From: Alphaproteobacteria bacterium | GTDB taxonomy: Bacteria > Pseudomonadota > Alphaproteobacteria > Sphingomonadales > Sphingomonadaceae | NCBI GenBank assembly: GCA_003241875.1 | Contig: QBLU01000019.1 | Span: 8,162 to 51,925, forward strand | DNA length: 43,764 nucleotides | Direction: 5' to 3' | Shown here: piece by piece, positions 1 through 43,764 of the stretch | Layout of the letters: every line of letters begins with the position of its first letter | Numbering within the stretch: the stretch's first letter is position 1 | Translations under genes and position numbers: made by a program | The notes under the pieces: generated by a model | Told to the model about the DNA's origin: nothing | Database searches by the model: none | Seen by the model: the letters and a program-made list of their open reading frames with translations, nothing else

Positions 1-8
1 CACCGCCG

Positions 9-1043
9 GTGGCCGTGCCGCCCGCCGCCATGGCGGCGGCGCGAAGCCTGCTGGCGCGCCAGCCCCTGTCGCCGCTGCCGTTCCAGGTGGCGGCGCGCGA
101 CGCCGCCGCGCGCGGCGACATCGTCACCGCCACCCGCCTGTTCGAACAGGAACTGCTGCGGAACCCGCGCGACGTCGGCGTGCGGCTGTGGCTCGCCGAC
201 CGCTACCTGCGCAGTGCCCGTTTCAGCGAGGCCGTCGAGCAGCTCGACGCGGCGATGCGGATCCGGCCGAAAATGCGCCGGCAGCTGGTGGCGGTGCTGG
301 TGCCGCTGATCGGCGCGCCGACCGGGCGCGAGGCGGTGGCCGCGGCGCTGGTGCGCGGGGCCGCATGGCAGGGCGATTTCCTCGACGAGGCGGCGCGCAA
401 TGATGCGGTCGCGCCGGCATTCTATGAGCTGCTGTTCGGGCTGGGCGGCGCCAGCGGCTTCCGGCTGAGCGATGCCCAGCTGTCGCGCATCGTCACCATG
501 GCGCTGTCGCGGGGCGACTATCGCAGCGCCTGGACCCTGTACAGCCGGTTCGCGCCGCGATCAAACACCGATCCCGCCAATCGCGTTTTCGACGGCAATT
601 TTCGCGGTGCCGCCGGCCCGCCACCGTTCAACTGGCAGTTCTTCAGCACGCCGTCCGGCTTTGCGCGGGTCGAACCGACCGACATGCAGGGCCGGCTCAC
701 GGTCCACACCTTCGGTTCCGAGCCGGCGACGCTTGCCGCGCAGACCATGCTGCTCCCACCCGGCCTGTATCAGCTTTCGAGTGCCGGCGTGCCGGACGAC
801 GGCGGTGACGCCAGCAGCCTGAGCTGGCGGCTGATCTGCGACCGGACCCGGCGGGAACTCGGTCGCTTTCCGGTCGCCGGCAGCGCCGCGGCGGGCGCGC
901 CAGGCGGCATCGCCGTGATGGTGCCGGCGCTGTGCCCGGTGGCGACGCTGCGGCTGATCTATGCGCCGCCGCTGCGACCCGTGCTGGAAAACGCGACCCT
1001 GACCAGCGTCGCGCTGGAGCTGGTCGAAGCCCTGGCGCCATGA
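9..1043 (+). CDS. TPR-containing protein of the polysaccharide locus (5' partial)
   Basis: The frame stays open to the left edge of the window, so the GTG at 9 is probably internal and the gene starts outside. Residues about 25-95 read as tetratricopeptide-like helical pairs (ARGDIVTATRLFEQEL, then NPRDVGVRLWLADRYL, then ARFSEAVEQLDAAMRIRP). The rest (about 200-344) looks like a beta-rich domain that I do not recognise. No signal peptide can be judged because the N terminus is missing. The stop overlaps the start of the O-antigen ligase-like gene in an ATGA arrangement, which implies one operon and translational coupling. TPR proteins next to a ligase or polymerase are usual in sphingomonad exopolysaccharide loci, where they are thought to help assembly or export. 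That role is inferred from context only. Confidence 0.7.
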   Translation: MAVPPAAMAAARSLLARQPLSPLPFQVAARDAAARGDIVTATRLFEQELLRNPRDVGVRLWLADRYLRSARFSEAVEQLDAAMRIRPKMRRQLVAVLVPLIGAPTGREAVAAALVRGAAWQGDFLDEAARNDAVAPAFYELLFGLGGASGFRLSDAQLSRIVTMALSRGDYRSAWTLYSRFAPRSNTDPANRVFDGNFRGAAGPPPFNWQFFSTPSGFARVEPTDMQGRLTVHTFGSEPATLAAQTMLLPPGLYQLSSAGVPDDGGDASSLSWRLICDRTRRELGRFPVAGSAAAGAPGGIAVMVPALCPVATLRLIYAPPLRPVLENATLTSVALELVEALAP

Positions 1044-2536
1044 TGGCGCAACGCCGCTATCCCGAGCTCGTGTGCGCCTATCTCGCGCTGTGCATCCTGC
1101 TCGGGGGTGCCAGCGCGGCCGGGGTGGCTGCCAATCTCGTGCTGCAGCTTGGCGCCATTCCGCTGATCGTGCTGGCTGTCGTCCGCCTCCGTGGCGGCGA
1201 CTATCGCGGCGGACGCCATGGCGTGCTGCTGCTGATTGCCGCCGGCATCCTGGTGCTGCCGCTGCTGCAGCTGGTGCCGTTACCACCGGGGACGTGGCGC
1301 AACCTGCCGGAACGGGCCGTCGTCGTCGAAGGCTTCACGACGCTCGGGATGCAACTGCCGTGGTTGCCGATCTCGCTCGATCCGCCGGCGACGCTGGCGG
1401 CCTGGCTGGCGCTGCTGCCGGCACTGGCGATGCTGCTCGCCGTCATGACGATCGACGCCGGCGAGCGCGTGTGGATCGGCTGGACCGTGCTGGCCGCCGC
1501 GGTCGTGTCGGCGCTGATCGCCATCATCCAGTTCGTGTCGGGCGGGCTGTACGTCTACGATATCACCAGCACGGGCAGCGGCGTCGGCTTCTTTGCCAAT
1601 CGCAATCACTTGGCGACGCTGTTGCTGGTCGCGTTGCCGACATTGACGTTGCAGCTGACGAACGCCGGGCCGCCGGCTGTCGACGCCGGCTGGGGCTGGT
1701 CGACACGCGACCTGTTCGCGTTCGGCTTGCTGGCCATATTGCTGCTGGGCCTGGTCGCGGCCGGCTCGCGCGCCGGGCTCGGGCTGGCGTTGCCGGTGCT
1801 GATCACCAGCATCGGGCTGCGCATGCGGGCGCACAGCGGCGAGAACCCCGCGCGGCTGATCGCGGCTGCCGTCGGTTGCAGCGCCGTCATCCTGGCGGTG
1901 GTGGCGCTCGGCCCGGCGCTGACGCGCATGTCGAGCGCCGTCGACAGCTTCACCGAGGACGAAACGCGCGTGCTGGCAACGCGCATCACCGCCGAGGCCG
2001 GCTGGCAGGTGTTCCCGGTCGGCACCGGGTTCGGCACCTTCGACGCCGTGTTCAGGATGGTCGGCGGCGACGCCAACCTCGCGGCGAACTTCATCAACCA
2101 TGCCCATAACGATTTCGTCGAACTCTGGCTGACGGGCGGGCTGCCGGCGGTCGTGCTGCTGGTTGCCTTCCTGTGGTGGTTTGCCGGCGCCGCGCGCGCC
2201 GGGTGGCGCGCCCGCAACGACAATGCCGGTGCCGTGCCGCGGGTTGCCGCGGTGACCGTGGCCATCGTCATCGTCCACAGCCTGGTCGACTATCCGCTCC
2301 GCACCGCGGCGATCTCGGCGATCCTGGGCGCCAGTTGCAGCCTGCTGCTCGATCCGATCTGGCGTCGACACCGGCGTCATCCGGGTGCCCATCCGTATCG
2401 GCAGCAGGCCGTGGTACCGGTCGCCGGCCTTGCCGCCGACGCAGCGCCCGACGCCCGGGCGACCATCATGGCGATGCCGGCAGGTGGCGCCTCGGATAGC
2501 CTGGGCACGTGGTCGAAGGGTCACCGCGGACGATGA
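1040..2536 (+). CDS. O-antigen ligase/polymerase-like membrane protein (Wzy/WaaL superfamily)
   Basis: A 498-residue polytopic protein with roughly ten to twelve hydrophobic segments. A central periplasmic-type loop and the signature region after it (GTGFGTFDAVF, then FINHAHNDFVELWLTGGLP, about residues 335-375) are typical of the Wzy_C/O-antigen ligase family. The HAHNDFVE motif with an Asn-His-Ala-His core is characteristic. The family either polymerises lipid-linked repeat units or ligates polysaccharide to an acceptor at the periplasmic face of the inner membrane; sequence alone does not say which. I chose the ATG at 1040 because it overlaps the upstream stop (ATGA) and begins just before the first membrane segment. 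A longer frame from 932 would run deep into the upstream gene. The stop again overlaps the next start (ATGA at 2533). A second member of this superfamily is encoded at 12874-14205. Confidence 0.88.
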   Translation: MMAQRRYPELVCAYLALCILLGGASAAGVAANLVLQLGAIPLIVLAVVRLRGGDYRGGRHGVLLLIAAGILVLPLLQLVPLPPGTWRNLPERAVVVEGFTTLGMQLPWLPISLDPPATLAAWLALLPALAMLLAVMTIDAGERVWIGWTVLAAAVVSALIAIIQFVSGGLYVYDITSTGSGVGFFANRNHLATLLLVALPTLTLQLTNAGPPAVDAGWGWSTRDLFAFGLLAILLLGLVAAGSRAGLGLALPVLITSIGLRMRAHSGENPARLIAAAVGCSAVILAVVALGPALTRMSSAVDSFTEDETRVLATRITAEAGWQVFPVGTGFGTFDAVFRMVGGDANLAANFINHAHNDFVELWLTGGLPAVVLLVAFLWWFAGAARAGWRARNDNAGAVPRVAAVTVAIVIVHSLVDYPLRTAAISAILGASCSLLLDPIWRRHRRHPGAHPYRQQAVVPVAGLAADAAPDARATIMAMPAGGASDSLGTWSKGHRGR

Positions 2537-4065
2537 CCGTCGATCCGACAGGCCCGGGCGATGACAGCGCCCCGATCGCGCGCGGTGCCACCGGCAGCGT
2601 GACCGGCATGGTGGCCCGCGGCGGCGGGTCGATGGTGCTGGCGCGGCTGCTGCGAACCCTGCTCACGGTGCTCGGCATGCTGGTCCTGGCGCGGCTGCTG
2701 ACGCCGGCGGATTTCGGCATCGTCGCGATCACCAACACCCTGACCGTGCTGTCGCTCGTCATCCTCGAGGGCGCGATCGATTTTCCGACGCTCCGTCGTG
2801 ACGCGTTGAGCCGGGATGCGGCGCAGAGCATGATCTGGATCGCGCTGCTGTTCCTGGTCCCCTTTGCGGCGGTCATCTACGCCGTGGCGCCGGCGATCGA
2901 GGCGGCGCTGGGGTTTCCGGACCTGGGATGGGCGCTGCGCGGTGTCATCCCGGTGTTCTTCCTGCAGGTGTTCTTCGTTTCGGGCGGCGCGATCCTGCGC
3001 CGCCAGCACCGGTTCAAGGCCGCGGCACTCGTCTCCGTCGGGTCGGTCGGGGTCTACATGTCGCTCGCCGTCGGGCTGGCGATCCTCGATCACGGCGTCT
3101 GGAGCATCATCATCGCGCAGAACATCGCGCTGCTGGTGACGGCGATCGTGCTGGCGCGGCTCGCCTCCATCAGCCTGCGCTGGCCGCGCCGGCTGTCGTT
3201 CGCGGCGGTCGGCCGGGTCGGTGCCTATGGCGCCAGCTCGCGGGTGCTCGCCTGGTTCTGGTCGTCCATCGACACGATCGCCGTCGGGGTGGTGCTGGGG
3301 CCGGCGGCGGTCGGGCTGTATGCCCGGGCCTACAACATCAGCCTGCAGCTCAAGGAGCCGTTCACCGCGCTCGACGGGCCGACGCGCCAGGCCATGGTGG
3401 CGGTGCGCAATCGCGACGGCAACCTGGTCGCCCCGGCGGTGCAGATGCTGCGGCTGCTGACCATCGTGACGGCGGCCGCCGCCGCGCTATGCGTCGTCCT
3501 GCGCCAGTCGATCGTGCTGATCCTCCTCGGCGACCAGTGGCAGGCTTCGGCCGCGGCGCTGGCAATCCTGGTGCTCGGCCTGCCGGCCCGGATCGGGCTG
3601 ATGTTCTTCGATGGGCTGGCCGCGACGGCGGGTTCGATGCCCAACATGATGCTGCGGCATGCCCTGCTGTGCGGCGTCGTCGGCAGCGGCGTTTTCCTGG
3701 CGGCGCCTCATGGCATCGTCGCGGTCGCCGCCGTCGTCAGTGGCGCGATGTACGTTGCGCTGTTGCTGCCGGCGCGGGCGGCCGAGCGCGCGCTGACCGG
3801 CGGCCGGCTGCTGCTGCTGTCGGCAATGGTGCCCGGGCTGCTGCTCGGGGCGGCGCTGTTGGCGATCGGCGAAATCGTCCTGGTGCCGCTGGCCGCGGGC
3901 AATCTGCTGGCGGCGCTGGCGATCGTGTTGCCCGTCTACGGGGTCATCGCGGTGCTGATCGGCCTGGCGCTGCCGAACAGCTGGCTGCCGGGGGCGCTGC
4001 CGGCCAGGCGCGCCACGCTTTTGCGGCGCTTCGGCGCCGCGCCTCAAATTCAGACAAGAGGATAA
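2533..4065 (+). CDS. Lipopolysaccharide/exopolysaccharide flippase (Wzx-like, MATE/MOP superfamily)
   Basis: A 510-residue integral membrane protein with about 12-14 hydrophobic segments. The N-terminal region has the hallmark of the polysaccharide transport family: a Gly/Ser stretch before the first helix, then LARLLTPADFGIVAI (about residues 45-62). Proteins of this group flip undecaprenyl-linked repeat units across the inner membrane for Wzy-dependent polymerisation. The ATG at 2533 overlaps the upstream TGA, and the peptide after it (MTVDPTGPG) is a normal soluble N terminus. A GTG at 2509 in the same frame would add only eight residues. The gene lies between the ligase-like gene and a methyltransferase, as expected for a Wzx/Wzy-type locus. 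Confidence 0.88.
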   Translation: MTVDPTGPGDDSAPIARGATGSVTGMVARGGGSMVLARLLRTLLTVLGMLVLARLLTPADFGIVAITNTLTVLSLVILEGAIDFPTLRRDALSRDAAQSMIWIALLFLVPFAAVIYAVAPAIEAALGFPDLGWALRGVIPVFFLQVFFVSGGAILRRQHRFKAAALVSVGSVGVYMSLAVGLAILDHGVWSIIIAQNIALLVTAIVLARLASISLRWPRRLSFAAVGRVGAYGASSRVLAWFWSSIDTIAVGVVLGPAAVGLYARAYNISLQLKEPFTALDGPTRQAMVAVRNRDGNLVAPAVQMLRLLTIVTAAAAALCVVLRQSIVLILLGDQWQASAAALAILVLGLPARIGLMFFDGLAATAGSMPNMMLRHALLCGVVGSGVFLAAPHGIVAVAAVVSGAMYVALLLPARAAERALTGGRLLLLSAMVPGLLLGAALLAIGEIVLVPLAAGNLLAALAIVLPVYGVIAVLIGLALPNSWLPGALPARRATLLRRFGAAPQIQTRG

Positions 4066-4069
4066 TCCG

Positions 4070-4819
4070 ATGCGTGCGTTCGTTTCCAAGAAGCTGGTCA
4101 ATTTGGGGACCAAGCTGTCCCCGACACTCAACGACCTTGCCTGGTTGATCCCCGATGCGACCGCCGCCGAGCGGCACGTCATCGAGGTGGCATCGGCGTA
4201 CACGTCGACCAACGCGCAGGCGCAATGGGCCTTCATCCAGGCGATCAAGCATGTCCACCGCCGCGGCGTGCCCGGCGATATCGTCGAATGCGGCGTCTGG
4301 AAGGGCGGCAATCTCGTCATCGCCGGCATGATGCGGCAACAGCTGGGCTTCACGCGCGACATCTGGGGTTACGACACCTTCGCCGGCATGACGGCACCGA
4401 CCGCGGCCGACGTGAAGCCCGGCTTTGCCGTGGACGCGCAACAGAAGTTCGCCGCCTTGAACAGCGGCGCCACGACGGACTGGTGCTTCAGCCCGATCGA
4501 GGAGGTGACGGCGGCGCTGCGGTCGGCGCTGGGCGACGATCCCGTGCGGCTCGTCAAGGGCCGGGTCGAGGATACCCTGGTCGATCCCGCCAATTTGCCG
4601 GAACGGATCAGCATCCTGCGGCTCGACACCGACTTTTACGAGAGCACCAAGCTCGAGCTGGAAGTCCTCTATCCGCGCCTGCAGCCGGGCGGGGTCATGA
4701 TCATCGACGATTATGGCATCTGGGCGGGGTCGCGAAAGGCGGTCGACGAGTATTTCGGCGCCGACAAGCCCTGGCTGCATTATGTGAACCGCGGCGTCCG
4801 CCTCGCCATCAAGGACTAG
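4070..4819 (+). CDS. TylF/MycF-family O-methyltransferase
   Basis: A 249-residue SAM-dependent methyltransferase at the usual family length. The SAM-binding motif I is VECGVWKGGN (about residues 69-78). A YDTFAGM segment follows, then the acidic metal/SAM region RLDTDFYEST (about 184-193) and IIDDYG (about 209-214), all typical of macrocin or mycinamicin O-methyltransferases, which methylate sugar hydroxyls in a metal-dependent reaction. The start is well supported by AAGAGGA placed 7 nt before the ATG. It follows the flippase by 4 nt and precedes the pyruvyl transferase by 6 nt. In this context it most likely methylates a sugar of the repeat unit; the acceptor cannot be inferred. Confidence 0.85.
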   Translation: MRAFVSKKLVNLGTKLSPTLNDLAWLIPDATAAERHVIEVASAYTSTNAQAQWAFIQAIKHVHRRGVPGDIVECGVWKGGNLVIAGMMRQQLGFTRDIWGYDTFAGMTAPTAADVKPGFAVDAQQKFAALNSGATTDWCFSPIEEVTAALRSALGDDPVRLVKGRVEDTLVDPANLPERISILRLDTDFYESTKLELEVLYPRLQPGGVMIIDDYGIWAGSRKAVDEYFGADKPWLHYVNRGVRLAIKD

Positions 4820-4825
4820 GCGCGT

Positions 4826-6118
4826 ATGCTGCCGACCCGTCCCGGTGGACGCGAAATCATCCTCGTCACCAAGACCCTCACCCAGAACCAGGGCAACCAG
4901 GCGCTGTCGATCGCCTGGCGCGATTTCCTTGCGGCGTCCTACCCCGGCCACGCCGTTCGCCCGGTCGAGCGCGCGCCCGCCTATCTGAAGCGCTATCGCG
5001 TGAGCCGGTTTGCCGCCGCATCCGATCCCGTCGCCGCGTTCGACAAGGTGGCGCGGCAGCTGGTCGCGCAACTGCCGCAGGTGGCGAAGGCGCGACCGCC
5101 CATCGACGCCGAGATCCGGCATGACGACCGGATCCGGCAGGTCGTCCGCTTTCGCAAGCTGCGCCGGCTGCTGTCGCTGCGCAGCCGGCTCGCCGGCCTG
5201 GGGCTGGCGAAGCGCACCTACCTGCAGCGCCTGGCGCTGTTTCCCGGATCGGACCTCGTCGTCGTCAACCCGGCCGGCGAATTCCAGTCGGACGCGACCG
5301 ATACGGCCATCGCCTATCTGCTCGATGTGCGCTGTGCCCAGCTGCTCGGCATCCCGACGGCGATGGTCAACCTGAGCTTCGAGGTCGCCGATGCGACGGT
5401 TCGGCGGCTGGCCGTGCATGTGCTCGACCAATGCGCGCTGCTCGAGCTTCGCGACAGCGAAAGCGGCGCCGAATATGCGGCGGCGGGCGGCAAGTGCCAG
5501 CCGCTGCTGCTGCCCGACGGCGCGCTGCTGACGCCGCCGCTGCCGCCCGAGAATGATCCGGCCAAACGGGCGCCGATGGCACTGGCCATCAACGCCCTGC
5601 AACTCCACCAGGCCGGGCTGGAGGGCGACTGGCTGGCGCTGATCGATCGCCTGCTCGAGGCCGGCCATCGCCCCGTGCTGACCAGCAACGAATGGTCGAC
5701 CGACGAGCCGTTCTGGGGGCCGCTGCTCTCTGGCCGGAAGCTGACGGCGGTGGGCCAGCGCGCCGACTATCGCGCCTATATGGCGCTGCTCGGCGGCTTC
5801 GACGTGGTGGTCAGCAGCCGCCTGCATACCTGCGTGCTGGCGATCCTGGCCGGCAGCGTCGTGGTGCCGGTCGAATCGGGCACCTTCAAGCTGACCGGGT
5901 TCTTCCGCCAGGCCGGCTTTGGCAATCTGCCGATCCGGCTGGGCAGCGACGGCTGGCAGGACGCGGTCGTGGCGCGCATCACCGAAATCCGCGCCGATCG
6001 CGCCCGGGCCCTTGCCGAGCAGACGCGCATTCGCGACGCCGCCCGGCAGCACCTGCAGACGAGTCTCCAAGCTGCCTTTGCGGCGCTGCGGATCGGTCAG
6101 CCGGGCGTGCCGAAATGA
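4826..6118 (+). CDS. Polysaccharide pyruvyl transferase family protein
   Basis: A 430-residue protein of the PF04230 family, which adds ketal pyruvate from phosphoenolpyruvate to sugar residues in the cytoplasm. The N terminus has the family pattern TQNQGNQALSIAW (about residues 17-29). The C-terminal GT-B-like half carries VVSSRLHTCVLAILAG (about 328-343), which matches the conserved S-x-R-x-H nucleotide/donor site, followed by VPVES. It ends the left operon, 6 nt after the methyltransferase. Its 3' end overlaps the convergent nitroreductase gene by 22 bases. Pyruvylation adds negative charge to exopolysaccharides, so the polymer made here may be acidic. Confidence 0.85.
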   Translation: MLPTRPGGREIILVTKTLTQNQGNQALSIAWRDFLAASYPGHAVRPVERAPAYLKRYRVSRFAAASDPVAAFDKVARQLVAQLPQVAKARPPIDAEIRHDDRIRQVVRFRKLRRLLSLRSRLAGLGLAKRTYLQRLALFPGSDLVVVNPAGEFQSDATDTAIAYLLDVRCAQLLGIPTAMVNLSFEVADATVRRLAVHVLDQCALLELRDSESGAEYAAAGGKCQPLLLPDGALLTPPLPPENDPAKRAPMALAINALQLHQAGLEGDWLALIDRLLEAGHRPVLTSNEWSTDEPFWGPLLSGRKLTAVGQRADYRAYMALLGGFDVVVSSRLHTCVLAILAGSVVVPVESGTFKLTGFFRQAGFGNLPIRLGSDGWQDAVVARITEIRADRARALAEQTRIRDAARQHLQTSLQAAFAALRIGQPGVPK

Positions 6119-7296
6119 TTGTAGCGACGCAGCGATTCGAGCGGCAGCTTCTGCGAGAACGGCACCGGCTCGTCGGGATCGGGGTAGCCGATCGCCAGGC
6201 ACATCACCGCGCGTTCCCACGGCGGCAGGCCGAGCGTTTCGGCCATCCGGCGTTCGGTGTCGGCATAGTCCGGAAAATTGACGCAGCAGCTGGAAACGCC
6301 CTGCGCCTCGAGCGCGTAGATCAGCGACATCGCGGCGAGGCACCCATCGATGTACGGGATGTGGCGATCGCGTTCGAAGCGAAAGGCCTCGAACTTGCCG
6401 ATGATCACCAGGAAGCAGGGTATCTGGTGCAGCCAGCCGGGCGTGCCCTTGGGGATGGCGCCGACGCGGCTGACAGCCTCGGGCGTGTCGAAGATTTCAA
6501 AGCGGAATGGTTGCCGGTTGCACGCCGTCGGCGAATAGCCGGCGACGTCCACGGCCCGGTCGATGACGTCGCGCGGGACCGGACGGTCGAGATACCAGCG
6601 TACCGAACGGCGGTGGAGCGCCATCGCCTCCATGGCTTCGATGCTCGGCAGCCCGTCTGGACTGCCGCGCTTGAAGGGCACCCGGGCGCGCGTGTCGGCG
6701 ACCGTCGCCGCGTCGCGGGCAATGATGGCGTCATAGGCGGCGCGGGCGCGGGCGACGATCGGGTGGCTGTCGACCCGCTCGAAATACGCCTGCAGGATCT
6801 GGTCGGCCCATTGCAGGGAGACGATGTCCTGCGCCTGTCCGGCCGGCGCCCGCAGCAGGCAGTCGCCAAAGGCACGCACCGTCTCCTCGATCATCGCCAG
6901 CGCGAAGATCGGGCGCGCCGGCTTCATGATCAGGCCCTTTTCGATGCGATGGATGTTGCGCCGCAACATGTAGAGATTGCCGCGGCCGGCGTAGACATCC
7001 TCGACGTGGCGGGCGCGGGCGGCGAGCACGGCGCGATGCTCGCGGTCGAACTCGCGCGAGAACAGCGTGTAGTGCAGCCCCGAGAGAACCCCGCTGCGCG
7101 CGGTCAGGCCGAGCAGCCTTGCGACAAGGCCGTGCCAGCCGCGGCCGACCTCGGACGCGTTGAAGCGCAGGCGATAGCCGCGCAGCCAGTCATAGGCGCC
7201 GGTCGGCAGCATGGCGTGCAGGACGCGGCGTCCGCCACGACGCCCATAGACCCGCGAGGCTTCCTCGGGGGCAAGAAGATTGGTCTGCAACTTCAT
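6097..7296 (-). CDS. Nitroreductase-family flavoprotein with long N-terminal extension
   Basis: A 399-residue protein whose C-terminal half (about residues 220-399) is a nitroreductase domain: HRRSVRWYLDRPVP (FMN phosphate-binding Arg/Ser pattern), SPTACNRQPFRF, a dimer-region helix, and GVSSCCVNF followed by AIGYPD. The N-terminal 200 residues are not part of the standard fold, which is usually near 200 residues. They contain a helical stretch with RRNIHRIEKGLIM (about 112-124). The family uses FMN and NAD(P)H to reduce varied substrates. Here it lies between a pyruvyl transferase and the GT4/PglC-type operon, convergent with the first and divergent from the second, so it is probably specific to the polysaccharide locus. 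The substrate is unknown; no chemistry on a sugar should be assumed. Confidence 0.8.
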   Translation of the reverse strand: MKLQTNLLAPEEASRVYGRRGGRRVLHAMLPTGAYDWLRGYRLRFNASEVGRGWHGLVARLLGLTARSGVLSGLHYTLFSREFDREHRAVLAARARHVEDVYAGRGNLYMLRRNIHRIEKGLIMKPARPIFALAMIEETVRAFGDCLLRAPAGQAQDIVSLQWADQILQAYFERVDSHPIVARARAAYDAIIARDAATVADTRARVPFKRGSPDGLPSIEAMEAMALHRRSVRWYLDRPVPRDVIDRAVDVAGYSPTACNRQPFRFEIFDTPEAVSRVGAIPKGTPGWLHQIPCFLVIIGKFEAFRFERDRHIPYIDGCLAAMSLIYALEAQGVSSCCVNFPDYADTERRMAETLGLPPWERAVMCLAIGYPDPDEPVPFSQKLPLESLRRYNHFGTPG

Positions 7297-7411
7297 TTCG
7301 AGTCCTCGGCCTCACGCGCCGTCTGGAAGGTCGATCCAGCACATTGTATACTACAGGTGCTGTATCCGATAAGTAATAACAATCTCTTATCGACATAGAG
7401 TTGGGGCAATA
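7297..7411. promoter_or_regulatory. Divergent intergenic region with candidate promoters
   Basis: This 115-nt gap separates the nitroreductase (-) from the GT4 operon (+) and is clearly more AT-rich than its neighbours. TATACT at 7347-7352 could be a -10 box for the plus-strand operon, though no good -35 precedes it. Read on the minus strand, the same place gives TACAAT. A perfect inverted repeat lies in the leader (separate entry). Assignment as a divergent promoter region rests on gene orientation and composition. Confidence 0.4.
7367..7392. repeat. Inverted repeat in the leader of the GT4/PglC operon
   Basis: CGATAAG at 7367-7373 and CTTATCG at 7386-7392 are perfect 7-nt inverted arms separated by 12 AT-rich bases, ending 19 nt before the GT4 start codon. 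The spacing suits a dimeric regulator site better than a terminator, as there is no T run. A leader hairpin affecting translation is also possible. Confidence 0.45.
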
Positions 7412-8533
7412 ATGTCGAGAATACTTATTATTGCGTCGTTTGCACCGTCGCTAGTCAATTTTCGTGGCGCCTTGATCCGTTCATTGGTCAATTCGGGTCA
7501 TGAAGTGCACGTTGCTGCGCCCGATGCACCCGCCTTGCTCGCCGCGTCGGACCTGGCGGCGATCGTCATCGCGCACGATACGCCGATCGATCGGACCGGA
7601 ACGCGGCTGCTGGCCAACATTGCTGTCCTGGCCGGCTATCGGCGGCTGATCCGGCGGGTCCGGCCCGATCACCTGCTCAGCTATACCATCAAGCCGGTGG
7701 TGTTCGGGACCCTGGCCGGGCGCCTGGAACGCGTCGCGCACCGCACCGCCTTGCTGACCGGCCTCGGCTATGTGTTCGAAAGCCGGTCCCTGCGGGCCCG
7801 CCTGATCCGGCTGGCCATATCGCCGCTGTATCGGGCGGCGTTGCGCGGCGCCGAAGTGGTCATCTTCCAGAACCCCGACGACGAGGCGATGCTGCGACGC
7901 CTTGGCCTGGTTCCGGTTGCGCAGCGGACCGTGGTGGTCAGCGGCTCCGGCGTCGATCTCCAGCATTTCCGGCCGGTGCCGCTGGCGCCGGGCCATGTCG
8001 TCCTGCTCATCGCCCGGCTGGTCAAGGCCAAGGGCATCCTCGATTTCGTCGCTGCGGCCCGCATCATTCGCCGCCGCGACCCGCGGATCGTCTTCCGCCT
8101 CGCCGGCTGGTTCGACGACGCCAGCCCGGTGGCGATCTCGCGTGCCGAGGTGGACGGCTGGGTCAAGGAAGGGGTGATCGAGTATCTCGGCCCGCTCGAC
8201 GACGTGCGCCCGGCGCTGGCCGCCTGCACCGTGTTCTGCCTGCCATCCTATTACGAAGGCACGCCGCGCACGGTGCTCGAGGCGCTTGCGGTCGGTCGGC
8301 CGATCGTCACCACCGACGTGCCGGGCTGCCGCGAAACCGTGCGCAGCGGCTGGAATGGCTGCCTCGTTCCCCCGCACGATCCCGCCGCGCTGGCCGAGGC
8401 CATCCTCGCCGTCCTCGGCGATCGCGCCACGACCGAGCGCATGGCGACCGCGAGCCTCAGCTATGCCCGCACCCGCTATGACGTCGTCACGGTCAACGCC
8501 GAGATGGTGGCCAGCATGGGACTGGCGGCGTGA
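7412..8533 (+). CDS. Family 4 glycosyltransferase (GT-B fold)
   Basis: A 373-residue GT4 enzyme. The N terminus (MSRILIIASFAPSLVNFRG) matches the acceptor-side Rossmann domain of PglA/CapM-like transferases, including the SLVNFRG loop. The donor domain starts at about residue 190 (LLIARLVKAKGI). The conserved E-x7-E motif is present as EGTPRTVLE (about 284-292), followed by ALAVGRPIVTTDVPGCRE. GT4 enzymes of this type usually add the second sugar to an undecaprenyl-diphosphate-linked sugar at the cytoplasmic face. It begins the operon that continues with PglC-, PglD- and PglE-like genes, and its stop overlaps the next start (GTGA). It could therefore act directly after the phosphoglycosyl transferase, as PglA does in Campylobacter; this is inferred from order. 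Confidence 0.85.
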   Translation: MSRILIIASFAPSLVNFRGALIRSLVNSGHEVHVAAPDAPALLAASDLAAIVIAHDTPIDRTGTRLLANIAVLAGYRRLIRRVRPDHLLSYTIKPVVFGTLAGRLERVAHRTALLTGLGYVFESRSLRARLIRLAISPLYRAALRGAEVVIFQNPDDEAMLRRLGLVPVAQRTVVVSGSGVDLQHFRPVPLAPGHVVLLIARLVKAKGILDFVAAARIIRRRDPRIVFRLAGWFDDASPVAISRAEVDGWVKEGVIEYLGPLDDVRPALAACTVFCLPSYYEGTPRTVLEALAVGRPIVTTDVPGCRETVRSGWNGCLVPPHDPAALAEAILAVLGDRATTERMATASLSYARTRYDVVTVNAEMVASMGLAA

Positions 8534-9126
8534 AGCGGGCGATCGACATCGTCGCGTCGTTCGTCGGCCTGCTGCTGCTGGCGCCCCTGCTGGCGGCCGT
8601 GGCGGTGCTGATCCTGGTCCGCGACGGGCGGCCGGTGCTGTTTCGCCAGGAACGTCCGGGTCGCCACGGCCGGCCGTTCAGGATCGTGAAGTTCCGCACC
8701 ATGACGGTGGCGCCCTCGGCCGGCGCGGCGATCGGCGACACGGCGCGGGTCACCCGGCTCGGCAAGGCGCTGCGTGCCTCGTCGATCGACGAGTTGCCCG
8801 AGCTGTGGAACGTGCTCGTCGGCGACATGAGCCTCGTCGGGCCTCGGCCGCTGCTGACCGCCTATCTGCCGCTGTATTCGGCCACGCAGGCGCGGCGCCA
8901 CGAGGTGCGGCCCGGGCTGACCGGCCTCGCCCAGGTGCGCGGCCGCAACGCCATCAGCTGGGAGGCGAAATTCGCGCTCGACGTCTTCTATGTCGATAAC
9001 CGCTCGCTTTGGCTCGACCTGCGGATCCTTGGCGCGACAGCCGGCCTCGTGCTGCGCCGGTCCGACATCGACGCCAGCGTCGGCGAGACCATGCCGGTGT
9101 TCACCGGCAGCAGGCCGGAGCGATGA
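8530..9126 (+). CDS. PglC-type initiating phosphoglycosyl transferase
   Basis: A 198-residue monotopic phosphoglycosyl transferase (bacterial sugar transferase family), the small form without the extra membrane helices of WcaJ/WbaP. One N-terminal hydrophobic hairpin (about residues 8-30) is followed by KFRTM (about 56-60). The catalytic Asp-Glu pair is in SSIDELPELWNVL (about 83-95), followed by GDMSLVGPRP, RPGLTGLAQVRGRN and FYVDN. The enzyme moves a sugar-1-phosphate from a UDP-sugar to undecaprenyl phosphate, which commits the glycan. The GTG start at 8530 overlaps the upstream TGA, and the downstream acetyltransferase starts at 9123 over this gene's stop, so all three are coupled. Neighbouring PglD- and PglE-type genes suggest the donor is UDP-diNAc-bacillosamine or a close analogue. 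Confidence 0.9.
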   Translation: MKRAIDIVASFVGLLLLAPLLAAVAVLILVRDGRPVLFRQERPGRHGRPFRIVKFRTMTVAPSAGAAIGDTARVTRLGKALRASSIDELPELWNVLVGDMSLVGPRPLLTAYLPLYSATQARRHEVRPGLTGLAQVRGRNAISWEAKFALDVFYVDNRSLWLDLRILGATAGLVLRRSDIDASVGETMPVFTGSRPER

Positions 9127-9767
9127 GCGACATCTTCGTCTTCGGCGCCGGCGGCCATGGCAAGGTTGCCATCGAAGCCATCCGCGCCGCGACGCCGGGC
9201 ATCGCCATCGGCGTCATCGACGACAATCCCGCCAACTGGGGCAAGACGCTGCTGGGCGTGCCGATCGTCGGCGGCCGGCACCATGCCTGCGCCCATCCGC
9301 ATGTCGCGCTGGTGCCGGCGATCGGCGACAACCGGGCACGGCTGGCGATGATGGCCTGGGCAAGCGATGCCGGGCTGGCGCTGGCCACGGTCATCCACCC
9401 CAGTGCCATCGTGTCGCCGAGTGCCGCGATCGGCGCCGGCTGCATGCTGGCGCCGGGCGCCATCGTCAACGCCGAAGCGCGCCTGGGGCGCGGCACCATC
9501 ATCAACACCGCCGCCTCGGTCGATCATGACTGCGTGCTGGGGGACGCCGTCCATGTCGCGCCCGGCGCCCGCCTGTGCGGCGGGGTCGGAATCGGCGCCG
9601 GTTCCCTGATCGGGGTCGGTGCGATCGTCGTGCCCGGCATCGTCATCGGGCGGGGATGCACCGTCGGCGCCGGTGCCGTCGTCGTCCGCCCGGTCGCCGA
9701 CAACATGCGCGTGTGGGGTGTTCCCGCCGTCGTTCGAGAGGAGTTCAGATCATGTCCGCAGCCCTAG
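9123..9767 (+). CDS. PglD/NeuD-type sugar O/N-acetyltransferase
   Basis: A 214-residue left-handed beta-helix acyltransferase. The N-terminal Rossmann-like nucleotide-sugar domain opens with IFVFGAGGHGKVAIEAI. Hexapeptide repeats begin near residue 90. The catalytic His lies in the conserved ASVDHDCVLGD segment (about 132-142), matching the PglD general base, and the C terminus has the standard VWGVPA end. PglD transfers acetyl from acetyl-CoA to the 4-amino group of UDP-4-amino sugars. I chose the ATG at 9123 because it overlaps the preceding stop (ATGA) and starts exactly at the domain; the frame is open further upstream but runs inside the PglC-like gene. The aminotransferase start at 9752 overlaps this gene by 16 bases. 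Confidence 0.88.
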   Translation: MSDIFVFGAGGHGKVAIEAIRAATPGIAIGVIDDNPANWGKTLLGVPIVGGRHHACAHPHVALVPAIGDNRARLAMMAWASDAGLALATVIHPSAIVSPSAAIGAGCMLAPGAIVNAEARLGRGTIINTAASVDHDCVLGDAVHVAPGARLCGGVGIGAGSLIGVGAIVVPGIVIGRGCTVGAGAVVVRPVADNMRVWGVPAVVREEFRSCPQP

Positions 9768-10966
9768 CCATCGACGGCGGCGCGCCGCTGCGGTCACGCG
9801 GCCTGCCGTCCTGGCCGCATTTTGCCGAGGACGAGGTGGCGGCGGTGGCCGGCGTATTGCGCTCGGGCAAGGTCAACCAGTGGACCGGCTGCGAGGTCGG
9901 CGCCTTTGAAAGCGCCTATGCCGACGCGCTCGGGGTGCCGCATGCCATCGCGGTCGCCAACGGCACGCTGGCGCTCGAACTGGCGCTGATGGCGCTCGGC
10001 ATCGGCAGCGGCGCCGAAGTCATCACCACGACGCGGACCTTCATCGCATCGGCGAGCGCCATCGTGATCCGCGGCGCCGTGCCGGTAATCGCCGATGTCG
10101 ACCCGGTGACCCAGAACGTCACCGCGGCGACCATTGCCGCCTGCATCACGCCGGCGACGCGGGCGATCGTGGCGGTCCACCTGGCCGGCTGGCCGTGCGA
10201 CATGCCGGCGATCATGGCGCTCGCCGAAAGCCACGGGCTGGTGGTCATCGAGGACTGTGCACAGGCCCATGGCGCCACCATCGACGGGCAGCCGGTCGGC
10301 ACCTTCGGCCATGCCGGGGCGTTTTCATTCTGCCAGGACAAGATCATCACGACGGCCGGCGAAGGCGGCCTGCTGGTGCTGCGCGACGAGGCGGCGTTCC
10401 GGCGGGCCTGGGCCTTCAAGGACCATGGCAAATCCTATGCCGCCGTGTTCGAACGCGAGCATCCGCCGGGCTTTCGCTGGTTGCACGAGAGCTTTGGCAC
10501 CAACTGGCGAATGACCGAGATCCAGGCCGTGATCGGACGCCTGCAACTGGCCAAGCTGCCGGCCTGGCGGGCGCGGCGACAGGCCAATGCCGCGCGGCTC
10601 GATCGCGGCCTCGCCGATGTGCCGGGGCTGCGGCTGGCGCGGTCGCCCGGCAACATCGAGCATGCGCGCTACAAATATTACATGTTCGCCGACCGCGAGC
10701 AGTTGCAGCCCGGCTGGACCAACCGCCGCATCGCCGAGGCCGTGACGGCGGAGGGCATCCCCTGCTTCACCGGCAGTTGCAGCGAAATCTACCTCGAAAA
10801 GGCCTTCGTCGGTGCGGGCCTGGGGCCGGCGCAGCGCCTGCCCGTCGCGATGCAGCTGGCGGAGGAGAGCCTGACCCTGCTGGTGCATCCGACGCTCGAC
10901 GACGCGGACATGGACGACAGCGCCGCTGCCGTCGCCAAGGTCATGCGCGTCGCGGCGGCGCGTTGA
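9752..10966 (+). CDS. DegT/DnrJ/EryC1-type sugar aminotransferase (PglE-like)
   Basis: A 404-residue PLP-dependent sugar aminotransferase of normal family length. Conserved elements in order are the N-terminal WPHFAEDEV and LRSGKVNQWTG (about 22-45), then ITTTRTFIASASAI, the VVIEDCAQAHGA motif with the PLP-contacting Asp (about 166-177), and SFCQDKIITTAGEGG with the Schiff-base Lys (about 191-205). A C-terminal IPCFTGSCSEIY follows. GAGAGGAG before the ATG supports the start. It would convert a UDP-4-keto sugar to the 4-amino sugar, feeding the acetyltransferase just upstream and the PglC-type transferase. The required 4,6-dehydratase is not adjacent but is encoded at 19464-21464. Confidence 0.88.
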   Translation: MSAALAIDGGAPLRSRGLPSWPHFAEDEVAAVAGVLRSGKVNQWTGCEVGAFESAYADALGVPHAIAVANGTLALELALMALGIGSGAEVITTTRTFIASASAIVIRGAVPVIADVDPVTQNVTAATIAACITPATRAIVAVHLAGWPCDMPAIMALAESHGLVVIEDCAQAHGATIDGQPVGTFGHAGAFSFCQDKIITTAGEGGLLVLRDEAAFRRAWAFKDHGKSYAAVFEREHPPGFRWLHESFGTNWRMTEIQAVIGRLQLAKLPAWRARRQANAARLDRGLADVPGLRLARSPGNIEHARYKYYMFADREQLQPGWTNRRIAEAVTAEGIPCFTGSCSEIYLEKAFVGAGLGPAQRLPVAMQLAEESLTLLVHPTLDDADMDDSAAAVAKVMRVAAAR

Positions 10967-10968
10967 CG

Positions 10969-11730
10969 ATGTTCGGCTGGATCGACCGCGCGTTCCGGCG
11001 GCCGCCAGAGGCTCTGCCGACGGTGCCCGCCGGCGTACGGGTCTATGCGATCGGCGACATTCACGGGCGCCGGGATCTGCTCGACGAGCTGCTCGCCATG
11101 ATCGTCGCCGACTGCGCCGGGGCGATGGCGTCGGCACAGATCATCTTCCTTGGCGACTATATCGATCGCGGCCCGGCATCGGCCGCGGTGCTAGATCGGC
11201 TGGTGACCCCCCTGCCCGGCGTTGGCGGCTGGCGCTGCCTGGCGGGCAATCATGAAGCCGCCATGGCGAGCGTGCTGGCGGGCGATTTCAGCGTCATGTC
11301 CGACTGGCTGCAGTTCGGCGGGCTGGCGACGCTGGAAAGCTATGGCATCAGCCCGCGCGAGGTCGCGGCAGGCGGTGTCATTCTCGAAAGCGCGATGTCC
11401 CGCATTCCGCCCGAGCACCGCAAATTCGTGGCTGGCCTCGAAGACCATGCGACGGTCGGCAGCTATCTTTTCGTCCACGCCGGCATCCGGCCAGGCGTGG
11501 CGCTGGCCAAGCAGGATCGCCGCGACCTGCTCGCCATCCGCCAGGCGTTCCTCGCCGACGACCGCGCCCATGACCACGTCGTCGTCCACGGCCACAGCAT
11601 CAGCGCCGAAGTCGAGATCCGCCACAACCGCATCGGCATCGATACCGGCGCGTACCGAACAGGCCAGCTGACGGCGCTCGTGCTCGAAGGTGCGTCGCGC
11701 TCGCTCCTCCAGACCGGTACACGCGGGTGA
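10969..11730 (+). CDS. PPP-family metallophosphoesterase
   Basis: A 253-residue calcineurin-like phosphoesterase related to PrpA and lambda-type serine/threonine phosphatases. All metal-binding motifs are visible in order: YAIGDIHGRRD (about residues 24-34), IFLGDYIDRGP (about 60-70), LAGNHEAAM (about 88-96), a His in FVHAGIRPG, and VVHGHS near 205. Substrates of this family range from phosphoproteins to small phosphate esters, so the target is open. The start is 2 nt after the aminotransferase stop and the end overlaps the acyltransferase start (GTGA), so it is a true operon member. It may act on a phosphorylated intermediate or on a regulatory phosphoprotein; neither is shown. Confidence 0.82.
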   Translation: MFGWIDRAFRRPPEALPTVPAGVRVYAIGDIHGRRDLLDELLAMIVADCAGAMASAQIIFLGDYIDRGPASAAVLDRLVTPLPGVGGWRCLAGNHEAAMASVLAGDFSVMSDWLQFGGLATLESYGISPREVAAGGVILESAMSRIPPEHRKFVAGLEDHATVGSYLFVHAGIRPGVALAKQDRRDLLAIRQAFLADDRAHDHVVVHGHSISAEVEIRHNRIGIDTGAYRTGQLTALVLEGASRSLLQTGTRG

Positions 11731-12860
11731 CGGAGCCGATGGCCATCGCCCAGGGACCGCCGGCTGTCGGGCTCGGCCCGGAGCCCGCGGTCGCCTTCCG
11801 CTTTCAGTCGCTCCATGCCCTGCGCGGTGTCTGCGCGATCATGGTCGCCGCGCTTCATCTGCGCACGACAGGCTATCTGAACGATTCGATCCTCATTCAT
11901 AACAGCTATCGCTTCGTCGATTTCTTCTTCGTCCTGTCCGGGTTCGTCATGGCGATCACCTATCGCACCCGACTCGAAAATCGCGAGACCCGCGACTATC
12001 TCGTCCGCAGGGTCGGTCGGCTGTATCCCCTGCATCTGGTCGTACTGGTGGCCATGATCGTCGTCGCCGTCGCAGGTTCGAAGATCGGACTCGTTCTCGA
12101 TGAATTCCGCTGGCCGGCGCTGCCGGCCAACCTGATCCTCGTGCAAAGCTGGGGCGGTTTCGATCGCCTGACCTGGAACGCGCCGAGCTGGTCGATCTCG
12201 ACCGAGATCTTTGCCTATGGCGTCTTTGCACTGGCGGCCCATTTCGCCACCCGCCGCGCGCTCGATATCGTGTTCGTCGGTCTGGTCGCGTCGTCGTTGC
12301 TGATCGTCCTGCAGGCACCCGAGGGCATGGCCTCGACCTATGACTTCGGCCTCGCACGCTGCATTTTCGGCTTCTTCGCCGGCGCGATCGCCGCCAGCCT
12401 GTGGACGCAGCGCCGCCTACGCCCGCGGGGTGAAATCGTCGCGGTGACGGTGACTGTCCTCGCGGTCTGCTTCCTGCCGCTGGCGGCAGGGGCGTTGATC
12501 GTGCCGTTGTTCGCCTGGGTGATCCTGGTATTCGCGTCCGACGCAGGCCCAGTTTCGCGGCTTCTCGCTGGTCGCATACCGCAGATGCTCGGGACGCTTT
12601 CCTATTCGATCTACATGATCCACAGCCTTGTCGTGCTGACCGTGCTGGCAGCGCTGTCGAAACTCACCGACCTGACGGGACGACCCGAGGGCGTGATCTC
12701 GATCATCGGCCCGTGGTGGCTGTGCGACGGCATAACCCTGGCGTACCTCGGGCTCGTTGTTGCCCTCGCTGCAATATCGTACCGCCTGATCGAGCGCCCG
12801 GGGCAGGCCGTTTTTCGCCGGCTGGAAAACTGGCGACGGCCGCGAACGGTCGAGGCTTGA
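11727..12860 (+). CDS. Acyltransferase 3 family membrane protein (OafA/YrhL-like)
   Basis: A 377-residue integral membrane acyltransferase with about ten hydrophobic segments. The N-terminal family pattern SLHALRGVCAIMVAALHLR (about 30-48) contains the conserved Arg and the His of the RALAI-V-H consensus. RFVDFFFVLSGFV and APSWSISTEIFAYG follow, both typical of the family. These enzymes O-acetylate or otherwise acylate surface glycans. The GTG at 11727 overlaps the upstream stop; an in-frame ATG four codons later is an equally possible start. The gene ends its operon and is convergent with the second Wzy-like gene across a 13-nt gap. Confidence 0.85.
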   Translation: MTEPMAIAQGPPAVGLGPEPAVAFRFQSLHALRGVCAIMVAALHLRTTGYLNDSILIHNSYRFVDFFFVLSGFVMAITYRTRLENRETRDYLVRRVGRLYPLHLVVLVAMIVVAVAGSKIGLVLDEFRWPALPANLILVQSWGGFDRLTWNAPSWSISTEIFAYGVFALAAHFATRRALDIVFVGLVASSLLIVLQAPEGMASTYDFGLARCIFGFFAGAIAASLWTQRRLRPRGEIVAVTVTVLAVCFLPLAAGALIVPLFAWVILVFASDAGPVSRLLAGRIPQMLGTLSYSIYMIHSLVVLTVLAALSKLTDLTGRPEGVISIIGPWWLCDGITLAYLGLVVALAAISYRLIERPGQAVFRRLENWRRPRTVEA

Positions 12861-12873
12861 TGCGTCCGCCGGT

Positions 12874-14205
12874 CTATTCCGCGCCGTGGCCGGCAGGCCG
12901 ATCACGGCGCGACGATGCCCCCGCCAGCGCCCGCAGATAGTCCGGCCCGCGTTCCTCGTGCGGCCTTCGCAGCGGCGGCGCGGATGCGGCGCGCTTCGGT
13001 GCCTGTTGATACTCGCGACCCATCGCGATCGCCACGCCGATCAGTCCCCAGAACAGGGTGAAGCGCAGGCCTTGATGGGTCACGCCATAAAGCAGGCTCG
13101 GCATCAGATAGATGCTGAGCGACAGCGGCAGCCGTCGATAGACGTTGAAAAGGAACAGCATGAACAGGCCGAATCCGGGCACACCATAGGAAAACAACAT
13201 GGTGCCGAGGCTCGAATGAATCTCGAGCGTGAATTCCCTGCCGACGTTGAAGCGGGCCAGGTATCCCTCGCCGGCACCGAAGATCGTGTACTGGTAGTAG
13301 TCTATGATGCGATTATATTGTCGCTCGTCGAACTGCGAGGTCTCACTCTCTTCGGTCAGGCGGGCGCCGACCGCAGTCTGTCCGGCCCCGGATACGGCGC
13401 TGCTGTCCATGGCCGGTGAGAGTGCCAGCAAGGTGCCGACCGCAACGACGCCCAAGCAGGCGATGACCCGCTTGCGCCCGGTGCCGAGGGCAAAATACAG
13501 CCACACCACCAGCAACGCGAGCAAGGCGATCAGCCCGGCCCGCGAAGCGGACGCGTATTGGCAAAAGATACCGGCGGCCATGACCAGCAGGTCGCTGCGG
13601 CGAAGCTTGTTTCGGCGCAGCATGACGAACATGCTGAGCATGATGATCCCCCAATAGGCGAGCTGGTTGGGGTTCCGGAAGGTGCCGATGGTCCGCAGCG
13701 CGCTCATGCCGGAAAGCCGCTGGTAGAGCACGACAGCGGTCTCGACCAGCACCGCTGCGACGATCGCGTTGCAGACAATCCGGTCGAACAGCGCCGGATT
13801 CCGGCTGCGAACGCCGAAGAACGCGATGACGATCAGAAGATTGAACAGGTAATAAAGGGTCGAGGTCAGGAAGCTGGCGTCGTTGGTGATCATGAACCAG
13901 GTCAGATTGACCAGCGCGATCCACACGACGAGCGCGACTAGCGCCAGCTCGCCCTTGAGCAGCGCCAGCATGCTGCGCGGCGGCACGATGAAAAATGCCA
14001 GTACGCACAGCATGGCATCGGCCGGTTGGGCCATCCCACTCTTCGCGACATAGAACATCTTGGCAAACAGGTAGATGGCGATGATCCAGATCGCCGCGAC
14101 CGTGGCCCGGGACACGCTGCCGCCCAGCGCGGCGGGGAGCGCGGCGGGAAGCGCGAAGGGGTCGCCGTGCGGAAGCGCGTCGGCATGGCGCCGGTTTCCG
14201 GTCAC
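12874..14205 (-). CDS. O-antigen polymerase/ligase-like membrane protein (second Wzy/WaaL-type)
   Basis: A 443-residue polytopic protein with about ten to twelve transmembrane segments. A signature region starts at TIGTFRNPNQLAYWG (about 180-194), and an Arg-rich periplasmic loop follows (ESETSQFDERQYNR, about 280-293). GAGEGYLARF and EIHSSLGTMLFSYGVPGFG (about 325-343) match the C-terminal Wzy_C pattern, with Glu-Ile-His in place of the Ala-His-Asn seen in the other family member at 1040. The N-terminal thirty residues are soluble and Pro/Arg-rich. Because FRNPNQLA resembles known polymerases, this may be the Wzy proper and the gene at 1040 a ligase, but this is a guess. It is transcribed alone from the AT-rich gap at 14206-14495. 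Confidence 0.82.
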   Translation of the reverse strand: MTGNRRHADALPHGDPFALPAALPAALGGSVSRATVAAIWIIAIYLFAKMFYVAKSGMAQPADAMLCVLAFFIVPPRSMLALLKGELALVALVVWIALVNLTWFMITNDASFLTSTLYYLFNLLIVIAFFGVRSRNPALFDRIVCNAIVAAVLVETAVVLYQRLSGMSALRTIGTFRNPNQLAYWGIIMLSMFVMLRRNKLRRSDLLVMAAGIFCQYASASRAGLIALLALLVVWLYFALGTGRKRVIACLGVVAVGTLLALSPAMDSSAVSGAGQTAVGARLTEESETSQFDERQYNRIIDYYQYTIFGAGEGYLARFNVGREFTLEIHSSLGTMLFSYGVPGFGLFMLFLFNVYRRLPLSLSIYLMPSLLYGVTHQGLRFTLFWGLIGVAIAMGREYQQAPKRAASAPPLRRPHEERGPDYLRALAGASSRRDRPAGHGAE

Positions 14206-14342
14206 CGGGACGGACCAGACGCATCGGGCGCAGCGATGCCGCCCCTGTCAGCCCGTCTTGCGTTCTCGTCAGTCATTTCTATTCGACACTCGTTAATTAA
14301 GACTTCTCTATCTATTATGTATCGCGATAAGCAGCACATTAG

Positions 14343-14372
14343 TTGCTGACAACGTCATTTCGTCTGTATAAT
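14343..14372 (+). promoter_or_regulatory. Candidate sigma-70 promoter for the GT2-HAD-kinase operon
   Basis: In the AT-rich 290-nt gap between divergent genes, TATAAT at 14367-14372 is a perfect -10 hexamer. TTGCTG at 14343-14348, 18 nt upstream, matches the -35 consensus at three positions. The leader to the ATG at 14496 would be about 115 nt. No strong promoter for the minus-strand wzy-like gene was picked out in the same gap. Confidence 0.45.
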
Positions 14373-14495
14373 ATAGAAATATACCGGATGTCAGCGCAAT
14401 TCGAGAGACATTGTTCTTGTTTTTCCATTAACCGCTTCAAGCGGACGCTCAGCTGCGGCGTCAGATAACTTAAAATCTTGTGTTAAGAGGATACG

Positions 14496-15614
14496 ATGAA
14501 GTTCAGCATATGTATCCCGAACTACAATTACGGACACTATATCGCGGAGACAATCGACAGCGCGCTGCAGCAGCCGGTCGAAATGGAAGTCATCGTCGCC
14601 GACAACGCCAGTACCGATGATTCGGTGGCCGTGATCGGCGCGATCGGCGACCCGCGCGTTTCATTGATCCGCAACCGTTGTAATGTCGGCTTTGCCGGCA
14701 ACCTCGACCGCGCCACCCGCACCGCTGCCGGCGACCGCCTCGTTCTGCTTTCGGCCGATGACCTGATCGCGCCGGGCGGCCTCGCCGCCTATGATCGCCT
14801 CGCCGCGGCCCTGGGTGACGCGCATCGCGGCGCGATCTTTTCATCGGGCCAGTCGACCATAGACAGCCGGGGCCACCTCCAGGACGGCGGCGCCGGCTCG
14901 ACGCTCGATACCAGGCTGTGGGCGGATGCGGTGCTCGACCCGGCGCTCGGCGACGCGGTCGGTGCGCCGGTGTGGCGCGTTCCCGCCGCCGCGCTGCTGC
15001 GCCGCTCGCTGATGCTGATGCGCGTGCCGTTCCATTTCCTGTCGACCTGCTATTCACGCGACCTCTACGATGCCGTCGAAGGCTATGGCGGCGGTCGGCT
15101 GATGAACCCCGACAAGGCCTTTGCCTGGAAACTGCTCGGCGTTGCGACCGACGCCTATTTCGTCGATGCGCCGCTGTTCCGCTATCGCGTGCACGGCGCC
15201 AACCAGAACGCCCAGCAGGCCAAGGCCGGCGCCCTGAAGCACATCGTCGACGATTATGTCGCCAGCTTCGACACGCCGCCCTGGGTGCTGGCGCGCGCCG
15301 GGGTCACCCCGGCCGATCTCGCCGCCGCCTTCGTCGAGCAGGACATCGGCCTGCGCGGCCTCAAGCTCGTCGCCGAGGGCAATCGCCGCGACGCCCGACG
15401 CGGCCTCGATCTCGGTCGCGCAGCCTATCCCGACCTCGTCCGGCGCTCGCCGACGGTCGCCCGGCTGCGGCTGCTGCTGGCGCTCGGCACCGCCGGGTCG
15501 AAGCTGGCGGCACAATTGTTCGAAGGCGAGAAGCGCCGCTGGGCGCTCCGGCTGGTGCGGGAGGCCGGCACCGGCGTGCCGCAGGGTGCCCTGCCGGCGG
15601 GAAGCACCGGGTGA
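14496..15614 (+). CDS. Family 2 glycosyltransferase
   Basis: A 372-residue GT-A enzyme. The N terminus is textbook GT2: FSICIPNYNYGHYIAETIDSA (split by Asn-Tyr-Asn), VIVADNASTDDS (about 30-41), a GFAGNLDRA loop, and the metal-binding acidic motif LLSADD (about 84-89). The C-terminal 150 residues are helical and not diagnostic. AAGAGGA, 5 nt before the ATG, supports the start. It opens the third plus-strand unit of the locus. Its stop overlaps the next reading frame (GTGA), so it is probably produced together with the HAD phosphatase and the kinase fusion, and may transfer the group they activate. The donor is unknown. Confidence 0.85.
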   Translation: MKFSICIPNYNYGHYIAETIDSALQQPVEMEVIVADNASTDDSVAVIGAIGDPRVSLIRNRCNVGFAGNLDRATRTAAGDRLVLLSADDLIAPGGLAAYDRLAAALGDAHRGAIFSSGQSTIDSRGHLQDGGAGSTLDTRLWADAVLDPALGDAVGAPVWRVPAAALLRRSLMLMRVPFHFLSTCYSRDLYDAVEGYGGGRLMNPDKAFAWKLLGVATDAYFVDAPLFRYRVHGANQNAQQAKAGALKHIVDDYVASFDTPPWVLARAGVTPADLAAAFVEQDIGLRGLKLVAEGNRRDARRGLDLGRAAYPDLVRRSPTVARLRLLLALGTAGSKLAAQLFEGEKRRWALRLVREAGTGVPQGALPAGSTG

Positions 15615-16009
15615 CCGCCGGCATGGCGCGCATCATCATCGATCTCGACGATACCATCACGCGCGACGGGTCGGCGCCGGGCTATGCCGACAAGCTGCCC
15701 AACCTGCCCGTGGTAGCGCGGCTGCAGGAATGCCGGGCCGCGGGCTTTGAAATCGTCATCCATTCGGCCCGCAACATGCGGACCTTCAACGGGTCGATCG
15801 GCAAGATCACGGCGCACACGGTGCCGGTGATCATCGACTGGCTGGCGCGCCACGACATTCCCTACGACGAGCTGGTCATCGGCAAGCCATGGTGCGGCGA
15901 AGGCGGCTTTTACGTCGACGACAAGGCCATCCGGCCCGGCGAGTTCGTCGGCCTGTCGCTGCCGGAAATCTATGCGCTGGTCGGTGCCGCCCCGGAAGCC
16001 GGGCTGTGA
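15611..16009 (+). CDS. Capsule-biosynthesis HAD phosphatase (EcbF/BcbF type)
   Basis: A small single-domain HAD enzyme of 128-132 residues. It has motif I IIIDLDDTITRDG (nucleophile Asp plus second Asp), then FEIVIHSARNMRTFNG (motif II Ser/Thr region), and a C-terminal GKPWCGEGGFYVDDKAIRP with the motif III/IV Lys and Asp pair. The RNMRTFNGSIGKI and GKPWCG-FYVDDKAIRP segments are what I recall as hallmarks of the EcbF/BcbF capsule phosphatases of Pasteurellaceae; the attribution is from memory, not a search. The GTG at 15611 gives a GTGA overlap with the GT2 gene; the ATG at 15623 is the alternative start. The stop overlaps the kinase-fusion start. It probably dephosphorylates an intermediate of the pathway made with the two following genes. 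Confidence 0.82.
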   Translation: MTAGMARIIIDLDDTITRDGSAPGYADKLPNLPVVARLQECRAAGFEIVIHSARNMRTFNGSIGKITAHTVPVIIDWLARHDIPYDELVIGKPWCGEGGFYVDDKAIRPGEFVGLSLPEIYALVGAAPEAGL

Positions 16010-17580
16010 TCACGCGCCTGCTGACGTCGGGCGCCTATGTCGGCTCCGAACTGGAGGCCGAGTTCGGGCGGGTGCCGCCGGCCTTCCTGCCGGTCGGCGG
16101 CTCGCTGCTGATCCATCACCAGCTGCAGCGGCTCGGCCGGACCGCCGCCCGGACGATCCTGAGCCTGCCGAACGACTTCATCGTCGATCCGCTCGACGCC
16201 GCGCGGCTGGCGGCGGCCGGCGTGGAGATCATCCCTGTCGACCCGCGGCTGTCGCTGGGGCGATCGGTCGGCAAGCTGATCGCCACGATCGGCGACGATA
16301 TGGCGATCGAGATCATCCATGGCGACACGCTGCTCGACTGCCTGCCGGCCGCCGCCAACGACGCCATGTCGATCGCCGAAGCAAATGACGGCTATCATTG
16401 GGCGACGGTCACCGTCGAGGCGGGCCTTGTCACAGCGGTCGCCAACGATCCCGATGCCCTCGACGGGGCGTCGATCCTGACGGGCGCGTTCCGCGTGTCC
16501 GACCCCGGTTTGCTGCTGCGCTGCCTCGTCGCCGCCGACGACGATTTCGTCGCCGCGCTCGATGCCTATGCCCAGCTTCGCCCGGTCGCCGCGGTGGCGA
16601 TGCCGCTATGGCTCGATTTCGGCCATCTGCAGACCTTTTTCCGGTCGCGTCACCACCTCGCGGCCTCGCGCCATTTCAACGCGCTGCAGATCACCGAAGG
16701 TGTCGTCCACAAGTCGAGCGACCAGACTTTCAAGATGAATGCCGAGGCCAGCTGGCTGCGCACGCTGCCGGCCAGCCTCCAGCTCTATGCCGCCCGGCTG
16801 ATCGAGGATGACACCACGCTCGCCGCGGATGGCTATGCGACGGAATATGCGTTTCTGCCGACGGTCGCCGAAATCTACCTGTCGCGCCTCAACGCGCGCG
16901 GCTGGGAGCGCATCTTCGGCGCGATGACCGGCTTTGTCGAAGCGTCGCTCCGGTGCCGGGGCGACGGCATCAGCCAGAGCCTCGTCAAGCTCGGTGTGGA
17001 CAAGACCGTGTCGCGGCTGGCGGCGGCGAGCGACGTGCTGCCCGATCTCGATGTCGAGCGCCGGATCGGCGGGCGGACGTGCCCGGCCCCGTCGCGGATG
17101 CTCGAGTTCCTGTTCCAGCAGATTGCCGCCGCGCCGCCGCGGGCGCCGTCGATCATGCATGGCGACCTGTGCTTTTCGAACATCCTCTACAACAGCCGCA
17201 ACCAGCGCATCTGCGTCATCGATCCGCGCGGCTATGTCGACGATGGCGTCACCAGTCCGTTCGGCGATGCGCGCTATGACATCGCCAAGCTCGCCCACAG
17301 CATCATCGGGCGCTACGACCAGATCCTCGGCGGCCAGTACCGGCTCGATGATTCGCCCGGCCATGCCGAGCTCGTCCTGCCGCGCGATCCGATCAAGGAC
17401 GGCCTCGAACGCCAGTTTCTCGCGCAATCGGTCGACGGGATCGCCTTCGACAGCGATGCGGTGATCGCGACCATGATCACGCTGTTCTTCTCGATGATCC
17501 CGCTGCACCAGGACGACCCGCGGCGGCAGCGGGCCTTCTTTGCCAACGCGTCGCAGCTCTTCATGCGATTCTACGGGTGA
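16006..17580 (+). CDS. Nucleotidyltransferase-like/APH-type kinase fusion protein
   Basis: A 524-residue two-domain protein. The N-terminal half (1 to about 240) resembles a GT-A nucleotidyltransferase: a start near GSELEAEFG, then PPAFLPVGGSLLIHHQL, which mirrors the P-K-x-L-x-P-V-x-G-x-P-L-I consensus but lacks the usual Lys, and EIIHGDTLLD (about 103-112), a D-x-D-like site. The C-terminal half (about 250-524) has the aminoglycoside/choline kinase fold pattern: an ATP-binding Lys candidate in SSDQTFKMNAE, the catalytic loop IMHGDLCFSNILYN (about 383-396) and a metal site VIDPRGY. It would be expected to phosphorylate a small alcohol or sugar, with the front domain degenerate or using a variant site. 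It is coupled to the HAD gene (GTGA) and lies 4 nt before the second nucleotidyltransferase. The exact substrate is not recognisable. Confidence 0.7.
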   Translation: MITRLLTSGAYVGSELEAEFGRVPPAFLPVGGSLLIHHQLQRLGRTAARTILSLPNDFIVDPLDAARLAAAGVEIIPVDPRLSLGRSVGKLIATIGDDMAIEIIHGDTLLDCLPAAANDAMSIAEANDGYHWATVTVEAGLVTAVANDPDALDGASILTGAFRVSDPGLLLRCLVAADDDFVAALDAYAQLRPVAAVAMPLWLDFGHLQTFFRSRHHLAASRHFNALQITEGVVHKSSDQTFKMNAEASWLRTLPASLQLYAARLIEDDTTLAADGYATEYAFLPTVAEIYLSRLNARGWERIFGAMTGFVEASLRCRGDGISQSLVKLGVDKTVSRLAAASDVLPDLDVERRIGGRTCPAPSRMLEFLFQQIAAAPPRAPSIMHGDLCFSNILYNSRNQRICVIDPRGYVDDGVTSPFGDARYDIAKLAHSIIGRYDQILGGQYRLDDSPGHAELVLPRDPIKDGLERQFLAQSVDGIAFDSDAVIATMITLFFSMIPLHQDDPRRQRAFFANASQLFMRFYG

Positions 17581-17584
17581 TGCG

Positions 17585-18340
17585 ATGATTGTGATACCGA
17601 TGGCGGGCCTCAGCCGGCGCTTCCTGCTGGCCGGCTATACCCAGCCGAAATACATGCTCGAACTCGACGGCATCACGGCGTTCGACCATTCCGTCAAAAG
17701 CTTCGCCGCCTATTTCGAGACGGTGCCCTTCCTGTTCATCGCCCGCGAGGCCGGCGGCGTCGAAGCGTTTGTCCGCCGGCATGCCGATGCGCTCGGCATC
17801 GCCGATGCCCGGATCGTGATGCTGCCCCACGAGACAGCCGGCCAGGCGGAAACCGTGGCTCGCGGCCTCGACGCCGCCGGCGTGGCGGCCGACGTGCCGG
17901 TGACGATCTTCAACATCGATACGTTCAGGCCCGGTTTCCGCCAGCCGACGCCCGATCGGCTGGCGTCGATGGCCGGCTATCTCGAAGTGTTCCGCGGCAG
18001 CGGCGATAACTGGTCCTATGTGCGGCCGGGCGATACGGCACGCCAACTGGCCGCCGAAACCGCCGAAAAGCGTCCGATTTCCGACCTGTGCTGCACCGGC
18101 CTCTACCATTTCGCCGCCGCCGGTCTGTTCCACGAGGCATTGGCCGCCGAGATGCTGTCACCCCAGGCGCCGGAGCTGTTCGTCGCGCCGCTGTACAACC
18201 ACCTCATCCGGCGAGGGCTGGCTGTGGGCTATGAGGTCATCGCCGCCGACGATGTCATATTCTGCGGCACGCCGGCCGAATACGAGGCCCTGCGCGACGT
18301 CCCGGCCGAGGCCAGCGCCTGCTCGAACAGCTCGGCATAG
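17585..18340 (+). CDS. Nucleotidyltransferase (GlmU/RfbA-like, capsule type)
   Basis: A 251-residue nucleotidyltransferase. The N terminus carries a canonical site, VIPMAGLSRRFLLAGY followed by QPKYMLELDG with the conserved Lys (about 3-30). TAGQAETVARGL and the metal-binding FNIDTFRPGF (about 107-116) are the other core motifs. It should charge a phosphorylated compound with CTP or UTP/dTTP. Together with the upstream kinase and HAD phosphatase it forms a kinase-phosphatase-nucleotidyltransferase cassette. The ATG at 17585 is 4 nt after the preceding stop. Its last 112 bases overlap the convergent GT4 gene, and the final ten or so residues (ASACSNSSA) look like read-through tail rather than domain. 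Confidence 0.78.
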   Translation: MIVIPMAGLSRRFLLAGYTQPKYMLELDGITAFDHSVKSFAAYFETVPFLFIAREAGGVEAFVRRHADALGIADARIVMLPHETAGQAETVARGLDAAGVAADVPVTIFNIDTFRPGFRQPTPDRLASMAGYLEVFRGSGDNWSYVRPGDTARQLAAETAEKRPISDLCCTGLYHFAAAGLFHEALAAEMLSPQAPELFVAPLYNHLIRRGLAVGYEVIAADDVIFCGTPAEYEALRDVPAEASACSNSSA

Positions 18341-19461
18341 CGTTCGACGATGACGCCGGACGCATAGTGCGTCCGCACATGCTGCTCGGCGCCGGCCAGA
18401 AGTCGGGCGCGATCGGCGGCGAGCGCACGGCCGACGGCGACGGCAACCGCGGCCGGTGTCATCGCCGTGGCGAGAATGCCCGAGCACCCGTCGACGATCA
18501 TTTCCCGGGTTGCGCCCGGGCATGGCGTGCCGACGACGGGAGTGCCGAGGGCCATCGCTTCGAGCATGGCGTTGCTGAAGCCTTCATAGCGCGACGATGA
18601 CACGAAAAGGTCGGCGGCGGCGATCATCGCGAGCGCGCCGTTGCTCTGGCCGACGAGGTGCACGGACCCGGCAACGCCGAGGCGCTGCGCCAGATCCACC
18701 AGGGCGGCGTGCGCCTCGCCGCTGCCGACGATGGTCAAGGCGGCGGCCGGGTGCGCCGCGAGGATGGCGGGCATGGCGGCGATGAGCAGGTCGAAACCCT
18801 TTTGCGCCGTCAGGCGACCGACGGCGACCAGTGCCGGCGCGCCGGCCGGCCGGGACGCCAGGGCGCCGCGCTGCTGCATTGCCAGCTGCCGGGTCGTCTC
18901 GATATCGATCGGGTTGCCGATCGTCGCCAGCCGCTGGCCCGCCCGCAGCGCCGGCGCGAGTTCATCGGCCATGTCGCCCGATTGCGCCACCACGGCGTCG
19001 GCGCGGGCGAAGCCGCGGGTGACGAGCCACTCGGCGATGCGGTGCTTGAGCAGCGAACGACGCTTGAGCACGGCAAAATCGGCGGCGATGGCGTTGGCCT
19101 GGCGCACCACCAGCGGCGGGCGGTGGCGCTGCAGCCACGTGGCGAGCTGCGCCGTCAGGTTCATCCGCAGCGTGGTGAACACCAAGTCGGGAGCGAGGCG
19201 ATCGACCAGCGCGGCGAGCTTGCGCACCGGGTAGCGGCCGGCATCGAGCACGAAGACCTCGACGTCGGGCGGCAGGCGATCGAAGTAGCGGCCACCCGCC
19301 TCCGCGACGACGATCGCGAAGCGAAAGCGCGTCCGCGGCAGGTCGTTCAGCAGCTCCGCCATCACGCGATCGGGCCCGCCGGCGGCGAGTTTCGGTATGG
19401 CAAACAGGATGAGCGGCCTGCCGCCTGGCGGCGTCGCGGGCGTGCCGCGGGCGGTCGTCAC
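18229..19461 (-). CDS. Family 4 glycosyltransferase
   Basis: A 410-residue GT-B enzyme. The acceptor domain opens with ILFAIPKLAAGGPDRVM, with the Gly-rich loop and Glu/Arg of the family. The donor domain starts at LVAVGRLTAQKGFDLLI (about 215-231). The E-x7-E motif is EGFSNAMLE (about 306-314), followed by AMALGTPVVGTPCPG. The GTG at 19461 lies 2 nt after the dehydratase stop, so the two genes form one minus-strand operon; the longer frame to 19635 only repeats the dehydratase region in another frame. The C-terminal ~20 residues after EQALASAG lie inside the overlap with the nucleotidyltransferase gene and are probably a dispensable tail. It is likely to build the repeat unit; acceptor and donor are unknown. 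Confidence 0.83.
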   Translation of the reverse strand: MTTARGTPATPPGGRPLILFAIPKLAAGGPDRVMAELLNDLPRTRFRFAIVVAEAGGRYFDRLPPDVEVFVLDAGRYPVRKLAALVDRLAPDLVFTTLRMNLTAQLATWLQRHRPPLVVRQANAIAADFAVLKRRSLLKHRIAEWLVTRGFARADAVVAQSGDMADELAPALRAGQRLATIGNPIDIETTRQLAMQQRGALASRPAGAPALVAVGRLTAQKGFDLLIAAMPAILAAHPAAALTIVGSGEAHAALVDLAQRLGVAGSVHLVGQSNGALAMIAAADLFVSSSRYEGFSNAMLEAMALGTPVVGTPCPGATREMIVDGCSGILATAMTPAAVAVAVGRALAADRARLLAGAEQHVRTHYASGVIVERYAELFEQALASAGTSRRASYSAGVPQNMTSSAAMTS

Positions 19462-19463
19462 GA

Positions 19464-21464
19464 TCAGTGCACCGTGACGAAGTTTTCGACAGCGGGGCGT
19501 GCCGGCTCCGGACGCTGCCGCCCCGCATATTCGGGGACCAGGGCCGTCAGCGCATCGACCATATCGACGTCGTCGCCTTGCCGGGCGGTGTGGAACACCC
19601 GGCCCAGCGCGATTTCCAGATGGTCGATGGCGCAACCGCGGGCCCGCGCCAGGCTGGCCTTTGGAAACGGCGCCGGCGTCAGGTCCTCGTCGCGATGGGC
19701 CAGTTCCTCAAAGAGTTTCTCGCCCGGCCGCAGGCCGACGAACTCGATCGCGATGTCATGGTTGGGGCGCAAGCCGTGCAGCTGGATCATGCGTTCGGCG
19801 AGATCCATGATGCGGATCGGGTCGCCCATGTCGAGGACAAAGACCTGGCTTCGTGCCGGGCGGGTCTGCGCCGTGGCGGCGGTGGCGACGAGGATCAGCT
19901 CGCAGGCCTCCGGGATCGTCATGAAATACCGGGTCATGTCGCGATGCGTCACCGTCAGCGGACCGCCGGCGCTGATCTGCTGGCGGAACAGCGGCACCAC
20001 CGAGCCGGCGGAATCGAGGACATTGCCGAACCGCACGCAGGCAAAGCGCGTTGCCGACGGGTCGTCGCCGCGCGCCTCGTCGAGCGACTGGCAGATGATT
20101 TCCGCCCAGCGCTTCGTGCACCCCATGATGCTCGTCGGATTGACCGCCTTGTCGGTCGACACCAGCGTCATGATCTCGGCGCCATGGTCGGCGGCCAGCG
20201 TCGCGACATTGTGGGTGCCCATGATGTTGGTCAGGATCGCCTGGTCGAGATTGGTCTCCATCAACGGCACGTGCTTCAGGGCCGCCGCGTGAAGGACGAT
20301 CGCCGGCCGATAGCGCGCGAAGATGCCGGCCAATGCCGCCCGGTCGCGCACATCGCAAAGCGCGGCGGTGCGCGGCACGCGGGGGAAGCGCTGGCTCATC
20401 TGCATGTCGATCTGGTACAGGTTATGCTCGCAGGACTCCACCAGCACGATGCTGGCGGGCCGGTGCAGGGCGATCTGCCGGACCAGCTCGGACCCGATCG
20501 AGCCACCCGCCCCGGTGACCAGCACGACCTTTCCCGCCAGGCTCACCGGCACCCGCGGATCCTGGATCGAGACCTGGTCGCGGTGCAGTATGTCCTCGAT
20601 CGACACGGCCTGCATGGCCTCCCCGATCCGCGACGGCTCGACAAAGCTCAGCAGGCTGGGCAGGCGGCACAGCAGCAGGCCATGTTCGGCGGCGGCGACC
20701 AGCGCTTCGGCCAGCTCGTCCGGACGCTCGAGATCGCCGGCGATGACCAGGCGCTTGACGTCATGCTGCTTGGCCCGGAGCCGCAGCAGCGCCTCGCCGA
20801 TGGCGCTCAGCGGCCCCATGGCATCGACGCCGTGCAGGCGCTTGCCGGACAGCGAGCCGTCGTCATGGAGGAAGCCGACGACCCGATATTTGCTGCTTTC
20901 GGCGGCGATCTTGATGAACTGTTCGGTGCGCCCGCGGCTGCCATAGACGAGGACGGGTTCGACGTTGCTCGCCGGGACGCGGCGGCCGCGGTACCATTCG
21001 AGCCACAACCGCATCAGCAGCCGCGGCGCCGCCCAGGCACAGACGTACATGACGGTGCCCCCGATGAGGACGCGGCTGAAGGCCGCCATGCCGACGTGGA
21101 ACGACACCAGCGCGGCCGTGGTGACGGCCACCCCGAAGGCGGCGCCGAACAGGCCCATGACGTCATGCAGCGAGACGCGCCCCCAGACATGGCGGTGCGC
21201 ATTGGCAGCCCACAGCGCCAGGAAGCCCATCACCAGCGACAGTGAAATCGTTACGGCAAGGCCACTCGGGCTTTTCCAGTTGAGGACAACGTGAAGCAAC
21301 GCAACTTGCGCCATGACCAGAAGCAAAAGATCGCAGGCCATGGCAAATCTGCGGCGACCGAACTTGCCGCGAATGTACAGTACCGCATTAATACTGTACC
21401 GTGAGACTGCAGCAATCGTACTGCCTATCAAACGATAAATGGACTCTGGCAGTATATCCGACAT
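19464..21464 (-). CDS. Membrane-bound NDP-sugar 4,6-dehydratase (WbpM/PglF/CapD family)
   Basis: A 666-residue long-form SDR dehydratase, close to WbpM in length. Four N-terminal membrane helices (about residues 40-140) precede a first Rossmann-like domain (VLVYGSRGRTEQF, about 164-176). The catalytic domain (about 290-600) has the NAD site LVTGAGGSIGSELVRQI and the catalytic VSTDKAVNPTSIMGCTKRWAE region, here quoted only in part: the usual SDR Tyr is replaced by Met (MGCTK), as in WbpM and PglF. These enzymes convert UDP-GlcNAc to the 4-keto-6-deoxy sugar. The ATG at 21464 has GGGGGA 5-6 nt upstream and is preferred over an in-frame codon at 21488. It can supply the 4-keto substrate for the PglE/PglD/PglC-like genes at 8530-10966, although it sits about 8.5 kb away on the other strand, paired with a GT4. 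Confidence 0.9.
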   Translation of the reverse strand: MSDILPESIYRLIGSTIAAVSRYSINAVLYIRGKFGRRRFAMACDLLLLVMAQVALLHVVLNWKSPSGLAVTISLSLVMGFLALWAANAHRHVWGRVSLHDVMGLFGAAFGVAVTTAALVSFHVGMAAFSRVLIGGTVMYVCAWAAPRLLMRLWLEWYRGRRVPASNVEPVLVYGSRGRTEQFIKIAAESSKYRVVGFLHDDGSLSGKRLHGVDAMGPLSAIGEALLRLRAKQHDVKRLVIAGDLERPDELAEALVAAAEHGLLLCRLPSLLSFVEPSRIGEAMQAVSIEDILHRDQVSIQDPRVPVSLAGKVVLVTGAGGSIGSELVRQIALHRPASIVLVESCEHNLYQIDMQMSQRFPRVPRTAALCDVRDRAALAGIFARYRPAIVLHAAALKHVPLMETNLDQAILTNIMGTHNVATLAADHGAEIMTLVSTDKAVNPTSIMGCTKRWAEIICQSLDEARGDDPSATRFACVRFGNVLDSAGSVVPLFRQQISAGGPLTVTHRDMTRYFMTIPEACELILVATAATAQTRPARSQVFVLDMGDPIRIMDLAERMIQLHGLRPNHDIAIEFVGLRPGEKLFEELAHRDEDLTPAPFPKASLARARGCAIDHLEIALGRVFHTARQGDDVDMVDALTALVPEYAGRQRPEPARPAVENFVTVH

Positions 21465-21769
21465 GTATGTCCCCCACGCGGTCACCACAGACCAGAACGT
21501 TAGAGGTCACAAATATACAATGACTTAATGTCGTCGGTGGATTGTTACATCGGCAACGAAATAAATACTTGAAACTTCGGACATCCACATATTGACGGGA
21601 AATCCTGACACGAACCCGGCGGTCAATCGGCAAGAACTTCATTCATGTATTGGCGGCATCCCGGACGACAGCGCAGCGCGCGCATGAGGCAGCGACCCGG
21701 CGGCCGGCCCATGCCTGCTGGCCAGTCGCGCGGTCGGCCGGCGGTCGGCAGGCATGGGGAGCGCCCGGC
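21465..21769. other. AT-rich intergenic region between dehydratase and BLUF gene
   Basis: About 300 nt between divergent genes. Bases 21480-21610 are clearly AT-rich and probably contain the promoter of the minus-strand dehydratase operon; TATATT-like sequence occurs near 21515-21520, but no convincing -35 was found. From 21650 onward the plus frame of the BLUF gene is already open (TTG at 21650), but the encoded peptide is Arg/Ala-rich and unlike protein. GGGGAG at 21757-21762 is taken as the ribosome-binding site for the ATG at 21770. No repeat or RNA gene was recognised. Confidence 0.4.
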
Positions 21770-23602
21770 ATGCTAGGCGCCGCCGTGGACGATGCTCAGG
21801 CCGACCCGCTGACGGGATTGGCGACACGCGACCAGTTGATGGCCCGGCTCGACGCGCTGTTGCCGGGCGGGCCATCGCAGGCGGCCCGACCGGGGCTGAT
21901 CCTCGTCGACCTCGATCGCTTCAGGGCGATGAGCGACGGCCTGGGTCCGCTGGTCTGCGACAAGCTCCTGGCCCGCGTCGGCTCACGACTTCAGGCCATT
22001 GTGCCCATGGCGACGCTGCTGGCGCGCGTCAGCGGCGATGGCTTCGGTGTCCTGCTCGACGATGGCAGCGACGCCGTCGCAACCGCCGGCCGACTGCTCG
22101 ACTTCCTCGGTCGCCCCTATTCGGTCAAGGGGCATCCCATCACGATCAGCGCCAGGCTCGGCATCGCCGTTGCCGACGGTCATGGCGATGATGCGAACAG
22201 CATTTTCCACGCTGCCAACCTGGCGCTCCACCACGCCCAGCGCAGCGGCGGCAACCGGCTGCAACTGTTCAACATGTCGATGCGGCAGAGCGCCGAACGC
22301 CGGCAAGCGCTGGAAAACGACTTCCGCGCCGCCATCGCCCTGCAACGCGTCGAGCTGCTCCGCGCCCTCAACAGCGAACAGTTCAAGGTCTATTACCAGC
22401 CGCTGCTGTCGCTGGCCGACAATCGCCTTACCGGCTTCGAGGCCCTGCTGCGGTGGCACCATCCCGAGCGCGGCCTCGTCAGCCCCGACGAGTTCATCCC
22501 CCTGGCGGAAGAATTCGGCCTGATCAGCCTGATCGGGGAATGGGTGCTGCGCACCGCCTGCCGCGAGGCTGCGACATGGCCGGTGCCCAAAAGCGGCGTG
22601 CCGCTCAAGCTGGCCATCAACGTTTCGCCGCTGCAACTGCGCCAGGGCGAGACGCTGCTTGCGGCGATCCGCGTCGCGCTCGCGGAAACCGGGCTGTCGG
22701 TGGATCGCCTGGAGATCGAGTTGACCGAAATCGCGCTCGCCGACGACGTGGGCGACACGCTTCACGCCATCCGCGCGCTCGGGGTGAAGCTTGTGCTCGA
22801 CGACTTCGGGACCGGGTATTCCTCGCTCAGCAGGTTGCACAAATATCCGTTCAGCCGGCTGAAGATCGACCGCTCGTTCGTCGCCGGCAACACTCCGGCA
22901 ACCGACGCCGTGGCGCGACGCAGCAGCGAAGGCATGGTCAGGGCGATCGCCGCGCTCGGCGCCGGTCTCGGGCTCGACACGGTTATCGAAGGTGTCGAAA
23001 CGCCGCGCCAGCGCGAGATCGCCCGGCTGGCGGGCTGTACCGAGATGCAGGGCTTCCTGGTCAGCCCGCCGGTGCTCGGCGCGGCGTTGCCGGCCCTGAT
23101 CGCCCGGCTGGATTTCGTGCCCGACCGATCGGCGAATACGCCCGATGCGGACCTCTATACCCTTGCCTATTTCAGCCGCAGCGCGACGCCGCTCAGGCGC
23201 AACAGCCTGGCGGCGATCGACGATATCCTGCACATCTCGCGCACCAACAACGGCAAGCTCGGCATCACCGGCGCGCTGCTGTTCGGCGAGGGCTATTTCG
23301 CCCAGGTGCTCGAGGGGCCGCTGCCGGCTGTCGAGATCATCTTCGAAAAGATCGGGCTCGATACCCGGCACCGCGACATCACCATCCTGTACAACAGGCC
23401 GCTGCTGCGGCGCGACTTTTCGGGATGGTCGATGGCGTGCGTCGGTGCGATCGACATCCATCGCCTGCCTGACGACATCCACGGCGTGGTGGACGATGGC
23501 GCGTGTTGCGAGACGGCCCTCACCGGGCAGCAGATCCTCGAGTTCATGCAGGCCCTGATCCGGAAATACGACGGCGATGCCCAGCTTGCGCCGGCTGGCT
23601 GA
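21770..23602 (+). CDS. GGDEF(degenerate)-EAL-BLUF protein, predicted blue-light-regulated c-di-GMP phosphodiesterase
   Basis: A 610-residue three-domain protein. GGDEF domain (about 10-180): DPLTGLATRDQL is normal, but the signature is SGDGF at residues 88-92, so cyclase activity is unlikely. EAL domain (about 200-445): the Glu of EAL at 224, NVSPLQL, ELTEIAL, DDFGTGYSSL, LKIDRSFV, VIEGVET and MQGF, which are all the metal and c-di-GMP residues of active phosphodiesterases. BLUF domain (about 463-560): the flavin-site Tyr467, Asn494 (NNGKLGITGAL), Gln512 (YFAQVLEG) and Trp553 (FSGWSM) are all present. The BLUF domain is C-terminal, whereas BlrP1 and YcgF carry it at the N terminus. The ATG at 21770 has GGGGAG 7 nt upstream; a TTG at 21650 is the alternative. 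No transmembrane helix is apparent, so it is probably cytosolic. Confidence 0.88.
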   Translation: MLGAAVDDAQADPLTGLATRDQLMARLDALLPGGPSQAARPGLILVDLDRFRAMSDGLGPLVCDKLLARVGSRLQAIVPMATLLARVSGDGFGVLLDDGSDAVATAGRLLDFLGRPYSVKGHPITISARLGIAVADGHGDDANSIFHAANLALHHAQRSGGNRLQLFNMSMRQSAERRQALENDFRAAIALQRVELLRALNSEQFKVYYQPLLSLADNRLTGFEALLRWHHPERGLVSPDEFIPLAEEFGLISLIGEWVLRTACREAATWPVPKSGVPLKLAINVSPLQLRQGETLLAAIRVALAETGLSVDRLEIELTEIALADDVGDTLHAIRALGVKLVLDDFGTGYSSLSRLHKYPFSRLKIDRSFVAGNTPATDAVARRSSEGMVRAIAALGAGLGLDTVIEGVETPRQREIARLAGCTEMQGFLVSPPVLGAALPALIARLDFVPDRSANTPDADLYTLAYFSRSATPLRRNSLAAIDDILHISRTNNGKLGITGALLFGEGYFAQVLEGPLPAVEIIFEKIGLDTRHRDITILYNRPLLRRDFSGWSMACVGAIDIHRLPDDIHGVVDDGACCETALTGQQILEFMQALIRKYDGDAQLAPAG

Positions 23603-23675
23603 GAGGGGCATCGACATAGGCGTCCCTGGCCGGCACGGCGTTTCAGGGCAAGCCCGCGTGGAACCGTGATCAGTT

Positions 23676-24740
23676 CTAGGCCGGCGGCGCTTCGCGATAG
23701 GTGCCGCGGGCGTGCCGCTTGGCGGCATAGAGCGCCATGTCGGCGCGGCGCAGCAGCAGCTCCGGCGAGCTGTCGTGGCCGATGACGTCGACGGCCCCGC
23801 CGGCGCTGGCGCTCGACCGCAGCAGCCGATCACTGAAGGTCACCGGCCGATGGATGACCTGCAACGACTGCTCGGCGATCGTTCTCAGCCGCAATGCACT
23901 CGGCCCCTTCAGCAGCAGTGCGAATTCATCGCCGCCGAGCCTCGCCGCCATCCCCGACGTGGCGACCACGCGATCAAGCCGGCAGGCCGTGGCGGTGAGC
24001 AGCGCGTCGCCGGCCTCGTGCCCGTAGCGATCGTTTGCCGGCTTCAGGTCATCGAGGTCGAACAGCGCCACGGCGATCTGCTGGCCGGTCCGCTCCCGCT
24101 CCGCAAAGGCCTGGCCGACTTCCTCCATGAACCGGCGCCGGTTCGGCAGGCCCGTCAGGCTGTCGTGGTTGGCGTTGTGCAATATCTGCGCTTCCAGCAG
24201 CTTGCGATCGGTGATGTCCTGCAGCGTGCCATAGGCGCGATGCGACCGGCCCTGCTCGTCCTTTTCGATGAGGTTGCGCGAATGCAGCCAGCGAATGCCG
24301 CCATCGGGAAGCATGATCCGATAATCGAGCGCCGTGTCGCAGCCGAGCGCCACGGCCTTCGCCACGGCATTCAGGAGTCTCTCGCGGTCATCCGGATGGA
24401 CCATTTCGATCCACATCTGGCGGTCGACACAGGCCGTGCTGTCGGGCTGGCCCAGCAGGCGCGCCCACATCGCCGACCCCGTCGACCGGCCGCTGCGCAT
24501 GTCGATCTCGAAAACGCCGATACGGCCGCCTTCCTGGGCAAGCTCGAGCAGGCGGCGATCATGCGCAACCGCCGCCGTCACGCGCAGCGCGACCTGGCGG
24601 TCTATTTCCTGCCGCACCAGGTCCCCCAGGTCGGCGGGCAAGTGCGCGATCAGGTCAGGATCGATCTGAACCCGGGTCGATGGCGCCGGCGGCATGATGC
24701 CACCGGCATCCCGCGCCCCAGCGCTTGCAGAAGATTCCAT
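23676..24740 (-). CDS. PAS-GGDEF diguanylate cyclase
   Basis: A 354-residue soluble protein. A short coiled N terminus leads to a PAS fold (about 65-180: GVFEIDMRSGRSTGSAMWARL, quoted here as two parts GVFEIDMRSGR and MWARLLG, then WIEMVHPDDRERL, DYRIMLPDGGIRWLHSRN and YGTLQDITDRKLLE), which is a PAS_3/PAC pattern. The GGDEF domain (about 190-345) has HDSLTGLPNRRRF, FDLDDLKPANDRYGHEAGD and an intact GGDEF at residues 269-273. The inhibitory I-site RxxD is absent (ATSG at that place), so product inhibition may be weak. It makes c-di-GMP from GTP and is convergent with the BLUF-EAL gene, 73 nt away, which suggests an opposed pair. The ATG at 24740 has a G run 5 nt upstream. Confidence 0.88.
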   Translation of the reverse strand: MESSASAGARDAGGIMPPAPSTRVQIDPDLIAHLPADLGDLVRQEIDRQVALRVTAAVAHDRRLLELAQEGGRIGVFEIDMRSGRSTGSAMWARLLGQPDSTACVDRQMWIEMVHPDDRERLLNAVAKAVALGCDTALDYRIMLPDGGIRWLHSRNLIEKDEQGRSHRAYGTLQDITDRKLLEAQILHNANHDSLTGLPNRRRFMEEVGQAFAERERTGQQIAVALFDLDDLKPANDRYGHEAGDALLTATACRLDRVVATSGMAARLGGDEFALLLKGPSALRLRTIAEQSLQVIHRPVTFSDRLLRSSASAGGAVDVIGHDSSPELLLRRADMALYAAKRHARGTYREAPPA

Positions 24741-24902
24741 GACAGCCCCCCGGCACCTTTACGGCAATGCCGCTCACGACTTGACCGGCGTTTCAATGGG
24801 GACCGAGCCTAACCCGTTGTCAATATACCGCTTGGTCAGGTCCTGGCCGAGGCTATCGCGCCGGTCGCGCAATCGCTACGCTGGCGAAAAGGGAGGGGCG
24901 CA

Positions 24903-26270
24903 ATGCGGCTGATCTGGGTTCTGGGCGCGGCGGTCTGGCCGGCTGCGGCGCTCGCGCAGGCGGCGCAGGGCGATGTGCAGGTGACGATCTACAACAACGG
25001 CATTGCACTGGTGCAGGATGCCCGCACGCTGACCCTGCCGCAGGGCCGCAGTCGCCAGGAGTTTCCCGATGTGTCGGCGCAGATACGCCCCGAAACGGTG
25101 ACCCTGAACGGCCCCGGCGTCGGCATCGTCGAGCAGAATTTCGACTACGACCTGCTGTCGCCCGACAAGCTGATGGAAAAGGCCGTCGGCCAGGTCATCA
25201 CCATCGTGCGGACCAACCCGGCGACCGGCGCCGAAACCCGCGAACAGGCGCGCGTGCTGGCGGCCAATGGCGGCATCGTGCTGCAGATCGGCACCCGCAT
25301 CGAGGTGCTGCGCGACGACGGCCTGCCGGTGCGCGTGGTGTTCGACAAGGTGCCGGACAATCTGCGCGCGCGCCCGACATTGTCGGTCACGGTCGAGGCG
25401 GCGCGTGCCGGGGCGGTGCCGACGCGCCTGTCCTACCTGACGCCGGGGCTGGGCTGGACCAGCGATTACGTCGCGCTGTTCGACGAGAGCGCGGGATCGA
25501 TCGACGTCCAGGGCTGGGTGACGCTGACGAACAACACCGGCACGACTTTCGCCAATGCCGACACGCTGCTGGTGGCAGGCAATGTCGGCGGCACGCGCAA
25601 TCGCTTTGCGGCGATCGGCAACGACGAGGCGATCGAGCAGGCCGGTACCGAAACCGGCACGCGCGAGCGGCTGGGCGACTTCTACCTCTATCCGCTGGCG
25701 GAGCGGACGACGATCGCCAATGCGCAGCAAAAGCAGGTCAGCTTCCTCAACGTCAAGGCGGCGACGGCGCGCAAGGCCTATGAGTTCAACAATGGCTGGC
25801 TGGGCGGCAACGACGTGCCGCGCAGCGTCGCCACGGCCATCAAGTTCTCGACATCGCGCGCCGGCGGGCTGGGCGACCAGCTGCCCGCCGGGACGGTGCG
25901 CGTCTACATGCGCGACATGCGCGGCGACCCGCAATTCATCGGCGAGAACCGCATCCCGCACACCCCCATGGGCTCGTCGATGTCGATCCGCACCGGGGAG
26001 GCGTTCGACGTCAAGGTGAAGGCGGTGGTCACCGAGCGGACGCGCCTGTCCAGCCGCCGCTGGCGGACCCGGATGACCTATACCGTCAGCAACGCGCGCG
26101 ACGTGCCGGTCACGGTCGATCTGGCGCAGGACGGGCTGTGGGGCGATGTCAGGATCACCGAGCAAAGCCTGACCGGTGAACGCGTGTCGGCCGACCGGGT
26201 GGAATGGAAGCTGCCGGTGGCGGCCAGCGGCACGACCGACCTGACGGCGACGTTCGACTCGCGGTATTGA
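24903..26270 (+). CDS. DUF4139 secreted protein (first of a pair)
   Basis: A 455-residue protein with a signal peptide (MRLIWVLGAAVWPAAALAQA; predicted cleavage after ALA). It begins with a beta-rich DUF4140/4139 N-terminal segment (VTIYNNGIALVQDARTLTLP). The C-terminal DUF4139 domain covers about 170-455 with LSYLTPGLGWTSDYVALFDE, quoted here as YLTPGLGW plus DYVALF, then WVTLTNNTGTTFANADTLLVAG (LTNNTGTTF) and PAGTVRVYMRD. Function of the family is unknown; members are extracytoplasmic and often occur in tandem. GGGAGGGG lies about 5 nt before the ATG. The next DUF4139 gene follows at once, so the two are one operon. Confidence 0.82.
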   Translation: MRLIWVLGAAVWPAAALAQAAQGDVQVTIYNNGIALVQDARTLTLPQGRSRQEFPDVSAQIRPETVTLNGPGVGIVEQNFDYDLLSPDKLMEKAVGQVITIVRTNPATGAETREQARVLAANGGIVLQIGTRIEVLRDDGLPVRVVFDKVPDNLRARPTLSVTVEAARAGAVPTRLSYLTPGLGWTSDYVALFDESAGSIDVQGWVTLTNNTGTTFANADTLLVAGNVGGTRNRFAAIGNDEAIEQAGTETGTRERLGDFYLYPLAERTTIANAQQKQVSFLNVKAATARKAYEFNNGWLGGNDVPRSVATAIKFSTSRAGGLGDQLPAGTVRVYMRDMRGDPQFIGENRIPHTPMGSSMSIRTGEAFDVKVKAVVTERTRLSSRRWRTRMTYTVSNARDVPVTVDLAQDGLWGDVRITEQSLTGERVSADRVEWKLPVAASGTTDLTATFDSRY

Positions 26271-26275
26271 GCGCG

Positions 26276-27985
26276 GTGCGCTGGGTCAGGCTCCTGTTGG
26301 CGCTGGCCATGCCTTCGTATGCATGGGCGGCATCGCAGGTCGTCGTCTCGAGCGTGGTGTCCGATGTCGCGGTGACGGTCTATCGCGATCCCTACCGTGT
26401 CGGGACCATCAGCGCGGGCTGGCCGGGCGGTTATGCGCTGATCACCGAAACCCGCACGATCACCGTGCCGCGCGGCGACAGCCAGCTCCGCTTCGAGAAT
26501 GTCGCTGAGGGCCTGCTTCCCGAAACCGCCATCGTCACCGGCCTGCCGACCGGCGTGCGCGAGAAAAATCGCGACGCGCGGCTGATCTCGCCGGCGGGGC
26601 TGGTTGACGCCTATCTCAAGCGGCGGGTGCTGCTGCGGCGCACCGACCCGGCGACCGGCAAGCTTCGCGAGCAGACCGCCGTCGTCCGGGCAGGGCCCGA
26701 TGGCGGCGTGATCTTGCAGACCGCGGACGGCATCGAGGCGCTGCGCTGCTCGGGCCTGCCCGAGCGGATCCTGTACGACGGCGTGCCCGACACGCTGACG
26801 GCGCGGCCGACATTGTCCATCATCACCCGCGCCGATCGCCCGGTGACCGCCACCATCCAGCTGACCTATATGGCGCAGGGCTTTGACTGGTCGGCGAACT
26901 ATGTCGGTCAGCTCGCCCCCGATGGCAACAAGATCGGGCTGTTCGCCTGGTTGACCATGGCCAATGGCGGCCAACAGGGCTTTCGCGACGCGCGGCTGCA
27001 GGTCATTGCCGGCAAGCCGAACAAGCGCGAGAACCAACCGCCGCCGCCGCCACCATCCGCGTGGCTGGACCTGCAGTGCTGGCCCGCCGATGTGACGAGC
27101 ACGTACGCGAGACAGGTGTTCACGCCGCTGCCGCTGCCCAAGGGTCCCGACCTGGCGGCGTTCAACGCCGTGGGCCGCAACGCGCCCGGCAGTTTCGAGA
27201 CGCGCAAGCAGCGGCGCGCGCGCGAAAAGGCGGAGCGGGAGGCGACGATGTTTGCTGCCGATGACGAGGGCGCGAGCATCGTGGTGACCGGCTCCCGGGC
27301 CGGCGCGTCGGCCGTGCGCCGCGAGCGGATGCAGTTCGCGCCGTTGCCGGCCCCGGCGCCACCGCCGCCGCCCGCACCGGCGATGGCGATGCCCGTGGCC
27401 GTCGTCGGCAACGCGCAGGCAAAGGTCGAGGCGCTGGGCGACCTCAAGCTCTACCGCGTGCCGATGCGGGTGACGATCGCGGCCCGGGCGCAGAAACAGC
27501 TGGCGATGCTGGTGCAGCCCGATGCCGCCTTTGAACGGGTCTATGTCCTCGATGCGACCGGCAGCGGCGCGGGCGTGCATGCTGCGCCGTTCGAGCTGCG
27601 CGCGCCGAACGTCGCCGGGCAGGGGCTGGGGGTGCCCTTGCCCGCCGGCACCGTGGCGCTGTTCGCGCGCGGCACCGGGCGTGACCTGTATGCCGGCGAG
27701 GCACCGATCGACGACCTGGCGGTCGGCGAGAATGTCGTGCTGCGCTTTGGCGACAGCCCCGACGTGAACTGGACGCTGACGCGTGTCGCCGACAGCCGGA
27801 ACAAGCAGCAATGGCGCGTCGACATCAGCAACGCGCGCGACGCCCTGATCAAGACGGAGGTGACGTTGCCGTTCGCGCTGGACGACAAGCCCGCCGGCGC
27901 CAGGCGCGGCAAGCGCGGCTGGGTGCTGCCCGTCGAGGTCCTGCCGAACGCGACCGCCAGCGTCAGCTACACGACCAGGAAGTAA
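26276..27985 (+). CDS. DUF4139 secreted protein (second of a pair, with Pro-rich linker)
   Basis: A protein of about 569 residues. A GTG at 26276 gives MRWVRLLLALAMPSYAWAA, a good signal peptide. A TTG at 26267 that overlaps the previous stop (TTGA) is the alternative and adds three residues. The start of the mature protein (VVSSVVSDVAVTVYRDPYR) and the segment IQLTYMAQGFDWSANYVGQL (about 197-216, partly YMAQGFDWSANY) align with the first DUF4139 protein. Between about residues 255 and 380 there is an insert: a Pro run, an Arg/Lys/Glu-rich stretch, then SIVVTGSRAGAS and a second Pro/Ala run. The C terminus (VNWTLTRV, then a final beta domain) resumes the family pattern. Function unknown; probably periplasmic or outer-membrane associated with its partner. 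Confidence 0.78.
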   Translation: MRWVRLLLALAMPSYAWAASQVVVSSVVSDVAVTVYRDPYRVGTISAGWPGGYALITETRTITVPRGDSQLRFENVAEGLLPETAIVTGLPTGVREKNRDARLISPAGLVDAYLKRRVLLRRTDPATGKLREQTAVVRAGPDGGVILQTADGIEALRCSGLPERILYDGVPDTLTARPTLSIITRADRPVTATIQLTYMAQGFDWSANYVGQLAPDGNKIGLFAWLTMANGGQQGFRDARLQVIAGKPNKRENQPPPPPPSAWLDLQCWPADVTSTYARQVFTPLPLPKGPDLAAFNAVGRNAPGSFETRKQRRAREKAEREATMFAADDEGASIVVTGSRAGASAVRRERMQFAPLPAPAPPPPPAPAMAMPVAVVGNAQAKVEALGDLKLYRVPMRVTIAARAQKQLAMLVQPDAAFERVYVLDATGSGAGVHAAPFELRAPNVAGQGLGVPLPAGTVALFARGTGRDLYAGEAPIDDLAVGENVVLRFGDSPDVNWTLTRVADSRNKQQWRVDISNARDALIKTEVTLPFALDDKPAGARRGKRGWVLPVEVLPNATASVSYTTRK

Positions 27986-28292
27986 GCGCGCGCCTGCCCT
28001 GCCCTTCGGCGATGCTGGTTGCCGACACCGGCAAAACACCGGCACCGTACGGCATCGCATTGTCGCGCATCGGGCCCTGACCGGCGCGATCCCGCATCGA
28101 TCGGATCCGATCCCGCGTCATCACCCGGGTCGGCCTTGGAGACGAACGAGCGACTCAGGCGAACTTGGCCCTGCCACCGCACCTACGCTGCCAGCGGTCT
28201 CCACGCTCGTCGTGACTACCTGTCTCTGCAACCAGAGTATGGCAGCTCGACATTCCTGAGGAGCGTCTCAGCGCCTAAGTGACCAATAAAAA
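27986..28292. other. Intergenic region without a recognised gene
   Basis: About 300 nt between the second DUF4139 gene and the tRNA. The only open frames (for example 28019-28282, +) have Arg/Ser/Pro-rich translations with no recognisable motif. No clear terminator or repeat was seen; a short T-rich stretch follows the tRNA 3' end on the minus strand (complement of 28286-28292). Confidence 0.4.
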
Positions 28293-28369
28293 TGGCGCAT
28301 CCGACAGGATTCGAACCTGTGACCCCTGCCTTCGGAGGGCAGTACTCTATCCAGCTGAGCTACGGATGC
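28293..28369 (-). tRNA. tRNA-Arg (anticodon CCG)
   Basis: Read on the minus strand, a 7-bp acceptor stem (GCATCCG with CGGATGC), a D arm (GCTCAGCTGGATAGAGT), the anticodon stem CTGCC/GGCAG around the loop CTCCGAA, and a T arm with TTCGAAT give a complete cloverleaf, followed by G and an encoded CCA (28293-28295). The anticodon is CCG, which reads CGG arginine codons. Without CCA the gene is 28296-28369. A spurious protein reading ([14 protein letters not shown]) runs across its other strand. Confidence 0.95.
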
Positions 28370-28412
28370 GTGATGGCGCTGTTAGCAGCCGGCGCCGGGC
28401 AATACCAGACGG

Positions 28413-28805
28413 CTATTTTCGCGGCGGCAGGGCGATCGGCGTGAACGGGCCGAGGCCGCAGCTGGCGCCGCGGAGCAGGCCGCCGCCCTGTTGCAGCACG
28501 GTGATGATGTCGACCGAGCACAGCTGGCTGATCGAGGTGGCATAGGTGAACGACCGCTCGAAGCCGAGCTGGGGGCAGCTGCTCGACAGCGTGTTGCGAT
28601 AGACCTTGCCGTCGCGCATCATGAAATCGATTGTGCTGTCGTCGCGCACCTTGGTTTCGCGGATGTTCTGCAACAGCACACAGCTGACGGGTTCGCCGGT
28701 CACCTGGGCCGGCGGCGCCTGGGAAGTGCGGACGGCGGTGCCGCTGCACCCGGCGAGGGCCGCGGTCACGAACAGCAACAGCAGGGCGGAACGCATGATG
28801 GTCAT
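28413..28805 (-). CDS. Small hypothetical lipoprotein
   Basis: A 130-residue protein with a lipoprotein signal peptide: [17 protein letters not shown], where the lipobox LAGC places the acylated Cys at about residue 20. The mature part has four further Cys residues (SCVLL, SSCPQLG, LCSVD, SCGLG) that could form disulfides in the periplasm. No family is recognised. The start at 28805 (MTIMRS) or three codons later (MRS) cannot be separated. It is transcribed toward the tRNA and follows endonuclease III on the same strand after about 120 nt, probably as a separate unit. Confidence 0.72.
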
Positions 28806-28926
28806 CCCGGCTAGATATCGCCCCGAAAGGCACGGGGGGCAAGCTACGCAACGATTTACTGACTGGACCTTGCCCGCGCGACACTGAACCCCGGCTTAAC
28901 CTGCTGCGCGGGCTGGGGGTTCTCGA

Positions 28927-29562
28927 TCAGGCCGGCGTCTTGTCGCGAAAATCGCACAGGTCGGCAACCGGGCAGACCGGGCATTTCGGCCGCCGCGCCA
29001 CGCAGACATAGCGGCCGTGCAGGATCAGCCAGTGGTGGGCGTGGCGGCGATAAGGCTTTGGCGTCCGCTTCATGATGCCGAGTTCGACCGCCAGCACGGT
29101 CTTGCCCGGCGCCAGCCCGGTGCGATTGGCGACCCGAAAGACATGGGTGTCGACGGCGCAGGTTTCCTCCCCAAAGGCGACGTTGACGACGACATTGGCG
29201 GTCTTGCGCCCGACGCCGGGCAGCGATTCGAGTTCGGCGCGGTTGCGCGGCACCTCGCCGCCGTATTTCGCGACCAGGATTTCCGACAGCGCGATAACGT
29301 TCCTGGCCTTGGTGTTGAACAGCCCGATGGTGCGGATATGCTGCTTCAGCCCGGCCTCGCCCAGCGCGATCATCGCGTCCGGCGTCTGCACCGTTTCGAA
29401 CAGCCTGGCCGTCGCCTTGTTGACGCCCACGTCGGTTGCCTGCGCCGACAGCACCACCGCCACCAGCAGCGTATAGGTGTTCACATATCGCAGCTCGGTC
29501 TCCGGCGCCGGGGCGGCGGCGCTGAGGCGGGCATAGAATTCGGCGATGGCGGCGCGGTTCAT
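28927..29562 (-). CDS. nth: Endonuclease III
   Basis: A 211-residue DNA glycosylase/AP lyase of base excision repair that removes oxidised pyrimidines. The helix-hairpin-helix LPGVGRKTANVV (about 111-122) carries the catalytic Lys, and the catalytic Asp is in AVDTHVFRVANR (about 135-146). The C-terminal [4Fe-4S] cluster motif C-x6-C-x2-C-x5-C is complete (CVARRPKCPVCPVADLC, about 186-202). Length and order match the bacterial Nth family. It is divergent from the DUF2244 gene with a gap of under 40 nt. Confidence 0.95.
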   Translation of the reverse strand: MNRAAIAEFYARLSAAAPAPETELRYVNTYTLLVAVVLSAQATDVGVNKATARLFETVQTPDAMIALGEAGLKQHIRTIGLFNTKARNVIALSEILVAKYGGEVPRNRAELESLPGVGRKTANVVVNVAFGEETCAVDTHVFRVANRTGLAPGKTVLAVELGIMKRTPKPYRRHAHHWLILHGRYVCVARRPKCPVCPVADLCDFRDKTPA

Positions 29563-29599
29563 GCCTGCGCTTTGGCGTCACGGGTGCTGTAATGTCCAG

Positions 29600-30124
29600 A
29601 TGCGCGCGTCTAGTGTGGCAATCGTGCTGCTCGATCTCACCCTCACGCCGAACCGGTCGCTCGATCGCCGCCACGCGCGCTGGCTGATCGGCGCGGTCGG
29701 CGCGATCTTCTTCCTCGGCGGCCTGCGATTCCTGGCGCTCGGCGCCTGGCCGATCCTGCCGTTCATGGCCGCCGATGTCGCGCTGCTGTGGTGGGCGTTC
29801 CGCGCCAGCAATGCCGCCGGGCGCGGCCATGAACGTGTCGTCCTCGATGCCGATGCGCTGACGCTGCACCGCGTCAGCGCCCAGGGCGCCACCCGGCGTT
29901 TCGGGTTCGAGCCGCTGTGGACCCGCGTCCAGGTCGAGGAGACCCCGCTCGGCGATGCCCATGTCTTCCTGGCGGCGCGTGGCCGGCGGGTGCGGGTCGG
30001 CAGCTTCCTGTCGGCACCCGAACGGCGCGAGGTCGGCGAGGCGATTTCGGCGGCGCTGGCCCGCTATCGCGACAGCGGCAGCCCCTATGCCGGCGGCAAC
30101 CCCAGCACATCGTCCATCGTGTAG
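29600..30124 (+). CDS. DUF2244 membrane protein
   Basis: A protein of about 174 residues with the DUF2244 pattern: LDLTLTPNRSLDRRHARWL at the N terminus (short form LTLTPNRSL), two close transmembrane helices (about 30-70, WLIGAVGAIFFLGGLRF and PFMAADVALLWWAF), and a C-terminal cytosolic part ending near VGSFLSAPERREVGEAI. Function of the family is unknown. I use the ATG at 29600; a GTG seven codons later is possible, and the frame upstream of 29600 runs into the divergent nth gene. Its 3' end overlaps the convergent dapB gene by 40 bases. Confidence 0.8.
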   Translation: MRASSVAIVLLDLTLTPNRSLDRRHARWLIGAVGAIFFLGGLRFLALGAWPILPFMAADVALLWWAFRASNAAGRGHERVVLDADALTLHRVSAQGATRRFGFEPLWTRVQVEETPLGDAHVFLAARGRRVRVGSFLSAPERREVGEAISAALARYRDSGSPYAGGNPSTSSIV

Positions 30125-30888
30125 CGCCCGGCGGGTCTGCCGGCGAGCCAGGCCGCCGCCCGCAGCGCACCGCGCGCAAAGATGTCGCGGCTTTCGACGC
30201 GGTGGCCGATTTCGATGCGTTCGCCGTCGCCGCAGAACATCACCAGGTGATCGCCGGGCGCCGAGCCGCCGCGCAGCGATGCAAAGCCGATATTTCCCGC
30301 CACCCGCGCCCCGGTGATGCCGTCGCGGCCGGACACGCTGTCTTGCGCCAGGTCGACGCCGCGCCCGCGCGCCGCCGCCGCACCCAGCGCCAGTGCCGTG
30401 CCCGACGGCGCATCGACCTTGTCGCGATGGTGCAGCTCGGCGATCTCGATATCCCAGTCGAGCGCCCGCGCCGCCTGTTCGACCAGCCGCGCCAGCAGCG
30501 TGACGCCCAGGCTGGTGTTGGCCGCCTGCAGTACGGCGATGCTGCGCGCCGCCTCGTCGATCATCGCATGGTGGCGCGGCTCCAGCCCCGTCGTGCCGAT
30601 GACGATCGCCGCCCGGCCGTCGCAGGCAGCTTCGAGCGTTGCCTCCAGCGCCGCCGGCGCGGTGAAATCGATGAGCACGTCGCTGGCGATGGCGAGCGGT
30701 TCGTGGTTGCAGCAGATGGTCAGCGACGGCGGAAACGGCGGCCCCAGCGGCGTGCCGACGGCAGCGTGGCCGGCACGCTCGATCGCCCCGGCCAGCACCA
30801 GCCGCGGGTCGTCGGGAATGGCGGCGATGATCGCCCGGCCCATGCGGCCGCCGGCACCGAGCACGCCGATCTTGATCGCCTTGGCCAT
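30085..30888 (-). CDS. dapB: 4-hydroxy-tetrahydrodipicolinate reductase
   Basis: A 267-residue DapB of the lysine/meso-diaminopimelate pathway, reducing 4-hydroxy-tetrahydrodipicolinate with NAD(P)H. The dinucleotide site is KIGVLGAGGRMGRAII (about 6-21). DVLIDFTAPAAL and the GTTGL loop (about 100-104) follow. The substrate motif ELHHRDKVDAPSGTA (about 157-171) carries the catalytic His-His and Lys. The end, YTMDDVLGLPPA, is typical. The gene is divergent from the OmpA-domain gene with about 120 nt between starts. Confidence 0.95.
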   Translation of the reverse strand: MAKAIKIGVLGAGGRMGRAIIAAIPDDPRLVLAGAIERAGHAAVGTPLGPPFPPSLTICCNHEPLAIASDVLIDFTAPAALEATLEAACDGRAAIVIGTTGLEPRHHAMIDEAARSIAVLQAANTSLGVTLLARLVEQAARALDWDIEIAELHHRDKVDAPSGTALALGAAAARGRGVDLAQDSVSGRDGITGARVAGNIGFASLRGGSAPGDHLVMFCGDGERIEIGHRVESRDIFARGALRAAAWLAGRPAGRYTMDDVLGLPPA

Positions 30889-31007
30889 GCCGTTGTCATG
30901 AACTTCGCCATGGCCGCTGGCAAGATTGCGCTGCGCAACATTGTCAAATCGCCCGGCCCACGATAGCCTTTGCCGTAACGATACGCCTTGCCCGTCGGGA
31001 GATTGCC

Positions 31008-31802
31008 ATGCGCATGCTCATGTTGGTCGGATTGGTTGCCGGCGGCCCGGCCCTGGCGGCGCCGCCGACGGCGCGCAACAGCCCCGATGCGATCGTCTGC
31101 CAGTTGAGCGGCAGTTGCGACGGCGTCACGCTCGACAGCAGCCGCAAACAGGCGGTCGGCGATGAAAAGGCCTTCAGCCTGGCCCGCCCCGGCGCCGTCA
31201 AGGTGCCGACGACGACGAAGGCCGCCGCCCCGGCCCGGCGCAGCGCCGCGGCCCGCCCGACGGCGCGCAACAGCCTCGACATGCAGATCAATTTCGCCAC
31301 CGGCTCGACGGAGCTGACCGAACAGGCCAAGGCCGAGGCGCGCGCCTTTGCCGAGGCGATGAAGGCGCCGGCCCTGGCGGCGATGCGCTTCACCGTCGAC
31401 GGCCACACCGATGCGGTGGGCAATCGCGACTACAACCTCGACCTGTCGAAGCGCCGCGCCCAGGCCGTTACCGACTTCCTGATCGCCCAGGGTGCCGACC
31501 CGGGCCGGCTGGAGCCGCAGGGCTATGGTTTCGACAAGCCGCGCCCCGGCACGGCGGCGACGGCGTCGGTCAATCGCCGCGTGGAGTTTTCGAAGCAGCG
31601 CCGACAAGCGACCTTCCCGCTGTCACAAGCGGGGCATGGCCATTCGCAACATCGTCATCCTGACCGGCGCCGGCGTTTCCGCCGAAAGCGGCGTGCCGAC
31701 CTTTCGCGGCCCCGACGGGTTGTGGGAGGGGCATCGTGTCGAGGACGTGGCGACGCCGGAGGCCTTTGCCCGCAATCCGGTGCTGGTGCAGCGATTCTAT
31801 GA
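31008..31802 (+). CDS. OmpA-family peptidoglycan-binding protein with run-on C terminus
   Basis: A 264-residue frame. A signal peptide (MRMLMLVGLVAGGPALAA) is followed by a short linker and an OmpA C-terminal domain (about 88-200): INFATGSTELTEQAKAEARA, then FTVDGHTDAVGNRDYNLDLS (key part DGHTDAVG) and LSKRRAQAVTDFL. The domain ends at NRRVEFSKQ (about residue 199). The last 60 or so residues are Arg/His-rich translation of the start of cobB in another frame, so the native stop has been lost or a frameshift lies near 31595. The ATG at 31008 is preceded by GGGAGA. OmpA-domain proteins anchor the outer membrane or periplasmic complexes to peptidoglycan. Confidence 0.8.
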   Translation: MRMLMLVGLVAGGPALAAPPTARNSPDAIVCQLSGSCDGVTLDSSRKQAVGDEKAFSLARPGAVKVPTTTKAAAPARRSAAARPTARNSLDMQINFATGSTELTEQAKAEARAFAEAMKAPALAAMRFTVDGHTDAVGNRDYNLDLSKRRAQAVTDFLIAQGADPGRLEPQGYGFDKPRPGTAATASVNRRVEFSKQRRQATFPLSQAGHGHSQHRHPDRRRRFRRKRRADLSRPRRVVGGASCRGRGDAGGLCPQSGAGAAIL

Positions 31803-32331
31803 TGAACGCCGGGCGGCGCTGGGGCGGGTCGTCCCCAATGCCGCGCACCTGGCGCTGGCGCGGCTCGATGCCGAATGGCCGGGGGAATTGCTGCTCGTCA
31901 CCCAGAATGTCGATGACCTGCACGAACGCGCCGGGTCGCGGCGGCTGCTCCACATGCACGGCGAGCTGAAACGCGCGCTGTGCACCGGCTGCGGCGCCGC
32001 GCCGGCGTGGGCGGGCACCCTGTCGGGCCACCCGCCCTGCCCGCGCTGTGCGGCGCCGGCGCTGCGCCCCGACATCGTCTGGTTCGGCGAAATGCCCTAT
32101 CACATGGGCGCGATCGGCACCGCCATCGATGCCGCCGACCTGTTCGTGTCGATCGGCACCTCGGGCGCCGTCTATCCGGCGGCGGGATTTGTCGACTGGG
32201 CGCGGACGGGCGGCGCGGCGACGCTGGAGATCAACCTCGACCCGTCGGCAGGCACCCCGATGTTCGACGAGGCGCGGCACGGCCCGGCGGGGGTGCTGGT
32301 GCCGGCTTGGGTGGACGAGATGCTGGGCTGA
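31636..32331 (+). CDS. cobB: NAD-dependent protein deacylase (Sir2/CobB, class III sirtuin)
   Basis: A 231-residue sirtuin. NAD site ILTGAGVSAESGVPTFRG (about 7-24), TQNVDDLHERAGS (about 89-101), the catalytic His in HMHGEL (about 107-112), and a Zn site with Cys pairs CTGC and CPRC. YDERRAAL supplies the Tyr-x-x-Arg pair (about 55-58) that in class III sirtuins favours succinyl/malonyl-lysine, so it is probably a desuccinylase as well as a deacetylase. The ATG at 31636 starts directly at the domain; the gene begins 167 nt inside the run-on of the OmpA-type frame. Confidence 0.92.
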   Translation: MAIRNIVILTGAGVSAESGVPTFRGPDGLWEGHRVEDVATPEAFARNPVLVQRFYDERRAALGRVVPNAAHLALARLDAEWPGELLLVTQNVDDLHERAGSRRLLHMHGELKRALCTGCGAAPAWAGTLSGHPPCPRCAAPALRPDIVWFGEMPYHMGAIGTAIDAADLFVSIGTSGAVYPAAGFVDWARTGGAATLEINLDPSAGTPMFDEARHGPAGVLVPAWVDEMLG

Positions 32332-32350
32332 GGCGCCGCCGGCTCCTCCT

Positions 32351-32455
32351 GTCACCCCGGCGCAGGCCGGGGCCCATGGCCCACCGGCCGTCGGCGCATG
32401 AGGGTTTCAATCCCCAAGCTTGTGGGCCATGGACCCCGGCCTTCGCCGGCGTGAC
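32351..32455. repeat. Dispersed palindromic extragenic repeat, copy 1
   Basis: The left arm 32351-32382 and the right arm 32424-32455 are inverted copies matching at 29 of 32 positions, each with a GCC-rich core (CCCCGGCGCAGGCCGGGG). The loop is about 41 nt. The right end lies just before the stop of the convergent MFS gene. A second copy is at 39790-39894. Such elements are common between genes in sphingomonads and may act as terminators or mobile REP-like units. Confidence 0.8.
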
Positions 32456-32458
32456 GGT

Positions 32459-33679
32459 CTAGGCGTGCGCCGGGCGGAACACCGGCAGGACCAGCTGGAC
32501 ATACAGCGTCGCCGCCAGATACGCCCCCGCCGCGATGGCGAACATCGGCCAGTAGCCGACGCCGTTATCCAGCGTCCAGCCGGTCAGCTCGTTCATGGCG
32601 AGGCCCGTCAGGTTGCCCGCCACCGCGCCCGCCGCCATCACGCTCGCCACCCGGCCCGACGGCACGATGTCGGCGGCGAGGCCGAAGATGTTGGTCGAAA
32701 AGCCCTGGTGGGCGAACAGCGCCAGCCCGATCAGCAGCGCCGCCACCAGCGGCGTCTGCGCCTGCAGCGCCAGCGGGATCGGCAGGATCATCAGCGCATA
32801 GAACAGCATGGAGCTTTTGCGCGCCCGATCGACCGACAGGCCGCGATCGAGCAGCCGCGGGAACAGCGCCCCCGACGACAGCGCGCCGGCTGCCGCCATG
32901 GTGAAGATGATGGCGATCGGCCAGCCGATCTGCGCCTGGTTCATCTTGAACACGCGGTTGAACAGGTCGGGCGTCCAGAACAACAGGAACCACCACACGC
33001 AATCGGTCAGCGCCTTGGCGCCGATGACGGCCCAGCTGCGCCGGTCGCGCAGCAGCGCCGCCCAGTTCGCCTCGGCGCGCGACGGCGGCACCGCGTCGAC
33101 GGGCACCAGCCGCTTCGTGCCGGCGATCCAGAACGCCAGCCAGACGAACCCCAGCGCGCCGGTGACGATGAACGCCGCCTTCCAGCCAAAGGCCAGCGCC
33201 AGCGGCGGGATCAGCAGCGGCGTCAGGATGGCGCCGATGTTGGGCGCGGTGTTGACGAGACCAAGGCCGAAGGAGCGTTCCTTCAACGGCAGATAGGTCG
33301 CCGCCGCCTTCACCGCCGCAGGCGTGTTGACCGATTCGGCGACGGCGAGGATGCTGCGCGCGGCGACGAACTGCCCGACACTGGCGGCCGCGGCATGGCC
33401 CATGCCGGCGATGCTCCACACGGTGACGGCAATGCCATAGGCGATGCGGACGCCGAAGCGATCGACGAACCAGCCGACGAACAGCAGCGCGACGATGGTG
33501 GCGATGTTCACCGCCGAGCCGAAATGCGCGAATTCCTGGTTGGTCCAGCCGAACTCGGCCTCCAGCGTCGGCTTCAGCAGCGCCAGCACCTGGCGGTCGA
33601 CATAGTTGAGCGCGGTGCCGACGAACAGCAGCGCGACCAGCCAGCGCCGGGCGCCGGCCCCCTCGTCGATCCTGTCCAC
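32459..33679 (-). CDS. MFS transporter (anion:cation symporter/ExuT-like)
   Basis: A transporter of about 406 residues with 12 predicted membrane helices. The N-terminal helix (LFVGTALNYVDRQVLALL) and the first inter-helix motif VDRFGVR (about 67-73) place it in the ACS/ExuT-like group of the major facilitator superfamily, which imports sugar acids and other organic anions. AESVNTPAAVKAAATYLP and NTAPNIGAI are the matching helix 4-5 patterns. I take the GTG at 33679, preceded by a GGAGG stretch, as the start; the frame is open to 33736. It follows the RND outer-membrane gene by 72 nt on the same strand and may be co-transcribed, but no substrate is evident from the context. Confidence 0.82.
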   Translation of the reverse strand: MDRIDEGAGARRWLVALLFVGTALNYVDRQVLALLKPTLEAEFGWTNQEFAHFGSAVNIATIVALLFVGWFVDRFGVRIAYGIAVTVWSIAGMGHAAAASVGQFVAARSILAVAESVNTPAAVKAAATYLPLKERSFGLGLVNTAPNIGAILTPLLIPPLALAFGWKAAFIVTGALGFVWLAFWIAGTKRLVPVDAVPPSRAEANWAALLRDRRSWAVIGAKALTDCVWWFLLFWTPDLFNRVFKMNQAQIGWPIAIIFTMAAAGALSSGALFPRLLDRGLSVDRARKSSMLFYALMILPIPLALQAQTPLVAALLIGLALFAHQGFSTNIFGLAADIVPSGRVASVMAAGAVAGNLTGLAMNELTGWTLDNGVGYWPMFAIAAGAYLAATLYVQLVLPVFRPAHA

Positions 33680-33751
33680 CCGGCCTCCCCCCAATCGCTT
33701 TGGCCGGACCTTGGCCGTCGCCCCGGCCCGGCGCAAACAAAAACCGGCGTG

Positions 33752-35182
33752 TCAGGGTCGTTCGGGCGCCGCCCCGCTAGCCACCAGCGCATCGCCGCCG
33801 AGCACGCGATAAAGGGTCACGCCGTTGCTGGCGGCGACCAGCCTGACCGTCACCTGCGACCGCTGCGCCACGTACAGCGAGCGCTGGGCATCGAGGCTCG
33901 ACAGGAACGGATCGATGCCGCCGCGATAGCGCGCCTCCGTCAGCCGGAAGGTATCGGCCGCCGCCGCCGCCTGGGCATCGATCGCTGCCAGCTGCGCCGC
34001 CAGCGTGCCGCGCCGCGCCAGCGCATCGGCGACATCGCGGAACCCGGTCTGGATGGCGCGTTCATAGTTGGCGACCGCGGCGTCGCGCTGCGCCTCGCTC
34101 AACTGCACCTGGGCGCGGCCGGCGCCGGCGCGGAAGATCGGATAACCGATCGACGGCGTGACCGACCAGGCCAGCGCATCGCCGGTGAACAGCGAGGTCA
34201 GCGCGGTGCTGGCAAAGCCGATGACGCTGGTCAGCGAAATCGTCGGGAACAGCGCGGCGCGGGCGGCGCCGATCTCGGCATTGGCGGCGCGCAGCTGGTA
34301 TTCGGCCTGCACGATATCGGGGCGGCGCAGCAGGATCGTCGAATCGAGCCCGGCGGGCAGCGGTGCCACCGTCGGCCCGGCGGCGGCAATGGAATCGGCG
34401 AGCAGCGCCTCGTCGAAATCGGCGCCGACGAGCAGCCGCAGTGCATTGACGTCCTGGGCGATCGCCGTCGTCTGCAGCGCCACATCGGCCTCGGCCTGGC
34501 CGAGGATCTGCTGCGACTGGGCCAGATCGGTGCGCGGTGCGATGCCGCCCGCCAGCCGCGCCCGGGTCAGCTCGACACTGCGCCGCGCGCTGGCGACGGT
34601 GTCCTGCGCCACCTGCAGCAGGCTGCGGTCGGCGGCATAGGCCAGCCAGGCGTCGGCGATGTCGCCGACGAGGGTCAGACGAGTGGCGCGGGCCGCCGCC
34701 TCGCTGGCGAAATAGCGGTTGAGCTCGGCTTCGGACAGCGAACGCAGCCGGCCGAACAGGTCGATCTCGAAACCACTGATGCCGACATCGGCCGAAAAGG
34801 TGCCGCCCGGCCGGGCAAAGCCGCCGCCGGTGCCGGTGCCGCTGCCCGACGTGCGCGCCCGGTTATAGCTGCTGCCGGCGCCGACCTGCGGAAAGATCTG
34901 GGCGCGCTGGATCCGGTACTGGGCGCGCGCCGTGGCGATGTTGGCGGCGGCGATGCGGATGTCGCGATTGTTGGCCAGCGCCGTTTCGATCAGCCGCTGC
35001 AGCCGGGCGTCGCGGAACACGTCGCGATAGCTGACGCTGGGCAGCGTCGCCTCCGACTGGCGCAGATAGGCGTCACCGACCGGCCATGACATCGGCACCG
35101 GCGGTTGCGGCCGGACATATTTGGGCGCCATCGAGCAGCCGGCGGTGGCCAGCAGCAGCAGGAGAAGGCCGCGTCGCATCAT
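33752..35182 (-). CDS. RND efflux outer membrane lipoprotein (NodT/OprM family)
   Basis: A 476-residue TolC-superfamily outer membrane factor. The lipobox is LLLATAGC (Cys at about residue 16), followed by SMAPKYVRPQPPVP, the standard start of OprM/NodT proteins. The two repeated OEP units are visible: LIETALANNRDIRIAAANI with QIFPQVGAGSSY in the first, and AQVQLSEAQRDAAVANYERA with VADALARRGTL in the second. It forms the outer-membrane channel of a tripartite pump. Its start overlaps the stop of the pump gene (ATGATG at 35182/35179), so it is translated in the same operon as pump and adaptor. Confidence 0.92.
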   Translation of the reverse strand: MMRRGLLLLLLATAGCSMAPKYVRPQPPVPMSWPVGDAYLRQSEATLPSVSYRDVFRDARLQRLIETALANNRDIRIAAANIATARAQYRIQRAQIFPQVGAGSSYNRARTSGSGTGTGGGFARPGGTFSADVGISGFEIDLFGRLRSLSEAELNRYFASEAAARATRLTLVGDIADAWLAYAADRSLLQVAQDTVASARRSVELTRARLAGGIAPRTDLAQSQQILGQAEADVALQTTAIAQDVNALRLLVGADFDEALLADSIAAAGPTVAPLPAGLDSTILLRRPDIVQAEYQLRAANAEIGAARAALFPTISLTSVIGFASTALTSLFTGDALAWSVTPSIGYPIFRAGAGRAQVQLSEAQRDAAVANYERAIQTGFRDVADALARRGTLAAQLAAIDAQAAAAADTFRLTEARYRGGIDPFLSSLDAQRSLYVAQRSQVTVRLVAASNGVTLYRVLGGDALVASGAAPERP

Positions 35183-38100
35183 GCCGCCGCCGGGTTGGCA
35201 GCCGGCGGGCTTGCAGGCGGCGCAGCCGGCGGGGTGCGCCGGAAGGCATCGCGCGCGGTGCGGCGGACGATGACGAAGAACAGCGGGATGTAGAAGATGG
35301 CGAGGATCGTCGCCGTCAGCATGCCGCCGATGACGGCGGTGCCGATGGCGATGCGGCTGTTGGCACCGGCGCCGGTGGAAATCGCCAGCGGCAGCACGCC
35401 GAAGATGAAGGCAAGGCTGGTCATCAGGATCGGCCGCAGCCGCAGCCGCGAGGCCTCCAGCGCCGCATCGATGACGCGCTTGCCCTGTCTCTCGGCGCGT
35501 TCCGCGAATTCGATGACGAGAATGGCGTTCTTCGCCGCCAGCCCCATCGTCGTCAGCAGCCCGATCTGCAGGTAGACATCGTTTTCAAGCCCGCGCAGCG
35601 TCACCGCGAACACCGCGCCGACCAGCCCCAGCGGGATGACGAGGAGCACGGCGATCGGGATCGTCCAGCTTTCGTACAGCGCCGCGAGGCACAGGAAGAC
35701 GACGAGCAGCGACAGCCCATAGAGCAGCGGCGCCTGCCCCGACGACAGCCGTTCCTGGAACGACAGCCCGGCCCAGGCGATGGTGGTGCCGGAAATCTCG
35801 CCGGCGAGCGCCTCGATGCGGTCCATGGCGGCGCCGGAACTGGTGCCGGGCGCCGCCTGGCCCTGGATTTCATAGGACGGAATACCCTGGAAGCGCGACA
35901 GCGTCGTCGGCGCCTGGCCCCAGGACGTCCGCGAAAAGGCGCTGAACGGCGCCATCTGGCCGTTGCTGCCGCGGACGAACCACCGGGCGAGGTTGGCGGG
36001 ATCGGCGCGGAACTCCGCATCGCCCTGGACGAACACGCGCTTGACCCGGCCGCGATCGATGAAATCATTGACGTAGCGGCCGCCCCAGGCGGTGGCGAGG
36101 GTGGTGTTGACGTCGTTCTGGGTCAGCCCCAGGGCGGCGAGCTTTTGCTGGTCGATGTCGATCTGCAGGGTGGCGACGTCGGGCAGTTCTGACAGGCGGA
36201 CGCCGGTCAATGCCGGATCGGCGGTGGCGGCGGCCACCAGCCGGTCGCGCGCGGCGATAAAGGCCTCGCGCGACATGCCGCTGGCATTCTGCAGCTGCAT
36301 GGTGAAGCCGTTCGACTGGCCGAGACCGCGCACCGCCGGCGGCACCAGCGCGAACACCTGGGCGTCGCGAAAACCGGCAAAGGCCGCCGACGCGCGGGCG
36401 ACGATGGCATCGGCGCCGTTTTCGCTGCCCTCGCGCTGGTCCCACGGCACGAAGTTGAGGAAGCCCTGGCCGGTATTCTGGCCGCTGGCACCGCCGCCGC
36501 CGCCGCCGGCCACGGTGAACAGCACGCTGGTGTTGGCCTTTTCCTGCTCGAGGAAGTATTTTTCGACCGCCAGCTGCACCTCTGCCGTGCGCCCCTGAGT
36601 GGCACCCGCCGGCAGGCGGAACTGCAGCTGCGCCGCGCCCTGGTCCTCGGTCGGCAAAAAGCTGGTCGGCAGGCGGAGGAACAGCAGCACGAGCAGCGCG
36701 ACGACGGCAGCGTAGATGGCGAGAAACAGCCATTTGCGATCGATGATGCGCTCGACGCTGCCGACGTAGCGGTCGGTGGCACGGTCGAAACGCCGGTTGA
36801 ACCCGTCGCCGAGCCGGTCGAGCGCGCCGGAGACGCGCGGGAAATGGCGGTGGGCCCATCCTTCATGAGGATCGCCGGGCTTGTGTTGCTTCAACAGGGT
36901 CGCCGTCAGCGCCGGGCTGAGGATCAGCGCGACCAGCGTCGACAGGATCATGGCGGCGATCATGGTCACCGAAAACTGCCGGTAGATGACGCCGGTGGAG
37001 CCGCCGAAAAAGGCCATCGGCAGGAACACCGCCGACAGCACGATGGCGATGGCGACGAGCGCCGTCGAAATCTCCCCCATCGACTGGATGGTGGCATCGC
37101 GCGGCGACATCTCGGGGTTCTCGCGCATCAGCCGGTCGACATTTTCCACGACGACGATGGCATCGTCGACGAGCAAGCCGATGGCGAGCACGAGGCCGAA
37201 CAGCGTGAGCGTGTTGATCGAGAAGCCGGCGAGATAGAAAACCGTGAAGGTCCCGAGCAGGGTAACCGGTACGGCAATCGTCGGAACCAGCGTCGCGCGC
37301 CAGTTCTGCAAAAACACGAACATGACGATGACGACGAGGATGATAGCCTCGATCAGCGTCTGCACGACCTCCTCGACCGACAGCTTGATGAACGCCGTGG
37401 TGTCGTTGGCATAGGCATATTTCAGCCCGGCCGGAAACGCCGGGGCCGCGGCCTCCACCGCCGCCTTGACCAGCACCGCGGTCTTCAGGGCATCGGCACC
37501 CGGCGCCAGCGAGATCGACAGGCCGGCACCCGAATGCCCGTTGACGCGGCTGCTCGAGCCATAGTTTTCGGCGCCGAGCTCGACGCGGGCCACATCGCCG
37601 AGCCGGACCGCGGCACCGCTGGCTTCGGTCTTGAGCAGGATGTCGCGGAACTGCGCGGGCGTCTGCAGCCGGGCCTGGGCGGTGACGGTGGCGTTGAGCA
37701 TCTGCGTCGCCGGCTGCGGCTGGCCGCCGATCTCGCCGGCGGCGACCTCGGTATTCTGGTTCTGGATGGCGGTGACGACGTCGCCGGGCATCAGGCCGAC
37801 GCTGGCCAGACGATCGGGGTTGAGCCAGATCCGCATCGCATAGGGCGAACCGAACACGTTGACGTCGCCGACGCCTTCGATGCGCGCCAGCGTGTCCTGC
37901 AAATTCGTCGTCAGGTAATCCGAAATGTCGCTGCGATCGAACTGGTCGTTTTCATCATAGATGGCGACGATCATCAAGAAGTCGGGGTTCGACTTGGTGA
38001 CGCGCAGGCCCTGCTGCTGGACCTGCTGCGGCAGGCGCGGGATCGCCTGCTGGACCTGGTTCTGGACCTGGACCTGGGCGATGTCGGGATCGGTGCCCTT

Positions 38101-38385
38101 GTCGAAGGTCGCCGCGATCGAGACCTGGCCGCGCGACGACGACGACGAGCTGAAATACAGCAGGCCGTCGATGCCGGTCAGCTGCTGCTCGATGACCTGG
38201 GTGACGCTGTTCTGGATGGTTTCCGCCGAGGCGCCCGGATAGGTCGCGCGGATGTTGACCTGCGGCGGCGCCACGTCGGGATATTGCGCGACCGGCAGCG
38301 ACAGGATCGCACCGACGCCGCTGAGCATGACGATGATGGCGAGCACCCAGGCAAAGATCGGGCGATCGATGAAGATCCGCGACAT
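35179..38385 (-). CDS. RND multidrug efflux transporter (AcrB/MexB-like, HAE1 family)
   Basis: A 1068-residue inner-membrane proton-driven efflux pump. The N-terminal MSRIFIDRPIFAWVLAI is diagnostic of the HAE1 family. The proton-relay Asp pair is in GLLVDDAIVVVENVDR (about 404-419), with the partner Lys in AAKNAILVIEFAERA (about 952-966). Porter-domain and Gly-loop patterns (GDVNVFGSPYAMR, FPAGLKYAYANDT) follow the AcrB order. Length is 1-2 percent above AcrB because of an Ala/Pro-rich C-terminal tail. The ATG at 38385 shares its A with the adaptor stop (TGATG). Substrates are probably drugs or lipophilic compounds; none can be named. Confidence 0.95.
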   Translation of the reverse strand: MSRIFIDRPIFAWVLAIIVMLSGVGAILSLPVAQYPDVAPPQVNIRATYPGASAETIQNSVTQVIEQQLTGIDGLLYFSSSSSSRGQVSIAATFDKGTDPDIAQVQVQNQVQQAIPRLPQQVQQQGLRVTKSNPDFLMIVAIYDENDQFDRSDISDYLTTNLQDTLARIEGVGDVNVFGSPYAMRIWLNPDRLASVGLMPGDVVTAIQNQNTEVAAGEIGGQPQPATQMLNATVTAQARLQTPAQFRDILLKTEASGAAVRLGDVARVELGAENYGSSSRVNGHSGAGLSISLAPGADALKTAVLVKAAVEAAAPAFPAGLKYAYANDTTAFIKLSVEEVVQTLIEAIILVVIVMFVFLQNWRATLVPTIAVPVTLLGTFTVFYLAGFSINTLTLFGLVLAIGLLVDDAIVVVENVDRLMRENPEMSPRDATIQSMGEISTALVAIAIVLSAVFLPMAFFGGSTGVIYRQFSVTMIAAMILSTLVALILSPALTATLLKQHKPGDPHEGWAHRHFPRVSGALDRLGDGFNRRFDRATDRYVGSVERIIDRKWLFLAIYAAVVALLVLLFLRLPTSFLPTEDQGAAQLQFRLPAGATQGRTAEVQLAVEKYFLEQEKANTSVLFTVAGGGGGGASGQNTGQGFLNFVPWDQREGSENGADAIVARASAAFAGFRDAQVFALVPPAVRGLGQSNGFTMQLQNASGMSREAFIAARDRLVAAATADPALTGVRLSELPDVATLQIDIDQQKLAALGLTQNDVNTTLATAWGGRYVNDFIDRGRVKRVFVQGDAEFRADPANLARWFVRGSNGQMAPFSAFSRTSWGQAPTTLSRFQGIPSYEIQGQAAPGTSSGAAMDRIEALAGEISGTTIAWAGLSFQERLSSGQAPLLYGLSLLVVFLCLAALYESWTIPIAVLLVIPLGLVGAVFAVTLRGLENDVYLQIGLLTTMGLAAKNAILVIEFAERAERQGKRVIDAALEASRLRLRPILMTSLAFIFGVLPLAISTGAGANSRIAIGTAVIGGMLTATILAIFYIPLFFVIVRRTARDAFRRTPPAAPPASPPAANPAAA

Positions 38386-39671
38386 CAGCCGGTGCCGCCG
38401 CGATTGGCGCCGCCGCTGCCGCCGCCGCTGGGGGCCGTGGCGCCGCCGCTGCTGCCCGTCGGCGTGCCGGCGTCACCGCGCGGGTTGGTCGCGGCGTCCG
38501 TGCTGGCCGGCTTGGCCAGCCGCTGCGGCGTGTCGGCCGGGACCGGGCGCACGACGGCGCCCGGTCGAACGTTGGCGGTGCCCTGGACAATCACCCGGTC
38601 ACCCGGCTGCAGCCCGGCGGTGGCCACCCAGTCGGCGCCTTGCGTCCGCGTCGCCGTCACCGCGCGCTTCACCGCCTTGTTGTCGGCGCCGACGAGGAAG
38701 ACCGTCGCTTCGCCCTTGGCATCGCGGGCGAGCCCCGCCTGCGGCACCAGGATGGCGGCGGTATCGACCCCTTGCGCAAAGCGGGCGCGCACGAACATGC
38801 CCGGCAACAGCACGCCCTGCGGATTGGGAAAGCGGGCGCGCAGCGTCACCGTGCCGGTGGTGGCGCTGACCACCGCTTCGGAAAACTGGACGGTCCCGGT
38901 CAGGCCATAGTCGCTGCCGTCCTCCAGGATCAGGCGGACCCGCGCCGATGCCGGCACGGTGCCGCCGGTCGCCAGCGCGCGGCGCATGGTCAGCAGGTCG
39001 GCGCTGGCCTGCTGCATGTCGACAAAAATCGGGTCGAGCCGCTGGATGATCGCCAGCGGATCGGCCTGGTTGGTGGTGACGAGCGCGCCGACGGTGGCCA
39101 GCGAGCGCCCGATGCGGCCAGTGATGGGGGCCGGCACCGCCGTGAAGCCCAGGTTGATGCGGGCGGTTTCCAGCGCCGCCCGGTTCTGGGCGACGGCGGC
39201 CTCTGCCTCGCGCGCTCTCGCCTCGGCATCGGTCAGGTCCTGCGCGCTGACCGCCTCGATGGCGGCGAGCGGTTTCAGCCGGCCGGCGCTGATGCGGGCG
39301 CCCTGGGCGGTCGCTTCCGCCGACTGGAGGTTGGCGCGGGCCTGGGCGGCGGTGGCGGCATAAATCCGCGGGTCGATGCGATACAGCGTCTGGCCGCGGC
39401 GTACGATGGCGCCTTCGGTGAACAGCCGTTCGCGGATCAGGCCGGCGACCTGCGGGCGGACTTCGGAAACTTCAAAGGCAGTGACCCGCCCGGCGAGCTC
39501 GATGACCAGCGGGACGTTGCTGCGCGCCATGGTGACGAAACCGACCTGCGGCGGCCCCTTGGGTCCGCGCGACGGCTTTTCGGCGCGCTCGCCGCAGCCG
39601 GACAGGGCAATGGATGACAGTGCGGCAGCGATGGCGATGCACCTTCGCCATGGATTCAGGTACAATCTCAA
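38385..39671 (-). CDS. RND efflux periplasmic adaptor (AcrA/MexA family lipoprotein)
   Basis: A membrane-fusion protein of about 428 residues. The lipobox LSGC follows a signal peptide (WRRCIAIAAALSSIALSGC). The beta-barrel/lipoyl half-motif is VSEVRPQVAGLIRERLFTEG with LYRIDPRIY, then a coiled hairpin (about 95-160), PAPITGRIGRSLATVGALV and FVDMQQAS. The C-terminal 50 residues are Gly/Ser/Pro-rich. I place the start at the TTG at 39671 (TTG at 39665 is also possible), because the open frame to 39896 translates part of the dispersed repeat. A lone ATG-start reading in another frame nearby was not used. The gene starts the adaptor-pump-channel operon. Confidence 0.85.
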   Translation of the reverse strand: MRLYLNPWRRCIAIAAALSSIALSGCGERAEKPSRGPKGPPQVGFVTMARSNVPLVIELAGRVTAFEVSEVRPQVAGLIRERLFTEGAIVRRGQTLYRIDPRIYAATAAQARANLQSAEATAQGARISAGRLKPLAAIEAVSAQDLTDAEARAREAEAAVAQNRAALETARINLGFTAVPAPITGRIGRSLATVGALVTTNQADPLAIIQRLDPIFVDMQQASADLLTMRRALATGGTVPASARVRLILEDGSDYGLTGTVQFSEAVVSATTGTVTLRARFPNPQGVLLPGMFVRARFAQGVDTAAILVPQAGLARDAKGEATVFLVGADNKAVKRAVTATRTQGADWVATAGLQPGDRVIVQGTANVRPGAVVRPVPADTPQRLAKPASTDAATNPRGDAGTPTGSSGGATAPSGGGSGGANRGGTG

Positions 39672-39734
39672 AACTCGCTCTCGGTCGCCGGCCAATCGAG
39701 CCGAACATCGCAAACCCCGCAACGCCGCCCGTGG

Positions 39735-39753
39735 TTCCGTTACGATAACGAAA
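39735..39753. promoter_or_regulatory. Candidate operator upstream of the RND operon
   Basis: A 19-nt near-palindrome, TTCCGTTACGATAACGAAA: CGTTA at 39738-39742 and TAACG at 39746-39750 are perfect arms separated by CGA, with TT/AA outer pairs. It lies about 65-80 nt before the adaptor start, as expected for a TetR-type repressor site. No regulator gene is adjacent in the window, so if real, the regulator is elsewhere. Confidence 0.4.
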
Positions 39754-39789
39754 TGCGGCAGGCGGGCCTTGGAGCAGGCTCGGCAGTCT

Positions 39790-39894
39790 GTCACCCCGGC
39801 GCAGGCCGGGGCCCATGGACCCGAAATCTCGATACACGCAGCGCGCGTGTCGCGAAACTCGTGGTCCATCGGCCCCGGCCTGCGCCGGGGTAGC
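39790..39894. repeat. Dispersed palindromic extragenic repeat, copy 2
   Basis: The left arm 39790-39821 and right arm 39863-39894 are inverted and nearly identical to the element at 32351-32455, with the same CCCCGGCGCAGGCCGGGG core. The loop (about 41 nt) has a different sequence from copy 1. It separates the RND operon (-) from the small gene ending at 39918 (-). Confidence 0.8.
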
Positions 39895-39917
39895 AATGCC
39901 TCCTATACGCGTGGAAT

Positions 39918-40268
39918 CTACAAACCCCCCGCCGGCAATTCGATCGCCGTCACCGGCGCCCGCATGGCCCCGCAGATCGCCCAGGCCAGCGCCGCGTCGA
40001 CGTCGATCCTGATCATCCGGTTCTCGGCGCGTCGATACAGCGCCAGCTGGTAATTGCCGTTCGCCTGGGCAACGAGGCCCACTTCCGCCGATGCGGTTTC
40101 GATCATCATGTCTGCAACCCCCCGGTTGTCCGCGACAGCCCCACGCGCCGCACCATCAATGTGCAGGATTTTCGGGGCCATCACCATATATCGGTCGATG
40201 CGATGCGACAGGACGTTGGCGGTTCGTCGCAAATCCGCAACGAAACTGCCAGCACCGGCCATGGACAT
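39918..40268 (-). CDS. Hypothetical small protein
   Basis: A 116-residue frame starting at MSMAGAGSFVADLRRT (ATG at 40268) and ending TAIELPAGGL. Composition is normal and it has no signal peptide or membrane helix. A short amphipathic N-terminal helix is followed by a mixed region with ETASAEVGLVAQANGNYQLAL and AENRMIRIDVDAALAWAI. No family is recognised. It is divergent from the duplicated-domain protein with only 27 nt between starts. The same frame extends far upstream (to 42104), but that extension is antisense to the 40296 gene and is not used here. Confidence 0.55.
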   Translation of the reverse strand: MSMAGAGSFVADLRRTANVLSHRIDRYMVMAPKILHIDGAARGAVADNRGVADMMIETASAEVGLVAQANGNYQLALYRRAENRMIRIDVDAALAWAICGAMRAPVTAIELPAGGL

Positions 40269-40295
40269 TCCGCCGCCACGCCCGATGATGCCGGC

Positions 40296-41519
40296 ATGAC
40301 CAGCCCCCACCCCCTCCATCACGCGCTCCGGCGCATCGCCATCGTCGCGGTCCTCGCCATCGCGCCGCCCGCCGCCGCCGCGCCGCCCGAACAGACCGAA
40401 GGCGACGCCTATACCCGCTATGAACTGCTGGCCCCGGGCTCGGGGCAGTTCCGCATCCTCTATGACGTCACCGCGACGACGCCCGGCGCGCGCCATTATT
40501 TCAACCCGATCCGCAAGGGCAGCATCGCCACCGACGAGCGCGTCACCGACCGCGCCACCGGAAAGCCGCTGCGCTTCGATGTCGTCGACGGCACCGTCGC
40601 GCGCAGCGGCGGCGTGCCGCGCGCCGACGCCGACGGTGCCTATATCCGCGTGACGCTGGCCCGGCCGGTGCCGACCGACGGGGAAGCGCGCGTCCGCATC
40701 GACAAGACCTATGCCGACCCCAAAAGCTATCGCAGCGACGGCGACACCATCACCTTCGACCGCGCGCTCGGCATCAAGCGCAACGCCATCGTGCTGCCGC
40801 CCGGCTATCGCCCCGTCGCCGTCAACTATCCCTCGCAGGTGCTGCAGGAGGCCGATGGCCGCATCAAGCTGAGCTTCTGGAACACCAGTCCGGCCGCCGC
40901 CCCGCTGGTCGTCACGGCGCGGCGCATCGGGCAGGCAGGCGCCACCCCGCCCGACCTCGCCGAACGCCTGGAGGAACGCGCCGCCCAGACCCGCGAGATC
41001 GTCTATTACCTGCGCGATCCCGACTCGCACAGCTTCGACCTCACCCACGACTATACCGAGACCCAGCCCGGCGTCGGCAGCTATACCAATATCGTGCGCA
41101 CCGGCAGCCGCGTGTCGAACCCGTCGGCACGCGACCTCGACACCGGCGAAACGCTGAAGCACGAGATGCTGAAGGGCGCCGGCATCGCCCAGGCCGGCGG
41201 CCAGGCCCCCGGCGCCACCGCCGAGACGGAAGCGGTGGTATTCCACTTCAAGCCCCCCGCAGCCGGCGAATCGCGCCGCCTGCGCATCGCCGAAACCTAT
41301 ACCGACCCCGAACGCTACCGCCGCGTCGGCGACACCCTGGTCTGGGACCGCGCCCTCGGCCGCCCGGTCAACGCGGTGGTGCTCCCCGCCGGCTGGACAC
41401 TGACCAACTGCTCGGTCCCGGTCACCATCAGCCGCCTCGCCGACGGCCGCCTCCGCCTCGACACCATCAACCCGCGCACCGACGAACTCGCGATGCTGGT
41501 CACCGCCCGCCGTGAATAG
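40296..41519 (+). CDS. Secreted hypothetical protein with internal domain duplication
   Basis: A 407-residue protein with a signal peptide (HALRRIAIVAVLAIAPPAAAA). The mature part consists of two homologous halves of about 170 residues (about 38-210 and 235-406). Aligned landmarks are TYADPKSYRSDGDTITFDRALG with TYTDPERYRRVGDTLVWDRALG (shown in part as DPKSYRSDGDT / DPERYRRVGDT), NAIVLPPGY with NAVVLPAGW, ADGRIKL with ADGRLRL, and a shared VTARR end. Each half looks beta-rich. No family is recognised. The ATG at 40296 is chosen because it precedes the signal peptide; the frame is open from 40161 but would include non-protein-like sequence. Confidence 0.75.
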   Translation: MTSPHPLHHALRRIAIVAVLAIAPPAAAAPPEQTEGDAYTRYELLAPGSGQFRILYDVTATTPGARHYFNPIRKGSIATDERVTDRATGKPLRFDVVDGTVARSGGVPRADADGAYIRVTLARPVPTDGEARVRIDKTYADPKSYRSDGDTITFDRALGIKRNAIVLPPGYRPVAVNYPSQVLQEADGRIKLSFWNTSPAAAPLVVTARRIGQAGATPPDLAERLEERAAQTREIVYYLRDPDSHSFDLTHDYTETQPGVGSYTNIVRTGSRVSNPSARDLDTGETLKHEMLKGAGIAQAGGQAPGATAETEAVVFHFKPPAAGESRRLRIAETYTDPERYRRVGDTLVWDRALGRPVNAVVLPAGWTLTNCSVPVTISRLADGRLRLDTINPRTDELAMLVTARRE

Positions 41520-42038
41520 CGGCCGCGCCGACCGGTCGCGGACAAGCGCAAGCAATGCGTCCCGTGAAGGACCGCTGATACCAAAAGAGATCTGCAATCC
41601 CCGGCGGCCGCTGGCGGCCGGGGTGATGGTGCCCGGAAGAGGAAAGGGCTTGCTCGCATCGGTGATGCCGAGTGCTGGGCTCGGATTTCCGCTAACGTTT
41701 TCAGTGATAGTGAGTTCGAGTCCCGGAAGAGGCATCGAACCGGCGTCATCGTTCCCCGACGCTTCCCCAGCCTTCGACGACCGTTCCCCGATGCTCGCCG
41801 TCATGATCCCAACGCCATCATCGAACAAGGCATCTGCAGGCGGTGTATGAGGCTTTGGGAGCGTGCTGCCACGATGCGGCCCAAGGTTGTCATAGCGTTC
41901 TGGTAAGCCGTCTGCCGAGCGTTCTGCAGGCCTGTGGTTCGGATGCTCGATGACGCTGTCACTGGCGGTAGTACCGACGCTTGCATCGACCTCGTTGTCA
42001 GGATGTGTGTCGACGATTTCGGGATGCTGGTTGATCAT
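41520..42038 (-). pseudogene. Probable remnant of an unknown gene in accessory DNA
   Basis: On the minus strand, the ATG at 42038 overlaps the stop of the upstream frame (ATGA), and the peptide (MINQHPEIVDTHPDNEVDASV...) is Thr/Ser/Pro/Asp-rich with protein-like composition for about 165-170 codons, ending near ISGPSRDALLALVRDRSA. No stop occurs before 39918: downstream of 41520 the frame is only antisense to the 40296 gene. The DNA is visibly less GC-rich than the rest of the window. I infer a gene that lost its 3' part, or a gene whose true end cannot be told; function is unknown. Confidence 0.35.
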
Positions 42039-42306
42039 GGTCGGCTGCCGAGTTCCTGTAGGATTTGCAGAAGCGCGAGCGTCAGGCGTGGTGCGCCTCG
42101 GCATCCATCCATGCCTTCATGTTCGATCACCGATGCCATCGCGTCCATGAGCCGGTACGCCGGGCTCTCGCCACCGAAGATCGCTTCCTCGACGGCTTTG
42201 ATGTCGAGCGTAATCGTCTTTGCCCCGGCATCACGGTTGGCGACGAAGCGATCGAGGGCTTGGGTCCAGTACGGATCATCGCCCCAGTGATAGCTTCGCG
42301 CAGGCC
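42035..42306 (-). pseudogene. 3' remnant of an unknown gene cut by an IS21-family element
   Basis: The minus frame from about 42306 to the stop at 42035 encodes some 89 residues: WGDDPYWTQALDRFVAN, then KTITLDIKAVEEAIFGG, and a helical end LLQILQELGSRP. The 5' part is missing because the sequence changes at 42307 into the IS end. The frame continues to 42559 but there it reads IS DNA. Its stop overlaps the next start (ATGA), so the two genes were an operon. No family is recognised; the lower GC content fits transferred DNA. Confidence 0.5.
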
Positions 42307-43764
42307 TGTCTGTGGATCGGCGTGCAAAAGGTGCCCTGTTAGCGGGGTGATCGGCGTCCAAAAGGGAACCACCATTCCGATAGTTTAGACAGCGACCTGG
42401 TTTTCCAGGTGGCGAGATCGGGATGTTGGTTGTGGAGACGGTTGTACGGATCCGGCGTGAGCGCGCTGGCGGCAAGTCGATTAGGGCGATTGCGCGGGAT
42501 CTTCGGTTGTCGCGCAAGGTTGTGCGCAAGGCGATTGACGCACCGGAGGGTGCTTTCACCTATCACCGGACGGTGCAATCGCTGCCACGGATCGGGCCTT
42601 ACCAGGAGCGCCTCGACACGCTGTTGACGGAGAACGAAGGCCTGCCACGGCGTGATCGCCTACGGATGACGCGGATCCACGACCTGCTCCAGCGCGAGGG
42701 GTTCGAGGGATCGTATGATGCTGTGCGCCGCTATGCATCGCGCTGGACGGCGGCGCGGCGCAAGGATGCCGGCTATGGTGCATCGGCCTTCATCCCACTG
42801 CTGTTCCAGCCCGGCGAGGCTTACCAGTTCGACTGGAGCCACGAGGATGTCGAGATCGCTGGCGCGTCGGTGCGGGTGAAGGTGGCGCACTTGCGGTTGT
42901 GCGCGTCGCGGGCGGTCTATGTCAGGGCCTATCCGCGCGAGACGCAGGAGATGGTGTTCGACGCGCACGCGCGGGGCTTCGCGTTCTTCGGCGGCGTGCC
43001 GCTGCGCGGCATTTACGATAACATGAAGACGGCGGTAACGACGGTGTTCACCGGCAAGGACCGGGTGTTCAACCGGCGCTTCCTGATCATGGCCGACCAT
43101 TACATGGTCGAGCCAACCGCTTGCTCGCCGGCCGCCGGATGGGAGAAGGGTCAGGTTGAGAACCAGGTCCAGACGATCCGGGGGCGGTTCTTCCAGCCTC
43201 GGTTGAAGTTCGCCAGCCTCGAGGAGTTGAACGGATGGCTGGAGGATGAGTGCCGGCGCTGGGCCGCAATGCAGTCGCATCCCGAGCAGCGCGATATGAC
43301 GGTTGCCGAAGCGCTGGCCGCCGAGCGGCCGGCCCTGCAACCGATGCTGGCGCCGTTCGACGGCTTCCACGAGACCGAGCACGCGGTCACCGGCACCTGC
43401 CTGGTCAGCTTTGATCGCAACCGCTACTCGGTGATGGCCACGGCGGCCCGGCGCCCGGTGCAGGTCCGGGCTTACGCCGACCGGATCATCGTGCGTTGCG
43501 GTGATGCTGTCGTGGCCGAGCATGCCCGGCGCTTCGGGCGTAACCGCACGATCTACGATCCCTGGCATTACCTGCCGGTGTTGGCGAGGAAGCCGGGCGC
43601 CTTGCGCAATGGCGCGCCCTTCCAGGGTTGGGAGTTGCCGCCGGCGCTGACGCGCCTGCGGCGCAAGCTTGGCACAGGCGACGAAGCCGACCGTCGCTTC
43701 GTGCGCGTGCTGGCAGCGGTCATGTCAGATGGCCTTGATGCGGTCGAAGACGCGATCCGGGAAG
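42307..43764 (+). mobile_element. IS21-family insertion sequence, left end and istA (partial)
   Basis: The left end probably starts at TGTC (42307). Two near-identical direct repeats, GATCGGCGTGCAAAAGG (42315-42331) and GATCGGCGTCCAAAAGG (42349-42365), 34 nt apart and 16 of 17 identical, match the multiple terminal transposase-binding repeats of IS21 elements. The istA reading frame starts at 42423. The istB gene and right end lie outside the window. The element interrupts the gene at 42035-42306; the target duplication cannot be seen without the other end. Confidence 0.75.
42423..43764 (+). CDS. istA: IS21-family transposase IstA (3' partial)
   Basis: Begins at the ATG at 42423 and runs off the right edge after 447 codons. 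The N-terminal helix-turn-helix (SIRAIARDLRLSRKVVRKAI, about 20-39) binds the IS ends. The DDE catalytic residues of the integrase core are Asp137 (QFDWSH), Asp199 (IYDNMKTAV) and Glu246 (EKGQVEN), with the IS21-typical KGQVE context. A C-terminal Mu-type beta domain begins near residue 310 (DRNRYSVMATAARRPVQV). The reading frame is intact as far as seen, so the element may be active. Confidence 0.92.
   Translation, partial: MLVVETVVRIRRERAGGKSIRAIARDLRLSRKVVRKAIDAPEGAFTYHRTVQSLPRIGPYQERLDTLLTENEGLPRRDRLRMTRIHDLLQREGFEGSYDAVRRYASRWTAARRKDAGYGASAFIPLLFQPGEAYQFDWSHEDVEIAGASVRVKVAHLRLCASRAVYVRAYPRETQEMVFDAHARGFAFFGGVPLRGIYDNMKTAVTTVFTGKDRVFNRRFLIMADHYMVEPTACSPAAGWEKGQVENQVQTIRGRFFQPRLKFASLEELNGWLEDECRRWAAMQSHPEQRDMTVAEALAAERPALQPMLAPFDGFHETEHAVTGTCLVSFDRNRYSVMATAARRPVQVRAYADRIIVRCGDAVVAEHARRFGRNRTIYDPWHYLPVLARKPGALRNGAPFQGWELPPALTRLRRKLGTGDEADRRFVRVLAAVMSDGLDAVEDAIRE

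Follow-up and report, generated by a model that had tools for sequence, protein, structure and literature searches.

The gene at 21770-23602 of the window (the whole stretch of 43,764 nucleotides analysed here) quite probably encodes a blue-light-controlled c-di-GMP phosphodiesterase that, as its relatives suggest, was born by the in-frame fusion of a GGDEF-EAL gene with a short BLUF gene. Its closest relatives keep enzyme and sensor as adjacent, often overlapping genes, and hence the odd order of the domains looks like the product of gene fusion, rather than a new design. What is novel is the natural fusion and the gene-pair family, not the domain order.

Domain layout and key residues

The gene is one open reading frame on the forward strand, with an ATG start, a TGA end and a product of 610 amino acids; an in-frame TTG at 21650, upstream of this ATG, would give a protein of 650 amino acids. 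The Pfam scores for GGDEF, EAL and BLUF are all far over the curated cut-offs (for BLUF, 84.4 against 25 bits), and the features of the locus are as follows.

21756..21761, forward strand: possible ribosome-binding site GGGGAG, 8 nt 5' of the ATG, suggested by the sequence
21770..23602, forward strand: CDS for the degenerate GGDEF-EAL-BLUF protein, 610 aa (ORF and Pfam)
21794..22258, forward strand: GGDEF domain, residues 9-163 (Pfam PF00990, 87.1 bits)
22031..22045, forward strand: SGDGF replacing GGDEF, residues 88-92, with the RxxD inhibitory site absent just upstream (sequence)
22352..23071, forward strand: EAL domain, residues 195-434, with its catalytic motifs preserved (Pfam PF00563, 216.3 bits)
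23072..23152, forward strand: linker, residues 435-461, where in split relatives the EAL gene stops and the BLUF gene starts
23153..23437, forward strand: BLUF domain, residues 462-556 (Pfam PF04940, 84.4 bits)
23438..23599, forward strand: C-terminal tail beyond BLUF, helices at 568-575 and 586-606 at low confidence (AlphaFold2)

The first-pass annotation of this DNA had proposed the order degenerate GGDEF (SGDGF), EAL, BLUF, with a C-terminal sensor unlike that of BlrP1 and YcgF, and had called for an HMM domain search; this order is borne out by the Pfam matches and by S88-G-D-G-F92, the BLUF match falling inside residues 460-560. The four flavin-site residues that it had named (Tyr467, Asn494, Gln512 and Trp553) indeed align with the conserved Tyr, Asn, Gln and Trp of the AppA and BlrB chains, and Met555 is present too; we take these five to be BLUF flavin-site positions, with the Trp and Met semi-conserved. 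A residue check likewise found the EAL active-site motifs, all of which it had called present, to be kept (E224-A-L, N284, E317/E320, D344-D345, K365, E407/E410 and Q427, including DDFGTG), residues to which metal and substrate roles in c-di-GMP hydrolysis are here presumed to belong. Its prediction of a phosphodiesterase under light control, in which EAL is intact and GGDEF degenerate, is well supported at the level of sequence.

As the GGDEF signature reads S88-G-D-G-F92 and the Asn of NDxxG is replaced by Ser55, the protein fails the GG[DE]EF signature of diguanylate cyclases. The domain is most likely non-catalytic, such that c-di-GMP synthesis by it is not expected, and is probably a structural or allosteric part. 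One form that this could take, compatible with a fused light-controlled phosphodiesterase, is a GTP-binding allosteric domain that sets the activity of the EAL domain, with light as a second input; this is a tentative suggestion, already made by the first-pass annotation as a vestigial GTP sensor, against which the three changes at the GGDEF site (S88, G91 and S55) probably weaken nucleotide binding. Among 87 pairs and fusions, which include one identical row pair (L061 and L122) and five units in which GGDEF was undetected, SGDGF occurs in four (the window protein, L043, L040 and L057) and GGDEF is kept in 69. This rules out a degenerate GGDEF domain as a trait of the architecture.

The EAL motif patterns are complete in 77 of these 87 units, and ten miss at least one pattern, in some cases since the contig ends within the domain. 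Such completeness, which the window protein shares, argues against the BLUF tail working through partner binding or dimerisation apart from catalysis, as a light-controlled scaffold or anti-regulator resembling E. coli YcgF/BluF; according to the available part of PMC3509220, BluF differs in having a degenerate EAL domain, and acts by binding BluR. The genome that carries the window (3.8 Mb, 111 contigs) has four BLUF domains against only three EAL domains, implying that BLUF proteins without EAL exist there and lending the scaffold some plausibility, but on balance it is unlikely. The other three BLUFs of this genome lie in short frames (137, 158 and 178 aa), none of them on a contig that carries either of the other two EAL domains. 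Separately, at L085 and L116 the EAL frame before the BLUF gene fits few or no EAL motif patterns, as would a degenerate or broken enzyme.

The AlphaFold2 model has three folded domains (mean pLDDT 86.4, pTM 0.71), with low-confidence stretches at 455-458, in the linker, 571-583 and 603-610. The BLUF tail is modelled at low confidence, even though such a tail is the presumed signal carrier in other BLUF proteins. The closest solved GGDEF-EAL structures, by both sequence and fold, are PA0575 (RmcA, 5m3c) and MorA (4rnh), and EAL structures rank among the best fold matches of the model. These two are fragments solved without a BLUF domain, and the GGDEF motif is intact in the 5m3c alignment. The fold comparison spans model residues 10-451, with the BLUF part outside, and the absence of BlrP1 among the 50 matches listed is no evidence.

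The split gene pair in relatives

The same-genus genomes G008 and G015 each have, as nearest match, a GGDEF-EAL protein of 51-52% identity that ends at a TGA, where a separate BLUF gene can start at ATGA; with the split pair of G014, all three same-genus units found are split. In the closest BLUF loci (the best 80 of 243, from named species genomes), an EAL gene lies directly upstream on the same strand in 74, a proportion that describes this BLUF subfamily only, because the loci were found with patterns from paired and fused BLUFs. GGDEF was detected in 70 of those 74 EAL genes. The other six loci are five from Bradyrhizobium without an EAL gene and one fused copy (L080, from Sphingomonas sp. 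CROZ-RG-20F-R02-07), and one of the 74 split loci, L105, additionally holds a fused copy. Across 81 distinct pairs, the distance from the EAL stop to the BLUF domain ranges from -5 to 146 nt with a median of 17, and is at most 60 nt in 78; a four-nucleotide stop/start overlap, NTGA, is found in 32, in 27 of them as ATGA. EAL and BLUF are also annotated as neighbours in plasmid records, for example those of Aureimonas sp. AU20 and Skermanella mucosa.

The taxa with such pairs are mainly Alphaproteobacteria, with single records labelled as beta- or gammaproteobacterial, Acidobacteriota and Bacteroidota. The pair L049, near proteobacterial ones, comes from a Flavobacteriaceae (Candidatus Arcticimaribacter) bin and reflects either transfer or misbinning. 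Variants of the arrangement are seen in Sphingomonas glacialis (L043, 2991-5923), where three consecutive BLUF frames, the third a partial match, stand behind the GGDEF-EAL gene, and in a Caulobacterales MAG (L040, 3911-6456), where a BLUF frame lies either side of it, the upstream one having a long branch in the BLUF tree. L121 and L122, brought up by the profile search for fused proteins, are both split pairs, the former having an in-frame stop between the parts. Twenty places from the family and relatives searches, chosen rather than randomly sampled and mostly long frames, comprised nine pairs, one fused protein and ten BLUFs without EAL in their own unit. The window protein was the sole fused protein from a profile search of 385 genomes of the class, and likewise from 398 of the phylum, counts that are no frequency as at most four candidates were scored per genome at a very strict limit.

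Class-wide, the pairing is rare. In 385 evenly drawn genomes, 73 BLUFs over the cut-off were found outside the genome of the window, of which one partial match was left out; an EAL gene stands right before the BLUF in one of the remaining 72, elsewhere nearby in one and nowhere nearby in 70, with flanks of about 1.5 kb or less in 30 of the 72 and almost no upstream sequence at L180. This implies that the pair unit is scattered over many taxa, yet accounts for a minor fraction of BLUF genes. In the BLUF tree, 83 paired, four fused and 11 rows not behind EAL form one 98-row group (SH-aLRT 89%), the BLUF-only trees being built on about 100 columns and poorly resolved; taken with the class-wide scarcity, this grouping indicates that pairing marks a BLUF subfamily. 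The five Bradyrhizobium BLUFs (L044, L046, L048, L052 and L064), which lie near that of the window, have no EAL gene within flanks of about 6 kb, suggesting that members of the subfamily can also work neighbourless; at a guess, they could be PapB orthologues.

There is perhaps an even chance that the overlapping or adjacent GGDEF-EAL/short-BLUF pairs represent an unrecognised, widely scattered class of two-subunit light-regulated phosphodiesterase, of which the window gene and the three other fused copies found would be natural fusions. No description of overlapping GGDEF-EAL/BLUF pairs was found in the literature searched, which covered few subscription papers and so falls short of proving absence, and the available parts of PMC8506656 and PMC8805636 contain nothing on them.

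Probable origin by fusion

Split pairs surround the window protein on the EAL tree, with supports, moving outward, of 97/83, 97/90, 95/83, 94/68 and 100/100. The split-pair group around it contains Sphingomonas glacialis, Sandarakinorhabdus cyanobacteriorum, MAGs of Sphingomonadales, Rhodospirillales and Caulobacterales, and Rhodothalassium, as well as one Alteromonadaceae and one Flavobacteriaceae record. Before the trees were built, five loci were removed as duplicates, along with four EALs and three BLUFs that were partial, and seven long-branch loci were removed later; the careful EAL tree with AU tests used 36 of 109 rows. The four fused rows require at least three changes on the EAL tree (bootstrap 5-95% range 3-3), fusion and splitting being indistinguishable by the tree alone. 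A single fusion common to the four fused alphaproteobacterial copies, a group defined by the trait and not by the tree, is rejected (AU p 1.9e-6).

Two of the fused copies, L023 and L080, group together (100/100), which is consistent with one fusion event. At L105 (4403-8823), in a Rhodopila MAG, the split pair has behind it a fused GGDEF-EAL-BLUF copy, with 87% identity across 404 columns, that retains a methionine at the former BLUF start; this is a duplication with fusion within one locus. The distances among EAL and among BLUF sequences in 83 pairs and fusions are strongly correlated (Mantel r 0.83, the highest of 2000 permutations being 0.25), an agreement which, as linked genes share descent, shows joint inheritance, not contact.

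At the window junction, no ATG opens the BLUF frame nearby, the only candidate starts being GTG at 23072, TTG at 23087 and GTG at 23117, whereas ATGA is present in 27 of the 81 distinct pairs. This, together with the fused copies carried by other genomes, makes it very improbable that the fusion is an indel artefact in a genome that really has two overlapping genes, for all that the assembly is a 111-contig draft and the same-genus units found are split. An in-frame fusion, by comparison, accords with an ancestral unit in which the GGDEF-EAL enzyme gene would have been directly followed by the short BLUF gene.

Comparison with known systems and proposed function

The abstract of Ryu et al. (2017) on BldP reportedly speaks of C-terminal EAL-BLUF modules, and with that order BldP and EB1 would resemble the window protein in having EAL and then a C-terminal BLUF in one chain. 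Two proteins of about 1120 aa from the same phylum but another class, L226 and L227, are Peripla_BP-PAS-GGDEF-EAL-BLUF in one chain; they are the two fused EAL-BLUF proteins among 20 phylum-search places, chosen rather than sampled at random, of which four were BLUF-EAL and 14 neither. A new architecture, as which the reversed order had at first been presented, is hence rejected: BldP and EB1 are published, L226 and L227 share the order, and the gene pairs follow it too, so that the domain order itself is not new. L226 and L227 stand in an EAL lineage apart from the window protein, and a single clade uniting the six fused rows is rejected (AU p 1.5e-81). If they typify BldP, the sequences of which were outside the comparison, then the window protein differs from it in lacking N-terminal sensors and in belonging to a separate EAL lineage.

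Allochromatium vinosum and Magnetococcus marinus each have a BldP, a BLUF phosphodiesterase activated by blue light, and EB1, also a BLUF phosphodiesterase, is a fragment derived from BldP, according to the available part of PMC8846402; both are also treated in that of PMC8892541. The C-terminal helix of the BLUF domain is reported to be essential for light-induced dimerisation of EB1 (PMC10634658, in part). In Rhodopseudomonas palustris, a separate BLUF protein, PapB, controls the EAL protein PapA by a route proposed to run via C-terminal helices (PMC8846402, same part). The likeness is that BLUF controls an EAL phosphodiesterase, with sensor and enzyme separate as in the split relatives of the window, which constitute dedicated EAL-enzyme/BLUF-sensor gene pairs as judged by adjacency and joint inheritance, not by binding. 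By its description PapA is a stand-alone EAL protein, whereas the enzyme of the window has a GGDEF domain and is fused to its sensor. The Klebsiella pneumoniae protein BlrP1 (3gfx) likewise joins BLUF and an active EAL phosphodiesterase in one chain, but in the reverse order to the window, with BLUF N-terminal and GGDEF absent; its signal is held to reach the interface of the EAL dimer by way of the C-terminal helices of BLUF (PMC3989770, in part). The BLUF-EAL proteins L232, L233, L237 and L238 form their own clade apart from the window protein, BlrP1 itself being outside the trees.

The earlier suggestion that a C-terminal sensor would need a special signalling route is unsupported, as the order is that of the GGDEF-EAL/BLUF gene pairs, with a separate BLUF protein like PapB acting on PapA. 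The window protein is most likely a cis-fused enzyme-sensor pair of the PapA/PapB kind, PapA and PapB having been compared by description only. FAD would be bound by the BLUF domain, and blue light would alter the BLUF C-terminal helices; these may act on the surface of the EAL domain or dimer, as free PapB does on PapA, altering the EAL dimer and metal site. By analogy with BlrP1, a BLUF domain tethered behind EAL could reach the same EAL dimer surface. Hydrolysis of c-di-GMP would then shift, most likely upwards, with polysaccharide output or motility following; that light activates rather than inhibits is the most likely direction, borrowed from BldP, BlrP1 and PapB-PapA. The repeated occurrence of fusion in one order suggests that fused and split versions work alike.

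The gene is flanked by the edge of a polysaccharide biosynthesis cluster (932-21488 of the window), which encodes an O-antigen ligase/polymerase-type protein, a flippase, glycosyltransferases, a pyruvyl transferase, an acyltransferase and an NDP-sugar epimerase, and by a convergent GGDEF gene.

19464..21488, reverse strand: Polysacc_synt_2 NDP-sugar epimerase/dehydratase, edge of the polysaccharide gene cluster (Pfam)
23676..24740, reverse strand: PAS-GGDEF protein, convergent with the fused gene; possible opposing diguanylate cyclase, GGDEF motif present (Pfam and sequence)

This neighbourhood no more than hints at a link between light, c-di-GMP and polysaccharide. When 13 window proteins were compared with eight loci having flanks of at most 6 kb, none outside the pair turned out to be a conserved neighbour, the sole match being the PAS-GGDEF protein through its GGDEF domain; with no synteny beyond the pair within about 6 kb, there is no physiological hint from this source.

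The odd domain order is thereby recast as a matter of evolution, in which adjacent genes for sensor and enzyme have repeatedly been fused, each time in one and the same order. This predicts direct contact between short BLUF proteins and their neighbouring enzymes, and suggests functions for genes annotated just as 'BLUF domain-containing protein', as well as offering natural split and fused variants for the light control of c-di-GMP. If true, the fusions reveal the pairing, and comparison of split and fused forms would make the entry of the BLUF signal into an EAL enzyme testable.
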